A DNA stretch of 64,000 bases from Bacteroidales bacterium (GTDB taxonomy: Bacteria; Bacteroidota; Bacteroidia; Bacteroidales; Paludibacteraceae): NCBI GenBank assembly GCA_012517575.1, contig JAAYUQ010000034.1, positions 1 to 64,000 of the forward strand. The letters are read 5' to 3'. The position numbers were made by a program, and so were the translations under genes. The notes beneath the pieces were generated by a model. That model was not told the origin of the DNA and made no database searches. It saw only the letters and a program-made list of their open reading frames with translations. The stretch's first letter is position 1. Every line of letters starts with the position of its first letter. Shown piece by piece: positions 1-64,000 of the stretch.

Positions 1-312
1 ATATTTTTAGGGACTGTTGCAAACGGTATGTGGGTTGTTGATCTTTCTACCGGTTTAGTGAAACCATCGGGAAACAAGGAATTAATCATTTTTCCAAATC
101 CTGTAGCAACTGAATTATCTATTGTAATACCTGAGTGGAAAGGGAATCCTGCTACTATCAAGATTTTCAATCTGCAAGGAAAAGAAGTTTTGAATAAAAC
201 AGTGATGGATAATCCGATTTGTTTGCCAATGAAATCCTATGCATCCGGGACTTATTTTGTAGAATTAAAATCAAATGGGAAAATTTACCATCAGACTATC
301 ATTAAAAAGTAA
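1..312 (+). CDS. C-terminal end of a T9SS-exported protein (5' partial)
   Basis: The reading frame is open from the first base, so this is the tail of a gene that begins outside the window. The last ~75 residues have the shape of a type A T9SS sorting domain: a FPNPV motif, then alternating beta strands with IKIFNLQGKEV, a SGTYFVEL strand and a basic end (IIKK). In this family the domain carries the protein through the type IX translocon and is cleaved at the cell surface. What the cargo is cannot be told from this piece. A strong hairpin follows the stop codon. Confidence 0.8.
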   Translation: MFLGTVANGMWVVDLSTGLVKPSGNKELIIFPNPVATELSIVIPEWKGNPATIKIFNLQGKEVLNKTVMDNPICLPMKSYASGTYFVELKSNGKIYHQTIIKK

Positions 313-334
313 TTTTTTAAATTATCTGAATTTA

Positions 335-363
335 AAAGAGCCGGTTTGTTGAGCCGGCTCTTT
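335..363. terminator. Bidirectional hairpin between convergent genes
   Basis: A perfect 10-bp stem (AAAGAGCCGG pairing with CCGGCTCTTT) with a 9-nt loop lies between the stop of the T9SS protein and the stop of the minus-strand TonB receptor. A/T-rich flanks on both sides fit a terminator used from both directions. Confidence 0.75.
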
Positions 364-383
364 GATTTTACGGACAAAAAATT

Positions 384-2807
384 TCAAAATTTCAATCTCA
401 CTGAAGTCAGAAAATTGGTTCCGGCCTGAGGAAAATATCGCAGTTCGTTATACCGTTCATCGCCAACATAACATGAATACCACGTATAACCGTTCGTCTC
501 GTATTTTTCGTTGAAGAGATTATTGATTTGGAGCAGAAATTCGATCGTTTTGATGTGGCTGAGTTGAAGCGTATATTTCAAATTCAAATTTTGTACAAAA
601 TACGGATCAATGGAACGTTGCAAGTCCGAAGTGTTGTCGATATATTGACGGCTTACGTAATTGGAATGAAAAGCTGCTTCGAACCTTTTAACGTTAAACG
701 AAAAAATACTGTTTGCAATCACATTTGGTGAATAAGCTATGTCGGTAGTGCCAAGTTCATTGTTGCAGGTACCGATGTAATTCCAGTTTTCATCATACAC
801 GTCGATATCCTGTTCGGTAAAATTTTTTATTTTATTGCGACTGAAAGTGCAATTTCCATCCCATTTTAAATGGTCAGAAATTTTCCAACCGGCTGTCAGT
901 TCTGCTCCGGCACGATAACTGTCGGGAATATTCGAAGTCAAAAATTCACCAATTTCACTTATTTTTCCGGTGAGGATCAACTGATTCTTATATTTCATAT
1001 AGTAGAAATTGGCTCCGACCGAAAATCGGTGAGACTGAAAATGATAGCCAACTTCGGTGTCGTATAGTGTTTCGGTGGTAGGACGTTCATTGGGTCCGGC
1101 TTCGGTATAATTGTTTCTGTTGGGTTCACGGTTCGATACGGAATAGGAAGTGTAATATTCATGCTGAGAATTGGGCTGCCAAGTTAATCCAAATTTTGGA
1201 TTGAAAAAATGATATTCATGCTCTTGGGTAATGTTCCGCATGGTTTGATGTGTTTCATCGTATTTGTCATCGGTTCCATCCATTCGATAATTGATGGTTC
1301 GATATTGTAAATCGATGGAAGCAAACAGTTTTTTAAAAGTTTCCGTATTTAATTTTGCATAAAAATTGGCATCGTCTTTTATAGAGCTGCTTCTGTACCA
1401 GTCTTTTCCTATATCCAAACCATCTGCATTGCGAACCCAGATTACTTTGCCGTAATGATTACCATCATACCGATTGATGGCGCCGCCGAGGGAAATTTTC
1501 GTGTTTCTTTTCTCGTAATTCAAAGCTGCTGTAATGCCATAAAAATAGTTGTCGAGCCATTTTTGTCGAACCAAATCGGTCGTTTCAAGTGTGTCTAAAC
1601 CAACAACAGGCGTTAAACCATATTCCAAAAAATTGCGATCGGTTTTATACTCTTCATAATAACCGATTCCGCGTGTCAGATGAGTAGCGACATTCGAATG
1701 GAGATGGTTATTCCATTTTTGCAACCAATAGAGATGATAATGGGTTTGCAAATAATTATCGGTTTGGTCATCGTAAAATTTCAATTGTCCGTTGTTGTCG
1801 GTATAAGCACCCAAATCGTTGTATGTTCTGTCGGTTTTCATTATTTCTGAATCTACACCGTTCCATGCCTGATAGGTTTTCTCTTTCCCACCAAAGGAAA
1901 GTAGTCGCAAAATTGTTTTGTCGGAAAAATAGCCTCCCGAAAAATAATAGGATTGCATATCTACCGCAGCGCGGTCGATATAACCGTCTGAAGTTATGTT
2001 CGAGAGGCGGGCATCAAATGTAAAATTGTTACCCAACATGCCCGATCCGACTTTAACGGAATTTTTATTAGTTGCAAAAGAGCCCAAAGATGTGCTGATA
2101 TCGGCATACGGTTCAAATGATACATTCTCGGTTTGCATATTGATACTGGCTCCAAAAGCAGCCGCTCCATTGGTAGAAGTACCAACGCCCCGTTGAACTT
2201 GTATTGATGAAAGCGATGCAGCCAAATCAGGAAAATCGACGAAAAATGTTCCATGGGATTCGGCATCATTCAACGGGACTCCGTTAATGGTAACGTTGGT
2301 GCGGTTGGCGTCCGTTCCTCTGATTCTAAATCCGGTATAGCCCACACCGTTTCCGGCATCAGAAGTTACAATAAAAGAAGGCGACAGCGCCAATAAATAA
2401 GGAATATCCTGACCGAGATTTCGGCTTTCAATTTCTTCTTTTTTTACTTCGCTGTAAGCAACAGCCGAACGTTCGTTGGCTCGCAATGAAGTAACCGTAA
2501 TTTCACCAATTTCAAATGAAGTTCTGCTCATTTGAACAGTGATTTCCTTGCCCAAAGTTGTTTCTATCCATCGGGTTTCGTAACCCAAATAGGAAACCTT
2601 CAGCACATCATTTCTGTTTTTTAAATTTTCAAAAAGAAAAGTACCATCTTTATCGGTTGTTTTTCCGATTTCTTCCTTTTTCAGGTAAACATCTGCCCCA
2701 ACTAGGGGATGACCATTTTCATCCAACACTTTTCCCTTTATCCAGTGTTGACCATAGGACATCAAAGTCCCAAACAATAAAATTGCTGTAAAAACAAACT
2801 GTCTCAT
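384..2807 (-). CDS. TonB-dependent outer membrane receptor, probably for thiamine
   Basis: 807-residue outer-membrane receptor. After a signal peptide (MRQFVFTAILLFGTLMSYG) comes a carboxypeptidase-regulatory-like domain (about residues 23-105, VLDENGHPLVGADVYL), as is usual for Bacteroidota receptors. A TonB plug follows (about 115-230, with FRIRGTDANRTNVTINGVPL), then a beta-barrel ending in a terminal Phe (VRLKF). An in-frame GTG lies one codon upstream; the ATG at 2807 is preferred. The gene sits directly behind a TPP riboswitch, so thiamine or a precursor is the likely cargo; TPP-controlled TonB receptors are known in Bacteroidota. No pnuT or thiamine salvage gene is adjacent. The receptor family is sure; the substrate is inferred only from the riboswitch. 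Confidence 0.9.
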   Translation of the reverse strand: MRQFVFTAILLFGTLMSYGQHWIKGKVLDENGHPLVGADVYLKKEEIGKTTDKDGTFLFENLKNRNDVLKVSYLGYETRWIETTLGKEITVQMSRTSFEIGEITVTSLRANERSAVAYSEVKKEEIESRNLGQDIPYLLALSPSFIVTSDAGNGVGYTGFRIRGTDANRTNVTINGVPLNDAESHGTFFVDFPDLAASLSSIQVQRGVGTSTNGAAAFGASINMQTENVSFEPYADISTSLGSFATNKNSVKVGSGMLGNNFTFDARLSNITSDGYIDRAAVDMQSYYFSGGYFSDKTILRLLSFGGKEKTYQAWNGVDSEIMKTDRTYNDLGAYTDNNGQLKFYDDQTDNYLQTHYHLYWLQKWNNHLHSNVATHLTRGIGYYEEYKTDRNFLEYGLTPVVGLDTLETTDLVRQKWLDNYFYGITAALNYEKRNTKISLGGAINRYDGNHYGKVIWVRNADGLDIGKDWYRSSSIKDDANFYAKLNTETFKKLFASIDLQYRTINYRMDGTDDKYDETHQTMRNITQEHEYHFFNPKFGLTWQPNSQHEYYTSYSVSNREPNRNNYTEAGPNERPTTETLYDTEVGYHFQSHRFSVGANFYYMKYKNQLILTGKISEIGEFLTSNIPDSYRAGAELTAGWKISDHLKWDGNCTFSRNKIKNFTEQDIDVYDENWNYIGTCNNELGTTDIAYSPNVIANSIFSFNVKRFEAAFHSNYVSRQYIDNTSDLQRSIDPYFVQNLNLKYTLQLSHIKTIEFLLQINNLFNEKYETNGYTWYSCYVGDERYNELRYFPQAGTNFLTSVRLKF

Positions 2808-2870
2808 CACAAAAAATTAATTAATGGTTAATACTTTGCTATGAGAGCCTAAAAAAACGGTAGATTGAAA

Positions 2871-2946
2871 GCTTATTCCCTACTCGGAATTACCCGTGCA
2901 GGTTCAAAGGGTATGATCTCAGCCCGAAATTATTAAGGCACCCCAT
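2871..2946 (-). promoter_or_regulatory. TPP (THI-box) riboswitch
   Basis: Read on the minus strand, the segment shows the conserved THI-box blocks in order: GGGGTGCC, then GGCTGAGATCATACCC, then TTTGAACCTG, then GGGTAATTCCG, ending GTAGGGAA. These are the pyrimidine-binding and pyrophosphate-binding arms of the thiamine pyrophosphate aptamer. It ends about 64 nt before the receptor start codon, a normal leader position. I saw no clear downstream terminator hairpin, so control may act on translation start. Outer ends are approximate. Confidence 0.95.
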
Positions 2947-3110
2947 TTTATTGAAAAAAATTAAGATAAAAAAGAAACCGCGGATTTCTTTTTTCAAGCT
3001 GCAAAGTTACAAAAAGATTTTCAAAAAAAGAAAATTTAATGTTTTAAGGAAAAGCCCTGTTTCAAAGCAATTACCAGCAAAAAAATATTTATTGAAAAGT
3101 TAAAAAATTT

Positions 3111-3140
3111 TTTGTAATCATTTTAAATTTCCTACATTTG
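3111..3140 (+). promoter_or_regulatory. Bacteroidota-type promoter of the carotenoid operon
   Basis: TTTG at 3111-3114 and TACATTTG at 3133-3140 with 18 nt between them match the TTTG / TAnnTTTG promoter of Bacteroidota. It lies ~150 nt before crtB, giving a long A/T-rich leader. It is separate from the divergent TPP-riboswitch transcript. Confidence 0.7.
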
Positions 3141-3289
3141 TGCCGATTGAAAGTTCTCGTTAGAAATTTTTTTATAAGAATCAAAATCGAATTTACGCTT
3201 AATTAAACAATAGTTTTTTCAGCAAAAAGCAGATATAATGCTTAAGAACAGAAAATTTATTAAATAGCATATATTTAGTGAAAAATTTT

Positions 3290-4141
3290 ATGGACCAAAA
3301 ATATAATACTATTTGTTTATCTACCAGCAAGTTGGTTACAAAATTCTACAGTACTTCATTTTATTCTGCATCGCAATATTTTTCAAAAGAAATTCAGGAA
3401 GCTATTTTTAGCATTTATGGATTTGTAAGGTTAGCCGACGAAATAGTTGACAGTTTCCATTTTTCCGATAAAGAATACTTGCTTCGGAAATTTGAAGCCG
3501 ATTATTATGATGCCATAAAGAGTGGTATCAGTCTGAATCCCATACTTCATTCGTTCCAGATGACGGTAAGGAAATACGAAATATCGGATGAATTTGTACA
3601 GCATTTTCTGTCGAGCATGAAAGCCGATTTGGAGAAAAAGGAGTACAAAAGTCAAATTGAACTGAATACTTACGTGTATGGTTCTGCAGATGTGGTTGGA
3701 CTGATGTGTTTAAAGGTTTTTTGCAAGGGGAATGAGGATTTGTTTAACCGGCTGATGCTACCGGCCACCAAACTTGGTTCAGCTTTTCAAAAAGTTAATT
3801 TTCTTAGAGATCTCAGGCAAGATACGCAAGAGTTGGGCAGACAATATTTTCCGGAAATTGTTGCTGAAGGTTTCACCGAAAAAAACAAAAGAGAATTGGT
3901 TGAGGATATTCGAAAAGATTTTGATGACGCCTATAAGGGAATTGTTTTATTGCCATCGGAAAGCAAACTTGGGGTTTTAATTGCTTACCAGTATTATAAG
4001 GCACTATTAAGAAAAATTGAAAAAACTTCTGCTCGCGATATTTTTGACAGAAGAGTCAGGATTTCCAATGCTGGAAAAATGTTTTTAGTGTTGTCGACGC
4101 AAATTAAGTATTATTTAAGAGCACGTCATGGAAATAAATAA
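3290..4141 (+). CDS. crtB: Phytoene/squalene synthase family protein (CrtB)
   Basis: 283-residue trans-isoprenyl diphosphate synthase, head-to-head type. It joins two prenyl diphosphates (normally GGPP to phytoene), the first committed step of carotenoid synthesis. The two Asp-rich metal sites are visible: DEIVD at residues 50-54 and DLRQD at 174-178, the latter inside NFLRDLRQDTQELGRQYFP. The N-terminal SKLVTKFYSTSF resembles other bacterial CrtB proteins. A GTG lies four codons upstream, but the ATG at 3290 fits the family start better. It is the first gene of a seven-gene operon and overlaps idi by 14 nt. Whether the product is C40 or C30 cannot be decided by eye; C40 is more usual in this phylum. 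Confidence 0.93.
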   Translation: MDQKYNTICLSTSKLVTKFYSTSFYSASQYFSKEIQEAIFSIYGFVRLADEIVDSFHFSDKEYLLRKFEADYYDAIKSGISLNPILHSFQMTVRKYEISDEFVQHFLSSMKADLEKKEYKSQIELNTYVYGSADVVGLMCLKVFCKGNEDLFNRLMLPATKLGSAFQKVNFLRDLRQDTQELGRQYFPEIVAEGFTEKNKRELVEDIRKDFDDAYKGIVLLPSESKLGVLIAYQYYKALLRKIEKTSARDIFDRRVRISNAGKMFLVLSTQIKYYLRARHGNK

Positions 4142-4682
4142 AGAGAATTTTGTTCAGTTGGTGGATAAAAACGATCAGCCTTTGGGAATTATGGAGAAAT
4201 ATGAAGCCCACAGGAAAGCTGCCTTACATCGGGCTATTTCTGTTTTTATTGTGAATTCCAAAGGCGATTGGCTGATACATCGGAGGGCTTTGGACAAATA
4301 CCATTCCAGCGGGCTTTGGACAAATGCAACTTGTTCGCATCCCTATCCTGATGAGGATTATCTTGAAGCAGCAAAACGAAGATTAAAGTATGAAATGGGA
4401 ATAAATTGCGAATTAAAGCCGCTTTTCCATTTTATTTATCAGGAAAAAGTTACTGATGAACTGACGGAACACGAGTTGGACTATGTTTTTTGGGGAGTAA
4501 GTGATGACGAACCCATTCATAATACGAGCGAAGTTGAAGAATGGAAATATATTCCATTCTTTCAACTGCTTGAAGATGTTGAAAATAACCCCGATAAGTA
4601 CACAGTTTGGTTTAAAAAGATACTGAAAAAAGTCAAAGCACATCTGGATAAGGAAAATTTAATTGAAAGTTCATGTCCATAA
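4128..4682 (+). CDS. idi: Isopentenyl-diphosphate delta-isomerase, type I
   Basis: 184-residue Nudix-fold enzyme that interconverts IPP and DMAPP, supplying starter units for prenyl chains. The type I active-site Cys is in TNATCSHP (Cys69) and the paired acid in ELTEHELDYVFWG (Glu116). His residues of the metal site are seen in YEAHRKAALHRA. It overlaps crtB by 14 nt and the next gene by 10 nt, so it is translationally coupled within the carotenoid operon. This suggests that isoprenoid supply rises together with pigment synthesis. Confidence 0.95.
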   Translation: MEINKENFVQLVDKNDQPLGIMEKYEAHRKAALHRAISVFIVNSKGDWLIHRRALDKYHSSGLWTNATCSHPYPDEDYLEAAKRRLKYEMGINCELKPLFHFIYQEKVTDELTEHELDYVFWGVSDDEPIHNTSEVEEWKYIPFFQLLEDVENNPDKYTVWFKKILKKVKAHLDKENLIESSCP

Positions 4683-5341
4683 CTCTTTTATTCGAAAAAT
4701 TTAAGCTAAAATATCCCGAAAAGAAAGTTCGACAATTTATTTTCACCTTTTATGTGGTGGGAATTGTTGGTTTGTCGTTCCCTGTTACACATATTATCTT
4801 TGTTCATCTCATCCCGTTTGCTCTTCTGCTTTCAGCTTTTATTCTTTTGCCATATCAGGAAGATGACTTTCGGAGGAAAACAGTTGTTTTTTTCGCTGCA
4901 ATTTTTGTTGTTTCTTTTGCGGTGGAAGCTATTGGAGTGAATACGGGAAAAATATTCGGACAGTACATTTATGATAACGGATTGGGAGTTAAATGCTTTG
5001 GAACACCGCTGATTATTGGTTTAAATTGGGCTTTGCTGGTTTATCTTTCGGCTTCTATTTTTCAATCGTTTCATATCAACAAATTTTTTCTTGTTCTCTT
5101 TCCTTCTCTTTTGATGTTATTGTATGATGTTATTCTTGAGCAGGTTGCTCCAAAAATGCAAATGTGGTATTGGGTTACAGGCAACGTTCCTTTTCAGAAT
5201 TATCTGATTTGGTTTCTTTTGGCTTTTATTTTCCATTCATTTTTGGTTTTGCTCGGGATTAAATTGAAAAATCCTTTGAGTAAAACCGTTTTTTGTGCTC
5301 AATTCTTATTTTTTCTGGTACTTATGTTTATTCTCAAATAA
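4673..5341 (+). CDS. cruF: Carotenoid biosynthesis membrane protein, CruF-like hydratase
   Basis: 222-residue integral membrane protein with about six or seven hydrophobic segments. The middle block (EAIGVNTGKIFGQYIY, then LGVKCFGTPLIIGLNW) is typical of the carotenoid biosynthesis family PF04240, which includes the 1',2'-hydratase CruF and archaeal bisanhydrobacterioruberin hydratase. CruF adds water to the psi end group, giving a tertiary hydroxyl that can be glycosylated. That fits the glycosyltransferase and acyltransferase next door. It overlaps idi by 10 nt. Family assignment is firm; the exact reaction is inferred from homologues and context. Confidence 0.8.
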   Translation: MSITLLFEKFKLKYPEKKVRQFIFTFYVVGIVGLSFPVTHIIFVHLIPFALLLSAFILLPYQEDDFRRKTVVFFAAIFVVSFAVEAIGVNTGKIFGQYIYDNGLGVKCFGTPLIIGLNWALLVYLSASIFQSFHINKFFLVLFPSLLMLLYDVILEQVAPKMQMWYWVTGNVPFQNYLIWFLLAFIFHSFLVLLGIKLKNPLSKTVFCAQFLFFLVLMFILK

Positions 5342-5347
5342 TTTTCT

Positions 5348-5974
5348 ATGTTGAAAGCCAGCCATCATTGCCTGATTTATCCTTTTTTTCGCCAATATAC
5401 GCTTTTGTTGATGAAACGGAATTTTCATTCGGTAAACATTATTCGGACAAATTCTTTTTCGTCGGAAAATTTGCCTTTATTGATGATAGCCAATCATATT
5501 AGCTGGTGGGACGGATTCTGGGCAATGTATCTCAATTTGAATCTGTTTCACAAAACATTTTATTTTATGATGTTGGAGGAACAGTTATTGAAATATCGAT
5601 ATTTTCAATTATCGGGTGGATTTTCTATTAAAAAGAAAAGCAGGGAAATGATAGAATCATTAACATATGCCTCCAAAATTTTGGAAGACCCTAAAAATAT
5701 GCTTTTGATATTTCCTGAAGGAGAACTTCGGTCGTTATACATTTCTTCTCACGTTTTCGAAAAAGGATTCGAAAGAATCGTAAAAGGACATCAAGATAAT
5801 TTTCAGTTGGTATTTGTTGCCAATTTTATCGATTATCTTTCGCATAAAAAGCCCGATTTGTATATGTATGTTTCAGAATATCAAGGGAAAAATTTTTTAT
5901 GTCCTGACATAGAAAAAGCCTATAACAATTTTTACAGTGAATGTCTCGATATTCAAAAGTTTAAAAAGGAGTAA
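5348..5974 (+). CDS. PlsC-family acyltransferase of the carotenoid operon
   Basis: 208-residue lysophospholipid-acyltransferase-fold protein. The catalytic NHx4D box is NHISWWD and the substrate-binding motif is IFPEGELRS. PlsC homologues acylate glycerol phosphates, but the position between a carotenoid hydratase and a glycosyltransferase points to acylation of the sugar on a carotenoid glycoside, as CruD does in green sulfur bacteria or CrtO in staphyloxanthin synthesis. It starts 6 nt after cruF and ends 3 nt before the next gene. The fold is sure; the carotenoid substrate is inference. Confidence 0.8.
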   Translation: MLKASHHCLIYPFFRQYTLLLMKRNFHSVNIIRTNSFSSENLPLLMIANHISWWDGFWAMYLNLNLFHKTFYFMMLEEQLLKYRYFQLSGGFSIKKKSREMIESLTYASKILEDPKNMLLIFPEGELRSLYISSHVFEKGFERIVKGHQDNFQLVFVANFIDYLSHKKPDLYMYVSEYQGKNFLCPDIEKAYNNFYSECLDIQKFKKE

Positions 5975-5977
5975 GCC

Positions 5978-7069
5978 ATGATGTACGTTGTTTGGGTTGT
6001 TTTGGGTTTTACTTTTCTTCAATTGTTCATAGCGGCATCGAATTATTTTTTCCGTGAAAAATTGTCGTTATCATCGTTCCGCATTGGCAATGAAAAAATT
6101 TCGGTGCTCATTCCTGCTCGTAACGAAGAAAAAAATATTGGAAATCTTTTAAGTGATTTATCAGGCAAGAATGAAAATATTTTTGAAATCATCGTTTTCG
6201 ACGATCTTTCTTCCGATCATACAGTGGAAATTGTGAATCAATTTATAGAAAAAGACGAAAAAATACGGCTGCTTTGCTCTACCAATTTGCCTGATGGATG
6301 GCTGGGGAAAAATTTTGCCTGTTATTCGCTTGCCAATGCAGCAAAGGGAAATTATTTTTTGTTTCTGGATGCGGATGTTCGGTTGGAAAAGGAAATAATC
6401 GTTTCATCATTAAAATTTCTGCAGCAAAAATCACTGCATTTGCTTTCTATTTTTCCAACTCAGCTAATGATGACAATAGGGGAAAAAATGACGGTTCCAA
6501 ACATGAATTACATTTTATTGACTCTCTTGCTGTTGCCTTTGGTAAGAAAATCATCTTTTCCGTCAATTTCCGCTGCAAACGGACAATTTATGCTGTTTGA
6601 TGCCGCCACTTATAAAAAAATTCAACCTCACAAAAAATTTAAAGACAAGAGGGTAGAGGATATCGAAATAGCCCGCTATTACAAAAAACAAAAACTTAAA
6701 ATTGCTTGTATCACAGGTGTTAAACAAGTTAAATGTCGCATGTACGAAAATTTTGCTGAAGCGGTAAACGGATTTTCTAAAAACGTCATTCATTTTTTTG
6801 GAAATTCTTATCTGTTAGCTGTTTTCTTCTGGTTCGTTACTACTTTCGGCTGGTTGGCGGTTTGGTGGGTTTTCGGATTGCCGGCTCTTGCTATATATTT
6901 ACTTACAGTCATCCTGATTAGGATATTTGTTTCGCTGGCAAGCAATCAAAGTACGATCGAAAATCTTATTTTTTTCATTCCCCAACAACTTTCTCTCGGA
7001 ATTTTTATTTTTCAATCGCTTCACAACCGCAGAAAAAACCAATATCAATGGAAAGGAAGAAGAGTTTAG
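5978..7069 (+). CDS. Family 2 glycosyltransferase, probable carotenoid glycosyltransferase
   Basis: 363-residue membrane-bound GT2 enzyme. An N-terminal hydrophobic segment precedes a GT-A domain with SVLIPARNEEKNIG, VFDDLSSDHT and the metal-binding FLDADV. The acceptor-base region is KRVEDIEIARYYKK. Two or three transmembrane segments follow (about 270-345), and the end is basic (QWKGRRV). The layout resembles staphylococcal CrtQ, which glycosylates a C30 carotenoid acid; here the CruF-like neighbour suggests a hydroxylated psi end as acceptor. It ends with TAG, and the next gene begins 22 nt inside it. Confidence 0.82.
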   Translation: MMYVVWVVLGFTFLQLFIAASNYFFREKLSLSSFRIGNEKISVLIPARNEEKNIGNLLSDLSGKNENIFEIIVFDDLSSDHTVEIVNQFIEKDEKIRLLCSTNLPDGWLGKNFACYSLANAAKGNYFLFLDADVRLEKEIIVSSLKFLQQKSLHLLSIFPTQLMMTIGEKMTVPNMNYILLTLLLLPLVRKSSFPSISAANGQFMLFDAATYKKIQPHKKFKDKRVEDIEIARYYKKQKLKIACITGVKQVKCRMYENFAEAVNGFSKNVIHFFGNSYLLAVFFWFVTTFGWLAVWWVFGLPALAIYLLTVILIRIFVSLASNQSTIENLIFFIPQQLSLGIFIFQSLHNRRKNQYQWKGRRV

Positions 7070-7785
7070 TTTTACTGCTGATTTTGTTGCATTTGCATGT
7101 TTATGCTTCCCACAAGGATGATATTTACAAAGCCTACATTAATAATGACATGCAGGCTTGGAAAAATACGATTGATAAAATGAACCTTTCGTCAGGCAAT
7201 GCTTCCAAAGAATTTCTTTTGGAACTGGTAAATTATGAATATGGATACATTGGCTGGTGTATTGGGAACAAAAAAACTGCTGAAGCCAAAGAATATTTAA
7301 GAAAAGCCGAAAACAGATTAGATATACTCGAAAAAAATCAATACAATTTGTCGATGATTGAGGCTTATAAATCGGCTTTTTATGGATTTCGAATTGGAAT
7401 GAATAAAATAAAGGCTCCGGTCTTGGGACCAAAAAGCATAGAATCTGCAAAATTAGCTGTACGATACGACCCAAACAATTTTTTTGGTTTCCTGCAAATG
7501 GGGAATATCTTTTATTATTCTCCGGTTGCTTTTGGCGGTTCAAAATCGGAAGCCATTGAAAATTTCCGTCGGGCAGAAAAATTGATATTGTTGCAAAACG
7601 CGCGTATTGCAAACGATTGGAATTATTTAAGTTTGCTTGTGACTTTGGCTCAAGCTTACGAAAATACAAACGACTATGAATCGGCAAAAAATTATTATCT
7701 GAAAATATTACGAATCGAACCCAATTTTGGTTGGGTAAAAAACAAATTATATCCGGAATTTTTAAAAAAGACTCAAAAAAATTAG
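7048..7785 (+). CDS. Exported TPR protein inside the carotenoid operon
   Basis: 245 residues with a signal peptide (KKSLVLLLILLHLHVYAS) and at least two tetratricopeptide-like repeats. These are seen around SAKLAVRYDPNNFFGFLQMGNIFYY and in the C-terminal LAQAYENTNDYESAKNYYLKILRIEP. I do not know a carotenoid enzyme of this type. Its position between glycosyltransferase and crtI, with a 22-nt overlap and a 3-nt gap to crtI, shows it is co-translated with the pathway. A role in arranging enzymes or pigment at the membrane is possible but unsupported by any motif. Confidence 0.75.
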   Translation: MERKKSLVLLLILLHLHVYASHKDDIYKAYINNDMQAWKNTIDKMNLSSGNASKEFLLELVNYEYGYIGWCIGNKKTAEAKEYLRKAENRLDILEKNQYNLSMIEAYKSAFYGFRIGMNKIKAPVLGPKSIESAKLAVRYDPNNFFGFLQMGNIFYYSPVAFGGSKSEAIENFRRAEKLILLQNARIANDWNYLSLLVTLAQAYENTNDYESAKNYYLKILRIEPNFGWVKNKLYPEFLKKTQKN

Positions 7786-7788
7786 TAT

Positions 7789-9264
7789 ATGAAAGAAAAG
7801 GTTATCATAGTTGGTGCCGGTCTTGGAGGATTGGCTACAGGCCTTCGACTGGCAAAAGAAGGATACGAAGTGGAATTTTTGGAAAAAAACGACAAAGCCG
7901 GTGGCAGACTGAATCAGATTAAAAAAGATGGTTTTACATTCGACACAGGGCCAAGTTTTTTCAGTATGTCCTATATTTTTAAGGAATTTGCTGAAAAATG
8001 CGGTTTACGTTTGCCATTTGAGTTTATTGAACTTGATCCGCTTTATTCGGTAAATTTTAGTGGAGAAGATAAAACTTATTTTTTGTACAAGGATATTCAT
8101 AAACTTGCCAAACAGTTTCAGGATGTGGAACCTGATTTTGAACAAAAAATGGAAAAATATCTTCAAAAATCGGCTCAATTGTTCAACGACACGGTAGATA
8201 TTGTGATAAAGAGAAATTTCGATTCCTATCTGGATTATTTTCTTGCGTTGATAAAAGTAAATCCTGTTCATTTGCCCATATTGTTCAAAACTTTTTGGGA
8301 ACATGTGAACGATTACTTTACTTCAAAGGAAGCACGGGAAATCATTTCGCTTGTAGCTTTTTTTCTGGGAAGAACACCGTTCGATACTATGGGAATTTAT
8401 AGTTTGCTTTCGCATGTCGAGTTTAGGCACGATGGATATTACAACGTAAAAGGTGGTATGTACAAGATTGTGGAAGGAATGCTCGAAGAACTTTCAAAAT
8501 TGGATGTGAAATTTCATTATGAGACTGAAATAGTAGATTATCATGCCGAAAACCAACAAATTGTTTCGCTAAAAGACGCTCAAGGAAATTTCTGGAAAGC
8601 TAACAAGTTTGTTATCAATGCCGATGCAGCACTGTTTCGATCAGAAGTTATGAAATACAAAAAATTTTCTGAAGAAAAACTCGATAAAATGGAATGGACA
8701 ATGGGATATTTAACTTTTTATTTGGGATTGAAATGCAAGCTTCCTCAAGTTAATCATCACAATTATTTTTTGGGTTCCAATTATGAGCAATATGCCAGTA
8801 ATATTTTACAAAATCCCAGCACACTTGAAAAACCGTATTATTATGTAAATGTGGTTTCAAAATATAATCCTGAATGTGCTCCCGAAGGTTGTGAAAGTTT
8901 ATTTTTTGTTTGTCCCGTACCCAATTTGAAATACAAAGCTGACTGGAGCGATCGCGATAAAATTGTCAATAGCATTATTGACGACTTTTCACAACGAATT
9001 AAAAAGGATATTTCTACCGAAATTATTTCAAAAACGATATTTACACCTCAGGAATGGCAAGACAAATTTTCGTTGTATCGGGGGAGCGGACTGGGATTGT
9101 CTCATAAATTTACTCAGATTGGAGCTTTTCGACCGAAAAATCATGATGAAAAACACGATAATCTTTTTTACGTAGGAGCTTCAACTATTCCCGGCGCTGG
9201 TTTGCCAATGGCGGTAATTAGTGCGGAGTTGGTGGTGGAAAGAATACTGGCAAATTCGCGGTAG
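7789..9264 (+). CDS. crtI: Phytoene desaturase family oxidoreductase (CrtI)
   Basis: 491-residue FAD enzyme. The dinucleotide-binding motif is at the N terminus (VGAGLGGLATGLRLAKEGYEV), followed by GGRLNQIKKDGFTFDTGPS. The C-terminal FAD signature reads FYVGASTIPGAGLPMAVISAE, normal for CrtI. It introduces double bases-spanning conjugation by successive desaturations of phytoene toward neurosporene or lycopene. It is the only desaturase in the operon; CrtD-type enzymes share these motifs, so a role in later 3,4-desaturation cannot be excluded. It is the last gene of the operon, 3 nt after the TPR gene, and ends in TAG. Confidence 0.9.
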   Translation: MKEKVIIVGAGLGGLATGLRLAKEGYEVEFLEKNDKAGGRLNQIKKDGFTFDTGPSFFSMSYIFKEFAEKCGLRLPFEFIELDPLYSVNFSGEDKTYFLYKDIHKLAKQFQDVEPDFEQKMEKYLQKSAQLFNDTVDIVIKRNFDSYLDYFLALIKVNPVHLPILFKTFWEHVNDYFTSKEAREIISLVAFFLGRTPFDTMGIYSLLSHVEFRHDGYYNVKGGMYKIVEGMLEELSKLDVKFHYETEIVDYHAENQQIVSLKDAQGNFWKANKFVINADAALFRSEVMKYKKFSEEKLDKMEWTMGYLTFYLGLKCKLPQVNHHNYFLGSNYEQYASNILQNPSTLEKPYYYVNVVSKYNPECAPEGCESLFFVCPVPNLKYKADWSDRDKIVNSIIDDFSQRIKKDISTEIISKTIFTPQEWQDKFSLYRGSGLGLSHKFTQIGAFRPKNHDEKHDNLFYVGASTIPGAGLPMAVISAELVVERILANSR

Positions 9265-9290
9265 CGAAAAGTGCACATTTAGAAAAATAT

Positions 9291-9344
9291 TACGGCATTT
9301 CTCTGCCTTAACTTATTAAGAATACAAAACAGGGAAATGCCGTA
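9291..9344 (-). terminator. Long hairpin between crtI and prs
   Basis: A 15-bp stem (TACGGCATTTCTCTG with CAGGGAAATGCCGTA, one G-T pair) closes a 24-nt loop that itself holds a small CTTAA/TTAAG stem. On the minus strand a T-rich stretch follows, so it best serves as the prs terminator; it also faces the end of crtI. Confidence 0.6.
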
Positions 9345-9384
9345 TGAATAAATGAATTTCAATCAATGAAAAATCCGAAATATA

Positions 9385-10329
9385 TCAGAAAATATACTGT
9401 TCACTAATAGATTTATGTTCCTGCACTCGACAAATGGTATCGGCAAACATGTCGGCAATGGATAATATCTTCACTTTTCCACATTTAGACTCATCAAAAG
9501 GAATAGAATCGGTAAAAGCCAATTCTGTCAGCGCCGATTTTTCCACTTTTTCGGAAGCGCTTCCCGACATCACGCCATGAGAAACAATAGCACGAACCGT
9601 ATTGGCTCCCTGTTCCATCATAAGGTTGGCAGCCATGCACAAAGTACCTGCCGTATCAACCATATCGTCCACAATCACCACGTCTTTCCCCTTTACATCT
9701 CCAATAATTCTCATTTCTCCAACCACATTTGCTTTTTCACGCGTTTTGTGGCACAACACCATCGGAACGTCAAAATACTTCGAGTATGAACCAGCGCGCT
9801 TGGAAGCTCCCACGTCGGGAGCAGCGATCACCAGATTTTTCAGCCGTAACGTTTGAATGTACGGAGCAAAAATGGTTGAAGCATACAAATGATCTACCGG
9901 AACATTGAAAAAACCCTGAATCTGGTCGGCATGCAAGTCCATGGTAATCAGTCGGTCAATACCGGCCACACTCAACATGTCGGCAATAAGCTTTGCGCCC
10001 AGTGAAACACGTGGTTTGTCTTTTCTGTCCTGACGCGCCCAACCAAAATAAGGAATAACGGCAATAATTTTATAAGCAGAAGCCCGCTTAGCGGCATCAA
10101 TCATCAAAAGCAGCTCCATTAAATTATCCGAATTCGGAAATGTGGATTGCACCAAATAAACATTCAAACCGCGTATCGACTCTTCGTAGGATACGGCAAA
10201 TTCGCCATCGGCAAAATGCTCAATGTTCATTTTTCCAAGCGGACATTTCAAAGATTGACAAATTTTTTCTGCTAAAGAACGACTATTGGTTCCGGAAAAT
10301 ACTTTAAATGAGGAATTTGAAGGTGCCAT
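9385..10329 (-). CDS. prs: Ribose-phosphate pyrophosphokinase
   Basis: 314-residue enzyme making PRPP from ribose 5-phosphate and ATP, for purine, pyrimidine, histidine and tryptophan synthesis. Seen: FSGTNSRSLAEKICQSL at the N terminus, YFGWARQDRKDKPRVSLGAKL, the metal-binding DLHADQIQGFF, and the PRPP loop VVIVDDMVDTAGTL. A TTG three codons upstream is in frame, but the ATG at 10329 is the better start. A TAATTTTG promoter box lies on the minus strand at 10362-10369, about 33 nt before the start codon. Length is normal for class I enzymes. Confidence 0.97.
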   Translation of the reverse strand: MAPSNSSFKVFSGTNSRSLAEKICQSLKCPLGKMNIEHFADGEFAVSYEESIRGLNVYLVQSTFPNSDNLMELLLMIDAAKRASAYKIIAVIPYFGWARQDRKDKPRVSLGAKLIADMLSVAGIDRLITMDLHADQIQGFFNVPVDHLYASTIFAPYIQTLRLKNLVIAAPDVGASKRAGSYSKYFDVPMVLCHKTREKANVVGEMRIIGDVKGKDVVIVDDMVDTAGTLCMAANLMMEQGANTVRAIVSHGVMSGSASEKVEKSALTELAFTDSIPFDESKCGKVKILSIADMFADTICRVQEHKSISEQYIF

Positions 10330-10502
10330 GAATAACAAATTTTGGAGTTAAATATTTTTGGCAAAATTACGCAATTTATTACTAAAAACAGACTTTTGGT
10401 TCATAAATAATTTTCTGCTTTTCAAATTAAACGCTGAAATATCCTAAAGTTGCTACCCAAAACAATGAATTTCTATTTTTTGAAATTTAAAAAACAAATT
10501 GG

Positions 10503-10516
10503 TGCAAACGTTTGTA
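10503..10516. promoter_or_regulatory. LacI-type operator upstream of glucanotransferase 1
   Basis: TGCAAACGTTTGTA is a 14-bp palindrome (six of seven base pairs symmetric) with the central CG typical of LacI-family operators. Its exact reverse complement occurs at 34915-34928, and a related palindrome at 39661-39682. It is centred ~114 nt before the glucanotransferase start codon. Confidence 0.6.
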
Positions 10517-10623
10517 TAGATTTTTGTATAATTATTTACAATATCAAACATCAATTTAGTGGAAATAAATTTATTTTTGAAGCTGAAAAATGTTAATGTA
10601 ATTGAAACACTTATTTCTGAATT

Positions 10624-13320
10624 ATGAAAATCCATTTTAAAATACCTTACTTTACTCAATGGGGTCAGCAAATTTTCGTTTGCGGCAATCTTCCCGAGTT
10701 GGGAAATAACGTTCCCGAAAAATCGTTTCGGTTACATTTTCAAAACACCGAAGACTGGTATGGGGAAATTGAGATTCAGCAGAATGAAATTTTTGTGTTG
10801 GAATACAGATATTTGCTATATGAAGAAGGAACAAGACATTTTACCCATGAATGGATAGAAGACCGAAAAATTGAAATTGACCCGGACAAAACAGAACATC
10901 TATTTTGTTTCGATTACTGGAATGCTCCCGGAGCTATTGAAAATGTTTTTTTTACGGCTCCTTTTAAAAAAGTTTTTTTCAACGACAATTTTAACATCTC
11001 GAGAAGAAAGCGTTCAAAAAAGAGTTATACTCATATTTTCAGAATTAAGGCTCCTTTACTGAAAAAAAATCAGGTTCCTTGTCTGATTGGCGATTGTAAA
11101 ACCCTTGGTGACTGGAATACCGTGTCGCCTATACTGTTGACCAAAGACGATGAGAATTGGTGGAAGACAGAAGTCGATCTTGGTAAGGAAAAATCGGACG
11201 TTCACTATAAATATGGTATTTATGATACCGAAAACGAACAATTTTTGATATTTGAGAATGGTTTTGACCGAACAACTCCGGTATTTAATGCAAAAGATAC
11301 AGTTATTCGTCTTTCGGACGGTTTTTTTCGTATGTATGCCCAAACGTGGAAAGGAGCAGGTGTTTCGATTCCCGTTTTCAGTTTGCGGACAAAAGAGAGT
11401 TTCGGTGTAGGCGATTTTGGGGACATAAAATTGCTTGTGGATTGGGCTGAAAAAGCCGGTTTAAAATTGATTCAGTTTCTTCCACTTAACGATACCATTG
11501 GCACGCACACTGACGCCGACATTCTTCCATACGCTGCCATTTCGGCTTTTGCGCTCAACCCGCTTTATCTCAACTTGCCTTCTTTGGGAAAACTGCCCGA
11601 AAATCATCCTATGCAGAAAGAATATGAGGAACGCCAACCGCAATTGAATGCTTTGGGATGGATTGATTTCCTCGAAGTGATTAATTTCAAGCTGAAGTAT
11701 GTCAAAGCAATTTTTTCTCAGCAACAGGATGAATTTTTGCAAAGCAAAGATTTTCTGACTTTTTTTGAAAACAACAAACACTGGTTGGTTCCGTATGCTG
11801 CTTTTTGTGTTTTGAGAGACCGATACGGAACGCCGGATTATCATCAATGGGAAGAATTTTCTATATACAATTTCCAAAAAATTTCCAATTTTACTTCACC
11901 CAATACGCCTTATTATGCTGATGTTGCCTTGAATTATTTTATTCAGTATCATTTACATATCCAATTAACAGAAGCGGCTTCTTACGCTCATTTACATGGC
12001 ATTGTACTGAAAGGAGACATTCCTATTGGTGTGAACAGAAACAGCGTAGAAACGTGGGCACACCCTCAGCTTTTTCATATCGGTATGCAAGCCGGAGCTC
12101 CACCTGACATGTTTTCCATAAAAGGTCAAAATTGGGAACTGCCTACTTACAATTGGGAAGCCATGAAACAAACCGGATTTGACTGGTGGAAAAAAAGACT
12201 GATACAAATGGCCAACTATTTTGATGCTTTCCGTATCGACCATATTCTCGGTTTTTTCCGTATTTGGGAAATTCCTGAAGACCAGCTGGAAGGAATTATG
12301 GGACATTTGTATCCTTCCATTCCGGTTCATCTCGATGAATTTAAAGCGAAAGGAATTTGGTTCGATTACAACCGCTTTTGCAAACCATTTATTAACGATC
12401 AGGTGTTGGAACAGCTTTTTGGGGCAGATGCCGGTTGGGTGAAAGTTAACTGTCTGCAAATAGAAGATGGTTGGATACTTCGGTTGAAGCCGTCTTATCG
12501 CAGTCAGAAAAATGTGCAACAAATGTTTGAAGAAGGGCAATTCTCAGAAAATATCAGAAATGGATTGTTTGATTTAATATCGAATGTGTTGTTTTTTGAA
12601 GTGGAAGGTTCACATGGAACCCGTTTTTATCCACGCTGGGGAATGCATTCGCTTACAACATTCCAATATCTCGACGATTATACAAAGCAAAAGTTGGATG
12701 AAATTTACATAGATTATTTTTATCACAGACAGGACGAATTTTGGTTTCAATCGGGTATGGAAAAGCTTCCCGTATTGAAACAGGCAACCGATATGCTCAT
12801 TTGCGGCGAAGACTTAGGCATGATGACCCCTTGCGTAACACGAGCCATGAAAGAATTGGGAATTTTGAGCCTTGAAATACAACGTGCTCCTAAAACCAAT
12901 AAAATTGACTTTTTTCATCCGAGCGATGCGCCTTATTTGTCGGTTGTTACCCCTTCCACTCATGATATGAGCACCATTCGTGGTTGGTGGGAAGAAGATA
13001 GAAACATAACGCAGCGTTTTTACAATTCGCAACTGGGCCATTTGGGCGAAGCACCTTATTTCTGTGAGTGGTGGATATGCAGGGATATTCTTCTTCAACA
13101 TCTTTATTCTCCAGCAATCTGGGCCATTTTCCAAATACAGGATTTACTGGGAGTGTCCGAAAAATTGCGAAGAGAAAACCCACATGAAGAAAGAATTAAT
13201 ATCCCTTCCGATTCTAAAAAAAGCTGGCGTTATAGGTTACATTTGAATTTGGAGGATTTGCTGAAAGAAGATGATTTTAATCAGCAAATCAGAAATTACA
13301 TTCGGCAATCGGGACGATAA
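10624..13320 (+). CDS. malQ: 4-alpha-glucanotransferase, DPE2-like (GH77) with two starch-binding domains
   Basis: 898-residue amylomaltase of the DPE2 type. It moves glucosyl or maltosyl units between alpha-1,4-glucans, linking maltose or glycogen breakdown to the cytosolic glucan pool. Two CBM20-like domains come first (about 1-115, starting IHFKIPYFTQWGQQIFVCG; and 135-245, with CLIGDCKTLGDWNTVSP). The GH77 barrel fills the rest. Catalytic residues by family pattern are Asp539 (FRIDHILGFF), Glu729 (GEDLGMM) and Asp781 (STHDMSTIRGWW). No signal peptide, so cytosolic. A LacI-type palindrome lies upstream. A second, diverged copy with the same layout is at 61091-63766. Confidence 0.93.
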   Translation: MKIHFKIPYFTQWGQQIFVCGNLPELGNNVPEKSFRLHFQNTEDWYGEIEIQQNEIFVLEYRYLLYEEGTRHFTHEWIEDRKIEIDPDKTEHLFCFDYWNAPGAIENVFFTAPFKKVFFNDNFNISRRKRSKKSYTHIFRIKAPLLKKNQVPCLIGDCKTLGDWNTVSPILLTKDDENWWKTEVDLGKEKSDVHYKYGIYDTENEQFLIFENGFDRTTPVFNAKDTVIRLSDGFFRMYAQTWKGAGVSIPVFSLRTKESFGVGDFGDIKLLVDWAEKAGLKLIQFLPLNDTIGTHTDADILPYAAISAFALNPLYLNLPSLGKLPENHPMQKEYEERQPQLNALGWIDFLEVINFKLKYVKAIFSQQQDEFLQSKDFLTFFENNKHWLVPYAAFCVLRDRYGTPDYHQWEEFSIYNFQKISNFTSPNTPYYADVALNYFIQYHLHIQLTEAASYAHLHGIVLKGDIPIGVNRNSVETWAHPQLFHIGMQAGAPPDMFSIKGQNWELPTYNWEAMKQTGFDWWKKRLIQMANYFDAFRIDHILGFFRIWEIPEDQLEGIMGHLYPSIPVHLDEFKAKGIWFDYNRFCKPFINDQVLEQLFGADAGWVKVNCLQIEDGWILRLKPSYRSQKNVQQMFEEGQFSENIRNGLFDLISNVLFFEVEGSHGTRFYPRWGMHSLTTFQYLDDYTKQKLDEIYIDYFYHRQDEFWFQSGMEKLPVLKQATDMLICGEDLGMMTPCVTRAMKELGILSLEIQRAPKTNKIDFFHPSDAPYLSVVTPSTHDMSTIRGWWEEDRNITQRFYNSQLGHLGEAPYFCEWWICRDILLQHLYSPAIWAIFQIQDLLGVSEKLRRENPHEERINIPSDSKKSWRYRLHLNLEDLLKEDDFNQQIRNYIRQSGR

Positions 13321-13722
13321 AAATTTTCAATAGCAATTTTTGATGGCAGTCATATTTTTGAGACAACCCCGTGAATAAAATTAAGATTTTTAAATTTCGC
13401 TTTCATTATAGTTTATTAATTATTGATTATCAAAATTTTGTGTTTTCCCTCTCTACCCCAAAATATATAGTAGAATTGAAAGTGTTAAATAGTAATTAAG
13501 CTATATTTCTTTCATTGCTTTTACATGTGGTAACAGAAAGCAAAGGAATAAAGAAATTTTTTAACCAATTTATGGATGCGTCTAAAGCAGATTTTTTATG
13601 AGTTCAGAGCAATTGAACTTTTTTTGGCGTTTAAAAAATAACGAATAAAAATAAGTTGTTTGTCGGTTTTTTTTCTTTATTTTGTGATGAAATTTCTTCA
13701 CCACATTAATTTATAAAAGTCT
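13321..13722. other. 402-bp A/T-rich spacer between malQ and pspC
   Basis: No convincing gene or RNA was seen. A weak terminator-like hairpin (AGTTCA / TGAACT followed by a T run) lies at 13601-13626. A near-match to the Bacteroidota -7 box (TTATTTTG) lies about 40 nt before pspC. Confidence 0.4.
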
Positions 13723-13920
13723 ATGAAAAAGAAATTGACGCGTTCTAACAATAAAATGATAGCCGGAGTTTGTGCCGGAATTGCAGAATATTTTGGTTGG
13801 GATGCAACTTTAGTCAGAGTTATATATGTTTTGCTTACCGTTTTTTCTGCAGCATTTCCCGGTATTTTGGTTTACATTATTCTTTGGATTGTCATGCCTC
13901 GCGCCGAAATAATAGAATAA
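13723..13920 (+). CDS. PspC-domain membrane protein
   Basis: 65 residues, nearly all a PspC domain. It begins KKKLTRSNNKMIAGVCAGIAEYFGWD, the usual signature, followed by one or two hydrophobic stretches (LVRVIYVLLTVF, FPGILVYIILWIVMP). In enteric bacteria PspC senses envelope stress with PspB; stand-alone short PspC proteins are common in Bacteroidota and their role is not settled. It lies 70 nt before uvrB in the same direction and may share its transcript. Confidence 0.88.
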   Translation: MKKKLTRSNNKMIAGVCAGIAEYFGWDATLVRVIYVLLTVFSAAFPGILVYIILWIVMPRAEIIE

Positions 13921-13990
13921 TGTACTGAAAGAACCAAAGTCGTTGTGAAAACGCCTTGAAAAATCATTAATTTACTCTCCTTTAAACGCT

Positions 13991-16009
13991 ATGAATTTTA
14001 AACTTGAATCGCCCTATCAACCTACCGGTGATCAGCCAGAAGCCATTCAGCAACTGGTAGAAGGAATCAACGCAGGTATTCCGTATCAGACTTTATTGGG
14101 CGTTACCGGATCAGGAAAAACCTTTACCATAGCCAATGTTATTGAGCAGGTTCAGCGTCCGACGCTGGTATTGAGTCATAACAAAACACTTGCTGCTCAG
14201 TTATATAGCGAGTTCAAATCGTTTTTCCCGCACAATGCAGTGGAATATTTTGTTTCCTATTACGATTATTATCAGCCGGAAGCCTATTTGCCATTGACTG
14301 ATACGTATATCGAAAAAGATTTGTCTATAAATCAGGAAATAGAAAAATTGCGGCTGTCTGCTACCTCTTCGCTTTTATCGGGACGCAGAGATGTTATTGT
14401 TGTTTCGTCGGTTTCATGTCTATATGGAATTGGCAACCCCGACGATTTTTCGAAAAATGTCATAGAAATTCGCAAAGGTCAGCATTTGGTGAGAAACGTA
14501 TTTTTACGAAATCTTGTCAACAGTCTTTATACGCGTAACGAAATCGAGCTGAATCGTGGAAATTTTCGTGTGAAAGGAGATACTGTCGATGTTTTTCTTG
14601 CTTATACCGATTTTATTTTGCGCATTGTATTTTGGGGCGACGAAATTGATGAAATACTGACAGTTGACCCTGTGAATTACGATATAATTGATTCATTGGA
14701 TGCCTATAAAATTTATCCGGCCAGTATTTTTGTTACCACAAAGGAAAGAATTGCGCTGGCCATTGATGAAATAGAGAAAGATTTACAGTTGCAGGTGGAT
14801 TATTTTCGTTCTATTGGAAAAGACTTCGAAGCCAAAAGAATTTATGAAAGAGTGCGTTACGATATAGAAATGATAAAAGAACTTGGCTATTGTTCGGGAA
14901 TCGAAAACTATTCACGTTATTTCGACGGTCGCCCGCCGGGTAGCCGCCCTTTTTGTTTGCTGGATTATTTTCCTAAAGATTTTCTGCTGGTGATTGATGA
15001 AAGTCATGTAACTATTCCCCAAATCAGAGCCATGTATGGAGGAGATGCTTCACGCAAACAAAATTTGGTTGAATTTGGATTTCGTTTGCCCGCAGCCAAA
15101 GACAATCGTCCATTACGTTTTGAAGAATTTGAAGTGCTCACGCCTCAAACCATTTATGTGAGTGCTACACCGGCTGATTACGAATTGACAAAATCGGAAG
15201 GAATTGTGGTCGATCAGCTGATTCGTCCCACCGGATTACTCGATCCCGTGATTGAAGTCCGTCCAAGTTTGAATCAGATTGACGATTTGCTGGAAGAGAT
15301 TGCACAGCGAACAGAAAACAACGAACGTGTGCTGGTAACAACATTGACCAAAAGAATGGCTGAAGAGTTGACCAATTATCTGTCGAAAATGGGAGTGAAA
15401 TGCAATTATATTCATTCTGATGTAGAAACGCTGGATCGTGTTCAAATTATGGAAGATTTGCGCAGAGGCGTTTATGATGTGCTGGTGGGCGTTAACCTGC
15501 TGCGAGAAGGATTGGATTTGCCGGAAGTTTCACTGGTGGCTATTCTGGATGCCGATAAGGAAGGCTTTTTGCGCTCCCATCGTTCATTGACGCAAACGGC
15601 AGGACGAGCCGCAAGAAATTTGAATGGTAAAGTAATCATGTATGCCGATCAGATCACTGAAAGCATGGAAAAAACCATAAATGAAACCAATCGCCGCAGG
15701 GAAAAGCAACTTCATTACAACGAAACACATAATATTACGCCGACAGCTATTGTGAAAGGCGAAAGAAATCCACTCTCAAAAGTTGAACCTCATGCTTATG
15801 TGGAACCTGAAAAAACGACCGGTATTGCTGCTGATCCTGTGGTACAATATATGTCAGTGCCGGCACTTGAAAAAGCCATAACAAAAACCAGAAAGTCGAT
15901 GCAGGAAGCTGCTAAAAAACTCGAATTTCTGGAAGCTGCACAACTGAGAGATGAATTGATTAAGCTGGAAGAATTATTGAAAAAGAAAACGTCAGAAACA
16001 CATAATTGA
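13991..16009 (+). CDS. uvrB: Excinuclease ABC subunit B
   Basis: 672-residue nucleotide-excision-repair protein that receives damaged DNA from UvrA and holds it for UvrC. Seen in order: Walker A GVTGSGKTFTIANV (about residues 38-51), the beta-hairpin region VEYFVSYYDYYQPEAYLP, the DEAD-box-like VIDESHVT, helicase motifs LREGLDLPEVSLVAILDADKEGFLRS and QTAGRAARN, and a C-terminal UVR motif (about 630-665) for UvrC contact. Length is normal for UvrB. It starts 70 nt after pspC and ends with TGA. Confidence 0.98.
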   Translation: MNFKLESPYQPTGDQPEAIQQLVEGINAGIPYQTLLGVTGSGKTFTIANVIEQVQRPTLVLSHNKTLAAQLYSEFKSFFPHNAVEYFVSYYDYYQPEAYLPLTDTYIEKDLSINQEIEKLRLSATSSLLSGRRDVIVVSSVSCLYGIGNPDDFSKNVIEIRKGQHLVRNVFLRNLVNSLYTRNEIELNRGNFRVKGDTVDVFLAYTDFILRIVFWGDEIDEILTVDPVNYDIIDSLDAYKIYPASIFVTTKERIALAIDEIEKDLQLQVDYFRSIGKDFEAKRIYERVRYDIEMIKELGYCSGIENYSRYFDGRPPGSRPFCLLDYFPKDFLLVIDESHVTIPQIRAMYGGDASRKQNLVEFGFRLPAAKDNRPLRFEEFEVLTPQTIYVSATPADYELTKSEGIVVDQLIRPTGLLDPVIEVRPSLNQIDDLLEEIAQRTENNERVLVTTLTKRMAEELTNYLSKMGVKCNYIHSDVETLDRVQIMEDLRRGVYDVLVGVNLLREGLDLPEVSLVAILDADKEGFLRSHRSLTQTAGRAARNLNGKVIMYADQITESMEKTINETNRRREKQLHYNETHNITPTAIVKGERNPLSKVEPHAYVEPEKTTGIAADPVVQYMSVPALEKAITKTRKSMQEAAKKLEFLEAAQLRDELIKLEELLKKKTSETHN

Positions 16010-16139
16010 AAATTCAGGAGGATTCATAAAGTAGATTTTATCAATCGGTCAAAAAGTTCCATTCATTCAAAAAACACCAAACAAGCTCTAAAAATTGTTG
16101 AATTATTGCTTTAAATTTATTTTCTGATAAGAGAAAAGT

Positions 16140-16147
16140 TATCTTTG
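16140..16147 (+). promoter_or_regulatory. Candidate -7 box (TATCTTTG) for the LysE-type gene
   Basis: TATCTTTG matches TAnnTTTG and lies 29 nt before the start codon at 16177. No clear upstream TTTG at the usual spacing was seen. Confidence 0.45.
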
Positions 16148-16176
16148 TATCAGTAATTCATTAGAAAAAACATAAC

Positions 16177-16797
16177 ATGCTGGAAATCATTCTGAAAGGT
16201 ATTCTTATTGGTTTGTGTATATCTGTGCCGGTAGGTCCTATTGGGATGCTGGTTATTCAGCGTACCTTGAATAGAGGAAGAAAATTTGGAATAGCCACAG
16301 GCTTGGGAGCAAGTATGTCCGATTTATTTTACACCATCATAACTTTATTTTTTTTGAGCTTTGTGATTGATTTTATTGAAGCTCATCGTTTTATTATAGA
16401 ATTGGTGGGAAGTTTGGTAGTGATTTTCTTTGGATATTTCATCTATAAAAACAACCCTGCAGTACAACCCAAACCTAATGAAACAGTTCAGCACAATGTG
16501 TACCGCGATTTTATCAGTTCTTTTGTATTGACCTTTTCCAATCCGCTTTTTTTGTTTGTTCTGATTGCGTTGTTTGCCCGCATAAAATTCATTCATTCAG
16601 GCACTTCTCTCTTTGAAACCATTCTTGGCATTTTGGCCATTTTAATCGGTGCAACTTTATGGTGGATGACGCTTACTTTTATTGTCAGCCATTTCAGGTC
16701 AAAAATCGGAATGCACCAGTTGAAAGCCATCAACCAAATAACCGGTGGACTGATTTCTTTGATTGGATGTATTGGTCTTGTTTCCAGTCTAATATAA
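16177..16797 (+). CDS. LysE/RhtB family translocator
   Basis: 206-residue inner-membrane protein with about six transmembrane segments. The N-terminal ISVPVGPIGMLVIQRTLNRGRKFGIATGLGASMSD is the LysE-family signature. Members export amino acids such as lysine, threonine or homoserine lactones by proton antiport. The cargo cannot be read from sequence. It has its own promoter box and a hairpin after its stop, so it is probably transcribed alone. Confidence 0.88.
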   Translation: MLEIILKGILIGLCISVPVGPIGMLVIQRTLNRGRKFGIATGLGASMSDLFYTIITLFFLSFVIDFIEAHRFIIELVGSLVVIFFGYFIYKNNPAVQPKPNETVQHNVYRDFISSFVLTFSNPLFLFVLIALFARIKFIHSGTSLFETILGILAILIGATLWWMTLTFIVSHFRSKIGMHQLKAINQITGGLISLIGCIGLVSSLI

Positions 16798-16802
16798 AAA
16801 TT

Positions 16803-16832
16803 CACCCTTCTTTCTTCGCAGAAAAAAGGGTG
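16803..16832. terminator. Hairpin between lysE-type gene and DUF4252 gene
   Basis: CACCCTTCTTTCT pairs with AGAAAAAAGGGTG (one mismatch) across a TCGC tetraloop. It lies between two convergent genes. Confidence 0.55.
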
Positions 16833-16883
16833 CGCTTCACCATGTGACTCGTTAATAAACAAAAATATAAAATTACGTTGTTT

Positions 16884-17372
16884 TCAGGAATTCTGTGAAA
16901 AAATATCCGACATTTCTTCCTTTGTCATTTTTCCGTTCATCCAAATAATTGACATTTCGTTTCTCTCCTTTGAAACAATTATCATATCGGACTGATTCTT
17001 GCCGGTTGTCCTGAAGAAGATGTTCACCGTTTCATTTTTATCTTTCACTCTGACAGCCGTTTCATATTTTCCTTCACGAATTACTTTGTCCAATTCATCA
17101 ATTACCGAGTTCATTAATTTTTCATCCCGTGAATTTTCGAGTGTCAAAATTTTGATTCCTGTCAAGCGATCCAAAACTTCTTTTCCATTCTTGTCCATTT
17201 CTTTATTTGATCCGAACGATGAAGCAAGGTTCATCATCCCTTTGCCGACGGTAACATAAGTAAATCGTTCGTCATTGGCATATCGATCAAAAAATTTATC
17301 GATGGTTTGTGCGCCTGTTCGAAAAGAAGCAAGCAGCAAAATCGTCAAAATCAATATTCCATTTCTTTTCAT
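16884..17372 (-). CDS. DUF4252 exported protein of an ECF sigma operon
   Basis: 162 residues with a cleavable signal peptide (ILILTILLLASFRTGAQ). The mature part fits the DUF4252 family (FFDRYANDERFTYVTVGKGMMNLASSF and a basic-acidic C-terminal half). The function is unknown. It is third in an operon after an ECF sigma factor and a one-pass membrane protein, 11 nt behind the latter. In Bacteroidota, DUF4252 genes commonly sit in this position, so it may be the output or a sensor of that sigma system; this is inference. Confidence 0.8.
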   Translation of the reverse strand: MKRNGILILTILLLASFRTGAQTIDKFFDRYANDERFTYVTVGKGMMNLASSFGSNKEMDKNGKEVLDRLTGIKILTLENSRDEKLMNSVIDELDKVIREGKYETAVRVKDKNETVNIFFRTTGKNQSDMIIVSKERNEMSIIWMNGKMTKEEMSDIFSQNS

Positions 17373-17383
17373 AATCTTGATTG

Positions 17384-17896
17384 TTAATTGTTTAAAGTAA
17401 TTGTTTCTTCTATTTTTTCCAGTCTTTTCTTAATTTGTGGAATTTTTTTTACCGGTTCCATGCTCGATTTTACAGTAGTTATTGCTCCCAACGGTTTTAA
17501 ATTGTTTTCCAACGTGTTGCTGACATTATTCAATTTTTCCAAAGCATAATTTTGTGCAAACTGTGTATTTTCAATTTTTTTCCCGTTTACAATAACAAAA
17601 TCTTCATTTTTTTCTATCGGCTTAAGCCAAAAAATCACCAGTAGAGCTGCAGCAATTCCCGAAATGGCCACAGTTTGTTTCCAAAACCGTTTAACTTTTG
17701 GCAACACCTTTTTTTCTGAGACCTTTTCAGCCATTTTTTCGTTTGCTTTTTCGTCAAATACCTGAAATAGAGATTTATATATTTCATGTTCAGGTAATAC
17801 CTTTTCGTGCCTGAAATAGGATTTGAGAAAATTTTCTTCTTGAAGTGTAGTTTTTCCTTCAAAATATTTTTTTAATAAATCATCTATCTGTTTCAT
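17384..17896 (-). CDS. One-pass membrane protein, probable anti-sigma factor
   Basis: 170 residues. The N-terminal ~85 residues are cytoplasmic-looking and begin MKQIDDLLKKYFEGKTTLQ, the pattern of small Bacteroidota anti-sigma domains. A single transmembrane segment (TVAISGIAAALLVIFWL, about 95-111) is followed by a ~60-residue periplasmic tail rich in Lys and Glu. It lies between the sigma-factor gene and the DUF4252 gene on the same strand. I do not recognise a named family; the anti-sigma role rests on topology and position. Confidence 0.65.
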   Translation of the reverse strand: MKQIDDLLKKYFEGKTTLQEENFLKSYFRHEKVLPEHEIYKSLFQVFDEKANEKMAEKVSEKKVLPKVKRFWKQTVAISGIAAALLVIFWLKPIEKNEDFVIVNGKKIENTQFAQNYALEKLNNVSNTLENNLKPLGAITTVKSSMEPVKKIPQIKKRLEKIEETITLNN

Positions 17897-17943
17897 TGTA
17901 AGTCATTTTCTGTAAATTGATAAACCATCATTTAAATAATTTT

Positions 17944-18453
17944 TTACATTATTTTTTCATTCCATATCGCCATCAATTCTTTTCTTAGTTTTTGTCGGGC
18001 TCTCGAAAGATTTACACTTACGGCGTTTTCAGTAGTTGCCGTGATTGTTGCTATTTCCGAAATTTCCAACCCTTCCACATCGCGAAGGTGAATAATGGTT
18101 CTTTGCAATTCGGGTAATTTGTCTATCAGTTGTTTCACATAGTTTGTCATATCTTTTTGTTCTATTAACTGATGTGGATTCGGCATAGTTGCTATCAGAT
18201 TTTCATCAAGCGGAACGTCCCGATTCGGTTTTTTTGTCCGCAACCAGTCGAGACACAAATTACGCATTGACTTCATGGCAAAAGCCGTCAGGTTTTGCAC
18301 TTTATCCAACTGACTTCGATTTTCCCACAATTTGGCGTTTAATTCCTGTACAGCATCTTTGGCAGCTTCATCATTGCAGACAATGGATTTTGCCATCCGA
18401 AACAATTGATCGGTAAGTGGCAAAATAACTGAATTAAATTGTGCTGCATCCAT
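17944..18453 (-). CDS. ECF-type RNA polymerase sigma factor
   Basis: 169-residue sigma-70 protein with regions 2 and 4 only. Region 2 is near MAKSIVCNDEAAKDAVQELNAKLWENR and NLTAFAMKSMRNLCLDWLR. Region 4 is LPELQRTIIHLRDVEGLEISEIATITATTENAVSVNLSRARQKLRKEL. It starts an operon with a putative anti-sigma factor and a DUF4252 protein, so it probably controls an envelope response and perhaps its own operon. A second set of the same design is at 50881-52432. Confidence 0.9.
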   Translation of the reverse strand: MDAAQFNSVILPLTDQLFRMAKSIVCNDEAAKDAVQELNAKLWENRSQLDKVQNLTAFAMKSMRNLCLDWLRTKKPNRDVPLDENLIATMPNPHQLIEQKDMTNYVKQLIDKLPELQRTIIHLRDVEGLEISEIATITATTENAVSVNLSRARQKLRKELMAIWNEKIM

Positions 18454-18509
18454 ACGTTACTGAACTCTCACTAAAATTACCAAATTTGATTCGTATACTT
18501 ATAAAGACG

Positions 18510-18549
18510 AAAAACCGAATCATTTCTTACATCAAATATTCGGTTTTTT
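18510..18549 (-). terminator. Terminator after the NlpC/P60 gene
   Basis: AAAAACCGAAT pairs with ATTCGGTTTTT over a 17-nt loop, with T runs on either strand. It separates the NlpC/P60 gene from the ECF sigma operon downstream on the same strand. Confidence 0.65.
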
Positions 18550-18603
18550 GAGAAGATAAAGAGAATCTCTTTCGTGCGGGAAATATATTTATTTGAAAAT
18601 GAG

Positions 18604-19380
18604 TTAAATCATTCTTTTTATGGAGTGAAGTTTATGGGAGTAATTTCCTGTTTGTTCTGAAATAATTCCATGTTCATCAATCTTTTCGATTTTTACCCAG
18701 CCTGAAGCATGAATAATTTGATGGGCATTCATTAAAATTCCCACATGAATAATTTGATTTTCGGCATTGGCAAAGAAAGCCAAATCGCCGGTATGTGCCA
18801 GTGCAAGAGAGTTTATTTCTTCACCTATTTCAGCCTGCTGAGAAGCATTGCGTGGCAACATGATGCCGCAAAGCGAAAAGACAACCTGAACCAAACCGGA
18901 ACAGTCAATACCCAATGCACTTTTTCCACCCCATAAATAGGGAGAAGAAAGGTATTGTCGAGCCAAAGAAACGATATTGTTTCCGGTTAAAGGTTGTGGC
19001 ATCCCTGCATCGGAAGGATGAATGACATATTGATATGTTCCATCTGTAAAGTTGCCGTTTTGATAGTTTCTCAGAATACTTCCTCCGGGAAGGGGAAAAG
19101 TATTTCCCTTTGTCAGATTTCGACAAAAGGAAACAGGTTTCAGAATACGGAAATTTTCAATATCATTGTGATTTTTTTCCCCATTTTCCGGAAGCAAAGA
19201 AATCATTTTTTTGTCAACCCAGCCGCAATAATTGTCTGAATGGTTGCGAACGTACAGCCATTGTTCCTTGCTTTTGAGAATCTCGACTGTTTCTCCAAAC
19301 AAAAGTTGAGAAGTCATTTCACTGCATTCGTTGTCTTTTGCTCTTAAAGGGACAAGGCTCAAGGTTATAATTCCATTCAT
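18604..19380 (-). CDS. NlpC/P60 family peptidase with SH3-like N-terminal domain
   Basis: 258-residue C40-family cysteine peptidase resembling YkfC-type gamma-D-glutamyl-L-diamino-acid endopeptidases, which trim peptidoglycan peptides. SH3-like segments come first (SQLLFGETVEILKSKEQWLYVRNHSDNYCGWV). The catalytic domain has YLWGGKSALGIDCSGLVQ (Cys), GDLAFFANAENQIIHVGIL (His) and IIHASGWVKIE (third polar residue). I place the start at 19380 (MNGIITLSLVPLRA), because related proteins begin at this point; an in-frame ATG at 19434 would add 18 residues. No clear signal peptide from either start, so it may act on recycled muropeptides in the cytoplasm. Confidence 0.87.
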   Translation of the reverse strand: MNGIITLSLVPLRAKDNECSEMTSQLLFGETVEILKSKEQWLYVRNHSDNYCGWVDKKMISLLPENGEKNHNDIENFRILKPVSFCRNLTKGNTFPLPGGSILRNYQNGNFTDGTYQYVIHPSDAGMPQPLTGNNIVSLARQYLSSPYLWGGKSALGIDCSGLVQVVFSLCGIMLPRNASQQAEIGEEINSLALAHTGDLAFFANAENQIIHVGILMNAHQIIHASGWVKIEKIDEHGIISEQTGNYSHKLHSIKRMI

Positions 19381-19657
19381 AAAACAACATATTTTAGGGT
19401 ATTCGTAAAATTTATCAACAAACAAATTCTCCATAAAAAGGTTATATAAAATAACATGGAGACTATTTCATTTTTCTGTAAAATCTGTCAAACAGCACAA
19501 CAAAAATAAGTAAATTAATGAACTTAACGGTTAATAGTAAAATTTTTTGTAATTTTCGGCAAATTTGAGATAGAGAAGAACAACTGTTTCGAATTTTTCT
19601 GATTGTAATAGAAAAATTTGAAAGATTTTTTGTAAATTATATAACTTCAGAAGCAGA

Positions 19658-21697
19658 ATGAGACTAAAAACTAATAAGAAAAAGCTGCAAAATATTTTTA
19701 AAATTTTGCTTGCATTGGTGGTAGTTTTTATAATTGTTGAACTTTATCCGCGTGAGAGCACTTTCAATTATCAGTTTGAAGAAGGGAAACCGTGGTCGTA
19801 TGAGCTTTTGACGGCTCCTTTTGATTTTCCGATATATAAAAGCGATGAACAGGTAGAAAAAGAGAAGAAAGAAATTCTCAAGAATTTTACCCCTTACTTC
19901 ATTCTCGATACGACCGTTATGCCAACTCAGTTAAAGAAATTTGAAGCCGATTGGGGGAAAGCCGGTAATATTTCTCCTTATTTACGTTCCTTCATTGAAG
20001 GAAAAATGAAATCGATTTATTCAAAAGGAATAATTTCAAATGATGATTACAACAATTTGCAAAAATGGAATGTGAAAAGAATTTACCGGATTTTGCCGGG
20101 AAGAATTTCACAACTTGCTTTCTTAAATGAAATTTACACCCCAAAAACTGCTTATGAAGAATTGGTAAAGGATGGCAGAGAAAATGTTAGAGAGCTAAAC
20201 TTAAACAATTATCTGGTTGAAAATCTTCGCTATGACAGCATTACTTCGGAAACAGCCAAAAACGAATTGCTGAAAAACCTCTCTCTCACTGTTGGAATGG
20301 TACAGACAGGCAAACGCATTATCGATAAAGGAGAAATAGTTTCGCCGGAAACTTATGCCATCCTGCGATCTTTGCAAATTGAATATGAAAACAGAAAGTC
20401 GGTATTTGAGCAAACGGCTATTGTTTCCGTTGGGGAAATATTACTGGTCATTGGTTTAATCACGCTGTTGATTTTGTATATTTATCTTTTCCGTCCGCGA
20501 ATTTTGGACAATTTTAATAATTTGTTGTTTTTGTCGCTGCTCATTGTCCTGATTGTAGGACTTACTTCGTTGACCATTCGATATTCTTCCTTAAGTTATT
20601 ATATTGTGCCGTTTGCCTTGTTACCAATCATAGTTCGTGTTTTCTATGATTCCCGTACAGCTTTGTTTGTACACATCATCACGGTGTTTATTGTTTCTTT
20701 AATGGTGGACAATCCTTTTCAGTTTGTTTTACTTCAGATTACGGCAGGGATGGTGGCTGTTTCCAGTTTGAAGGACATGACGCAGCGCTCTCAACTCGCA
20801 CAATCGGCTCTCTACATATTTTTAAATTATGTTGGCTTTTATTTGGCTTTTGAACTGATTACCGAAGGCAACTTGTCAAGAATAAATTGGGTGCCTATTT
20901 TCAGTTTTGCCATTAGTTCGCTGTTTTTGCTGTTTGCGTATCTGCTGATTTATATTTTTGAAAAAATGTTTGGCTTGTTGTCTGCAGTTACATTGGTGGA
21001 ACTTACCAATGTTAACAGCGATTTGTTGATGAAATTTGCAGAAGTCGCTCCCGGCACTTTTCAGCATTCCTTGCAGGTTTCCAACCTCGCAACCGAAGCT
21101 GCAAAAAAAATCAATGCCAATAGTTTACTTGTTCGAACCGGTGCTTTGTATCACGATATTGGCAAAATGAAACATCCTGAGTATTTTACTGAAAATCAAG
21201 TAGGCGGGAAAAATCCGTTATTGTCAATGAAATTTGAGGAAGCTGCAAGAATTATTATTGAACATGTGGCAAATGGAATAGAAATAGCCAAAAAAAATCA
21301 TCTGCCCGATCAAATTATCAATTTTATAGCAACCCATCACGGAACAGCAAAGGCAAAATATTTTTATGTGGCATTTATAAACGAAAATCCTGGAGTGAAG
21401 CCGGATGAAAAGATTTTTTCCTATCCGGGACCTTTGCCTTCCACTAAAGAAACGGCCATTCTGATGATGGCAGATGCGGTGGAAGCCCGTTCAAGAACAT
21501 TGAGCGAATATACTGAAGAAAGTATAGATCAAATGGTGGAAGACATAATTAATACTCAAATTGCTGAAGGACAGTTTAAAGATGCCCCGATAAGTTTCAG
21601 GGACGTGGAAACGGTGAAAAAAGTATTGAAAGAAAAAATAAAAAGTATTTATCATTCCCGCATAACTTATCCTGAAATAAAGACAAGCGAGAAATAA
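19658..21697 (+). CDS. pgpH: HD-domain phosphohydrolase with 7TM receptor region (PgpH type)
   Basis: 679-residue membrane protein. After one N-terminal transmembrane segment comes an extracytoplasmic 7TMR-HDED domain (about 40-260), then about seven membrane spans (265-460), then a cytosolic HD domain. The HD metal ligands are visible: His470 (TFQHSLQVSNLA), His499-Asp500 (ALYHDIGKMKHPEYF) and ATHHGTAKAKYF. In Listeria, PgpH degrades cyclic di-AMP, and this layout is the same. It probably lowers c-di-AMP in response to an outside signal. The pathway is inferred from the family; no cyclase is in the window. Confidence 0.9.
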   Translation: MRLKTNKKKLQNIFKILLALVVVFIIVELYPRESTFNYQFEEGKPWSYELLTAPFDFPIYKSDEQVEKEKKEILKNFTPYFILDTTVMPTQLKKFEADWGKAGNISPYLRSFIEGKMKSIYSKGIISNDDYNNLQKWNVKRIYRILPGRISQLAFLNEIYTPKTAYEELVKDGRENVRELNLNNYLVENLRYDSITSETAKNELLKNLSLTVGMVQTGKRIIDKGEIVSPETYAILRSLQIEYENRKSVFEQTAIVSVGEILLVIGLITLLILYIYLFRPRILDNFNNLLFLSLLIVLIVGLTSLTIRYSSLSYYIVPFALLPIIVRVFYDSRTALFVHIITVFIVSLMVDNPFQFVLLQITAGMVAVSSLKDMTQRSQLAQSALYIFLNYVGFYLAFELITEGNLSRINWVPIFSFAISSLFLLFAYLLIYIFEKMFGLLSAVTLVELTNVNSDLLMKFAEVAPGTFQHSLQVSNLATEAAKKINANSLLVRTGALYHDIGKMKHPEYFTENQVGGKNPLLSMKFEEAARIIIEHVANGIEIAKKNHLPDQIINFIATHHGTAKAKYFYVAFINENPGVKPDEKIFSYPGPLPSTKETAILMMADAVEARSRTLSEYTEESIDQMVEDIINTQIAEGQFKDAPISFRDVETVKKVLKEKIKSIYHSRITYPEIKTSEK

Positions 21698-21772
21698 CAA
21701 CGATTTATTTTCGTAACTTTCTGAAGATAAAATTTATATTTTTATGTTTTAACGAAAAATTAAGTTCTGCGT

Positions 21773-22771
21773 ATGAAAACAAGAATTGCTTTTTTTGATG
21801 CTAAACCTTACGATGAAGCTTCGTTTCGTGAAAGAAATCAACAACATGGTTTCGAAATCAAATTTCATAAAAGCCATCTGAGTAAAGATAATGCTATCCT
21901 GACCAAAGGTGCCGATGTGGTTTGTATTTTTGTGAATGCTGAAGTTGATGCGGAAGTAATCGATATTTTGGTAGAAAATGGCGTAAAATTGATTGCACTT
22001 CGCTCGGCGGGTTACAACAATGTGGATTTAAAAGCTGCTAAAGGCAAAATTAAGGTTGTGCGTGTGCCGGCTTATTCTCCTCATTCCATTGCCGAACATA
22101 CTATTGCTTTGATGCTTACACTGAATCGGAAAATTCATAAAGCATACACTCGAACGCGCGATGGCAACTTTGCGCTGGAAGGATTATTGGGATTTGAAAT
22201 GAATGGAAAAACAGCCGGAATAATTGGAACAGGAAAAATTGGTAAAATTGTAATCCAGATTTTGAAAAGTATGGGAATGAACGTCCTTGCCTATGATTTG
22301 TTCCCCGATACGCAATTTGCCGAAAAAAACGATATTCGATATACCCAACTTGACGAATTGTATCAGCTTTCCGATGTTATTTCGTTGCACTGTCCGTTGA
22401 CCAAAGAAACGGAATATTTGATAAATGAAAATTCCATCAAAAAAATGAAAAATGGGGTAATGATTATCAATACCGGAAGAGGAAAACTAATCAAAACAAA
22501 AGCGCTGATTGATGGGCTGAAAAGTAAAAAAATAGGTTATGCCGGTTTAGATGTGTACGAAGAAGAAGGAGATTATTTTTACGAAGATCATTCCGATATT
22601 GTAATCGATGATGATATTCTGGCGCGTCTTCTAACGTTTAACAATGTAATCGTAACTTCCCATCAAGCATTTTTTACCAAAGAAGCTCTTTCGGAAATTG
22701 CCCGCATTACGCTGCAAAACATTCAGGATTTTGTGGATGGGAAACCGCTGGTAAATGAAATCACAGCTTAA
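21773..22771 (+). CDS. ldhA: D-lactate dehydrogenase (2-hydroxyacid dehydrogenase family)
   Basis: 332-residue NAD-dependent enzyme converting pyruvate and D-lactate. Seen: substrate Arg region LIALRSAGYNNVDLKAAK, Rossmann motif AGIIGTGKIGKIV, HCPLTKETEYLIN, GRGKLIKTKALIDGL, the catalytic Glu in GLDVYEEEGDYFYED and the catalytic His in VIVTSHQAFFTKEAL. The YEEEGDYFYED form is characteristic of fermentative LdhA. This supports a fermentative life style. A hairpin follows 20 nt after the stop. Confidence 0.93.
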   Translation: MKTRIAFFDAKPYDEASFRERNQQHGFEIKFHKSHLSKDNAILTKGADVVCIFVNAEVDAEVIDILVENGVKLIALRSAGYNNVDLKAAKGKIKVVRVPAYSPHSIAEHTIALMLTLNRKIHKAYTRTRDGNFALEGLLGFEMNGKTAGIIGTGKIGKIVIQILKSMGMNVLAYDLFPDTQFAEKNDIRYTQLDELYQLSDVISLHCPLTKETEYLINENSIKKMKNGVMIINTGRGKLIKTKALIDGLKSKKIGYAGLDVYEEEGDYFYEDHSDIVIDDDILARLLTFNNVIVTSHQAFFTKEALSEIARITLQNIQDFVDGKPLVNEITA

Positions 22772-22792
22772 TAAATTCCAAAATAAAAAAAT

Positions 22793-22816
22793 AGAGTGTT
22801 TCAAGCGGAACACTCT
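22793..22816 (+). terminator. Terminator after ldhA
   Basis: AGAGTGTT pairs with AACACTCT over an 8-nt loop, followed by a short T-rich stretch. Confidence 0.55.
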
Positions 22817-23069
22817 TCTTGTTTCCGATTTGCAACACTCTAAAAAATTTTACAAACACTTTGGTAAACTACAGTTTATTCTTGTCCTTTTTGAAAAGTT
22901 TGGATCTTGAGCTATGCGCCTTATTTTGAGTTTCTTAAATAGTCAAACCTTAAAAATCCACACTTTAACGACAAACTCATAAAATTTCATTTTCAAAAAA
23001 AACAGGAAAAGAAACAACGAATTTATATGAAAGCGTTTCTGGAATCTACCACCCCAGCCCATCAAATCG

Positions 23070-23103
23070 ACCTCCCCCAGCCCCTCCAAAGGAGGGGAGT
23101 AAG
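23070..23103 (+). repeat. 34-bp palindromic element, copy 1
   Basis: The core CCCCTCCAAAGGAGGGG is a perfect 7-bp inverted repeat around AAA. It is preceded by ACCTCCCCCAG and followed by AGTAAG. Its G/C content stands out sharply from the A/T-rich surroundings. Copy 2 (23182-23215) matches at 31 of 34 positions. Just before it, at 23048-23060, is a degenerate half copy. Confidence 0.85.
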
Positions 23104-23181
23104 AATGATTTAGTCCTTGTTTAGTCCTGAAATAGGTTTACAAAAAAGTAAACAGTATTCAGGATTATAAACAAAAAATCC

Positions 23182-23215
23182 ACCACCCCCAGCTCCTCCA
23201 AAGGAGGGGAGGAAG
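23182..23215 (+). repeat. 34-bp palindromic element, copy 2
   Basis: Same orientation as copy 1, with three differences (element positions 4, 13 and 31). Core CTCCTCCAAAGGAGGGG keeps the hairpin with one G-T pair. It lies 26 nt past the stop codon of the minus-strand DUF559 gene, which it flanks on that side. Confidence 0.85.
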
Positions 23216-23240
23216 AGTTTAGCGCCTTTGTTCTGATCAG

Positions 23241-23600
23241 CTATTTACGGGCATCCAATGTTTCTTTTATTTGAATGGCTACATACTCTGGATTTGACAA
23301 CACTTCTTCGTTTGTAAATCGAATAACTTTATATCCCTTTTCATTCAACGTATTTGTACGCAACTCATCATATTCTTTTTGCTGTAAATGTATTTTTCCG
23401 TCAATTTCAATAACAACTTTCGCAGAAAGGCAAACAAAGTCTGTAATAAAATTATCAATGATATGCTGTCTGCGAATTCTGTAACCGGTTTTCTTATTAC
23501 GCAAATACTTCCACAACAACTTCTCAGCTTCAGTATAGTTTTCCCTTAATTCTTCTCTGATTGCCTTCAAGTATCTGTAATTGTATAAATCGGCTGTCAC
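23241..23600 (-). CDS. DUF559 domain protein (Vsr/restriction-endonuclease-like fold)
   Basis: 119 residues covering one DUF559 domain. Seen: ELRENYTEAEKLLWKYLRNKK, GYRIRRQHIIDNFITDFVCLSAKVVIEIDGKIH, and RTNTLNEKGYKVIRFTNEEVL. The family is related to very-short-patch-repair and other PD-(D/E)XK-type nucleases, with likely acidic residues in DFVC and VVIEIDG. The true function is not established. No methylase or mismatch-repair partner is adjacent. The gene is bracketed by 34-bp palindromes in opposite orientation, which hints at a mobile unit. It is a full-length domain with no lesion. Confidence 0.85.
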   Translation of the reverse strand: MTADLYNYRYLKAIREELRENYTEAEKLLWKYLRNKKTGYRIRRQHIIDNFITDFVCLSAKVVIEIDGKIHLQQKEYDELRTNTLNEKGYKVIRFTNEEVLSNPEYVAIQIKETLDARK

Positions 23601-23665
23601 ATAGCCCGGTCTGTCGTTTTTAAACTCCTTGCCGTCAACTTCATTATCCGATCTAATTTCTCTGT

Positions 23666-23699
23666 CTTATTCCTCTCCTTTGGAAGGGTTAGGAGAGGT
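23666..23699 (-). repeat. 34-bp palindromic element, copy 3 (inverted)
   Basis: Read on the minus strand it aligns without gaps to copy 1 at 28 of 34 positions; all six differences are transitions. The core is CCCTTCCAAAGGAGAGG. It lies 66 nt upstream of the DUF559 start codon, so copies 2 and 3 form inverted flanks around that gene. Confidence 0.8.
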
Positions 23700-24131
23700 A
23701 ATATTTCCATTTTCCGTAGTTGCATTTTCATTAGGTTGAGTCTGAAGTCCTGCATCCATTGTTGATTCATAATATTATAGTCGCTCCTTATATGGTTAAG
23801 TGTCAATTATTTCTAAGCAGAAAGGTTATAAAATTTTTGTGGAAAAATAATCGAAAAAATGAAACAAAAAATCTCTTCTTTGAGTTTCTCCTGTCATTTT
23901 TTGCTGTATTTTATACTGTAAAGATGCAAATTCCTGTAATTATAAACAAACTATTTTACACCTATTTTGTTGATATTTAGTTAAATGAAATAAATTCAAG
24001 GAACGACTAAATAACAAAATTTTAAAAACTGGTTAACGTTATTTAGGCATTAACAACTCTCCACTCTCCACTCAATATTCCAAACTCTTTACTCCCAACT
24101 TTTCTTCATTTATTTCGAAAAAAAATTGGTT
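23700..24131. other. A/T-rich spacer between the DUF559 gene and metH
   Basis: No supported gene. Small frames here read through the repeat and have no recognisable domain. A pyrimidine-rich stretch with repeated CTCCACTC units is at about 24057-24074. No terminator for metH was clear. Confidence 0.4.
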
Positions 24132-26984
24132 TTAGAAAAAATTTGGTTTCCGCTTTCGGGCTTCTTCGAGGGAAAGTATTTCGGTTTTTTGTACTTGATT
24201 TTCACGAATTTCCTGATATTCTGTAGCAATCTCCGAAACAAAATGACTGCGTGTTTTTTCGTTCATCAATTGAGAAACAATGAAAGTATTGACGGAAGCA
24301 TCTTTCACATAAACTACAGGTCCGTGATAATGTGGTGCAATTTTGACTGCCGTGTGAACTTTCGATGTTGTTGCTCCACCAATAAGCAAGGGAACGTTGA
24401 GACCAGCTTTTTCCATTTCTGCTGCAACGTTGCTCATCTCTTCAAGCGAAGGAGTGATCAGTCCGCTTAATCCGACCATATCTACCTTTTCGTTGAGCGC
24501 AGTTTGAATAATTTTATCGGAAGGCACCATGACCCCCAAATCAATAACGTCATAATTGTTGCAAGCCAGTACTACGGAAACAATATTTTTACCAATATCA
24601 TGTACGTCGCCTTTTACGGTAGCAATAAGGAATTTTCCTGCCGAAGAAGCAGTTCCGGCAACTTTTTGTTTTTCTATCTCAGGCTGAAGAATGGTTACGG
24701 CTTTTTTCATGGTTCGTGCCGACTTTACCACTTGAGGCAAAAACATTTTTCCTTCTCCAAATAGTTTCCCAACAATGTTCATTCCGTCCATCAACGGTTT
24801 TTCTATAATTTCCAGTGCTGTATCGTAAAGTGTCAATGCTTCTGCCAAGTCAATATCAAGAAATTCATCAATTCCTTTTACAAGCGCATGTTCAAGACGT
24901 TTGCCAACCGGAAACGACCGCCATTCATCTTTTTTGTCCGATTTTTTTTCGGAAACGGTATTTTTTATTTTTTCGGCGTATTCTATCAGTTGTTCTGTAG
25001 CATCTGCTCTTCGGTTGAAGATAACATCTTCTACTTTTTTCAAAAGTTCCGGCTCAATTTCTTCATAAATGGGTAAAGCTCCCGCATTGACAATTCCCAT
25101 ATCCAATCCGGCTTTAATGGCATGATAAAGAAAAACGGAATGCATGGCCTCACGAACCATATTGTTTCCTCTGAAAGAAAAAGACAAATTGCTAATTCCG
25201 CCACTGACTTTTGCATAAGGCAAATGTTGTTTGATCCAGCGTATCGATTCCAGAAAATCCACAGCATAATTATTGTGTTCTTCTATTCCTGTGCCGATAG
25301 CCAATACATTTGGGTCGAAAATTATATCTTGTGGAGGAAAACCTGCTTTTTCTGTTAGCAGGCTATAAGCTCGAGAACAAATTTCGATTCTACGGTTTAA
25401 TGAATCGGCTTGTCCTTTTTCGTCAAAGGCCATTACAATGGCAGCAGCACCATAGGCTCTCACTTTTTTTGCTTTTTTCAGAAAATCTTCTTCTCCTTCA
25501 TTTAAGCTGATGGAATTGACAATGCTTTTCCCCTGAATACATTTTAATCCGGCTTCAATCACTTCCCATTTTGACGAATCGATCATCAGGGGAACACGTG
25601 CAATTTCGGGTTCGGCAGTAATATAATTCAGAAAAACAACCATTTCTTCTGCTGCATTCAGCATGGCGTCGTCCATATTAATATCCAGCACTTGCGCACC
25701 ATCTTCAACTTGTTTTCGAGCGATGTGGAGGGCTTCTTCGTATTTTTTTTCGTTGATTAGCCTTAAAAACATCCGTGAACCGGCAACATTGCATCGTTCT
25801 CCAATATTCACAAACAAAGATTTTGAAGTCGATTCGATTGATGATATGTCTGCATTTCCCCGATTTTTGTTCGTTGAAAATTCATCCTTTGCGGAAGTAG
25901 TGGACTCAGTGTTATTCATTTGTTTCCATTGGTCAATTTCAAGAGAAATAATTTCCAACAGTTCCAAACCGCTCAGTTCCAAGTTAACAGTTTTTCCTTT
26001 GGGTTTTCTGACAGTTGCATCAGCTATCAGATCCTGATATTTGGCAATATGTTCCGGAGTTGTTCCGCAACAACCACCAATAATATTGACCAGACCTTCA
26101 TCGATGTATTCTTTTACTTGCATTGCCATTCTGTCGGGCGTTTCATCGTATTCACCAAACTGATTCGGAAGTCCGGCATTGGGGTAGGCACTGACGAACC
26201 ATGGCGCATGAGCGCTCATTTCCTGAAGATAAGGTTTCAGATCTTTTGCTCCGAAAGAGCAGTTTAACCCAATAGAAAGCAAAGGCGCATGTGCAACAGA
26301 AGCCATAAAAGCACGGACTGTCTGGCCGGAAAGTGTACGTCCGCTGGCATCGGCAATGGTAGCCGAAATCATTAATTCCACTTTTTTATTCAATTCCGAC
26401 ATGGCTTCTTGAGCGGCAAAAATGGCTGCTTTTGCATTTAATGTATCGAAAATAGTTTCTATCAGCAGCGCATCCACTCCGCCTTCTATCAAAGCCAGCA
26501 TTTGTTCCTTGTAAGCCGCAACAAGTTGATCGAAAGTTATAGCACGTGAAGCCGGATGATTTACGTCGGAAGGTAAAGAAGCCGTTTTGTTGGTTGGTCC
26601 CACCGAACCGGCTACAAATCTTGGCTTTTCGGGGTTTTTTCGTGTGAATTCATCTGCTGCCTGTCTGGCTAAACGGGTCGCAGACAAATTAATTTCTCTT
26701 ATAAATTCGCCCATTCCATAATCTTCCATTGAAATTCGCTGAGCATTGAAAGTGTTGGTTTCAATAATATCGGCACCTGCTTCTAAATATTGATTATGTA
26801 TAGATCGGATAATATCGGGTTGGGTCAAAGAGAGTAAGTCGTTGTTTCCTTTCAGTTGCTTGTTCCATTGAAAAAAACGATCACCTCTGTATGCGGCTTC
26901 GTCGAGCCTGTATCGTTGAATCATGGTGCCCATGGCTCCATCGAGAATCAGAATGCGTTTTTCGAGAGCTGTTTTTAAATTCAT
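24132..26984 (-). CDS. metH: Cobalamin-dependent methionine synthase lacking the reactivation domain
   Basis: 950 residues. It transfers a methyl group from methyltetrahydrofolate through cobalamin to homocysteine. Domains: homocysteine-binding (about 1-325; zinc ligands Cys242, Cys305 and Cys306 in [10 protein letters not shown] and [10 protein letters not shown]), a long linker rich in Ser, Thr and Asn (about 355-390), pterin-binding (about 390-650), cap and B12-binding (about 680-935; cobalamin His795 in [10 protein letters not shown]). The protein stops at [14 protein letters not shown], where classic ~1230-residue MetH enters its S-adenosylmethionine reactivation domain. No remnant of that domain follows. 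A TTTG-N19-TAAATTTG promoter lies upstream. Confidence 0.95.
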
Positions 26985-27039
26985 AGTCTTGTGAAAAATA
27001 GGTCGGAATTATTTAATTTGTCGGTTGTCATTATTTCCG

Positions 27040-27070
27040 CAAATTTAGTGATTCTGCGTCAATTCTCAAA
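27040..27070 (-). promoter_or_regulatory. Bacteroidota-type promoter of metH
   Basis: On the minus strand TTTG (27070-27067) is followed after 19 nt by TAAATTTG (27047-27040), about 55 nt before the start codon. No B12 or SAM riboswitch was seen between promoter and gene. Confidence 0.7.
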
Positions 27071-27137
27071 AACAGCAACTTATCTTTAAAACGTCCTTTC
27101 TTCGTTTTTTACTCTTTCATTATTTTCAGATTTTCAA

Positions 27138-27145
27138 TATCTTTG
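27138..27145 (+). promoter_or_regulatory. Candidate -7 box (TATCTTTG) for gpmA
   Basis: TATCTTTG matches TAnnTTTG 44 nt before the gpmA start codon. It is divergent from the metH promoter. Confidence 0.45.
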
Positions 27146-27189
27146 TCATCGGTAAAAAAGTGAAACACTAACTTCTTAATAAGTAGAAA

Positions 27190-27936
27190 ATGAAAAAATT
27201 AGTTTTAGTACGACATGGCGAAAGCGTTTGGAATAAGGAAAATCGCTTTACAGGTTGGACAGATGTTGATTTGTCCGAAAAAGGGATGCAGGAAGCAGCC
27301 AAAGCAGGCAGACTGCTGAAGGAAAAAGGTTTCTTTTTTGATAAAGCCTACACTTCTTATTTGAAAAGGGCCATCAAAACCTTGAATATTATTCTCGATG
27401 TAATGGATTTGGATTGGATTCCGGTAGAAAAAAGCTGGCGTTTGAACGAAAAGCATTATGGTATGCTTCAAGGATTAAACAAAGCAGAAACAGCTGAAAA
27501 ATACGGTGAAGAACAAGTTCAGATTTGGAGACGCAGCTATGATGTTCCGCCTGCTCCACTGGATATAAATGATCCTCGTTCTCCATTTTTGGATCCACGT
27601 TACAAAAATGTCGACAAAAAGGATTTGCCTCTTACAGAAGCGTTGAAGGATACCGTAGCACGTATTCTACCATATTGGGAAAATAATATTTTTCCAAGTT
27701 TGAAAGAAAAAAATGAAATTTTGGTTGTTGCTCACGGAAACAGCTTGAGAGGTATTGTAAAAGTGTTAAAAAATATTTCCGATGAAGATATAGTAGGGTT
27801 GAATCTCCCAACTGGCGTTCCCTATGTGTTTGAATTTGATGATAATTATCAGGTTGTGAACGATTATTTTCTGGGTGACCCTGAAGAAATCAAAAAATTG
27901 ATGGAAGAAGTAGCCAATCAGGCCAAAAAGAAATAA
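27190..27936 (+). CDS. gpmA: 2,3-bisphosphoglycerate-dependent phosphoglycerate mutase
   Basis: 248-residue histidine phosphatase-superfamily enzyme interconverting 3- and 2-phosphoglycerate in glycolysis. The phospho-His is in [20 protein letters not shown]. Other family blocks are [28 protein letters not shown], and the second His in [13 protein letters not shown]. Length matches the dPGM family. A strong terminator follows. Confidence 0.96.
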
Positions 27937-27964
27937 GAATAATTATTCTCTTCTAAGCCATACT

Positions 27965-27991
27965 AAAGCAGTGCGATTACCGTACTGCTTT
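27965..27991 (+). terminator. Terminator after gpmA
   Basis: AAAGCAGTGCG pairs with CGTACTGCTTT (one G-T pair) over an ATTAC loop and runs into a T tract. Confidence 0.85.
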
Positions 27992-28009
27992 TTTTAAATA
28001 AAAAAAATA

Positions 28010-28017
28010 TATCTTTG
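28010..28017 (+). promoter_or_regulatory. Candidate -7 box (TATCTTTG) for the 28039 gene
   Basis: TATCTTTG matches TAnnTTTG and is 22 nt before the start codon; it directly follows the gpmA terminator. Confidence 0.45.
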
Positions 28018-28038
28018 CGGCATTAACTTTACAATAAC

Positions 28039-28875
28039 ATGAAAAAACAAATTTTAATTTTACTTTTCTGCTGGGCTGGAGTATTTAGTCTATTAACTGC
28101 TCAGGATACTATTGTTTTTAAAAATGGCGAAACCAAAGCTTGCAAAATTACGCAAATAAAAACCGGCGAGCTGACCTGTAAAGATTTTTCGTATTTGGAT
28201 GGTCCCGATTATGTGTACGAACTTAAGAAGATACAAGAAATTCATTTCTCAAACGGTGTGGTGCAAACTTATAATATACCTGATGTTTCGGAAATAAACG
28301 AAGAGGAAGAAAGTATTACAGTATCTCGCGGAAAGATTAGTAATTTTACTCAGGATTCATGGCCACCTCCCATCAAATTTAAAACTTACAAGGAAAAAGA
28401 AAATTACTATAAGGATGAATTATATTTTCCGAAATTCGGAGATCCTTATCATCCGTGGGTTGCAGGGTTGGCTTCTTATTTCATTCCTGGTTTGGGGCAA
28501 ATGACTTCCGGAGAAATAGGTAGGGGTTTTGCTTTTATGGGTGGAGCTGCGGCGAGTTTATTTGTTTTAATGATTGGTTACATTGGTGTCATTGAGGGAA
28601 TAGATAGTTATTATAATGACGATTATTATACGTCGGAGAATAATCAAATTTTCCCCGTTTTAACTCTTGGCGGTTTTCTTAGTTATTTTGTAATCAATAT
28701 CTGGTCGGCTGTAGATGCTTTTCACGTTGCAAAAATCAATAATTTGTATCAAAGAGATTTACATAGTCAGGAGCAGGTTAAATTGCAACTTTCGCCATAT
28801 ATTGATACGAACAAATTCGACTTTTCACTGAACCATCAACATACGATGGGATTATCGTTGCAGATAAATTTTTAG
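28039..28875 (+). CDS. Exported/membrane protein of unknown function
   Basis: 278 residues. A signal peptide (ILILLFCWAGVFSLLTAQ) is followed by a ~75-residue domain that starts DTIVFKNGETKACKITQIKTGEL, a pattern seen in many Bacteroidota exported proteins. Further on, PWVAGLASYFIPGLGQMTSGEIGRGFAFM leads into two hydrophobic segments (about 170-195 and 215-235), similar to DUF5683/TM2-like arrangements where small integral proteins end a P-G-L-G-Q motif. No enzyme signature was recognised. It has its own promoter box. Confidence 0.7.
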   Translation: MKKQILILLFCWAGVFSLLTAQDTIVFKNGETKACKITQIKTGELTCKDFSYLDGPDYVYELKKIQEIHFSNGVVQTYNIPDVSEINEEEESITVSRGKISNFTQDSWPPPIKFKTYKEKENYYKDELYFPKFGDPYHPWVAGLASYFIPGLGQMTSGEIGRGFAFMGGAAASLFVLMIGYIGVIEGIDSYYNDDYYTSENNQIFPVLTLGGFLSYFVINIWSAVDAFHVAKINNLYQRDLHSQEQVKLQLSPYIDTNKFDFSLNHQHTMGLSLQINF

Positions 28876-28992
28876 TATTCATTGATTTCTTTTTTTGCCT
28901 ACAAGGATATGCTTGGACTGCAATAAATTGATGGGAAAGAAAATTTTCCTCTTACAGATATTAAATAGTTTTGTAATTTTATTGATTTACAA

Positions 28993-29274
28993 ATGTTTAC
29001 AGTTTTAGGTTGTATGTTGGTCGGCATAATTGCCGGATTTATTTTAAGAAAAAAACAATTCAAAATAATTCAAAAGGTTTTATTTGTTCTTATTTGGTTG
29101 CTCCTTTTTTTGTTGGGTGCAGAAATTGGAAGTAATCCGATTGTTGTTCGTCAAACGGGGAAACTGGGCTTCGATGCATTGTTAATTGGAGTGGCGGGAA
29201 CTTTGGGAAGCATTATTGCTGCCGGCTTGTTGTGGAAGTGGATAAAACCCGACAAATCAACAAATGAAAAGTAG
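28993..29274 (+). CDS. LysO family exporter, N-terminal part (separate protein)
   Basis: 93 residues with three hydrophobic segments: TVLGCMLVGIIAGFILRKK, VLFVLIWLLLFLLGAEIGSN and LLIGVAGTLGSIIAAGLLW. This equals the N-terminal DUF340 part of LysO, the E. coli lysine exporter (YbjE, ~300 residues). Here it is a separate gene overlapping the next by 11 nt, so the two are translated together and very likely form one transporter. Confidence 0.8.
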   Translation: MFTVLGCMLVGIIAGFILRKKQFKIIQKVLFVLIWLLLFLLGAEIGSNPIVVRQTGKLGFDALLIGVAGTLGSIIAAGLLWKWIKPDKSTNEK

Positions 29275-29866
29275 CCTGATTATTTTGTCTTTCTTTGCAA
29301 CGGGACTGCTTTTGGGCTTTTTTCGGTTGTTGCCTGAAGTTTTCTTTAACGAAGAAATCAGTTTTTATGTGCTTTGTTGCTTGATGTTTACCGTTGGATT
29401 CAGTATCGGTCATCAAGGCAATCTTATCCGGCAATTTCGACGCTTGAACCCGCGCATTGTCTTTTTACCTCTGTTTACCATTGCCGGAACATGGTTGGGG
29501 GCTCTGGCAGTTGTTTTTTTCATAAATGATTTTTCTTTGTTTGATACTCTGGCAGCAAGCTCGGGATTTGGGTATTACTCACTTTCCGGTATTCTTATCA
29601 CTCGTTATAAAGGTGTAGAGTTGGGTACTATTGCTCTGATGTCGAACATAGTACGTGAAATTCTCACTTTGCTTTTTGCTCCTCTTATGGTGAAATATTT
29701 TGGAAAATTTTCTACCATTTCTTCAGGTGGAGCTACTACTATGGATACCACTTTCCCTGTGATTGTTCAAACCGCCGGAAAAGATTACGCATTGGTTTCC
29801 ATTTATCACGGATTTGTTATGGATTTTTCTGTCCCGTTTCTGGTTACTTTCTGGTGTAGCCTTTAA
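29264..29866 (+). CDS. lysO: LysO family exporter, C-terminal part
   Basis: 200-residue polytopic membrane protein equal to the C-terminal part of LysO. Family blocks include CLMFTVGFSIGHQGN, LAASSGFGYYSLSGILIT, GTIALMSNIVREILTLL and SGGATTMDTTFPVIVQTAGKDYALVSIYHGF. Together with the preceding 93-residue protein it makes a complete LysO-type lysine exporter in two pieces, a form also known in other Bacteroidota. Substrate is inferred from the E. coli homologue. Confidence 0.88.
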   Translation: MKSSLIILSFFATGLLLGFFRLLPEVFFNEEISFYVLCCLMFTVGFSIGHQGNLIRQFRRLNPRIVFLPLFTIAGTWLGALAVVFFINDFSLFDTLAASSGFGYYSLSGILITRYKGVELGTIALMSNIVREILTLLFAPLMVKYFGKFSTISSGGATTMDTTFPVIVQTAGKDYALVSIYHGFVMDFSVPFLVTFWCSL

Positions 29867-29894
29867 TCGAAAAAATTCTGATTTTTTCTCCTTT

Positions 29895-29920
29895 ATTACG
29901 GAAAAAATTCCGTAATTTTG
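29895..29920 (+). promoter_or_regulatory. Hairpin overlapping the fumarase promoter box
   Basis: ATTACGGAA and TTCCGTAAT form a perfect 9-bp inverted repeat around AAAA at 29895-29916. TAATTTTG, a perfect TAnnTTTG box, occupies 29913-29920 and so overlaps the right arm. It may be a terminator for lysO, an operator for the fumarase gene, or both. Confidence 0.5.
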
Positions 29921-29966
29921 CGGTGTTTTTCATTCTATAGCTAATTCAAAAATAATTATAACAACT

Positions 29967-31598
29967 ATGGCAAAAGAATTCAAATATCAGGAACTTTTTC
30001 AGCTGGGAGAAGACAAAACCGAGTATTATTTGCTATCGAAAGATTTTGTTTCGACAACCGAGTTTGAAGGGAAAGAGATTTTAAAAGTTCAGCCGGAAGG
30101 TTTGACTTTACTTGCCCGCACTGCTTTTCGCGACTGTTCTTTTCTGCTTCGTCCCGAACATCAAAAACAAGTGGCAGCCATTCTGTCTGACCCCGAAGCC
30201 AGTGAAAACGATAAATATGTAGCCTTAACCATGCTTCGCAATGCCGAAATTTCTGCAAAAGGAATTCTTCCTTTTTGTCAGGATACCGGTACCGCAACGA
30301 TTTTTGCCAAAAAAGGCAGTAACGTTTTCACCGATGGAACGGATGAAGAAGCTTTATCCAAAGGGGTTTATGAAACTTACACACAGGAAAATCTGCGGTA
30401 TTCGCAAAATGCTCCGCTCACCATGTACGACGAAGTAAATACGGGTACCAATCTTCCTGCTCAAATTGACATCATGGCCGGTCATGGCAACCAGTACGAA
30501 TTTCTTTTTATCGCCAAAGGCGGTGGCTCGGCCAACAAATCATTTTTGTTTCAGGAGACGAAAGCGTTGTTGCAACCCGACGCGTTGGAGAAATTTCTTA
30601 CTGAAAAATTGAAATTATTAGGTACATCGGCTTGTCCGCCATATCATATTGCTTTCGTTATTGGCGGAACGTCTGCCGATGCTTGCATGAAAACGGTTAA
30701 ACTGGCTGCAGCCAAGTATTACGACGAATTGCCTACTACCGGAAATGAGTTGGGAAGAGCTTTCAGGGATGTGGAACTGGAAGAAAAAATTCTGAAGGCA
30801 GCTCAAAATTTAGGTATTGGTGCTCAATTTGGAGGAAAATATTTTGCTCACGATGTGCGTATTATCCGGCTCCCGCGTCATGGGGCTTCCTGCTTTGTAG
30901 GCTTGGCAGTATCTTGCTCTGCCGATCGCAACATTAAGGCAAAGATAAACAAGGATGGCATTTGGCTCGAAAAGCTGGAGGATAATCCCGGCAAATATAT
31001 TCCGGAAGAATATCGCAATGCAGGTGAAGGAAATGCAGTGAAAATCGATTTGAACCGCCCGATGAACGAAATTTTGTCTACCTTGACGAAATATCCGGTT
31101 TCCACGCGACTTTCTCTTTCTGGGACAATGGTAGTGGCCCGCGATATTGCACATGCGCGCATCAAAGAAATGCTGGATGCTGGGAAAGATTTGCCACAAT
31201 ATATGAAGGATCATCCGGTGTATTATGCCGGCCCTGCCAAAACACCTAAAGGAATGCCTTCCGGTTCGTTTGGCCCTACTACGGCCGGTAGAATGGATTC
31301 TTATGTCGATTTGTTTCAGGAACATGGCGGCAGCATGGTAATGATAGCCAAAGGAAACCGCAGCCAACAAGTGGTGGATGCCTGCAAAAAGCATGGTGGA
31401 TTTTATTTGGGTTCAATTGGCGGCCCGGCTGCTATTCTCGCTCAGAATTCCATAAAAAAGGTTGAATGTATCGATTTTCCCGAACTCGGAATGGAAGCTG
31501 TCTGGAAAATTGAAGTGGAAGATTTTCCGGCCTTTATTCTGATTGACGACAAGGGAAACGACTTTTTCAAACTGATTAAGCCAACCATGACTTGCTGA
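29967..31598 (+). CDS. fumA: Fumarate hydratase, class I (iron-sulfur)
   Basis: 543 residues, the single-chain form that joins the alpha and beta subunits. It interconverts fumarate and malate using an oxygen-sensitive [4Fe-4S] cluster, as expected in an anaerobe making succinate or propionate. Cluster and active-site blocks: [14 protein letters not shown], the central [45 protein letters not shown], and in the beta part [48 protein letters not shown]. It is transcribed alone, between a promoter box and a strong terminator. Confidence 0.95.
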
Positions 31599-31634
31599 TC
31601 ATTCCTGATTTTTTATGTCATTATTCTTTTTTTT

Positions 31635-31666
31635 ACGAAGGGCAGCTCGAAAAAGCTGTCCTTCGT
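31635..31666 (+). terminator. Terminator after fumarase
   Basis: ACGAAGGGCAGCT pairs with AGCTGTCCTTCGT (13 bp, one G-T pair) over CGAAAA. Confidence 0.75.
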
Positions 31667-31732
31667 TGTAGGGTAGAGATATTCTACATCTGATTGTTTG
31701 GGAGAAACAAAGATTATTTTGAGAAAAAAAAA

Positions 31733-31764
31733 TAACCGCCTCTCCTGAAAAAGAAAGGCGGTTA
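31733..31764 (-). terminator. Terminator of the T9SS pseudogene
   Basis: TAACCGCCT pairs with AGGCGGTTA; on the minus strand a run of nine T follows, so it ends transcription coming from the beta-helix/CBM gene. Confidence 0.75.
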
Positions 31765-31820
31765 AAAAATTATGCTTCTTTAGTTCGATTTTCTATCGAA
31801 CCAATGGAAAAAATCAAGGA

Positions 31821-34800
31821 TTATTTCACAAATTTGGTTGACTTGCCATTAATGCGGATGATGTAAATTCCGTTGTTGAGATCGCGGGTATACGTTCCGG
31901 TAGCTTTGGTCTTTTCAATCAAACTTCCATTGATGTTGTAGAGTTCGATGTTGGCCGGTTCGGTCAGCTCTACGCGAATACCTGTGGTTGTTCTCATCAA
32001 GCGTGGTGCCAAGGCGGGAACTTCCGTTTCAGTAACCAGTCTGGTGGTAAATCTTTGAATCGTATCATTCATTACCGGAGCAATGGTTTTTCGATTGGCG
32101 CTTGCCGTCATATCCAGATTGCATTCCCAGTTTTGTTCGGCCGGATTGGGTTCATTGGTAAAATATTTATATTCTGTATTGGCCGGTACTTTTTGGGCAT
32201 CATTAGTCAGCGTTCTGGTGAAGGTTGCGCCGCTTTTTGTCAGTTCAAACGCACTTGCCCAATTGTTGATACTGCTCATTAGGAACAATTGGTTGGGTAC
32301 ACCTACTGTGGCTTCGAAGCTAACATTCAAGGTTACCGATTTTACGCGATACCAGAGATCAACCACATCGTTGGCATTGTACGTACGATTTGTGGCTCGT
32401 ATCACTGGTATTTCTTCTTGATAAACAGCTTCCTGATAATCCCAATCGCCTGTTTCGCACAGATATTTGTATTCCACATTGCTGTGTGCAGGGAAAGTCC
32501 CGCTAAATTCATTTTGATTGCCTGTCGTCATCAATTCAAAAGGATTAGTAATATCCCATGATTTCCCGATAAATGTGCCAGCTATATAAACATGCTGCGT
32601 ACCATTGGGAACAGTTACAGTGAAAGTCTGCGTATCGTTGAGGTTATTGGGCTCGTGGGCTCCCATGTAAACATAAGGAGTATGGCGGGCATTACCAAAA
32701 ATATCGGTAGTAACCCCAATAGCCGGAGCAGCCAAATCCATATCGTCGATGGATGTGCCCGTCAGCGACAAATCGGTAGCGCTGACAAAATTTACTACTT
32801 TGGAAACAGAATTCGAATCCTTGCCACTTGCCGTTTGCCAATCGGATAATGTAGCTTGGGCAGAACTATAATATCCAATTTTAGCATTGTTTGTTCCTGT
32901 TCTAATTAAATCATTATAGTCGCTTGTTGTTGGCAAGGAACTAGCATAAATACAATAAGAAGCAAAATCATCCTCTTCAGTTATGATGATATTATTTCTA
33001 ATATCACAAGAAGCAGTATAAGTAACTATCCCTGCAGTAGGAGTAGTACCAGCTCCTGTAGTAGATACATTATTTAAAACAATCGTATTATGATATATAT
33101 TTGAAGCTGACCCTGATCTTATCCCTACCACTTCTGTAGTTCCTGTACTTGGCGTACTAAAACCTGTAATAAAATTATTATAGATATTCCAGGTTCCACC
33201 TCCAGATGCTTGAATTCCTCGTATTCCATTTCCAGCACCTCCTGTATTGGCTGTTCCTAGCTGAATAATCTTGTTATTCATTACATTGGTTAATACCAAA
33301 CCAGTAGATGTACCTCCTATTCCAAAACTTGCCATTCCAGTTGATGTTTGATTTACTTTAATTGTATTATTTATTACATCACAGGTTCCAGAATAATTTA
33401 GTGAAATTCCTCTATGTTTAACAGTTATATCATTATTTTTAAACAAAAGACCCGTTGGTCGGCCTGTAGGAGTATATGAATTAGAAACAAAAATACCTGC
33501 AGCAGTATTTGAAGTTGTGCTAATAATGCAATTATCAACCGTAATATTATTAGGAATATAGTCCACACCACCACTATTTCTAACACGAACAGATACTACT
33601 CCAAAAGATGAAGTTCCAGATGTAAGATCTGTTAAAATGCAATTTTTAATTATTACATCATTTACATTTCCACAAATAGTAATGGGTTTGCAAGCATTAT
33701 TATTAGAAGATTGATTCACGAAAGTAAGTCTGCGTGTTGTACCTCCTTCAGCATAACCATCAATCGTTAAATTATTTGCAGTGCCAATGCTATTCCAATC
33801 ATTTACATTGCTTAGCCCAATAACAAAATTACCCGAACATGAGTATTATCTCCTGATTGGGTGAATGTAATGGTTCTGTCTACATCTTGATCAGGTCTTA
33901 TAGTTATTGTAAAATCAGAATTGTTAATTAAGCCAATGTTTACTGTTTCTGTAATATCCGATGTGATTTCAAGTATAACATTGCCCGTTAGACCATTGGC
34001 ATTGATATTGTTTACGGCTGTGGAAAGCAAGTCAAATCCCTTCCCATTCGTTCCCTGCGGGATATAATAATTTCCGCTGAAGGGACCGATTTGTACGGTG
34101 TAGTTTTTACCGCCATTGTTGTTGTAATTTACGGTGTAGAAATCCACATCGGCTTCAGCCGGTGCGGAAGTTTGGTTGATGGTAGTCAAAACATAATACG
34201 AAACAAAGTCCCCTGAAGTGCAATTCAGTGTTGCCGCATAACTTGTTCCACTCGTAAAGGTCATTTCGGTGGTAGTGGAAGTGGTCCAGTTGTCTTTGGA
34301 ATAGCGCAACCAGATTTTTTCGTTTGTACTTGCAGCAGCACTGGCTGTTGCCGTAACGGTCAAATCGTTGCCACTTATGGTTCTCGTTACCGAACTAACG
34401 GTTACCGGAGCGGCAGCGCCATTGTCGAAAACGGCAAAATCGATATCGTTGCCGGCTTGTTTACGGGCTTTTACCACATAATAGTTTCCTGAAGTGAGGG
34501 CGGTTTTGATGGCACCTCAGTCACCCATATTGGCTCTGTAATAAGCAGTCCATTTGGCTCCTCCTCCAGTATAATTCATATCTTCTGAAGCTCCGTTTAC
34601 CCAAAAGCCGGAGCCATTTTCAGTTGAAGCAGTTTCACCAAACTTAAAATATTGATCGGCCGTTGCCGTTGCAGCGAACTGCCATAAGTACGAATTTCCC
34701 AAAGAAGTGTTTCCCTGCGTTCCTGCAGTCCAACTCCATCCTGCTCCGTTGTCACTTCCAAAGATGTAATCCGGAGATGTTTGCGCTTGCAGTAACCCGA

Positions 34801-34840
34801 CGCAGGTTGCAAGCATCATGAATACGGTAATTTTTTTCAT
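31821..34840 (-). pseudogene. T9SS-exported beta-helix protein with starch-binding-like domains, broken by TGA and a frameshift
   Basis: Three consecutive frames read as one ~1000-residue protein. 34840-34520: signal peptide (KKITVFMMLATCVGLLQA) and start of the mature part. An in-frame TGA at 34517-34519 (after YRANMGD, before GAIKTALTSG) replaces what looks like TGG. The same frame continues to about 33840, where it shifts; the other frame runs on as CSGNFVIGLSNVNDWNSIG and continues to 31821. Content: parallel beta-helix repeats (VIIKNC, NNITVDNC, LLFKNNDITV, VINNTI, WNIYNNFITG), two CBM20/E-set-like modules (FTVTVPNGTQHVYIAGTF; VPNQLFLMSSINNWASAFEL), and a T9SS sorting domain (IELYNINGSL...YIIRINGKSTKFVK). 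A LacI-type operator lies upstream. Carbohydrate binding is inferred. Confidence 0.82.
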
Positions 34841-34888
34841 AGCTCAAAAAATTTAAAGTGAATAATTATAAATATTGAATAAAGTTGC

Positions 34889-34928
34889 GAAATGTACTCA
34901 TTTAATTATTAAATTACAAACGTTTGCA
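34889..34928 (-). promoter_or_regulatory. Promoter with overlapping LacI-type operator
   Basis: TACAAACGTTTGCA (34915-34928) is the exact reverse complement of the operator at 10503-10516; with flanks the palindrome extends to 16 bp (34914-34929). On the minus strand its TTTG (34920-34917) lies 20 nt before TACATTTC (34896-34889), a near-match to the -7 box. So the operator seems to cover the -33 element of the promoter for the 34840 gene. Confidence 0.6.
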
Positions 34929-34962
34929 AGATTATTTTTTATGTTTTGTAACATATTTTTTT

Positions 34963-35004
34963 GTTTCTTCGTGTGGTAGTCGATAAACTGCCACACGAAG
35001 AAAC
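34963..35004. terminator. Perfect 14-bp hairpin after the amidase gene
   Basis: GTTTCTTCGTGTGG pairs perfectly with CCACACGAAGAAAC over a 14-nt loop, 6 nt past the amidase stop. No U tract follows on the minus strand, so it may be a transcript 3' end stabiliser or factor-dependent terminator. Confidence 0.5.
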
Positions 35005-35009
35005 AAGTT

Positions 35010-38000
35010 TTATTGTTTGATAAATCTGAAGGAGTTCCTCTTTTCGTCGGTACGTACTTGAAGTATATACAATCCCGGAGTCATTCCTTCCAGCGAGAGG
35101 CGAACCTGCGTTCCTGAAGCATTTATCGAGCGTATCAGTCTTCCTTTGGTATCGTAAACGGCAATTGTTTGCAATTTTGCGGTTTTGCTGTCCACTATCA
35201 CGTAATCGCTCGCCGGATTGGGATACAGGGAAATTTCAGATTTTTCAGATGCTTCTACTTGCGGAACTTCGCTAATCACGTCCAATTTTTCGCTGCTGGG
35301 AGCCGGCGTGGTGAATGTGTTTTCCACTTTTGGTAACGACCACACACCCAGTCTTTCGGAAGAGTTGGAGATGACATACACGTTGCCAGCCCGGTCGAAA
35401 GCCAAACCTGCGGTATTGGTTCCCATAGCCGGCTTAATGGAATAAAGTCGGGTTAAGGAAGGAATGCCACTGTCGGAGAAAGAAACGTGGAAAATTTTCA
35501 CTTCATTGTTGCAACCCATTGCCAGCATCTTTCCATCAAACGATACTGCCATGCCGCCGGTATAGGAATTTTCAATCAGTGTCGGTGTTTTTCCAGAATT
35601 AAAATCCACGATGCCTCTGTCGGTAACATGAATCAGTGAAGGAATATTGGCTGCATCGGCAGACCGGTATTGAGAAATCCACCAACCACCCCGTCCATCG
35701 GGAGCAATGCAGGAATTGTAATTTTGCTGTAAATTGCCATTCAGTGCATCATTGTAAACAATGGCACTGGGAGCTTGTTGCCAGGGCGTAGCCAGCGTAC
35801 CAATGTTGTATTGCAATACATTGCCGGCGCTGGTTGCCACGGCATCCACATAATCTTCGTCGAAAGTATAAAGGCGCGTATCTTCACCTGTTCCTAATAC
35901 CCAGCAATGAGAAATAGAGCCGTGCACATTAACGCCTCCGAACGAAGACAAACCGCTTGAGGCTTTGGTAAGACCCGAGAAAACAGGAACAAACGGAGCA
36001 GAAGGAGCAGCCGGATCCATGATCCACACACCCGGATGGGCATCGCTCCAGTCGGTTACATATACCTTGCCATCTTCGGCTACTGCCAGTCGCATTGGGC
36101 TACTGGTTCCTACCCAAGTTACCGAACCGGCATAACTCTGAGCACCTTGTTGGGTTACATCTTCGAGTGCTGCATTTAAAATATAAACGCCATCTTGTGT
36201 GGTACGGTTGGTTGTGGTACCTCCTGCAGTTTCGGTAGCATAAATACGTCCAAAGAAAGAACTTTCAAAATTGTTGTCTACCGCTACGCCACGTGGCGAA
36301 TAAAACTGAAGTTCAGGACTGGCGTCATCAGAAATTTTTACAGGACGATCTACAGCATAAGCCGAAGCAGTTACCTTCCAAGAAAAAGTGCCGGTAGGCA
36401 ATTCGGCTAAAGGAACCGATACAGATTGTATTCCTTTGTTCAAAGCTCCCGCATCAATCGATTTAATGATGTTCTCACCATCAAAAATATCAATGCTCAC
36501 AGCAGTTGCATTTTCATTCAACGTAAATTTCAGCAAATAGTCGGTTTCGGTTTTTTCGGCTTTTAATTCCGAAGCATAAATATTGGCTGAAGAACCCGGT
36601 ATCGTTTTGAAACGAGCCATACCTTCATTTTGCGCCAACACCAAGATATTCAAGTCGTAACCACTTACTTTGGCAGCTGCCGCCATATAAGTTGCTTTTG
36701 CAGTTCCCAGTCCATCAGCAGGCAATTTTTCGGAAACTTTCAACGATTGCTGAATGCCATTTGTTACATCAAAAAGTACGGCCCCAACTTTCGTGGTATC
36801 GGCATCGCAAGTAGGTGAAACCATAAAGGTATGTTGTGCATGGCGGAAGAAATTGATACCGGAAGCACTCGTAGCAAGCTGGAATCCATTTTGCTCTGTA
36901 AACTCTCCTTTTTTTATTAAAGGTGAACGATCGGCGGCACTCCAATCGAATTGATATTCCGTAGGCAATACTTTTTCACTGTCCAAAATAAAATGATTTT
37001 TTCCGGTTGGAGAAATGGTAAATTTCATATTTTTACCCCACAATGCTTCCGTGTAATTGGCAACATCCATCATGTATTTATATCCCAACGGATTATCTTC
37101 TTCGTAGGTAAAACCAATGATCCGAATTTGTTTACTGCTGCCGGAAGTTACAGAAGGCACATAAATACTACATTTCCACCGAGGACCACTTACGGCAAAA
37201 GTTTCACCCATGATGCCATTTGCCCAGTTTGCCTGTTGTTGTGTTTTGAAGAGCAAAGCAGGAGCCACCGAATCGTTGTCCCATGTATAAACTTTAAAAT
37301 AACGCCCTTTGTTTTCGGGCAAAGAAACAGTATCCTTGTTGCAAGCCAACAGATAACCATCGGAAGTGAACGCAATGTCGCTAACCAAGTTTACGCCACC
37401 TTCAATGCCTGATAAATCCATTTCGCGAATTTTATTCAATGTTTGAGCATTATAAATGGTAATTTTTGGTTCAGTAGTCAGTACATATAATTTTTCATCA
37501 CGATACAAAACTTTTTTTATAGGTTGCTGATTCAGCCATTCTGGAACAACTACTTCCTCATCTCCAAAATTATAATATTTCATGGGCAACACGCCGGCTT
37601 CCTGAACGGGGTCAGGATAATCAGGGGTAGTATCTTTCGGAACTACCACATTTACATTAGGTAAAAACATTTTAGCATAAGAAGTAGTAGCCGCCGTTAC
37701 TATAACAGTCGTATCTTTAGCCTCATAATCTGTAGCTTCCAAATGCAGTTTATATGTTCCGGGAGTCAGATTATAAAAAGCAAAAATTCCGTTGTAGAGC
37801 GAATCTACATAATATATATTTAGCGAATCGCCATTTTGATTCATCAATTTCACCTTAGCTCCATTAATAGGCACCCGTTCGTCGTGTGTAAAAGCTTTAT
37901 AATTAGCATAAAGTGGATGATTCATTTTTTCATTGGCACTTTTGGCAAACCCTGCAATAATTCCTGTTGCTGGAAGATCAACATGAAAATAATCACAAAA

Positions 38001-38678
38001 ATACCGATAAAAATTATTGGCTTCCAGTTTTTTGTAATCAATATTAAGCAGGCGATGTGTTTCAGGCATATAATCGTGGAAAGAACCTTCCGACAAAAAT
38101 CCGGGAACGGTCAAGGGACGTAGAACGCCCAGTCCGCTGGTATTTCCATAAAATGAGAAATCACCGCGGATATTGGTTGAAGGGGAACTCCACACGGTCA
38201 GTTGGTTTGAAATCAAACGGGGCCAAGCCGTTTCAGCCATCGGCAAACTGGCTGCCACCGTTGGTTGGCTATCGTAACCATGATACAGAAGCAGCAAATA
38301 ATTGGTCCCTGTGTTGGTTCCCACTGCATTGCTGTGTATCGAAAGAAAAGCATCCACGTTGTTGGCATTGGCTTCTTCTGAAATTTCCGACAAAGCCCGA
38401 TCGTCTGCATCCCTGTTTTGGGTACGCGACATGTAAACGGTAGCATTATTAGCTTGTAATAAATCGCGTAACGCCAATCCTTTGGCCAGATTGCTCGAAG
38501 ATTCCCAAAAGCCGAGTGTATCACCCAATGCAAAAGGTATGGTTTGAACGTTTCTGTCGTTCGCTCCATCGTATCCTCCATGACCAGGATTGATATAAAT
38601 TTTAATTCCCGTAAAGTCTACTGCTTTGACAGAAAAAATCGTCAATAAAATAATGAATAATAAAATATATTTTTTCAT
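35010..38678 (-). CDS. T9SS-exported N-acetylmuramoyl-L-alanine amidase (Amidase_3)
   Basis: 1222 residues. After a signal peptide comes an Amidase_3 zinc domain (about 22-235): zinc His in INPGHGGYDG, Glu in GFWESSSNLAKG, His in DAFLSIHSNA. This class cuts the bond between MurNAc and the stem peptide. A carboxypeptidase-regulatory-like domain follows (about 245-335, INGAKVKLMNQNGDSL...GTYKLHLEATDYEAKDTTVIV). A long middle part (about 365-1120) looks like beta-propeller/DUF4623 sequence. The end (about 1148-1222) is a T9SS sorting domain (ISLYPNPASDYVIVDS...GLYILQVRTDEKRNSFRFIKQ). It begins 17 nt after the PD40 gene, so both share a transcript. Surface location makes foreign or turnover peptidoglycan more likely targets than its own sacculus. 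Confidence 0.88.
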   Translation of the reverse strand: MKKYILLFIILLTIFSVKAVDFTGIKIYINPGHGGYDGANDRNVQTIPFALGDTLGFWESSSNLAKGLALRDLLQANNATVYMSRTQNRDADDRALSEISEEANANNVDAFLSIHSNAVGTNTGTNYLLLLYHGYDSQPTVAASLPMAETAWPRLISNQLTVWSSPSTNIRGDFSFYGNTSGLGVLRPLTVPGFLSEGSFHDYMPETHRLLNIDYKKLEANNFYRYFCDYFHVDLPATGIIAGFAKSANEKMNHPLYANYKAFTHDERVPINGAKVKLMNQNGDSLNIYYVDSLYNGIFAFYNLTPGTYKLHLEATDYEAKDTTVIVTAATTSYAKMFLPNVNVVVPKDTTPDYPDPVQEAGVLPMKYYNFGDEEVVVPEWLNQQPIKKVLYRDEKLYVLTTEPKITIYNAQTLNKIREMDLSGIEGGVNLVSDIAFTSDGYLLACNKDTVSLPENKGRYFKVYTWDNDSVAPALLFKTQQQANWANGIMGETFAVSGPRWKCSIYVPSVTSGSSKQIRIIGFTYEEDNPLGYKYMMDVANYTEALWGKNMKFTISPTGKNHFILDSEKVLPTEYQFDWSAADRSPLIKKGEFTEQNGFQLATSASGINFFRHAQHTFMVSPTCDADTTKVGAVLFDVTNGIQQSLKVSEKLPADGLGTAKATYMAAAAKVSGYDLNILVLAQNEGMARFKTIPGSSANIYASELKAEKTETDYLLKFTLNENATAVSIDIFDGENIIKSIDAGALNKGIQSVSVPLAELPTGTFSWKVTASAYAVDRPVKISDDASPELQFYSPRGVAVDNNFESSFFGRIYATETAGGTTTNRTTQDGVYILNAALEDVTQQGAQSYAGSVTWVGTSSPMRLAVAEDGKVYVTDWSDAHPGVWIMDPAAPSAPFVPVFSGLTKASSGLSSFGGVNVHGSISHCWVLGTGEDTRLYTFDEDYVDAVATSAGNVLQYNIGTLATPWQQAPSAIVYNDALNGNLQQNYNSCIAPDGRGGWWISQYRSADAANIPSLIHVTDRGIVDFNSGKTPTLIENSYTGGMAVSFDGKMLAMGCNNEVKIFHVSFSDSGIPSLTRLYSIKPAMGTNTAGLAFDRAGNVYVISNSSERLGVWSLPKVENTFTTPAPSSEKLDVISEVPQVEASEKSEISLYPNPASDYVIVDSKTAKLQTIAVYDTKGRLIRSINASGTQVRLSLEGMTPGLYILQVRTDEKRNSFRFIKQ

Positions 38679-38695
38679 GGCTGTAAACTCCTTAT

Positions 38696-39595
38696 TTATT
38701 TTATAATTATATTCAATAAATACAAATCACCATTTGCCGTATTGAAAGCAATGACTTTTCCATCAGGAGAAACAGCAGGGTACATGGCGATAAGATCAGA
38801 AGTAGTAAGTTTTTGATACACTTTTCCATCGATCGTTGCGGCTACCAGAGAAGAAGAAAGGAGCACTTCTCCATTGTCAATATCGTTCATTCCCACTATC
38901 CACTGATTGTTGATCCATTGTGGCGCATTCAGTTTACCCAGAAAAGAAATATTCTTTCCGGTTATATCACAAACAAAAGTTCCCTTTCCTGCAGCAACAT
39001 ACGCAATTCGCTTTCCATCCGGCGAGATGGAAGGCCAAATATAGCTTGCATTTTCTCCATTTGGAGTAAGCACAGTACGCAAATTTCCCCTATAAAGAAC
39101 CATTTTACGATCTTCAACAGTAATTACAGGCACAATTTCGCCGTTAGATGACTGACTTTTAATCAGCTGACGATTTTTTATCACGAGAGGTTTGTTACTC
39201 GAAAACCCCACGGCAAGAGGTTCGCGAGTAGGAGCTATGAGTTGTTGCTGTTTTTCATCAGAAACAGAATACAATTTTACGGAAGAAAAAAGGCGATGGT
39301 TTATCAATTCGTTTTTTCTGAAGGCAATGGTTTTTCCATCGCTGCTTATTTTAACCCCATAACCTGCACCTTTTTCGGTAGTCAGTGTTTTAACCTGTCT
39401 GTCGAAGAACGATAACATTTTCAGCCCGTCGTAATTTTCAGAAGAACAAATCAAATATTCACCCGTAGGACTGAAAACCGGATGATACATGCCGCCGCTT
39501 TCTCCGGTTTTTATCGGAGAAACAGTCGTAACTTGGATGGTTTGAGCAAATGTTGTTTGTACGCTCAAAACCAATAACAGTAGTAGTTTTCTCAT
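38696..39595 (-). CDS. Exported PD40/WD40-like beta-propeller protein
   Basis: 299 residues with a signal peptide (RKLLLLLVLSVQTTFAQ). Several PD40-type blades are seen: YHPVFSPTGEYLICSSENYDG, VKISSDGKTIAFRKNE, WPSISPDGKRIAYVAAGKG and MYPAVSPDGKVIAFNTANGD. These resemble the TolB propeller but no TolB N-terminal domain is present. It is the first gene of an operon with the T9SS amidase. A LacI-type palindrome lies 66-87 nt before the start codon. Partner or ligand is unknown. Confidence 0.82.
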   Translation of the reverse strand: MRKLLLLLVLSVQTTFAQTIQVTTVSPIKTGESGGMYHPVFSPTGEYLICSSENYDGLKMLSFFDRQVKTLTTEKGAGYGVKISSDGKTIAFRKNELINHRLFSSVKLYSVSDEKQQQLIAPTREPLAVGFSSNKPLVIKNRQLIKSQSSNGEIVPVITVEDRKMVLYRGNLRTVLTPNGENASYIWPSISPDGKRIAYVAAGKGTFVCDITGKNISFLGKLNAPQWINNQWIVGMNDIDNGEVLLSSSLVAATIDGKVYQKLTTSDLIAMYPAVSPDGKVIAFNTANGDLYLLNIIIK

Positions 39596-40297
39596 GATAT
39601 TAACATTTAAAAATTATTTTTTAAAATTTTTTCGGGGTAAATATAGAACATTTTTTTCAAATAATGCAAACGATTGCATTATTTTTTCAAAATTTTTTTT
39701 GATTTGATGTTTGTCGAAGATACTTGAATTTGGATAATTAGGTAAATTCTTACGTAGTATGCATTTAACCCAGATTACGCATTCAAAAATATTAAATATC
39801 ATTTCTGCAATTCAATGAACTATGTAACTTAACGTGAGTTCGGTATAACGATTTACCTGTTTTAATCATATAAAAGTTGACAATTAATAAGATAATAAGG
39901 TTTATTCTGGTTGTTGATTAACGTTACTAAGGTTTTTATTAAAATATCGGGGTGTGTTTTCTGAATATAAAGACCTTATTTGGCACAACTAACCTTCGTA
40001 ACATGTGAATACTTCCTTTTCATCAACCTTATTAGCTTATTTATAATTGCTTGTATAATATTTATCTTCATCTATTGAACTCACTTTAACTTATTCATTA
40101 TAAATAATTAGACTAAATTCTGAACTTTATAAACTGACTTACAATTAGTTTTAACCGTGTTTTTTTTAATGCTGAATCTGGATTTAATCAGTTGATTATA
40201 TACTTTATTTTGAAAAACAAATTCAGTACAAATAATCAATTTGTTATGAGTAAGTTTTTTGAAAAAATATCGAACTGTTGAAAAAGTACAATTGTCG
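39596..40297. other. 702-bp A/T-rich gap upstream of the PD40 gene
   Basis: Holds the operator at 39661-39682 and otherwise no supported gene. Short frames here are A/T-driven with no recognisable domain. A TAACGTGAGTTCGGTATAAC stretch at 39831-39850 stands out by composition but has no second copy in the window. Confidence 0.4.
39629..39682 (-). promoter_or_regulatory. LacI-type operator and near-consensus promoter of the PD40-amidase operon
   Basis: A 22-bp palindrome at 39661-39682, centre TGCAAACGATTGCA, has a single asymmetric base pair; A/T symmetry extends it to 26 bp (39659-39684). On the minus strand its TTTG is followed after 21 nt by TATATTTA, a near-match to TAnnTTTG. This repeats the layout at 34889-34928. 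Confidence 0.6.
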
Positions 40298-43144
40298 TTA
40301 TTTGAATTCAATCATAAATTCGGTGAGACTTTTTGTAGAAGGAAGTCCGATTTTTTTGCGGATACGGGCTCTTCCCATTTCCACGCCTTTGAGCGAAATA
40401 TTCATTAAGTGGGCAATGTCCTTGCTCGAGAGATTGAGGCGAAGGTAGGCACAAAATCTCAAATCATTGGGTGTTAATTCGGGATATTTTTCGTGCAAAT
40501 GACGGAAAAAGTTCTCATGGATTCGGTCGAAATTGGCCTGAAATATTGCCCAATCATCTTCCGAAGAAAGATTTTCATCGAGCAGGCGGATAATTTTCTC
40601 ATAATACTTGTTGGGGTATTGTGATCCTAAAGCTGCTTTTTGTTGCACGATTTCTTCTTTTATGGTGGCCAACACTTCATTTTTTCTAATCAGCGTCATG
40701 GTTGAAGTAGCCAACTCCTTGCTTTTCAAAGTTAATTCCGACTCCAACTTTTCTTTCTCCAGTGTCATGATTTGCTGCTCTCTTTTTTCAATTTCTTTTC
40801 TCCTGATCTCTTCCTGCTCTATTCTCACTTTTTCCTTTTTCTTGTGAATAATCTGCTGAACATACCGGTAAATTCCCCACAGTAAAAACAACACCGCCAA
40901 AGTGTAGACTATTTTCGTAGGTGTACTCAAATAAAAAGGTGGCTTAACTTCAAATGAATAATTCGTTTCAGAAAGGATTTGTCCGCTTCCTGATACTGCT
41001 TCGGCTTTGAATACATATTTTCCATAAGGCAGGTATTTGTATTCAATAACGGGCGTAACGGATGGATCTCTCCAAACCACGTCCAATCCTTCGAGTTTGA
41101 AGCGATATTGTACATTGCTCCTTTGAGCAAATTCCGGGTAAAAGACCGAAAATACAACATTGTTTCTTGAATAGGGTATAGACGGTAAACCTGTTGTTTC
41201 GATCGGTAAAAAGTCAAATTTTCTGTTCGCAGCATCTGAAATTTGAATGCTTTTCAGTTTTAATTCTATGTTGCGTTGCTGAATTGGTTTCAGGTTATAG
41301 TTATAAAGCGCCAGTCCATTCTACAAAGTGAAAATACATTCATTTTCCGATATAGGAATGATATTTTGATAATCGTCAACGGTTTGATGAAGAAAGTCGG
41401 CATACTGAACAATATCCACCAATTTGATTTGACCGGGTTTGATTTCAACCAAGGCAGCTTCAGCAGGGCGAATGAACCAATACAGGTTCCCTTTGAAATG
41501 GCATATCCGATAGGAATTGGAAAAATTTCCAAGTGCTTTGTTTAATTCGTCGAAAGGCACAATTTTTTTTCGGATATCGTCGAAAGTGTAAAATAAATTA
41601 TAGTCGGTAAAAACCACTCTATTGTTTACAGAAAAGACATTGATGGTATTCAAATGTTGCTGATCAAGAGATTTATATACGTTCATGTGCTCTATTCGTT
41701 GCAGGTCGGGAGTAAGTTGAATAGCAAAAAGCCCTCGATGCAAATGACTTGCCCAAATGGTTCCGGTATAATCTATTTCGATGTAGCGAATGGGATGCAG
41801 AAAATCTTCCACTGCATGGCTAAATTTCCATTTTCCGTTCACTTTTTTGTAAATGCACAGTTGCGAATAAGTACCTTGAACCAGCACATCCACGCCGTGA
41901 ATGGTTCCACGAGCAAAACATATGCCTCCCTTTACAGGTGAAACAGGAATGGAATTCGTTGGCGTAATTTCAAAAGTTTCTTCATTGTTGCCACAAAATT
42001 GCTGTCCATCAAAGGAACTTACATTCCAGACCTGTCCCTTTATTTTGGAGTCGATTGTGAGGTTGCGTACGGTTTGATGTTCCATCCAAGCTTTGTATAA
42101 ACCCTGATTGGTGGCAATATAAAAATGGGGTGGATCATAACTTACCGAATAAACAGCGCCAATTGCCGGATAGAAAGACTGAATGCAGCGTAAGGAGGAG
42201 TTTTGATGAACAAAAGCAATGCCTTTATCCAGCGCCAACCAAATGTTGTTGTCACGGTCGAAAGCAATTCCAAGCACAGTGTTGTTTTGGAGTACATTGG
42301 AAGTATTGATTGCCCAGATTTTTTGTCCCGACTTGTCGATGGCCACAGCACCATTTAAAATGGTACCGATGACAATTAATCCGTTGGGTGAAATAACCGC
42401 CCGGTTGATTTGAGCTTTTTTCAATAAATCGTCCACTTCCGTAGAGAAACGTGTAAATAGTTGTCCATCATACAGATATAGTCCATCGGAAATCGTAATC
42501 ATCAAAGCGTGTTTGTCGTCAAAAGGTAGGATTTTGATGACTGGACTTTTCATAATATTGTTGGGAACAGGAACAAAAGTATTCTTTTGTCGGTCGAAGA
42601 AGCAAAAATCTTTCTGAAAAGTATGTGTATATAAAGTATTTTGATAGAGGTTGAAGAACAGGAAGGAAAAATCGGTTCTAAATCCTTTTACTTCCCCGTT
42701 TTTAAATGTAAAATATGAAGTAAAAGATTGAAAAAAAATGGTGCCGTGGTCGTCGAAGATATTCCAAACTTCATCATTTTGCATTTTGTAATTTTTCAAC
42801 AGCACCGATAGTGAAGTATAATTTAACTGACCAAGCCGGTCTCTTTCAAAATAGCCAAATTCTTCGAAGGCGCCAATGTAAATTCGATTTTTTTTGTCAA
42901 TCATTACAGAACGCACCAAACCATTTCCGGGAATTTTGTGCAATTTCCACAGAGAACCGTCAAATTCGAGTAGTCCTTCATTATTGCCAAAATAGAGTAT
43001 ACCATCCGAAGCTTGTGCCACTGCCCAATTTTGATTGGCAGCGTGATAATCGTTTTTTGAAAATTGTGTAACGAGCGGAATAAATTCCTGGGCATTTATA
43101 GTGCAAGAACAGAATATAATGAAAAGAAGATGGATTTTTTTCAT
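40298..43144 (-). pseudogene. Propeller/Y_Y_Y/HTH membrane regulator interrupted by one in-frame TAG
   Basis: A 948-codon frame is open except for TAG at 41321-41323 (codon 608). The sequence reads ECIFTL, stop, NGLALYNYNLKPIQQRN without frame change; related proteins keep an acidic residue (FTLENG) here. First part: signal peptide (MKKIHLLFIIFCSCTINAQ) and a reg_prop beta-propeller sensor (HAANQNWAVAQASDGILYFGN and later blades). Second part: Y_Y_Y domain (VQYRFKLEGLDVVWRDPS), a transmembrane segment (IVYTLAVLFLLWGIYRYVQQI), a long coiled coil, and a LuxR-like HTH (LTPNDLRFCAYLRLNLSSKDIAHLMN). The intact form would sense an outside ligand and bind DNA at the membrane. I place the start at the signal peptide (43144), not the ATG at 43204. 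Confidence 0.85.
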
Positions 43145-43215
43145 AAATGTTCCATATTGTTTTTTCAAGGTATAAATAGATTTCAGGTTAAAAAATTCAT
43201 GCAAAGGAACTTAAA

Positions 43216-43422
43216 ATGATTCCTTTAGCAAAATCGATACAAGATTCCTATCCGGACACTTTAATAATATCGACTTCCAAAAGTAAGAAAATATTTGATG
43301 CCGAAAAAGAAACAACAAATTTTTATACAATAGGCAGTAATTATGAGAAGTTCTATGATGAAAATCATGAAGCACAAAATAAATACAAAACCGTAAAAAA
43401 GAAATTTTGTATGGGATGGTAA
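43216..43422 (+). CDS. Possible small protein of unknown function
   Basis: A 68-residue open frame starting MIPLAKSIQDSYPDTLIIST. Codon use looks like that of neighbouring genes and the charge is balanced, but there is no domain, signal peptide or promoter box that I recognise. It is divergent from the broken regulator gene and runs toward tRNA-Lys. It could be a leftover of a longer gene. Confidence 0.3.
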   Translation: MIPLAKSIQDSYPDTLIISTSKSKKIFDAEKETTNFYTIGSNYEKFYDENHEAQNKYKTVKKKFCMGW

Positions 43423-43446
43423 AAAAGAGGGAATAAACAAAAAAAG

Positions 43447-43519
43447 TGATCCAGCTGGGATTCGAACCCAGGACCCCATCCTTAAAAGGGATGTGCTCTA
43501 CCGGCTGAGCTACTAGATC
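43447..43519 (-). tRNA. tRNA-Lys (anticodon TTT)
   Basis: 73 nt folding as a full cloverleaf on the minus strand. Acceptor arms are GATCTAG and CTGGATC with discriminator A. The D-arm is AGCTCAGCCGGTAGAGC. The anticodon stem CATCC/GGATG holds the loop CTTTTAA, so the anticodon is TTT. The T-arm has GGTTCGAATCC. CCA is not encoded. Confidence 0.97.
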
Positions 43520-43772
43520 ATGTAAAAACGGCTGCAAAGTTACTTATTTTTTTGGAAACTTCAAACAAAATCTTTAAAAAGTTCCAAAGCTGTCCATCAA
43601 TTAGTTGATTAACAATTATTTCCAATCAAAATTTTATTAAATATATTTTTACACACTTTGTTTTGTCTTTGGTTCAAACGTATTGCCTTGAATATTTTAT
43701 TCAGGTATGTTAAGTTGTTAAACGAAAATTAAATTTTTTCGGTATTTTTATTAAATCTCCATTCATTCCTAT

Positions 43773-43803
43773 TTTGAATTTTCATTGATATAAAGTAACT
43801 TTG
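43773..43803 (+). promoter_or_regulatory. Bacteroidota-type promoter of the C69 dipeptidase gene
   Basis: TTTG (43773-43776), 19 nt, then TAACTTTG (43796-43803), 26 nt before the start codon. This is among the best consensus promoters in the window. The rest of the 310-bp spacer from tRNA-Lys shows nothing further. Confidence 0.72.
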
Positions 43804-43829
43804 TAACTCTTAAAAAATTTAACAAAAAA

Positions 43830-45473
43830 ATGAGAAAACTTTTTCTATTAATTGGTTTAATTTCAGCATATTTTAATTCGATAGCCTGCACCAATTTTTT
43901 GGTGGGGAAAGCAGCTACGGTTGATGGTTCTACTCTTATCAGTTATGCAGCCGATTCGTATTTTATGTTTGGTTCGCTGTATTATTCACCGGCAGCAGTT
44001 TATCCCGACAATGCCATGCTCGATATTTACGAGTGGGACACGGGAGAGTATTTGGGAAAAATCAAGCAGGCCGAAAGAACCTATTCTGTTGTGGGCAATA
44101 TGAATGAATTTCAGGTTTCAATTGGAGAAACCACTTTTGGTGGTCGTCCCGAGCTGGTCGACAGCACTGCCATACTCGATTATGGAAGCTTAATTTATAT
44201 AGCTCTGCAGCGTTCCCGTTCTGCCCGTGAAGCCATTAAGGTGATGACCGATTTGGTGGCTCAATATGGTTATCGAAGTGAAGGAGAATCTTTTTCCATT
44301 GCCGATCCGAATGAAGTTTGGATTATGGAAATGGTAGGAAAAGGAAACAGAAATAAAGGCGCAGTTTGGGTGGCCCAGCGAATACCGGATGATTGCGTTT
44401 CTGCTCATGCCAACCAGGCCAGAATCACAACCTTTCCTTTCGACGATAAAAACAATTGCCTTTATGCAGAAGATGTCATAGCTTTTGCTCGAGAAAAGGG
44501 TTATTTTAAAGGGAAGAACAAGGATTTCAGTTTTTCGGACACATATGCTCCATTGGATTATTTGGGACTGAGAATTTGTGAGGCGCGGGTTTGGACTTTT
44601 TTTCGAAAAGTTGATCCGTCAATGGACAGTTATATTTCATACATCAAGGGAGAAACTGTTCAACGAATGCCTTTATGGATAAAGCCTAACCGTAAAATCA
44701 GTGCGCAGGATGTAAAGGAATTTATGCGTGATCAGTATGAAGGAACGGAATTGGACATTACCAAAGGAATAGGTGCCGGCCCTTTTAACAGCAAGCTGCG
44801 CTGCAGTCCTCTGACTTTTTATGTTGACAGTGTGGAATACGTGCACGAACGTCCCGTAGCCACCCAACAGACGGGTTTTTCGTTTGTAGCTCAAATGCGA
44901 AACTGGTTGCCCGATTATATTGGCGGAATATTGTGGTTTGGTGTTGACGATGCTGCCAGTTCCATTTATGTACCCATGTATTGCGGTATAAACAGTGTTC
45001 CAGAATGTTATCGTGCAGGCAATGGAAGTCTGGTAGAATATTCGCCAACTTCGGCATTCTGGATTTATAACCAGGTTGCCAATTTTGCCTACAGCAAGTA
45101 TTCTTTTATGATACAAGATATTAAAAAAGTACAGTCGAAATGGGAACAGGATTTTAATTCACTTGTTCCCACCATCGACAAAGTGGCTTTGGGTATGCCT
45201 GAAGCATCAGCTAAATCGTTTCTGACCAGCTTTAGTAACTATCAGGCAGAAGCTTCAACGGCAGCTTGGAAAAAACTGGGTGAATATCTGCTGGTAAAAT
45301 ATATGGATGGTAATGTTAAAATGGAGAAGGACGGGAAATTTCTTCAGAATGACAAAGGAATTCCTCCGGGAATTATTCGCCCCGGTTATCCGGAAGATTT
45401 TTTGCGTATGATGGTAAAGGAAAATCCCGGTTTGAGGGTAAAAACGGCAGAAGAATTACAAAACCGGAAATAA
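43830..45473 (+). CDS. C69 family dipeptidase
   Basis: 547 residues. The N-terminal leader ends at Cys20 (SIAC|TNFLVGKAATVDGSTL), which in this Ntn-hydrolase family becomes the nucleophile at the new N terminus. Next to it is the typical block ISYAADSYF, and later VGNMNEFQVSIGETTFGGRPEL, all typical of C69 PepD-like dipeptidases. The hydrophobic leader (KLFLLIGLISAYFNS) suggests export, so it may act on dipeptides in the periplasm. Peptide use fits an amino-acid-fermenting or host/sediment anaerobe. It has its own strong promoter and terminator. Confidence 0.93.
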   Translation: MRKLFLLIGLISAYFNSIACTNFLVGKAATVDGSTLISYAADSYFMFGSLYYSPAAVYPDNAMLDIYEWDTGEYLGKIKQAERTYSVVGNMNEFQVSIGETTFGGRPELVDSTAILDYGSLIYIALQRSRSAREAIKVMTDLVAQYGYRSEGESFSIADPNEVWIMEMVGKGNRNKGAVWVAQRIPDDCVSAHANQARITTFPFDDKNNCLYAEDVIAFAREKGYFKGKNKDFSFSDTYAPLDYLGLRICEARVWTFFRKVDPSMDSYISYIKGETVQRMPLWIKPNRKISAQDVKEFMRDQYEGTELDITKGIGAGPFNSKLRCSPLTFYVDSVEYVHERPVATQQTGFSFVAQMRNWLPDYIGGILWFGVDDAASSIYVPMYCGINSVPECYRAGNGSLVEYSPTSAFWIYNQVANFAYSKYSFMIQDIKKVQSKWEQDFNSLVPTIDKVALGMPEASAKSFLTSFSNYQAEASTAAWKKLGEYLLVKYMDGNVKMEKDGKFLQNDKGIPPGIIRPGYPEDFLRMMVKENPGLRVKTAEELQNRK

Positions 45474-45531
45474 ATTGCTTGTTTCTTTTTACAAAATCTT
45501 TTTCATTCTTTGCACTTGTTAGCCAAAAATA

Positions 45532-45567
45532 AAAAACTCCCGGAAACATATTTTTTCGGGAGTTTTT
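45532..45567. terminator. Bidirectional terminator between the dipeptidase and a small gene
   Basis: AAAAACTCCCG pairs with CGGGAGTTTTT over a 14-nt loop; both directions have a T tract. Confidence 0.85.
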
Positions 45568-45592
45568 ACATTTGTAACAAAGAATAGATTCT

Positions 45593-45826
45593 TTATTTTT
45601 TCAATCCCTGAGCTTTTGCCTTGTTTGTAGACTTTTGGCATTTAGCAGCTTTCATAGTAGCTGTGTCCTTTTTCTGAACTGATGTAGCTGCTTTCTTTTC
45701 TGTTTTTTGAGTAGTTGCAACTTCCTGTTTTGCCGGTTTGTTTACAGGTGTTTTTGCAGTTTGTGCTGTTGCAGACAAAGCAAATACAAATGTCAATGTC
45801 GTTAAAATAATCCCAAGCTTTTTCAT
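45593..45826 (-). CDS. Small exported Lys/Ala/Thr-rich protein
   Basis: 77 residues: a clear signal peptide (KKLGIILTTLTFVFALSATAQ) and a ~55-residue basic, low-complexity mature part rich in Lys, Ala and Thr with one Cys (KAAKCQKSTNKAKAQGLKK). I do not recognise a family. Its tail composition recalls histone-like or polyanion-binding sequences, but that is only a resemblance. It is convergent with the dipeptidase gene and shares its terminator. Confidence 0.65.
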   Translation of the reverse strand: MKKLGIILTTLTFVFALSATAQTAKTPVNKPAKQEVATTQKTEKKAATSVQKKDTATMKAAKCQKSTNKAKAQGLKK

Positions 45827-46219
45827 AATCTACAAAATTTTAATTGTTAATGTAATGTTTTTATTTATCGATTTTTCGTTTCCGAAAATTCAATTTATAA
45901 GACTGTAGATGGATACAAAGGTTTATTCTGCCGTTAACAATTTATACTAATTTAATTGTTAATTCATCTATCTTAAATTACTATTAATGACTTGCCTAGT
46001 TTTATTTCAGAAAAATAAAGAAGATTTAATTCTAAATCGAATCAATCTGTCAAAGCAAATTGCTATAGAAATCAAAACAATAGCTTATTCAAAAAAATGA
46101 ATTTTCATTCCTGATTTTTTTGGTGTAACTTTACAACTTGAAATATTTACCAGATGATTTTACAAAATTCTATTATCAAATATATTTTAATAAATTAAAA
46201 ATCAATAATTTATATTCAG
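45827..46219. other. 393-bp A/T-rich spacer upstream of gcvP
   Basis: No gene or glycine riboswitch was found. TAACTTTA at 46126-46133 is a near-match to the Bacteroidota -7 box and may serve gcvP. Confidence 0.4.
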
Positions 46220-49066
46220 ATGAAAGATTTTCTTTTTTCTCGGCACATTGGTGTTTCGTCGGAAGAAATACAGGAAATGTTGAAAATTGTAGGTGTTGAA
46301 AGTTTAGATGAACTTATCGCTCAAACCATTCCTTCTTCCATTCTATTGAACGAAAAATTGAATCTTCCTACAGTTCTGACAGAAAATCAGTATGCACAAC
46401 ATATTTCGGAAATTGCAGAGAAAAATGAGATTTACACTTCCTATATTGGCAGAGGATGGTATGATACTTGTACGCCGGCTGTGATTTTAAGAAATGTTTT
46501 TGAAAATCCTTCATGGTACACTTCTTACACCCCATATCAGGCCGAAATTTCTCAAGGCAGGTTGGAAGCTTTACTGAATTTCCAGACCGCCGTTTGCGAA
46601 TTTACTGGCCTTCCACTGGCAAATGCTTCATTGCTGGATGAGGCTACGGCAGCAGCAGAAGCAGCCACCATGATGTACAACCTGCGTTCGAAGCAACAAA
46701 TAAAAAATGGGGCAAATTTGCTTTTTATTGATCAAAATATTTTTTCTTCTACATTGGCTGTTCTACGAACACGCACTGAGGCACAGGGAATTCAGCTTGA
46801 AATTGGCGATTATAAGTCCGTTCAATTTTCGGAAAAACATTTTGGGGCCATTATTCAATATCCCAATGCCGATGGGAACATAGAGCATTATTTTTCATTT
46901 GTTTCTCAGGCACATGCTGAAGGTTGTAAAGTTGCTATAGCTGCCGACATTCTCAGTTTGGCTTTACTTGTTCCACCGGGAGAATGGGGTGCCGATATTG
47001 TTTTTGGTTCTACTCAACGTTGGGGAATTCCTATGGGATTTGGAGGCCCTTCGGCTGCTTATTTTGCTACTCGTGATGAATTCAAACGCGATATGCCTGG
47101 ACGTATTATTGGCATCAGCAAGGATAAAAATGGGAAGCCGGCTTTGCGCATGGCACTTCAAACCCGTGAGCAGCACATCAAACGTGAAAAGGCAACTTCC
47201 AACATTTGTACCGCACAGGCGCTCCTGGCTTCTATGGCAGGTTTTTATACCGTTTATCATGGACCGGAAGGAATAAGGAACATAGCACAAAATATTCATG
47301 CCATTGCCCTTTATATCAATTCCTTGCTGCCTGTTTATGGCTATCATCAAATGAATAAACAATTTTTCGATACTTTAAAAATTGTATTGCCAGGCCATGT
47401 TTCTCAGGCTGATTTTCGAAGAATAGCCCTCTCCCACAAAGTTAATTTTTATTATTATGAAACCGGAGAAATAGGGCTGAGTATTAATGAAACTACCGAA
47501 ACGTCGGACGTTCAAGAATTGATAAATATTTTTGCAGAGGCAGTTCGAAAAAAACCGATTCTTTTCAACGAAACTGATTTGACTGAGTTTGAAATGTTCG
47601 ACGAAAAAATCAAACGGAAGTCGCCTTTCCTTACGCAGGAAATTTTTCATTGCTATCATACCGAAATCGAAATGATGCGGTATATCAAGAAATTGGAACG
47701 AAAAGATATATCGTTGACTCATTCCATGATTTCTTTGGGGTCGTGCACCATGAAGTTGACAGCAGCATCAGAAATGCTTCCGTTAAGCAGAGCAGGATTT
47801 TTGAAAATTCATCCTTTAGCTCCGGCCGATCAAGTGAAAGGTTACCTTGAACTTATCGGTGAACTTGAAAAATATTTGTGCATCATTACCGGTTTTGATG
47901 CTTGCAGCTTGCAACCGAATTCCGGTGCAGCCGGAGAATTTGCCGGCTTGATGACTATCAAAGCATTTTATCGATCGCGTGGTGAAACAGAACGAAACGT
48001 TGTTTTAATTCCGGCTTCGGCACATGGCACCAATCCGGCTTCTGCGCATCAGGCCGGACTTGAAATAGTTGTTGTCAATTGCGATGAAAATGGAAATATT
48101 GATCTCAACGACTGGAAACAGAAAGCGGAAACTTTTCGTACATGCTTGTTGGGTTGTATGGTAACTTATCCATCAACACATGGCATTTTTGAAACTCAAA
48201 TTGGGGAAATGTGCGAAATTATTCACGAGAATGGCGGACAGGTTTACATGGATGGTGCCAATATGAATGCTCAGGTCGGACTAACTCATCCAGCAAAAAT
48301 CGGTGCCGATATTTGTCATTTAAATTTACATAAAACTTTTGCTATTCCTCATGGTGGAGGCGGTCCCGGCGTTGGTCCCATTTGTGCTGCCGCGCATCTG
48401 GCACCTTTTTTGCCCGGTAAAACATCCGGTCAGAATACAGTGGCAGCCGCACTGTATGGAAGTGCCAGTATTTTGCCCATTACTTATGGTTATATCCGAA
48501 TGATGGGAGCTGATGGTTTAACAAATGCTTCAAAAATTGCTATTTTAAATGCCAATTATCTGGCCGAACGTCTCGAGGAAACTTATGGTGTGGTGTATCG
48601 GGGTGAAAAAGGTCGGGTAGGACACGAACTGATTTTGGAATGTAGAAATTTTAAAGATGCAGGAGTTACGGAAACCGATATTGCAAAACGTTTGATGGAT
48701 TATGGATTTCATGCACCTACTTTGTCTTTTCCCGTTCATGGAACTTTGATGATTGAACCTACTGAAAGTGAATCAAAAGCAGAACTCGACAGGTTTGCGG
48801 AAGCTATGATTCAAATTTATCAGGAAATTAAAGAAATTGAAAATGGAACAGCCGACAAAACAGACAATGTTTTATTGAATGCACCTCATGCAGAATATGA
48901 GATTGTGTCGGATGAATGGGAACATGCTTACAGTCGCAAAAAAGCGGCTTATCCGACGAAATGGACTGCCGAAAACAAATTTTGGATAAATGTAGCGCGT
49001 ATTGATAACGCTTTTGGTGACAGAAACTTAATTTGTTCCTGCCCTCCAACTGCTGAGTGGCAATAG
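46220..49066 (+). CDS. gcvP: Glycine dehydrogenase (decarboxylating), P protein
   Basis: 948 residues, the fused alpha-beta form of the P protein. With PLP it decarboxylates glycine and passes the aminomethyl group to the lipoyl H protein. Seen: N-terminal RHIGVSSEEIQEML, the YTPYQAEISQGRLEALLNFQT block, SLGSCTMKLTAASEMLP in the C-terminal half, and the PLP lysine (Lys705) in HLNLHKTFAIPHGGGGPGVGP. Full length with no lesion. gcvT and gcvH are not adjacent. Its 393-bp upstream region has no recognisable glycine riboswitch. Confidence 0.97.
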   Translation: MKDFLFSRHIGVSSEEIQEMLKIVGVESLDELIAQTIPSSILLNEKLNLPTVLTENQYAQHISEIAEKNEIYTSYIGRGWYDTCTPAVILRNVFENPSWYTSYTPYQAEISQGRLEALLNFQTAVCEFTGLPLANASLLDEATAAAEAATMMYNLRSKQQIKNGANLLFIDQNIFSSTLAVLRTRTEAQGIQLEIGDYKSVQFSEKHFGAIIQYPNADGNIEHYFSFVSQAHAEGCKVAIAADILSLALLVPPGEWGADIVFGSTQRWGIPMGFGGPSAAYFATRDEFKRDMPGRIIGISKDKNGKPALRMALQTREQHIKREKATSNICTAQALLASMAGFYTVYHGPEGIRNIAQNIHAIALYINSLLPVYGYHQMNKQFFDTLKIVLPGHVSQADFRRIALSHKVNFYYYETGEIGLSINETTETSDVQELINIFAEAVRKKPILFNETDLTEFEMFDEKIKRKSPFLTQEIFHCYHTEIEMMRYIKKLERKDISLTHSMISLGSCTMKLTAASEMLPLSRAGFLKIHPLAPADQVKGYLELIGELEKYLCIITGFDACSLQPNSGAAGEFAGLMTIKAFYRSRGETERNVVLIPASAHGTNPASAHQAGLEIVVVNCDENGNIDLNDWKQKAETFRTCLLGCMVTYPSTHGIFETQIGEMCEIIHENGGQVYMDGANMNAQVGLTHPAKIGADICHLNLHKTFAIPHGGGGPGVGPICAAAHLAPFLPGKTSGQNTVAAALYGSASILPITYGYIRMMGADGLTNASKIAILNANYLAERLEETYGVVYRGEKGRVGHELILECRNFKDAGVTETDIAKRLMDYGFHAPTLSFPVHGTLMIEPTESESKAELDRFAEAMIQIYQEIKEIENGTADKTDNVLLNAPHAEYEIVSDEWEHAYSRKKAAYPTKWTAENKFWINVARIDNAFGDRNLICSCPPTAEWQ

Positions 49067-49111
49067 AATTTTATTGTCGCTATTTTCTTTAATTTTTTTG
49101 GATTTAATGTC

Positions 49112-49606
49112 ATGATAAACAAATTGATAAAAATTGCCGTTATCTTTTTAATTGGTTTTTTACCAATGAACAGAGTTTTTTCCGGCGATGTTGGGAAAGC
49201 TTCCTACTATAGCCACAAGCTTACCGGCAAGCGTATGTCGAATGGCGCACGGTATCATCCCGACAGTTTGTTTTGTGCACATCGGAACTATCCTTTGGGG
49301 AGTTTGCTTAAAGTGCGAAACCCCAAAAATAATAAGGAAGTGATTGTAAAAGTTACCGACAGAGGGCCACATGTTCGGAATAGAATCATTGATTTGTCCT
49401 ATCGAGCTGCAAAATTGCTTGAAATTACTGGTCAGGGCATAGCGCTGGTGGAAATTACACCTGTTCTGGAAAATGAGTTCAAACTTTTTGTAGAAAGGAA
49501 TTTGTCGCAGATTTTTCCATCAAAAGTGTATTTGCCGGTGATAAATAAAACCAATTCCATAAAAGACTCTTTAACCTTAAAAATACCAACTGCAAAAGCT
49601 CATTAG
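49112..49606 (+). CDS. rlpA: RlpA-like septal ring lytic transglycosylase
   Basis: 164 residues with a signal peptide ([19 protein letters not shown]) and a double-psi beta-barrel of the RlpA type: [36 protein letters not shown], and [25 protein letters not shown] with the catalytic Asp in TDRGP. RlpA cuts naked glycan strands at the septum. The SPOR domain of longer homologues is missing. No lipobox Cys was seen. It starts 46 nt after gcvP. Confidence 0.88.
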
Positions 49607-49684
49607 CTTTTCTTTTTGAAAAGACAAATTACGGAGTTTTTGAATGAATTTACTTATTAACCAACCGTCTAAAAATTTGAATCT

Positions 49685-50641
49685 ATGAATTTACTGGAAC
49701 AATTAAAAAAATTCACAACTGTGGTTGCCGACACAGGCGATTTCGCATCCATGATGGCTTATAAACCTGTGGACGCCACTACCAATCCTTCATTAATTTT
49801 TTCTGCATCTCAAGATCCGAAATACCAATACTTGGTGGAAGATGCCATCAGTTACGCAAAGGCTTTGACTTCCGAAAAGGAAGAACAACTAAAAAAAGCA
49901 TTGGATAAGCTGGCTGTAAATTTCGGTATCAAAATTTTGGAAATTGTGCCGGGTCGTGTTTCTACCGAAGTTGATGCGCGTTTGTCGTTCGACGTGAAAG
50001 GAACAATAGCCAAAGCCCGCGAGTTAATTTCACTCTATGAATCTGCAGGTATTTCGCGTGAGCGAATTCTTATCAAAATTGCTTCGACATGGGAAGGGAT
50101 TCGGGCTGCCGAAGTCCTCGAAAAAGAAGGCATTCATTGCAATTTGACGTTGTTGTTTTCGTTGACGCAGGCTGTTGCTTGTGCGGAAGCCGGAGTAACA
50201 TTGATTTCGCCTTTTGTTGGAAGAATTCTTGACTGGCACAAAAAAGATCGAGGAATCGCTGATATTCCGCCTGAAGAAGATCCGGGAGTGAAATCTGTTA
50301 CTGCTATATACAATTATTTCAAAAAGTTTGGTTATGCCACGCAAGTGATGGGAGCCAGTTTCAGAAATATGGGAGAAATCATTCAGTTGGCAGGATGTGA
50401 TTTATTGACCATATCTCCTGCTTTGCTCAAAGAACTGGAACAAACCGAAGGTGTGCTCGAAAGAAAATTAGATCCCGAAAAAGCAAAAAATGCCGATATT
50501 CAAACTTTGAAAATCGATGAAATAAATTTTCGCTGGATGATGAATGAAGATGCTATGGCTACTGAAAAATTGGCCGAAGGGATTAGAAATTTCACCAAAG
50601 ATTTGCTGAAACTCGAGAATAAGCTTGCTGCCTTATTGTGA
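49685..50641 (+). CDS. tal: Transaldolase
   Basis: 318 residues, same length class as E. coli TalB. It moves a dihydroxyacetone unit between sugar phosphates in the non-oxidative pentose phosphate pathway. Seen: [10 protein letters not shown] near the N terminus, the Schiff-base lysine in [14 protein letters not shown] (Lys131), [19 protein letters not shown], and [10 protein letters not shown]. It lies 79 nt after rlpA and is followed by a hairpin. Confidence 0.97.
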
Positions 50642-50675
50642 AAGGAAGTTGGATACATGTTATCCATATAAATAA

Positions 50676-50714
50676 AGCAAGCTCTTTTTCATGAAAATGA
50701 AAGAGAGCTTGCTC
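50676..50714. terminator. Hairpin between transaldolase and tRNA-Cys
   Basis: AGCAAGCTCT pairs with AGAGCTTGCT and the stem continues through TTTTCAT/ATGAAAA with one bulged G and a GAAA loop. It serves two convergent units. Confidence 0.7.
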
Positions 50715-50733
50715 GACAATTTTCTTAAAAAGA

Positions 50734-50803
50734 GGTACTTGGCGGATTCGAACCGCCGTATGCGGTTTTGCAGACCGGTGCCTAACCTCTCGGCCAAAGT
50801 ACC
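50734..50803 (-). tRNA. tRNA-Cys (anticodon GCA)
   Basis: 70 nt on the minus strand. Acceptor arms GGTACTT and AAGTACC with discriminator T(U), as is usual for tRNA-Cys. The anticodon loop CTGCAAA gives GCA. The T-arm is GGCGGTTCGAATCCGCC. CCA is not encoded. Confidence 0.97.
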
Positions 50804-50880
50804 TTGTTTTGGTCTGCAAAGATAGAACATTTTTCCTTCACTCCAAAGCTTTCAGCCGAAAAATGACTGACAGTTATCTT

Positions 50881-51339
50881 TTACGGACGAATTCTTTGCA
50901 TCCTCTGTTTCTGAGGAATGTTACGAAGTAATTGACGTTTAAAAGTACGTTCTGCTTGATAATAATGAAATAATTTTTCGGGAGATAGGGATTTTTTTAA
51001 TTTCAAATGGTAATTTTTGAGTAGCTGAGCCTGTTTTATTTGTAAATTGATATATTCATCATTGAGCAATTCATAGTTCGGATGTGCTTTATTTTCCTTC
51101 AGATAATTATTCAACGTTTCTCTGTTTTTTTCATGCAATTGCCACACGGCATTTTCGTAATTCATAAAAACAGGTTTCACTTTTGAAGCTTCATCAGGTG
51201 TCAGTTTGGCCTGTTCAACGATGTAAGCCCATTTCCTTTCATGCATTTTCTGGATATTGGTGTTTGCTGTTTCTTCAGCAGAAAGCGAGATTGAAGTTAT
51301 CCACACGATAAGCATCAATATATATTTGAATCTTCTCAT
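50881..51339 (-). CDS. Exported Spy/CpxP-like protein of an ECF sigma operon
   Basis: 152 residues: signal peptide (FKYILMLIVWITSISLSA) and a helical mature part. It has an LTPDEASKVKPVF segment like the LTxxQ motif of Spy/CpxP chaperones, and is rich in Lys, Glu and Gln with a basic end. It is third in the operon, 8 nt after the membrane protein. By position it mirrors the DUF4252 protein of the other sigma operon. A periplasmic chaperone or stress-sensor role is inference. Confidence 0.68.
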   Translation of the reverse strand: MRRFKYILMLIVWITSISLSAEETANTNIQKMHERKWAYIVEQAKLTPDEASKVKPVFMNYENAVWQLHEKNRETLNNYLKENKAHPNYELLNDEYINLQIKQAQLLKNYHLKLKKSLSPEKLFHYYQAERTFKRQLLRNIPQKQRMQRIRP

Positions 51340-51347
51340 TTTAAAAA

Positions 51348-51725
51348 TTAATTTGATGTGTTTTGAAAAGTTTCATTGCCATTTTCAGCTTCATAAGCAT
51401 CATTCATGTAGTAATACATCATGGTTGGTTCGTCCACTTGTGAGAGTAAATACATTTCGTAATTTTCCTGTTTTTGGCGTTCGTTGTTTTTGGAAACAAA
51501 ATAAAATACATTTCCGAGCAAAAATATTCCCACAAATACTGCAGCCCAACGCATCCAAGCCTTTGAACGAATAAAACCTTTTGTTTCAGATTTAGGAACT
51601 TCTATTTTCTTTGCGTAGCCTATCTTCAGATCAATTTCATTGGCAAATTGTTCAAAATAATTTTCCGGAACACTGAAAGGTAAATCGTTTCCAATTTTTT
51701 TCAATATGTTTTTTTCTTTTTTCAT
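51348..51725 (-). CDS. One-pass membrane protein, probable anti-sigma factor
   Basis: 125 residues. The N-terminal half is cytoplasmic-looking and includes LPFSVPENYFEQFANEIDLKI, a pattern found at the start of many small Bacteroidota membrane proteins beside sigma factors. A single transmembrane segment (WAAVFVGIFLLGNVFYFV) follows, then a short acidic tail. It lies between the sigma gene and the Spy-like gene. The role is inferred from position and topology. Confidence 0.62.
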   Translation of the reverse strand: MKKEKNILKKIGNDLPFSVPENYFEQFANEIDLKIGYAKKIEVPKSETKGFIRSKAWMRWAAVFVGIFLLGNVFYFVSKNNERQKQENYEMYLLSQVDEPTMMYYYMNDAYEAENGNETFQNTSN

Positions 51726-51829
51726 AACTATTTGTTTGACTGTAAAAAATGGTTTAGGTTTAATCTGATAATGTTAATTTGTCGAAAATTATTTATAAAT
51801 GAAATAAAATCAAAAAGTTGCGATTACTG

Positions 51830-52432
51830 TTAAATTTCAATATCACTATCGAGCAAAAATTTTTCAATTTTTTTTACTGCCAAATGATACGATGCTTTTA
51901 GTGCGCCGGCAGTGGTTCCCAGTATATTTTCCATTTGTTCGTAAGAAAGATCATCAAAATATCTCATATTGAAAACCAGTCTTTGTTTTTCGGGCAAAGT
52001 TAAAATGGCTTGTTGTAATTTTAACTGTGCTTCGTTGCCGTTGAAGTATTGGTCGGCTTGTAACTGTTGAAGCAGTACGTCTTCTACTTCGTCCAGCGAA
52101 TTAATGTTTTTCATCCGTTTATTGGACAAAAAAGTCAGCGTTTCGTTGGTGGCAATCCTGTAAAACCAAGTGGAAACAAGTGAATCGCCTCTGAAATTGT
52201 CGATGCCGTTCCATGCTTTCATAAAAGTATTTTGGAGAATATCGTTGGCATCGTCATGTGAGAGTACCATTTTTCGGATATGCCAATACAACCTTTCCTG
52301 ATATTTTCGTACCAATTGTGAGAAAGCCGCAGCCCGATCTTGCGGATCATGCAACTGTTCTATCAGTTTTTTTTCGCTTGCTATAGTTTTATTGTTCTCC
52401 ACATTAAGTTGTTTGGGCAACTTTTTCTTCAT
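51830..52432 (-). CDS. ECF-type RNA polymerase sigma factor
   Basis: 200 residues with sigma regions 2 (FSQLVRKYQERLYWHIRKMVLSHDDANDILQNTFMKAWN) and 4 (LPEKQRLVFNMRYFDDLSYEQMENILGTTAGALKASYHLAVKKIEKFL). I place the start at 52432 because the longer frame from 52522 would overlap the upstream dehydrogenase gene by ~60 nt and adds a non-sigma-like tail. It heads an operon with a putative anti-sigma factor and a Spy-like protein. Confidence 0.9.
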   Translation of the reverse strand: MKKKLPKQLNVENNKTIASEKKLIEQLHDPQDRAAAFSQLVRKYQERLYWHIRKMVLSHDDANDILQNTFMKAWNGIDNFRGDSLVSTWFYRIATNETLTFLSNKRMKNINSLDEVEDVLLQQLQADQYFNGNEAQLKLQQAILTLPEKQRLVFNMRYFDDLSYEQMENILGTTAGALKASYHLAVKKIEKFLLDSDIEI

Positions 52433-52460
52433 TTGTTTGACTTGATTTTTTGTCTTTCGT

Positions 52461-53417
52461 TTAATTGACTCTGGAAATATTTTTATCGCCCTCAAAAAAA
52501 CGCAGAATATTTCGTGAAGCAAATCTACTCATTTCGTTTCTGTCATCAATTGTGCCGGTACCGTTGTGAGGAGAAAGTACCACGTTATCGAGTTTTTTCA
52601 AATCTTCTGGAATAACAGGTTCGTGTTCAAAAACATCCAGACCTGCACCAAAAAGTTTATGATTCGTCAAAGCTTTTACCAATGCCGTTTCGTCAACGAC
52701 CGGTCCGCGAGCAGTATTGATTAAAATAGCTGAAGGTTTCATCAACCGAAATGTGTTTTCATTTATCAAATGAAAGGTGCTTTCGTTCAAAGGAACATGC
52801 AAACTGATCACATCACTTTCGCTTAGCAGTTGTTCGAGCGTTGCATATCGGACTTTAAGTTTCGTTTCCGTTTCTTTGTCCAAAGGGTTTCGGTTGAAAT
52901 AGATAATATTCATTCCCAATGCTACAGCTCTACGTGCTACAGCTTTTCCAATACGTCCCATGCCAACAATGCCCAGTGTTTTGCCACATAGTGAAATGCC
53001 CAAATTTTCCATAACTCCCCATTTTATACCGTCATTTGTTCTCAGTTTTCTATCGCACTCGCTGATACGGCGTGCTACAGCCAACATCAAGGTAACTGCC
53101 ATTTCGGCCGTAGGCTCAACCACAGGATCGGGTGTGTTGGTTACGACAATGCCGCATTTGGTGGCAAAATCAACATCAATATTATCATATCCAACACCAT
53201 AATTGGCTATAATTTTCAATTTTCCTTGAGCACCGGCATCAATTACGTCCCTGTCAACTTTAAACTGGAAAGTAGGAATAAAGGCATCAAATTCGGGAAT
53301 AAGTTGTAGAACTTCCTTCTTTGAAAATATTTCTTTTTCAGGAAAAACAACTTCAAATTTTTTTTCTAATTCCGAAAAGCCTTCCGCAGGTAAGCGGGTT
53401 GAAACAAGTACACGCAT
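52461..53417 (-). CDS. D-2-hydroxyacid dehydrogenase (glyoxylate/hydroxypyruvate reductase type)
   Basis: 318-residue NAD(P)-dependent enzyme. Seen: IIANYGVGYDNIDVDFATKCGIVVTNTPD, the Rossmann motif TLGIVGMGRIGKAVARRA, ISLHVPLNESTFHLIN, INTARGPVVDE with the catalytic Arg, Glu in DVFEHEP, and His in VVLSPHNGTGT. These are closer to GyaR-like reductases than to long SerA, which has a C-terminal ACT domain. The start at 53417 (MRVLVSTRLPAEGF) is the family start; an upstream codon would add 18 residues. It is divergent from the DUF1015 gene, a pairing also seen with serine-synthesis genes in this phylum, so phosphoglycerate dehydrogenase activity remains possible. Confidence 0.87.
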   Translation of the reverse strand: MRVLVSTRLPAEGFSELEKKFEVVFPEKEIFSKKEVLQLIPEFDAFIPTFQFKVDRDVIDAGAQGKLKIIANYGVGYDNIDVDFATKCGIVVTNTPDPVVEPTAEMAVTLMLAVARRISECDRKLRTNDGIKWGVMENLGISLCGKTLGIVGMGRIGKAVARRAVALGMNIIYFNRNPLDKETETKLKVRYATLEQLLSESDVISLHVPLNESTFHLINENTFRLMKPSAILINTARGPVVDETALVKALTNHKLFGAGLDVFEHEPVIPEDLKKLDNVVLSPHNGTGTIDDRNEMSRFASRNILRFFEGDKNISRVN

Positions 53418-53592
53418 ATTTTTAGAAAATAGTGGGTTATTGAATTTGGAGGAATTTTTCTGTCCTTGCAAAAGTACTGAAGTGTCAAAAAGTATGCAAA
53501 TAGATAGGTTTATATTATCTTTTTCTTTTTCAATACTTCGATAGAATGTAAATCGGTTTCCGTCACGGATAAAAAAATTAATTTTTTTTGTG

Positions 53593-53600
53593 TACTTTTG
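53593..53600 (+). promoter_or_regulatory. Candidate -7 box (TACTTTTG) for the DUF1015 gene
   Basis: TACTTTTG matches TAnnTTTG, 33 nt before the start codon at 53634. Confidence 0.45.
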
Positions 53601-53633
53601 TGAGAGATAATAAACCTGAAAAAGTAAAATAAT

Positions 53634-54878
53634 ATGGCTGTAGTAAAACCTTTCAAAGGAATTCGTCCTCCACGTGAAATTGTAGAAAAAGTTGCTTCCC
53701 GTCCTTATGATGTATTGAATTCGGATGAAGCGAGAGAAGAAGCGGAGGGCAATTTGATGTCGTTATATCACATTATTAAACCGGAAATTGATTTTTCTCA
53801 AGGAACGGATGAACATGATGAAAGAGTGTATGCAAAAGCGGCAGAAAATTTCAAAAAATTTCGTGAAAATGGTTGGCTGGTTCAGGATGAAGAGGAACAT
53901 TATTACATTTACGCTCAAACCATGAATGGCCGCACTCAATACGGGATAGTAGTTTGTGCCCATATTGACGACTATTTGAATGGAAATATTAAAAAACATG
54001 AACTGACGCGCCGCGACAAGGAAGAAGACCGCATGAAGCACATTCGGGTTACCAATGCCAATATTGAACCGGTTTTTCTGGCTTATCCATCGCATGAAGA
54101 ATTAAACAGTATTGTTTCTGAAATTGTTAAAAATGAGCCGGTTTACGATTTTGTAGCTCCTGATGGTTTTGGTCATCACTTTTGGACAATCGACGATAAA
54201 GAAATAATTCGTCGCATTACGGAAATTTTTCAAAATATTCCTTCTCTTTATATTGCTGATGGACATCATCGTTCTGCGGCTGCAGTTCGGGTGGGTGACG
54301 AAAAACGGCGACAGAATCCTCATCATACCGGAAAAGAAGAATACAACTATTTTATGGCTGTTTGTTTTCCTGACAATCAGTTACATATAATGGACTACAA
54401 TAGGGTGGTAAAAGATTTGAATGAACTGAGCGATGAAGAGTTTCTGCAAAAACTTTCCAAATATTTTATTGTAGAGGGAAAAGGTACTGAAATTTATCAC
54501 CCAAATAAATTGCATAATTTTTCGTTATATTTATCTGGAAATTGGTATTCACTTACAGCTCGAGAAGGGACATACGACGACAATGATCCGATTGAAGGAC
54601 TCGATGTTACCATTTCATCAAAATTTATTTTGGATGAAATTCTTGACATAAAAGATTTGAGAACCGATAAGCGGATAGATTTTGTAGGGGGAATTCGCGG
54701 ACTGGGTGAACTCAAAAAACTGGTTGACAGTGGCAAAATGCGGGTTGCTTTGGCGCTTTATCCCGTATCGATGCAACAGCTTATTGCCATTGCGGACACC
54801 GGAAACATTATGCCGCCTAAAACTACCTGGTTTGAACCAAAATTGCGTTCAGGACTGGTAATCCATGAGTTGAGTTGA
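53634..54878 (+). CDS. DUF1015 family protein
   Basis: 414 residues, a full-length DUF1015 protein. Family blocks: VKPFKGIRPPREIVEKVASRPYDVLNSDEAR, NGRTQYGIVVCAHIDDY, KKHELTRRDKEEDRMKHI, PSLYIADGHHRSAAAVRVG and EEYNYFMAVCFPDNQLHI. The DGHHR motif resembles that of the ParB/SerK-like kinase fold, and some relatives act as ADP- or ATP-dependent serine kinases; I treat that as a possibility. It is divergent from a 2-hydroxyacid dehydrogenase, as often seen. Confidence 0.88.
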   Translation: MAVVKPFKGIRPPREIVEKVASRPYDVLNSDEAREEAEGNLMSLYHIIKPEIDFSQGTDEHDERVYAKAAENFKKFRENGWLVQDEEEHYYIYAQTMNGRTQYGIVVCAHIDDYLNGNIKKHELTRRDKEEDRMKHIRVTNANIEPVFLAYPSHEELNSIVSEIVKNEPVYDFVAPDGFGHHFWTIDDKEIIRRITEIFQNIPSLYIADGHHRSAAAVRVGDEKRRQNPHHTGKEEYNYFMAVCFPDNQLHIMDYNRVVKDLNELSDEEFLQKLSKYFIVEGKGTEIYHPNKLHNFSLYLSGNWYSLTAREGTYDDNDPIEGLDVTISSKFILDEILDIKDLRTDKRIDFVGGIRGLGELKKLVDSGKMRVALALYPVSMQQLIAIADTGNIMPPKTTWFEPKLRSGLVIHELS

Positions 54879-54958
54879 TTTTTTTAAAGATACCGGTAAT
54901 ATAACTTTTAATTCTTTATGGGCATACATTTTTTCAAATTGCTGATTAATAAGTTCTT

Positions 54959-56968
54959 ATGCAATTTTTTAAAAAAAAACAGTCTATAATTTTTCATCGA
55001 ATTATTTCGCTTGGTTTGCTTCTTTTGCTATTGCAAAGTTGTGGCGTGAGTTCACGTATAAAAAAAGCCGATACGAGATTTGAATTGGGAGAATATTATG
55101 CGGCGGGAGATTTATATAAAAGTTCGTATGGCCGGATTCCCTATAAGAATAAATCTTTGCGTGGATATGTTGCTTTTCGTCAGGGAGAGTGCTATCGTCT
55201 TATCAATAATCAGCGGGCTGAGCAGGCTTATTTGAATGCCATTCGAAACAATTATAGCGACAGTACCGTTTTTCTTCGTTATGCGCAGGTGTTGCATCGA
55301 AATGGAAAATACGGAGAAGCCTTGCATAATTATCAGTTGTATTTGCAAAAAGATTCTTCCAATATTATTGCAAAAAACGGAATACGTGCTATTCAAATGC
55401 TCGAAGAATGGCAAAAAAATGCTACTCGTTATGAAGTCAAATATGAAAATCAGTTTAATGTACGAAGAGCTTCCACTTTCAGTCCTGTGTTTGTAAATGC
55501 TGCTGCTGATGAACTGGTTTTTACTTCCACTCGTTCCACCGATAAAAAAGCTTCTGTTAAAGCCGATCCCATCACCGGTTTGCCAAAAAGCAATCTTTTT
55601 ATGGTTCGAAAAAATGCGGCGGGCAAATGGGGAAAACCTGAAATGCTCGAAGGAGAAATTAACACACCTGAAACCGACGATGGCGTTTGTTCTTTTGCTT
55701 CCAATGGCAAAACCATTTATTTCACCCGCGCTCAACAATCCGATTTGGCCGATATGGGAACAAAAATTTACGTTTCTTCCCGTACGGGAGCTGCGTGGAA
55801 TCCGCCTCAAATGCTGAAAATATTTGTCGATAGTACAATTTCCGTTGCTCATCCTGCCCTTGCACCCGATGGGCAAACAATTTATTTTGTTTCCGATAAA
55901 AAAGATGGATTGGGAGGAAAAGATATTTACAAGGCAACATTGGATGGAACGGAATGTAAATACATCGAAAATTTAGGCTCGGAAATCAATACTCCCGGTG
56001 ATGAAATGTTTCCGGTTGTGCGAAACGATGGTACATTATATTTTTCATCAAATGGGCATCCGGGATTTGGCGGATTGGATATTTTTAAGGCTGTTCCACA
56101 AAAAAATGGCGGATGGCTAATTCAAAACATGGGAACGCCTGTCAATTCCAAAGCCGATGATTTTGGGATGACGTTTGCCGGTGATACCGAAACAGGTTAT
56201 TTTTCTTCAAACAGTAACGAAATAAGAGGTTACGATGCCTTGTGGAGTTTTCAATTACCCGAACAGGTTTTTTTAGTTGAAGGAAAAGTGGTTGATGATC
56301 AAGGACAAATTATTTCTGATGCAACCATTCGTATTGTTGGCAGCAATGGCACGAATGCGCGTATTCAGACAAAAAAGGATGGAACTTTTCGCATGAAGCT
56401 CGAAAAAGATGTAGATTACGTAATGCTGGCAACAGCTCGTGGGTTTCTGAATCAAAAAAATGAACTGTCCACACAAGGAATTGCCGACAGTAAAACCTTC
56501 AGCGTAAATTTCCGACTTTCTTCCATCAGTAAACCGGTGAAAATTGAAAATATTTTTTATGAATTTGGAAAATGGGATTTGACTCCTGCTTCGGAAAAAT
56601 CTTTGCAGGAATTGGTTAAATTGTTGAAAGACAATCCAAATATAACGATTGAATTGAGTTCGCATACCGACTATATTGGCGACAATGCTTTCAATAAAAA
56701 TCTTTCTGAAAAGCGTGCGCAGTCGGTAGTTAATTATTTGATAAAAGCCGGAATCGATAAAGAAAGACTGACGGCAGTAGGGTATGGAGAAGAAAAACCG
56801 ATAGTGGTTGACGAGGCGCTGGCTCAAAAATATCCATTTCTGAAAGTTGGAGAACCTTTATCCGAAAGTTATATTTTAACGCTCACTCCCGAACAACAGG
56901 AAATTGCCAATCAAATCAATCGTCGCACCGAATTCCGTGTTTTAAAGACAACGTATAATTTGTATTGA
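54959..56968 (+). CDS. porE: OmpA-family lipoprotein with TPR, PD40 and CNA-like domains (PorE-like)
   Basis: 669 residues. A lipobox (LLLLQSC, Cys28) marks an outer-membrane lipoprotein. Then come TPR units (about 35-155), a PD40 beta-propeller (about 165-435; FSPVFVNAAADELVFTSTR, VAHPALAPDGQTIYFVSDKKDG, MFPVVRNDGTLYFSSNG), a carboxypeptidase-regulatory-like domain (about 440-520) and an OmpA C-terminal domain (about 530-669; IENIFYEFGKWDLTPASEKSL, LSSHTDYIGDNAFNKNLSEKRAQSV) that should bind peptidoglycan. This exact order is that of PorE, a type IX secretion component of Porphyromonas gingivalis. It fits the T9SS cargo genes here. Other OmpA/TPR/PD40 proteins exist, so the name is probable. 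Confidence 0.83.
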   Translation: MQFFKKKQSIIFHRIISLGLLLLLLQSCGVSSRIKKADTRFELGEYYAAGDLYKSSYGRIPYKNKSLRGYVAFRQGECYRLINNQRAEQAYLNAIRNNYSDSTVFLRYAQVLHRNGKYGEALHNYQLYLQKDSSNIIAKNGIRAIQMLEEWQKNATRYEVKYENQFNVRRASTFSPVFVNAAADELVFTSTRSTDKKASVKADPITGLPKSNLFMVRKNAAGKWGKPEMLEGEINTPETDDGVCSFASNGKTIYFTRAQQSDLADMGTKIYVSSRTGAAWNPPQMLKIFVDSTISVAHPALAPDGQTIYFVSDKKDGLGGKDIYKATLDGTECKYIENLGSEINTPGDEMFPVVRNDGTLYFSSNGHPGFGGLDIFKAVPQKNGGWLIQNMGTPVNSKADDFGMTFAGDTETGYFSSNSNEIRGYDALWSFQLPEQVFLVEGKVVDDQGQIISDATIRIVGSNGTNARIQTKKDGTFRMKLEKDVDYVMLATARGFLNQKNELSTQGIADSKTFSVNFRLSSISKPVKIENIFYEFGKWDLTPASEKSLQELVKLLKDNPNITIELSSHTDYIGDNAFNKNLSEKRAQSVVNYLIKAGIDKERLTAVGYGEEKPIVVDEALAQKYPFLKVGEPLSESYILTLTPEQQEIANQINRRTEFRVLKTTYNLY

Positions 56969-57045
56969 TGCCAAGTAAGAATTTTTTATTAATCTTAAAA
57001 AGTTGAATTATTAACTTGAATTTGTAGTTTAATAAATTTTTTGTG

Positions 57046-57840
57046 ATGAAACAATATTTGGATTTGTTGAACCGAGTACTTACAGAAGGAGTTTATAAGG
57101 AAGACCGCACAGGAATTGGAACTTTAAGCGTTTTCGGACATCAAATGCGTTTTTCGCTGGATGATGGTTTTCCTTGTTTAACTACCAAAAAATTGCATTT
57201 AAAATCAATTATTTATGAGTTGCTCTGGTTTCTCAGAGGGGATACAAATATAAAGTTTTTGCTGGATAACGGCGTTAGCATTTGGAATGAGTGGGCAGAC
57301 GAAAATGGCAATTTGGGGCCGATTTATGGTTATCAGTGGCGTTCTTGGCCCGATTATGAAGGAGGTTATATTGATCAGATTGCTCAAGCGGTAGAAACCA
57401 TCAAAAACAATCCCAATTCTCGGCGAATCATTGTCAGTGCTTGGAACGTTGCCGATTTGCCTAAAATGAAGCTGCCTCCTTGTCATGCTTTTTTTCAGTT
57501 TTATGTGGCCGATGGAAAATTAAGCCTTCAACTTTATCAGCGAAGTGCCGATATTTTTTTGGGTGTTCCCTTTAATATTGCCAGCTATGCTCTGCTTCTA
57601 ATGATGATGTCCCAAGTCACCGGTCTGAAAGCTGGAGATTTTGTGCATACGCTTGGAGATGCACATATCTACACCAATCATTTGGAACAGGTGAAATTAC
57701 AGCTTTCGCGAACTCCCAGACCTTTGCCAACTATGCTGATTAATCCAGAGGTGAAAGACATCTTTTCTTTTCAGTATTCCGATTTTCAGTTGATTAATTA
57801 TGACCCATATCCTCACATTAAAGGAGAAGTGGCTGTTTGA
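57046..57840 (+). CDS. thyA: Thymidylate synthase
   Basis: 264 residues, the same length as E. coli ThyA. It makes dTMP from dUMP using methylenetetrahydrofolate. Seen: [22 protein letters not shown], the catalytic Cys146 in [34 protein letters not shown] and GDAHIYTNH. The ATG at 57046 is preferred over the GTG one codon before. It precedes folA, its partner enzyme. Confidence 0.98.
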
Positions 57841-57883
57841 ATTTTTTTTCTGAAGATAGTATAGGTTTTTAAAATAAGTTTTA

Positions 57884-57891
57884 TAACTTTG
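57884..57891 (+). promoter_or_regulatory. Candidate -7 box (TAACTTTG) for folA
   Basis: TAACTTTG matches TAnnTTTG and lies 50 nt before the folA start, within the 101-nt thyA-folA gap. folA may thus be read from its own promoter as well as from thyA. Confidence 0.45.
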
Positions 57892-57941
57892 TAAGTTTGC
57901 GTGTTTTTTAAGAAAATTTTCATGGATTAAAAATTACTATC

Positions 57942-58442
57942 ATGCCTAAAATTTCAATTATTGCTGCTGTTGCTGATAATTATGCTATTGGTAATTTAAA
58001 TAAACTACCGTGGCATTTGCCGGCTGATTTGAAGTATTTCAAAAAACTTACTACCGGTCATGCAGTTATCATGGGAAAACATACCTTTGAAAATTTGCCC
58101 AATGGTCCATTGCCAAATCGGAAAAATATTGTGTTGACTTCAGTACTGTCCGATGGCATTTGTGAAGGATATTTCGAAGCCAATTCCATTGAAGAAGCGC
58201 TCGAATTGTGTGAGAAAGAAGAAGAAGTGTTTATTATTGGCGGAGTATCCATTTTTAAACAAACTATCGACTTGGCCGATAAAATGTACATTACGTGGAT
58301 ACATGCAAATTTTCCTGCGGACGCTTTTTTTCCGAAAATTAATTTTGATGATTGGGAAGAAATCAGTAGAGAAGATCATCCAGCCGATGATAAGAATCCG
58401 TATCCTTACACGTTTTCGGTTTATCAACGTAAAAAGAAGTAA
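57942..58442 (+). CDS. folA: Dihydrofolate reductase
   Basis: 166 residues. It restores tetrahydrofolate after the ThyA reaction. Seen: ISIIAAVADNYAIGNLNKLPWHLPADLKYFKKLT with the active-site acid in PADLKYF, GHAVIMGKHTFENLP, and VFIIGGVSIFKQTIDLADKMYITWI. Length is normal for chromosomal DHFR. It is followed by a clear terminator. Confidence 0.97.
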   Translation: MPKISIIAAVADNYAIGNLNKLPWHLPADLKYFKKLTTGHAVIMGKHTFENLPNGPLPNRKNIVLTSVLSDGICEGYFEANSIEEALELCEKEEEVFIIGGVSIFKQTIDLADKMYITWIHANFPADAFFPKINFDDWEEISREDHPADDKNPYPYTFSVYQRKKK

Positions 58443-58472
58443 TTCTCCTCACTGATTTAGTAATGTTAAACG

Positions 58473-58508
58473 GTCGTCTATTGTTTCTGACTTTAGACGA
58501 CTTTTTTA
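58473..58508 (+). terminator. Terminator after folA
   Basis: GTCGTCTA pairs with TAGACGAC over a 13-nt loop, followed by six T. Confidence 0.85.
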
Positions 58509-58519
58509 TGGAAATTTTC

Positions 58520-59518
58520 TCAAACAGTCAGGTTGACAAGAATTCTTCCTTTCAGTTTCCCCTGCAACATGGTTTCGATGGCTTCTGAAAGTTGGGAAAG
58601 GGAAATTTCGGTGTAAAGACTTAACAGTTGTTCGGGTTTCCAGTCGGTAGCCAGTTTTTTCCATAATTTTTCCCGTAAGTTCATTGGGTAATTCTGCGCC
58701 GAAACGCCTATGAGCGAAATACCACGTAAAATAAAGGGAAAAACGGAAATATTCAATTGGGTGGAATGTCTACTGCCACAAGTCGTAACAGCGCCCAGAG
58801 GTTGTATTTGTTTAATGATGTTTTCCAAAATTCCACCACCTACAGTATCGATGCCGCCTGCATATTTTGCTGAAAGAATAGCTTTCTGTGGAAGAGATTC
58901 AAATTCGTTCCGTGCAATAATTTTATGACAACCAATGGTTTCAAAAAAACTTTTTTCGGTTGTTTTACCTGTAATGGCAACGGTTTGGTAGCCGAGTTTG
59001 GCAAGCATGGAAAGCGACATGGAACCTACGCCACCTGTTCCGCCCGATACAATAATCTCACCCATGTCGGGAGGCACAAGTTCGCTGAGCCGGGAAATTG
59101 AAATTCCCGCTGTAAATCCGGCTGTTCCAATGATCATTGATTCTTTTAGTGTCAATCCTTCGGGAAGTTTAACAATCCAATCGGACGGGACGCAAATATA
59201 TTCACCAAAACCTCCAGGGGTATTCATGCCCAAGTCATAACCGGTTACAATCACCTTATCTCCCGGTCGAAAATTTTCATCGTTCGATATTGTAACAACA
59301 CCTGCCGCATCGATTCCCGGTGTGTGCGGATAGTTCTTTGTCACACCTTTGTTGCCGATGGCTGAAAGTGCATCCTTGTAATTGAGTGAAGAATAATGAA
59401 CACGAATGAGAACTTCACCATAAGAAAGCAGATTTTCAGTAGTTAGTTCTTTAATTTTTCTTGAGTATCGACTCCCTTCTTCTTCAACAACTAATGCTTT
59501 GTAGGTGATGTTTTCCAT
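58520..59518 (-). CDS. acuI: YhdH/YhfP-type quinone oxidoreductase (AcuI-like acryloyl-CoA reductase)
   Basis: 332-residue zinc-free MDR-family enzyme. Seen: VRVHYSSLNYKDALSAIGNKGVTKNYPHTPGIDAAGVV, GYDLGMNTPGGFGEYICVPSDWIVKLP, and the NADPH-binding VSGGTGGVGSMSLSMLAKLGYQTVAITGKT. The YhdH/AcuI group reduces acryloyl-CoA to propionyl-CoA with NADPH and helps to detoxify it. It has its own frame between a terminator and bactofilin and no operon partner. The physiological substrate here is not certain. Confidence 0.88.
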   Translation of the reverse strand: MENITYKALVVEEEGSRYSRKIKELTTENLLSYGEVLIRVHYSSLNYKDALSAIGNKGVTKNYPHTPGIDAAGVVTISNDENFRPGDKVIVTGYDLGMNTPGGFGEYICVPSDWIVKLPEGLTLKESMIIGTAGFTAGISISRLSELVPPDMGEIIVSGGTGGVGSMSLSMLAKLGYQTVAITGKTTEKSFFETIGCHKIIARNEFESLPQKAILSAKYAGGIDTVGGGILENIIKQIQPLGAVTTCGSRHSTQLNISVFPFILRGISLIGVSAQNYPMNLREKLWKKLATDWKPEQLLSLYTEISLSQLSEAIETMLQGKLKGRILVNLTV

Positions 59519-59596
59519 TCACAAATTTTGTTTGAGGATAAAAATAAATCGTTGGATGTAAACTGTGTTTATGAAAACATAAAAATAAAAAGTTAC

Positions 59597-59965
59597 TTAT
59601 TCGTTTTCCTGAATTGGGGCAGTCTCATTCATGCAACATTGTCCATTGAAAATAGCGCCGGGTTCAATGATCAGGACTTTAATTTTAACATTTCCTTTGA
59701 CTTTTGCGCTTTGACGAAGAGACAAGGTGTCCTGTACTGATATTTCACCTTCCACAGTTCCAATAATTTCAGCATTGTTGCACGAAATAGAGCCTTTCAG
59801 GTAACCCTTTTGCCCGATAACTACTTTTCCATTACAAAAAATTTCTCCTTCAACTTCTCCGTCTATTCTAAAATCATTTTCGGCTGTGATGGTGCCGACA
59901 ATCTTGCTCCCGTGAGTCAAAGAATTATAAATAATGCCGGAATTTTGAACAACTTCTTTTGCCAT
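59597..59965 (-). CDS. Bactofilin family cytoskeletal protein
   Basis: 122 residues, a single bactofilin domain flanked by short tails. The right-handed beta-helix repeats are seen in HGSKIVGTITAENDFRIDGEVEGEIFCNGKVVIGQKGYLKGSISCNN as a regular hexad of hydrophobic residues and glycines. Bactofilins self-assemble into filaments without nucleotide and organise cell-wall or shape proteins. It is at a normal length for the family. No peptidase or CcmA-like partner is adjacent. Confidence 0.92.
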   Translation of the reverse strand: MAKEVVQNSGIIYNSLTHGSKIVGTITAENDFRIDGEVEGEIFCNGKVVIGQKGYLKGSISCNNAEIIGTVEGEISVQDTLSLRQSAKVKGNVKIKVLIIEPGAIFNGQCCMNETAPIQENE

Positions 59966-60101
59966 AATTCGAAATAAATTTTTAATTGATTTTATGTCCG
60001 CTCAAAAATACGTGTTTTTTTTCAGAAATCAAATTACATTCTATTTACATAAACTTCAAAAAGATTATTTATAGAATAAATTCAACAATTTTACCATCTT
60101 T

Positions 60102-60134
60102 TTTGAGTTAAATGATAGAAATCTGTTATATTTG
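60102..60134 (+). promoter_or_regulatory. Bacteroidota-type promoter of the 60162 gene
   Basis: TTTG (60102-60105), 21 nt, then TATATTTG (60127-60134), 28 nt before the start codon. A possible TTG start at 60132 would lie inside this box, which argues against it. Confidence 0.6.
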
Positions 60135-60161
60135 TTTTTACTTTTGTTAAACAAAATTTTT

Positions 60162-61043
60162 ATGCCGATAAAGCATCTCGAACATAGCGAAATTGATTAC
60201 GAAAAGTGGAATAAATCTATTTTGCAAGCTAAAAATCAGTTGGTTTATGCTGAAACATGGTATTTGGATATAGTTTCTCCGGATTGGGAAGCTCTTGTTG
60301 CAGATGACTATGAGTATGTGATGCCTTTGCCGGTAAAAACCAAATATGCCATTCCTTATCTTGTTCAACCGATTTTGACACAACAATTGGGCATTTTTTC
60401 TGCTTCCGAAATCAGTGAAATAATAATAAAAGAGTTTCTAAAAAAAATTCCCTATCCCAGTTATGAGTTAAATTTTAACGAAGAAAATTTTATTCCCGAA
60501 GCCGAAACTTTTCCAAACTACATTTTGTCGCTTCGACCTTCGTATGAGCAACTTAGAGCAAAATTCTCAAAAAATACCAGAAGAAATATTGAAAAAGCAC
60601 AACAAGCCGGCTTACAGGTGAGAGATTTTCTTTCTGTCAATGATTTTTTAAATTTTTATTATTCTCTGGAGAAAAAATTCATTTTTCCCGAACGTTCTTT
60701 ACTCGAGATGCTAATCGGGAAAGGGAAAGAGAAAAACGCTGTAGATATTTTTGGCATTTTTTCCCCGCACAACGAATTGATAGCTACCCTTTGCATGATT
60801 CATTCCAAAAAAAGATTTACCTATTGGATTCCGGTCTCAAATGCAGTTGGGAAAAAAACTTCTGCCATGTTTTTGCTGGTTGATGAAATTATTCGACAAA
60901 ATGCTGAAAGCGAAGCTATTCTCGATTTTGAGGGTTCACGAATAGAAGGGATTGCAAGATTTTATAAGGGTTTTGGCTCGGAATACAAACCTTATTATGT
61001 TCTGAAACGTTTCAGGCCATCATTTTTAGTTGGAAAAATTTGA
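60162..61043 (+). CDS. FemAB/GNAT-like acyltransferase-fold protein of unknown function
   Basis: 293 residues. The body looks like a tandem GNAT/FemAB fold: YAETWYLDIVSPDWEALVADDYEYVMPLP, NYILSLRPSYEQLRAKFSKNTRRNIEKAQQAG (the FemAB-type 'KNTRRNIxKA' stretch) and DFEGSRIEGIARFYKGFGSE near the C terminus. FemAB proteins use aminoacyl-tRNA to build peptidoglycan cross-bridges, but many relatives in this phylum have no assigned substrate. The start at 60162 is chosen because it lies after a clear promoter. It ends 48 nt before glucanotransferase 2. Confidence 0.75.
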   Translation: MPIKHLEHSEIDYEKWNKSILQAKNQLVYAETWYLDIVSPDWEALVADDYEYVMPLPVKTKYAIPYLVQPILTQQLGIFSASEISEIIIKEFLKKIPYPSYELNFNEENFIPEAETFPNYILSLRPSYEQLRAKFSKNTRRNIEKAQQAGLQVRDFLSVNDFLNFYYSLEKKFIFPERSLLEMLIGKGKEKNAVDIFGIFSPHNELIATLCMIHSKKRFTYWIPVSNAVGKKTSAMFLLVDEIIRQNAESEAILDFEGSRIEGIARFYKGFGSEYKPYYVLKRFRPSFLVGKI

Positions 61044-61090
61044 TTTGTTTTATCTGGGAAAGATTTATCTAAAAAATTGAAATAAAGCAC

Positions 61091-63766
61091 ATGAAAATTC
61101 ATTTTAAAATACATTTCATTACTCAATGGGGGCAATCGATTGCACTTTTTGTTTCGGATGGAAAGATAGATGTACCGAAAAAAATTGAAATGAGTTGCGG
61201 TAAAAATTTTGAATGGACTACCAGTATCGATATTCAATCCTCCAAAAAAAATCTATTTTACAGATATGGTTTGGAAAACAATTCATCGGCTGTGGAATTT
61301 GAATATGGCGGTTATCGACAGTTGAAGTTGGATGGGGAATTCCCCGAAATTTTTATCAGCGATAATTGGCGGGCACGTTATGGCGATAGTCCGTTTGAAT
61401 CTTCGGCTTTTACTGATTGTCTTTTCAAAAGAAAAATTTTGTATAAAGCCCCACGGGTAAAAGATGCAAATCTTGTTCTTCGGCTTCGATGTGCTCAACT
61501 TGAGCCGAATCGACATTTTGCCGTTATTGGCAATCAGGGAACGCTGGGGAATTGGGATGTAAGTAAGAAAATTCGTTTGGATGAGTCCGATTTTCCGGTA
61601 TGGAGTATTGCATTGAATGCCACAAAATTCAAATTTCCGCTCGAATACAAATATTTAATAGTTGACACGGCAACGGATGAAGTAGTGGCATGGGGTGGCG
61701 GACCAAATAGGGTAGTGGAATCGGTGATGAAGAAATCGCTGAATATTTTTAATGATGAACATTTTATTCGAACTGTACCTTCATGGAAAGGTGCTGGCGT
61801 GGCCATTCCCGTATTTTCCTTGCGCAGCGAAGAAAGTTGTGGGGTGGGTGAATTTAACGATTTAAAAAAAATGGTCGATTGGGTAAAAAAAACCGGTCAG
61901 CGTATCATACAAACTTTGCCCATTAACGATACCATTCTTTATCACACCAATTACGATTCGTATCCTTATAATGCCGTTTCGGTTTATGCGCTCCACCCCA
62001 TATATCTTCATCTGGAGAGCATGGGAACGTTAAATGATGAACAGCAGAGAAAATATTTTGAAGACAAGAAAAAAGAATTCAATGCTAAAACTTTCTCCGA
62101 TTATCAAAATGTGATGAATCTGAAATGGGAGTATTTTGAGGCTATTTACAGACAGGAAAAGACGACAGTTTTTGCTTCCGAAAAATATCAGGAATTTTTT
62201 GCTTCCAATAAATCTTGGTTGATTCCCTATGCAGCTTTTTCTTTTTTACGTGATTTTTATGGGACACCCGATTTCAAACAATGGGAAAAATTCAGTTGTT
62301 ATAATGAAAATGAAATTTTGGATTTTTCGAGTCGAGAGCAACCTCATTATGATCAACTTGCCTTGTATTATTATTTGCAATATCATTTGCACTGTCAGTT
62401 GTCGGAAGTACGAGGATGGGCTCATGAAAATGGTGTTGTTATTAAAGGGGACATTCCCATCGGTGTGAGTCCTTTTAGCGTGGATGTTTGGATTAATCCG
62501 GAATTGTTCAATACACAGGTGCAGGCCGGTGCTCCGCCTGACGATTTTTCTCTTACCGGACAAAATTGGGGTTTCCCGACTTACAATTGGGAAGAAATGG
62601 AGAAAGATGATTTCCTTTGGTGGAAAAAGCGTTTTCAGAAACTTTCGGAGTATTTTGATGCTTATCGCATCGATCATATTCTTGGTTTTTTTCGAATATG
62701 GGAAATTCCGGACAATGCTGTTTGGGGTCTCACCGGCAGTTTTCATCCGGCTTTGCCATTTACACGTCAGGAACTCGAAGCCAGAGGACTTTGGTGGGAC
62801 GAAAACCGCTATTTAGAACCATATTTAAAAGAACATGTGTTGTACGCTACTTTTGGAAAATATACCGACGATGTCATTCGTGAATTTTTTGTTCCCAATG
62901 GTTGGAAAAGTTTCAAATTCAAACCGGAGTATGATACACAGAAAAAAGTTGAAGCTTATTTCAATTCTTTGGGATATAATTTCAGTAATAAGGATGTAGT
63001 TATTCGCGATGGACTTTATGCTTTACATTGTGAAGTGCTTTTTGTGCGTGATTTCCGTCAACCGGAGAAATTTCATCCACGTATTGCCATGCACAGTACC
63101 GCTTCATTTCGCGATTTGCCGGATGAAACGCGTAGAACGTTGGATCGAATTTATGTTGACTTTTTCTATCATCGTCATAACGAATTTTGGAAACAACAGG
63201 CAATGAAGAAATTACCTGCACTTATTACGGCCACCAATATGTTACCATGTGGGGAAGATTTGGGCATGGTGCCTGATTCTGTGCCGGAAGTGATGCAGAT
63301 GCTCGAGATTTTAAGTCTGGAAGTTCAGCGTATGCCTAAAAAGCCTAATTTGGAATTTGGTATGCCCTCAGAAGCTCCTTATTTATCGGTGTGTACCACT
63401 TCCACCCACGACATGAATCCGCTCAGGGCATGGTGGGAAGAAGACCCTGCTGTAACACAACGTTTTTACAATCACGTGCTCGGTTTGCAGGGAGCTGCTC
63501 CAAAAACTTGTGAAACATGGATTGTCGAACGAATCATTGAACAACATCTTCAATCGAAAGCTATGTGGGTAATTTTGCCTTGGCAAGATTGGATGGCATT
63601 GGACGAGAAATTACGATATGAACATCCTTTTGCTGAACGCATCAATGTACCCAGCAATCCAAGAAATTTTTGGTGTTACCGAATGCATCTCACGTTAGAA
63701 AAATTACTCAAGGAAGATGACTTTAATCAATATTTGCTTCGATTTATTCAACAATCGGGAAGGTAA
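61091..63766 (+). CDS. malQ: 4-alpha-glucanotransferase, DPE2-like (GH77), second copy
   Basis: 891 residues with the same plan as the 10624 gene: two CBM20-like domains (about 1-110 starting IHFKIHFITQWGQSIALFV, and 125-245 with FAVIGNQGTLGNWDVSK), then a GH77 barrel. Family-pattern catalytic residues are Asp528 (RIDHILGFFRIWEIP), Glu722 (GEDLGMVP) and Asp774 (STHDMNPLRAWW). Many short blocks are shared with copy 1 (QAGAPPD, LTGQNW/IKGQNW, EDDFNQ, QSGR at the end), but divergence is considerable, so this is an old duplication. No signal peptide. No LacI-type palindrome was seen upstream, unlike copy 1, which suggests different control. Confidence 0.93.
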   Translation: MKIHFKIHFITQWGQSIALFVSDGKIDVPKKIEMSCGKNFEWTTSIDIQSSKKNLFYRYGLENNSSAVEFEYGGYRQLKLDGEFPEIFISDNWRARYGDSPFESSAFTDCLFKRKILYKAPRVKDANLVLRLRCAQLEPNRHFAVIGNQGTLGNWDVSKKIRLDESDFPVWSIALNATKFKFPLEYKYLIVDTATDEVVAWGGGPNRVVESVMKKSLNIFNDEHFIRTVPSWKGAGVAIPVFSLRSEESCGVGEFNDLKKMVDWVKKTGQRIIQTLPINDTILYHTNYDSYPYNAVSVYALHPIYLHLESMGTLNDEQQRKYFEDKKKEFNAKTFSDYQNVMNLKWEYFEAIYRQEKTTVFASEKYQEFFASNKSWLIPYAAFSFLRDFYGTPDFKQWEKFSCYNENEILDFSSREQPHYDQLALYYYLQYHLHCQLSEVRGWAHENGVVIKGDIPIGVSPFSVDVWINPELFNTQVQAGAPPDDFSLTGQNWGFPTYNWEEMEKDDFLWWKKRFQKLSEYFDAYRIDHILGFFRIWEIPDNAVWGLTGSFHPALPFTRQELEARGLWWDENRYLEPYLKEHVLYATFGKYTDDVIREFFVPNGWKSFKFKPEYDTQKKVEAYFNSLGYNFSNKDVVIRDGLYALHCEVLFVRDFRQPEKFHPRIAMHSTASFRDLPDETRRTLDRIYVDFFYHRHNEFWKQQAMKKLPALITATNMLPCGEDLGMVPDSVPEVMQMLEILSLEVQRMPKKPNLEFGMPSEAPYLSVCTTSTHDMNPLRAWWEEDPAVTQRFYNHVLGLQGAAPKTCETWIVERIIEQHLQSKAMWVILPWQDWMALDEKLRYEHPFAERINVPSNPRNFWCYRMHLTLEKLLKEDDFNQYLLRFIQQSGR

Positions 63767-63782
63767 TGTATTTTTCAGCAAA

Positions 63783-63810
63783 AACGCCGGCTTTTAAATA
63801 AACCGGCGTT
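63783..63810. terminator. Terminator between glucanotransferase 2 and pgk
   Basis: AACGCCGG pairs with CCGGCGTT over a 12-nt loop, with A/T tracts on both sides; it serves two convergent genes. Confidence 0.8.
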
Positions 63811-63843
63811 AAAAATTCAAAATACTAAATTCAAAGTTGAGGA

Positions 63844-64000
63844 TTAATAGCCTCTAATAGCTTTGATACCAGGAAGAACTTTTCCTTCAATGGCCTCCAG
63901 TAAAGCTCCTCCGCCCGTAGAAACATACGAAACGCCATCAGCCAAACCGAATTTGTTGATGCAGGCAACAGAATCACCTCCGCCAATCAGTGAAAATGCA
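63844..64000 (-). CDS. pgk: Phosphoglycerate kinase, C-terminal end (5' part outside window)
   Basis: The last 51 or so residues read [20 protein letters not shown], then [30 protein letters not shown]. The GGGD and STGGGALLE motifs are the nucleotide-binding end of Pgk, which makes ATP from 1,3-bisphosphoglycerate. The gene enters from the right edge on the minus strand. Confidence 0.93.

Follow-up and report, generated by a model that had tools for sequence, protein, structure and literature searches.

DUF559 nuclease genes between inverted repeats of potential triplex-forming design: a candidate bacterial mobile unit that also lies in frame within conserved genes

Introduction

Palindromic repeats lie within protein-coding genes in the form of the Rickettsia palindromic elements (RPE), for which we know of no enzyme. 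RPE-1, RPE-4 and RPE-6 are mentioned in a paper (PMC3733652) that also gives the features of REP sequences and REPINs, namely palindromic repeats that flank a nuclease gene, gene-less inverted pairs and intragenic copies. The partner of these repeats, RAYT, is a Y1 tyrosine (HUH) transposase. Homing endonucleases, by comparison, are associated with an intron or an intein.

The PIT elements and TM motifs are composed of a pyrimidine arm, a purine arm and a purine third strand in mirror image (Holder et al., 2015; PMC4666352), and in the accessible part of that paper they are described without a partner enzyme. The published TM motif reads CCCTCNCCC-GGGNGAGGG-GGGNGAGGG, and repeats of this class have been reported in more than 260 genomes including that of Escherichia coli, with 23 TM motifs listed for strain MG1655. 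The E. coli motif formed a triplex in vitro, whereas neither its double-stranded form nor footprinting in vivo gave evidence of one. TM sites are unstable in E. coli, PIT and TM repeats have been linked to genome instability, and PIT motifs reportedly have neither promoter nor terminator activity, according to earlier work cited there. In the same accessible part the authors give no function for the flanking genes, and the words nuclease, DUF and RAYT (matched at word start) are absent from the main text (PMC4666352).

The DUF559 family is widespread, and Pfam still describes it as a family of unknown function. Here we analyse a DUF559 gene that is bracketed by repeats in a Bacteroidales genome, and compare it with DUF559 loci elsewhere. 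Among the matches listed in a survey of the open-licence PMC literature, which is not proof of absence, we found no report that links DUF559 or ycjD to palindromic or triplex repeats, none that links DUF559 to LeuRS, and none of in-frame DUF559 units in housekeeping genes. On this basis we regard the DUF559-element unit as new: the element class is already published, the link to DUF559 and the in-frame units appear to be new, and mobility is read from sequence comparison.

Results

Three element copies and one DUF559 gene

The window, that is, the whole stretch of 64,000 nucleotides that was analysed, corresponds to contig C110 of an assembly of 2,496,637 bp in 160 contigs, which is 89% complete. 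The features of the locus are as follows.

23070..23104, minus strand: element copy 1, downstream of the DUF559 gene; reads CCCCTCC-TTT-GGAGGGG-CT-GGGGGAGG on the minus strand, a hairpin with a matching third strand
23150..23177, strand not assigned: spacer stretch between copies 1 and 2, which recurs next to the solo element L318 (G000:C46)
23182..23216, minus strand: element copy 2, a direct repeat of copy 1 with an imperfect arm; third strand GGGGGTGG
23241..23600, minus strand: DUF559 nuclease gene, 119 aa, GTG start, intact open reading frame; Pfam PF04480
23665..23699, plus strand: element copy 3, inverted, upstream of the DUF559 gene; imperfect hairpin CCTCTCC/GGAAGGG; third strand GGAGAGG, the complement of the pyrimidine arm

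The preliminary description had reported an intact nuclease-fold gene with two hairpin copies downstream and an inverted third copy upstream, and all of these were recovered. Copies 1 and 2 are identical at 32 of 35 positions, and copy 3 differs from copy 1 at 6 of 35, every one of these differences being a transition. The encoded protein matched Pfam PF04480 with an E-value of 6.9e-35 (119.7 bits against a cut-off of 20.6), and a genome-wide search returned this gene as the single DUF559 match in its genome. A count of the element across the genome, also proposed in that description, gave two occurrences of the exact core CTCCAAAGGAG in the whole assembly, both at this locus, and four matches to a degenerate 27-nt pattern with up to three mismatches, three of them at this locus; the reversed control patterns gave none in either search. 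The fourth match (G000:C46:21806-21832, at L318) has the look of a dispersed relative, since it also has the spacer stretch beside it (25 of 28 bp identical). The hairpin arrangement at the locus is not a matter of local chance, and the elements look like a set that is tied to the DUF559 gene, together with one dispersed relative.

Over the 64 kb of the window, copy 1 is the sole strict match to the design of a hairpin plus third strand. Copies 2 and 3 depart from it in part, and no window copy matches the E. coli TM consensus exactly. Rfam gave three sub-threshold matches in the window stretch, of which whalefall-1 (17.8 bits, gathering score 37) overlaps copy 1. A search for the left-neighbour gene in 21 genomes at the family level yielded no empty site for the locus, the three weak matches outside its own genome being too diverged for alignment. 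The unit lies about 0.4 kb past the 3' end of a metH-like gene (24132-26984, identified by eye), and two other genomes carry a DUF559 unit inside metH, which is probably a coincidence.

Pyrimidine-armed hairpins accompany DUF559 genes

We assembled a first set of 31 DUF559 loci from the window's own locus, which had been picked for its repeats, and the top-scoring locus of each of 30 further genomes. These genomes came from 295 drawn evenly within the order of the window genome, and repeats played no part in their choice. A hairpin was scored if it had a perfect stem of at least 7, a loop of 2-8 and an all-pyrimidine 5' arm, and lay no more than 300 bp from the domain. Such hairpins were present at 25 of the 31 loci (24/30 without the window locus) and on both sides at 10 of them, whereas the same 300-bp flanks of control genes from the same order contained none (GIY-YIG 0/30, ParE 0/30), and distal windows 800-1100 bp from the same DUF559 genes contained a hairpin at 1 of 31. 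ParE was included as a third family because GIY-YIG, which has inverted brackets of its own, is not a neutral control.

The hairpin criterion had been chosen after inspection of the first 31 loci, and we therefore tested two new sets under the fixed criterion. Hairpins were found at 22 of 29 loci in a cyanobacterial set (the phylum of Nodosilinea; distal windows 0/29) and at 19 of 22 in a proteobacterial set (the phylum of a MAG titled 'Proteobacteria bacterium'; distal windows 2/22), from which 7 of 29 loci with weak partial matches had been left out; the counts of both phylum draws take no account of kinship among genomes. These results strongly support the earlier proposal that the hairpins belong with the DUF559 gene, and we consider it very probable that gene and element form one genetic unit. 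The six loci of the first set without a hairpin by this criterion were L009, L012, L016, L023, L025 and L026, of which L009 and L016 do score in the bracket test described below. HMMs of the exact core were also tried as a detector, and gave few, mostly weak matches at DUF559 loci beyond the window's own; because the arms differ between clades, they were replaced by the model-free tests.

The 17-nt core alone, used as a query of the genome collection, matched at least 119 loci. Among the 119 listed, 16 hold a DUF559 domain, 15 of these with the element within about 350 bp (the exception is L093), against about 0.4 expected by chance (853,621 bases at a density of 50 matches in about 118 Mb); the other 103 have no DUF559 in the examined stretch. 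Eight of 30 element-bearing genomes had no DUF559 match. We had chosen these 30 from the 119 loci, and 8 of them were known DUF559 carriers; of the other 22, 14 had DUF559. The preliminary description had named scatter of the element without any link to DUF559 as the outcome that would speak against its proposal. The element is indeed scattered, but its link to DUF559 stands far above background.

Matched inverted ends, gene-less pairs and tandem units

We then aligned the upstream flank of each gene to the reverse complement of its downstream flank, with a score of at least 30 as the threshold. This bracket test omits 3 GIY-YIG and 1 ParE loci with short flanks. The threshold was reached by 15 of the 31 DUF559 loci, compared with 8.3% of mismatched pairs (p = 1e-8) and none of 29 ParE loci; for ParE, the difference between own and cross pairs was marginal (p = 0.04, medians 20 and 19). 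Corresponding figures for the new sets were 23/29 against 16% of mismatched pairs (cyanobacterial) and 16/22 against 22% (proteobacterial).

In one genome (G312), matched inverted ends of 32-71 bp, 76-100% alike within a locus, were found at six of seven DUF559 loci, the best repeat at the remaining one (L294) being direct; identity among the alignable DUF559 genes is 68-72%. This 1.0-Mb assembly (L215, L235, L293-L299) contains seven DUF559 matches, one of them weak, which is an unusually heavy load, and several of its units are in frame with tsaB, truA, recO and a pyruvate:ferredoxin oxidoreductase gene.

Elements also occur as gene-less pairs. Among 33 adjacent pairs no more than 150 bp apart, 21 had their third strands (feet, see below) pointing outward, 6 had them pointing inward and 6 were in tandem. 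Two related units in another genome (G048), one in hsdR and one in another long ORF, are 74.7% identical over 538 bp, a stretch of homology that begins and ends with the elements. At L262, two copies of a unit are 97% identical over about 555 bp and lie about 4.5 kb apart in flanks that are mostly different. Tandem or near-tandem DUF559 units were seen at L259, L260, L261 and L308, in repeat blocks of 0.8-1.8 kb that are 88-98% identical, which suggests local amplification.

A purine third strand that covaries with the hairpin arm

The elements are laid out as a pyrimidine arm, a loop, a purine arm and a purine third strand, or foot, that mirrors the purine arm. Under a scoring that tolerates A or T opposite A, a third strand matching at 0.85 or better was found for 205 of 252 distinct pyrimidine-arm hairpins (157 units), compared with 35.5 when the flanks were shuffled. 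In 220 of 249 cases the foot was a better fit to its own arm than to equally long arms of other hairpins on average (p = 6e-38, 86 different arms). Because the purine third strand covaries with the hairpin arm, the DUF559-linked elements resemble the PIT/TM motif by design, and they may be able to fold into a triplex. They have in common with PIT/TM repeats the order of arm, arm and third strand and the occurrence of inverted pairs. Unlike PIT/TM repeats as described in the accessible part of PMC4666352, however, the elements here form the ends of a nuclease unit. Of the scored hairpins, 115 had the foot directed away from the gene and 85 had it directed toward the gene, so that the orientation of the ends is not strict.

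A variant of the element, type B, carries an extra hairpin in which the sequence varies and the pairing is kept. A stem of at least 4 was present in 38 of 62 distinct type B regions, against 3.6 in shuffled ones (maximum 10); several of the 24 regions without it look like interrupted stems, and a stricter cut-off of at least 5, which undercounts short stems, gave 19/76. The element type follows the DUF559 tree, with 13 changes compared with a shuffled mean of 28.3 (minimum 21 in 200 shuffles), on the 65 of 105 domains for which a type could be called, the other 40 being dropped.

The idea that the arms are selected for absence of stop codons was rejected, since any GC-rich palindrome of this sort lacks stops: 96 of 156 hairpins were free of stops in six frames, compared with 75 in plain shuffles and 99.5 and 100.8 in palindrome-preserving shuffles. 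Rfam gave no family at the gathering score over the elements in eight loci, and one Flavo-1 match in L046, away from its cores.

DUF559 units in frame within conserved genes

At 8 of the 31 loci of the first set, the DUF559 domain lay within an open frame of about 600 to more than 1300 aa. In the enlarged collection, stand-alone ORFs of no more than 300 aa account for 65 of 105 domains, and the other 40 overstate the in-frame share, since L243-L258 had been added because of their long frames; 8/31 is the figure free of that selection. Nineteen host ORFs were named by an NCBIfam scan (E limits 1e-10 and 1e-6), and 15 of them exceeded the curated cut-off, as LeuRS, IleRS, ValRS, MetH (two), RecG, HsdR, PriA (two), TsaB, TruA, RecO, guanylate kinase and IspE (two). 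The hosts below the cut-off (L013, L254, L256 and L297) were a pyruvate:ferredoxin oxidoreductase, a sugar aminotransferase, a sugar reductase and a BREX-type methyltransferase. In L237, L297 and L328 (guanylate kinase, pyruvate:ferredoxin oxidoreductase and one IspE), DUF559 sits on the N-terminal side of the host domain, and these may therefore be adjoining genes that share a frame and not internal inserts. One ispE-like gene (L324, 334-2064) is in frame with two DUF559 domains, one N-terminal and one internal.

In the internal inserts, the hairpins are translated as linkers. A hairpin within 300 bp was found for 33 of the 40 long-frame units, on both sides in 23, and for 47 of the 65 stand-alone units, on both sides in 21. 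The inserts are in frame and open from end to end, and the scans of the 19 hosts, which were general family scans, returned the host families and DUF559 and no intein model.

The metH gene offered a comparison within a genus, that of Chryseobacterium takakiae, which was centred on a single inserted genome. Twenty-nine of 30 metH genes are uninserted and have a 12-residue linker; in the inserted one, this linker is replaced by 164 residues that comprise a DUF559 domain and hairpin ends, and the flanking DNA aligns on both sides. No target-site duplication was found at the inserted metH. The preliminary description had also named, as a refutation, presence of the element at one place in every related strain without an empty site; for metH, empty sites do exist. 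The in-frame inserts in housekeeping genes and this genus-level comparison with empty sites support mobility of the unit of gene and hairpins, which the preliminary description had put forward as a conjecture.

Re-use of sites, signs of inheritance and selection

A tree of DUF559 domains (105 rows, 101 columns) has limited resolution, with 37 of 102 inner branches open. On this tree, nine LeuRS inserts need at least three changes, two of them forced by well-supported branches, and six IleRS inserts need two, both forced by such branches. Two MetH inserts occupy the same linker and are not sisters, and two RecG inserts are sisters. Three PriA inserts lie at one site, in a comparison that takes no account of genome kinship. 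The window gene groups with the inserts of housekeeping genes (support 86/84, which is not strong).

Some inserts look inherited. An insert in LeuRS was present in all three genomes examined of one family, and dN of insert and host was 0.237 and 0.307, and 0.121 and 0.113, in two IleRS pairs and 0.142 and 0.191 in a RecG pair. As insert dN is close to host dN, the IleRS and RecG inserts need not be recent arrivals. Most DUF559 pairs tested are, on their substitution ratios, under purifying selection: in LeuRS, dN/dS came to 0.056 in one insert pair, where the host had 0.057, and to 0.207 in a pair that lies further apart. The two Chryseobacterium-type pairs had values of 0.051 and 0.102, and the two tandem pairs 0.22 and 0.57, the last of which (L308) is not clearly constrained.

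Fold of the DUF559 protein

An AlphaFold model of the window protein had a mean pLDDT of 89.6. Its nearest solved structures were a DUF559 protein (3hrl, Z 16.2), I-Bth0305I (3r3p, Z 13.3; rmsd 2.1 over 93 residues) and Vsr (Z 11.4), so that the model has a fold like that of a homing endonuclease. I-Bth0305I and Vsr belong to what we take to be the EDxHD nucleases. RAP-type mitoribosomal proteins also match the model, at Z about 10, and the fold alone is therefore no proof of a nuclease. At least 103 of 105 domains retain residues D40, E51, D53, H57 and D64, as do all 40 of the domains in long frames. To judge from the conserved residues and the model, the nuclease looks active.

The ycjD gene of Escherichia coli

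TM motif no. 9 of MG1655, at 1,351,204-1,351,239 in the coordinates of PMC4666352, adjoins ycjD, which is annotated as a DUF559 protein (1,351,407-1,351,760 of NC_000913.3). On the 3' side of ycjD, the sequence shows this element together with another hairpin. The gene has matches in 3,365 of 5,426 complete genomes. Two of the E. coli strains without the ycjD neighbourhood were examined, and as an unrelated operon occupies the place after fabI in them, they do not represent a clean empty site. The ycjD region has at least a partial match in 41 records of the plasmid collection, and the two that hold most of it are both 4.8-4.9 Mb long. Carriage by phages is unlikely, since 3 of 50,697 phage records contain a relative of the window protein.

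In one strain (L385, NZ_AP021891.1), ycjD has lost 106 bp between two 23-bp direct repeats at its 3' end, which leaves the gene truncated. We considered excision of the element and rejected it in favour of ordinary slippage between the direct repeats.

Discussion

Taken together, the sequence comparisons suggest that the window holds what is probably a homing-like mobile unit of about 0.5-0.6 kb, which requires no splicing and consists of DUF559 between inverted, potentially triplex-forming ends. We infer that DUF559 itself moves the unit. The nuclease would cut or nick the element or its vicinity, a preferred site within a conserved gene, or both. Repair of the break would then, as in homing, either use the unit as a template or lead to its insertion. 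As splicing does not appear to remove anything, an insertion into coding DNA would survive only if it is in frame and in a surface loop or linker that tolerates it. Solo elements and gene-less pairs, among them the PIT/TM repeats of E. coli, would be either by-products or non-autonomous relatives that stand to the unit as REPINs stand to RAYTs.

The hairpins could, on the simplest account, be transcription terminators or RNA hairpins of an ordinary kind next to a small gene, and G/C-rich hairpins do adjoin the gene end. We regard this as scarcely credible: many genes have elements on either side, elements also occur within ORFs, their third strand covaries with the stem, the control genes have no such hairpins, no Rfam family reached its gathering score over the elements of eight loci, and PIT motifs are reported, in earlier work cited in PMC4666352, to be inactive as promoters and terminators. 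DUF559 could also have been domesticated, giving LeuRS, IleRS or MetH a new function. The purifying selection on the inserted nuclease, whose dN/dS in LeuRS is almost that of its host (0.056 and 0.057), and the retention of the insert by all three genomes examined of one family are what this account would lead one to expect. Domestication nevertheless seems very unlikely to us, given that DUF559 occurs in many unrelated hosts as well as in stand-alone genes, mostly with repeat ends in both settings (33/40 and 47/65), and that 29 of the 30 Chryseobacterium metH genes do without it.

Two further accounts accept that the elements spread and assign DUF559 a different part. If another enzyme or replication errors spread the elements, these might accumulate near DUF559 passively, in dispensable and unstable spots. 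The 103 of the 119 listed core loci that have no DUF559, the 8 of 30 element-bearing genomes that have no match to it and the instability of TM sites in E. coli (PMC4666352) agree with such hitch-hiking, but it does not readily account for the absence of hairpins from all 60 flanks of two other small-gene families, for an element type that tracks the DUF559 tree, or for units that enter conserved genes, which are not dispensable spots, with both ends; we hold it to be unlikely. Alternatively, DUF559 might act as RAYT does, on single-stranded hairpins and without homing, the in-frame cases being survivors of random insertion. Gene-less pairs no more than 150 bp apart that resemble REPINs (21 feet-out, 6 feet-in and 6 tandem), matched inverted ends at six of seven loci of G312 in spite of a difference of about 30% between the alignable genes, and the 65 of 105 domains in stand-alone ORFs of no more than 300 aa fit this possibility. 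That several families have inserts at the same LeuRS and IleRS sites, and two separate lineages at one MetH site, exceeds what random insertion would give, although selection for tolerant loops could concentrate the survivors, and the fold of DUF559 is not HUH/Y1. It is a possible but doubtful explanation.

The likeness to REP sequences and RAYTs, which the preliminary description had drawn, holds in part. Hairpin repeats flank a nuclease gene, and gene-less inverted pairs and intragenic copies occur as they do among REPs and REPINs (PMC3733652). However, the partner is DUF559, with a modelled fold nearest to 3hrl, I-Bth0305I and Vsr and not to Y1, and neither a GTAG nor a CGTC tag is present on either strand of the three window copies and 10 bp on each side. 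The triplex third strand and the nuclease units inside housekeeping genes are further differences. The DUF559 unit would thus appear to work like a REPtron but, by its modelled fold and its sequence, is not one. With I-Bth0305I and Vsr, which are its closest folds after 3hrl, DUF559 shares a presence in conserved genes; in place of the intron or intein of a homing endonuclease, of which none was seen in the general scan, the units have inverted triplex repeats and in-frame fusion. They resemble RPEs in being palindromes within protein genes, and differ from them in carrying an enzyme.

The homing-like reading can be taken further. The units may represent an autonomous mobile class found across bacteria, with a nuclease of the Vsr/homing type, triplex-forming ends and in-frame homing free of splicing, and DUF559 would then supply the enzyme that the orphan PIT/TM repeats lack, with YcjD as the partner of those in E. 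coli. GIY-YIG genes with other palindromes may be a parallel system, so that several repeat families would each be served by a nuclease of their own, other than a transposase. For this wider proposal we see the arguments as evenly balanced. If true, the link between DUF559 and PIT/TM repeats would explain both the orphan repeats and the DUF559 family, and would amount to a new route by which whole domains enter essential enzymes such as aminoacyl-tRNA synthetases, RecG, PriA and methionine synthase. E. coli K-12 has both the gene, ycjD, and mapped repeats, which makes an old puzzle directly testable.

The GIY-YIG loci (L153-L182, from the same order) carry inverted palindromes of another family, of the CTTCGAC..GCTCAG..GTGAC and GTCAT-hairpin types. 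The bracket score was at least 30 at 8 of 27 GIY-YIG loci, compared with 0 of 29 ParE loci. The word CCTTCGAC was present at 9 of 30 GIY-YIG, 1 of 30 ParE and 0 of 31 DUF559 loci, and the word CCTGAGCG at 7 of 30, 0 of 30 and 0 of 31, respectively. By eye, the GIY-YIG palindromes resemble the CGTC/TGTC-tagged REPs, which are described in PMC3733652 as REPs without a dedicated transposase.
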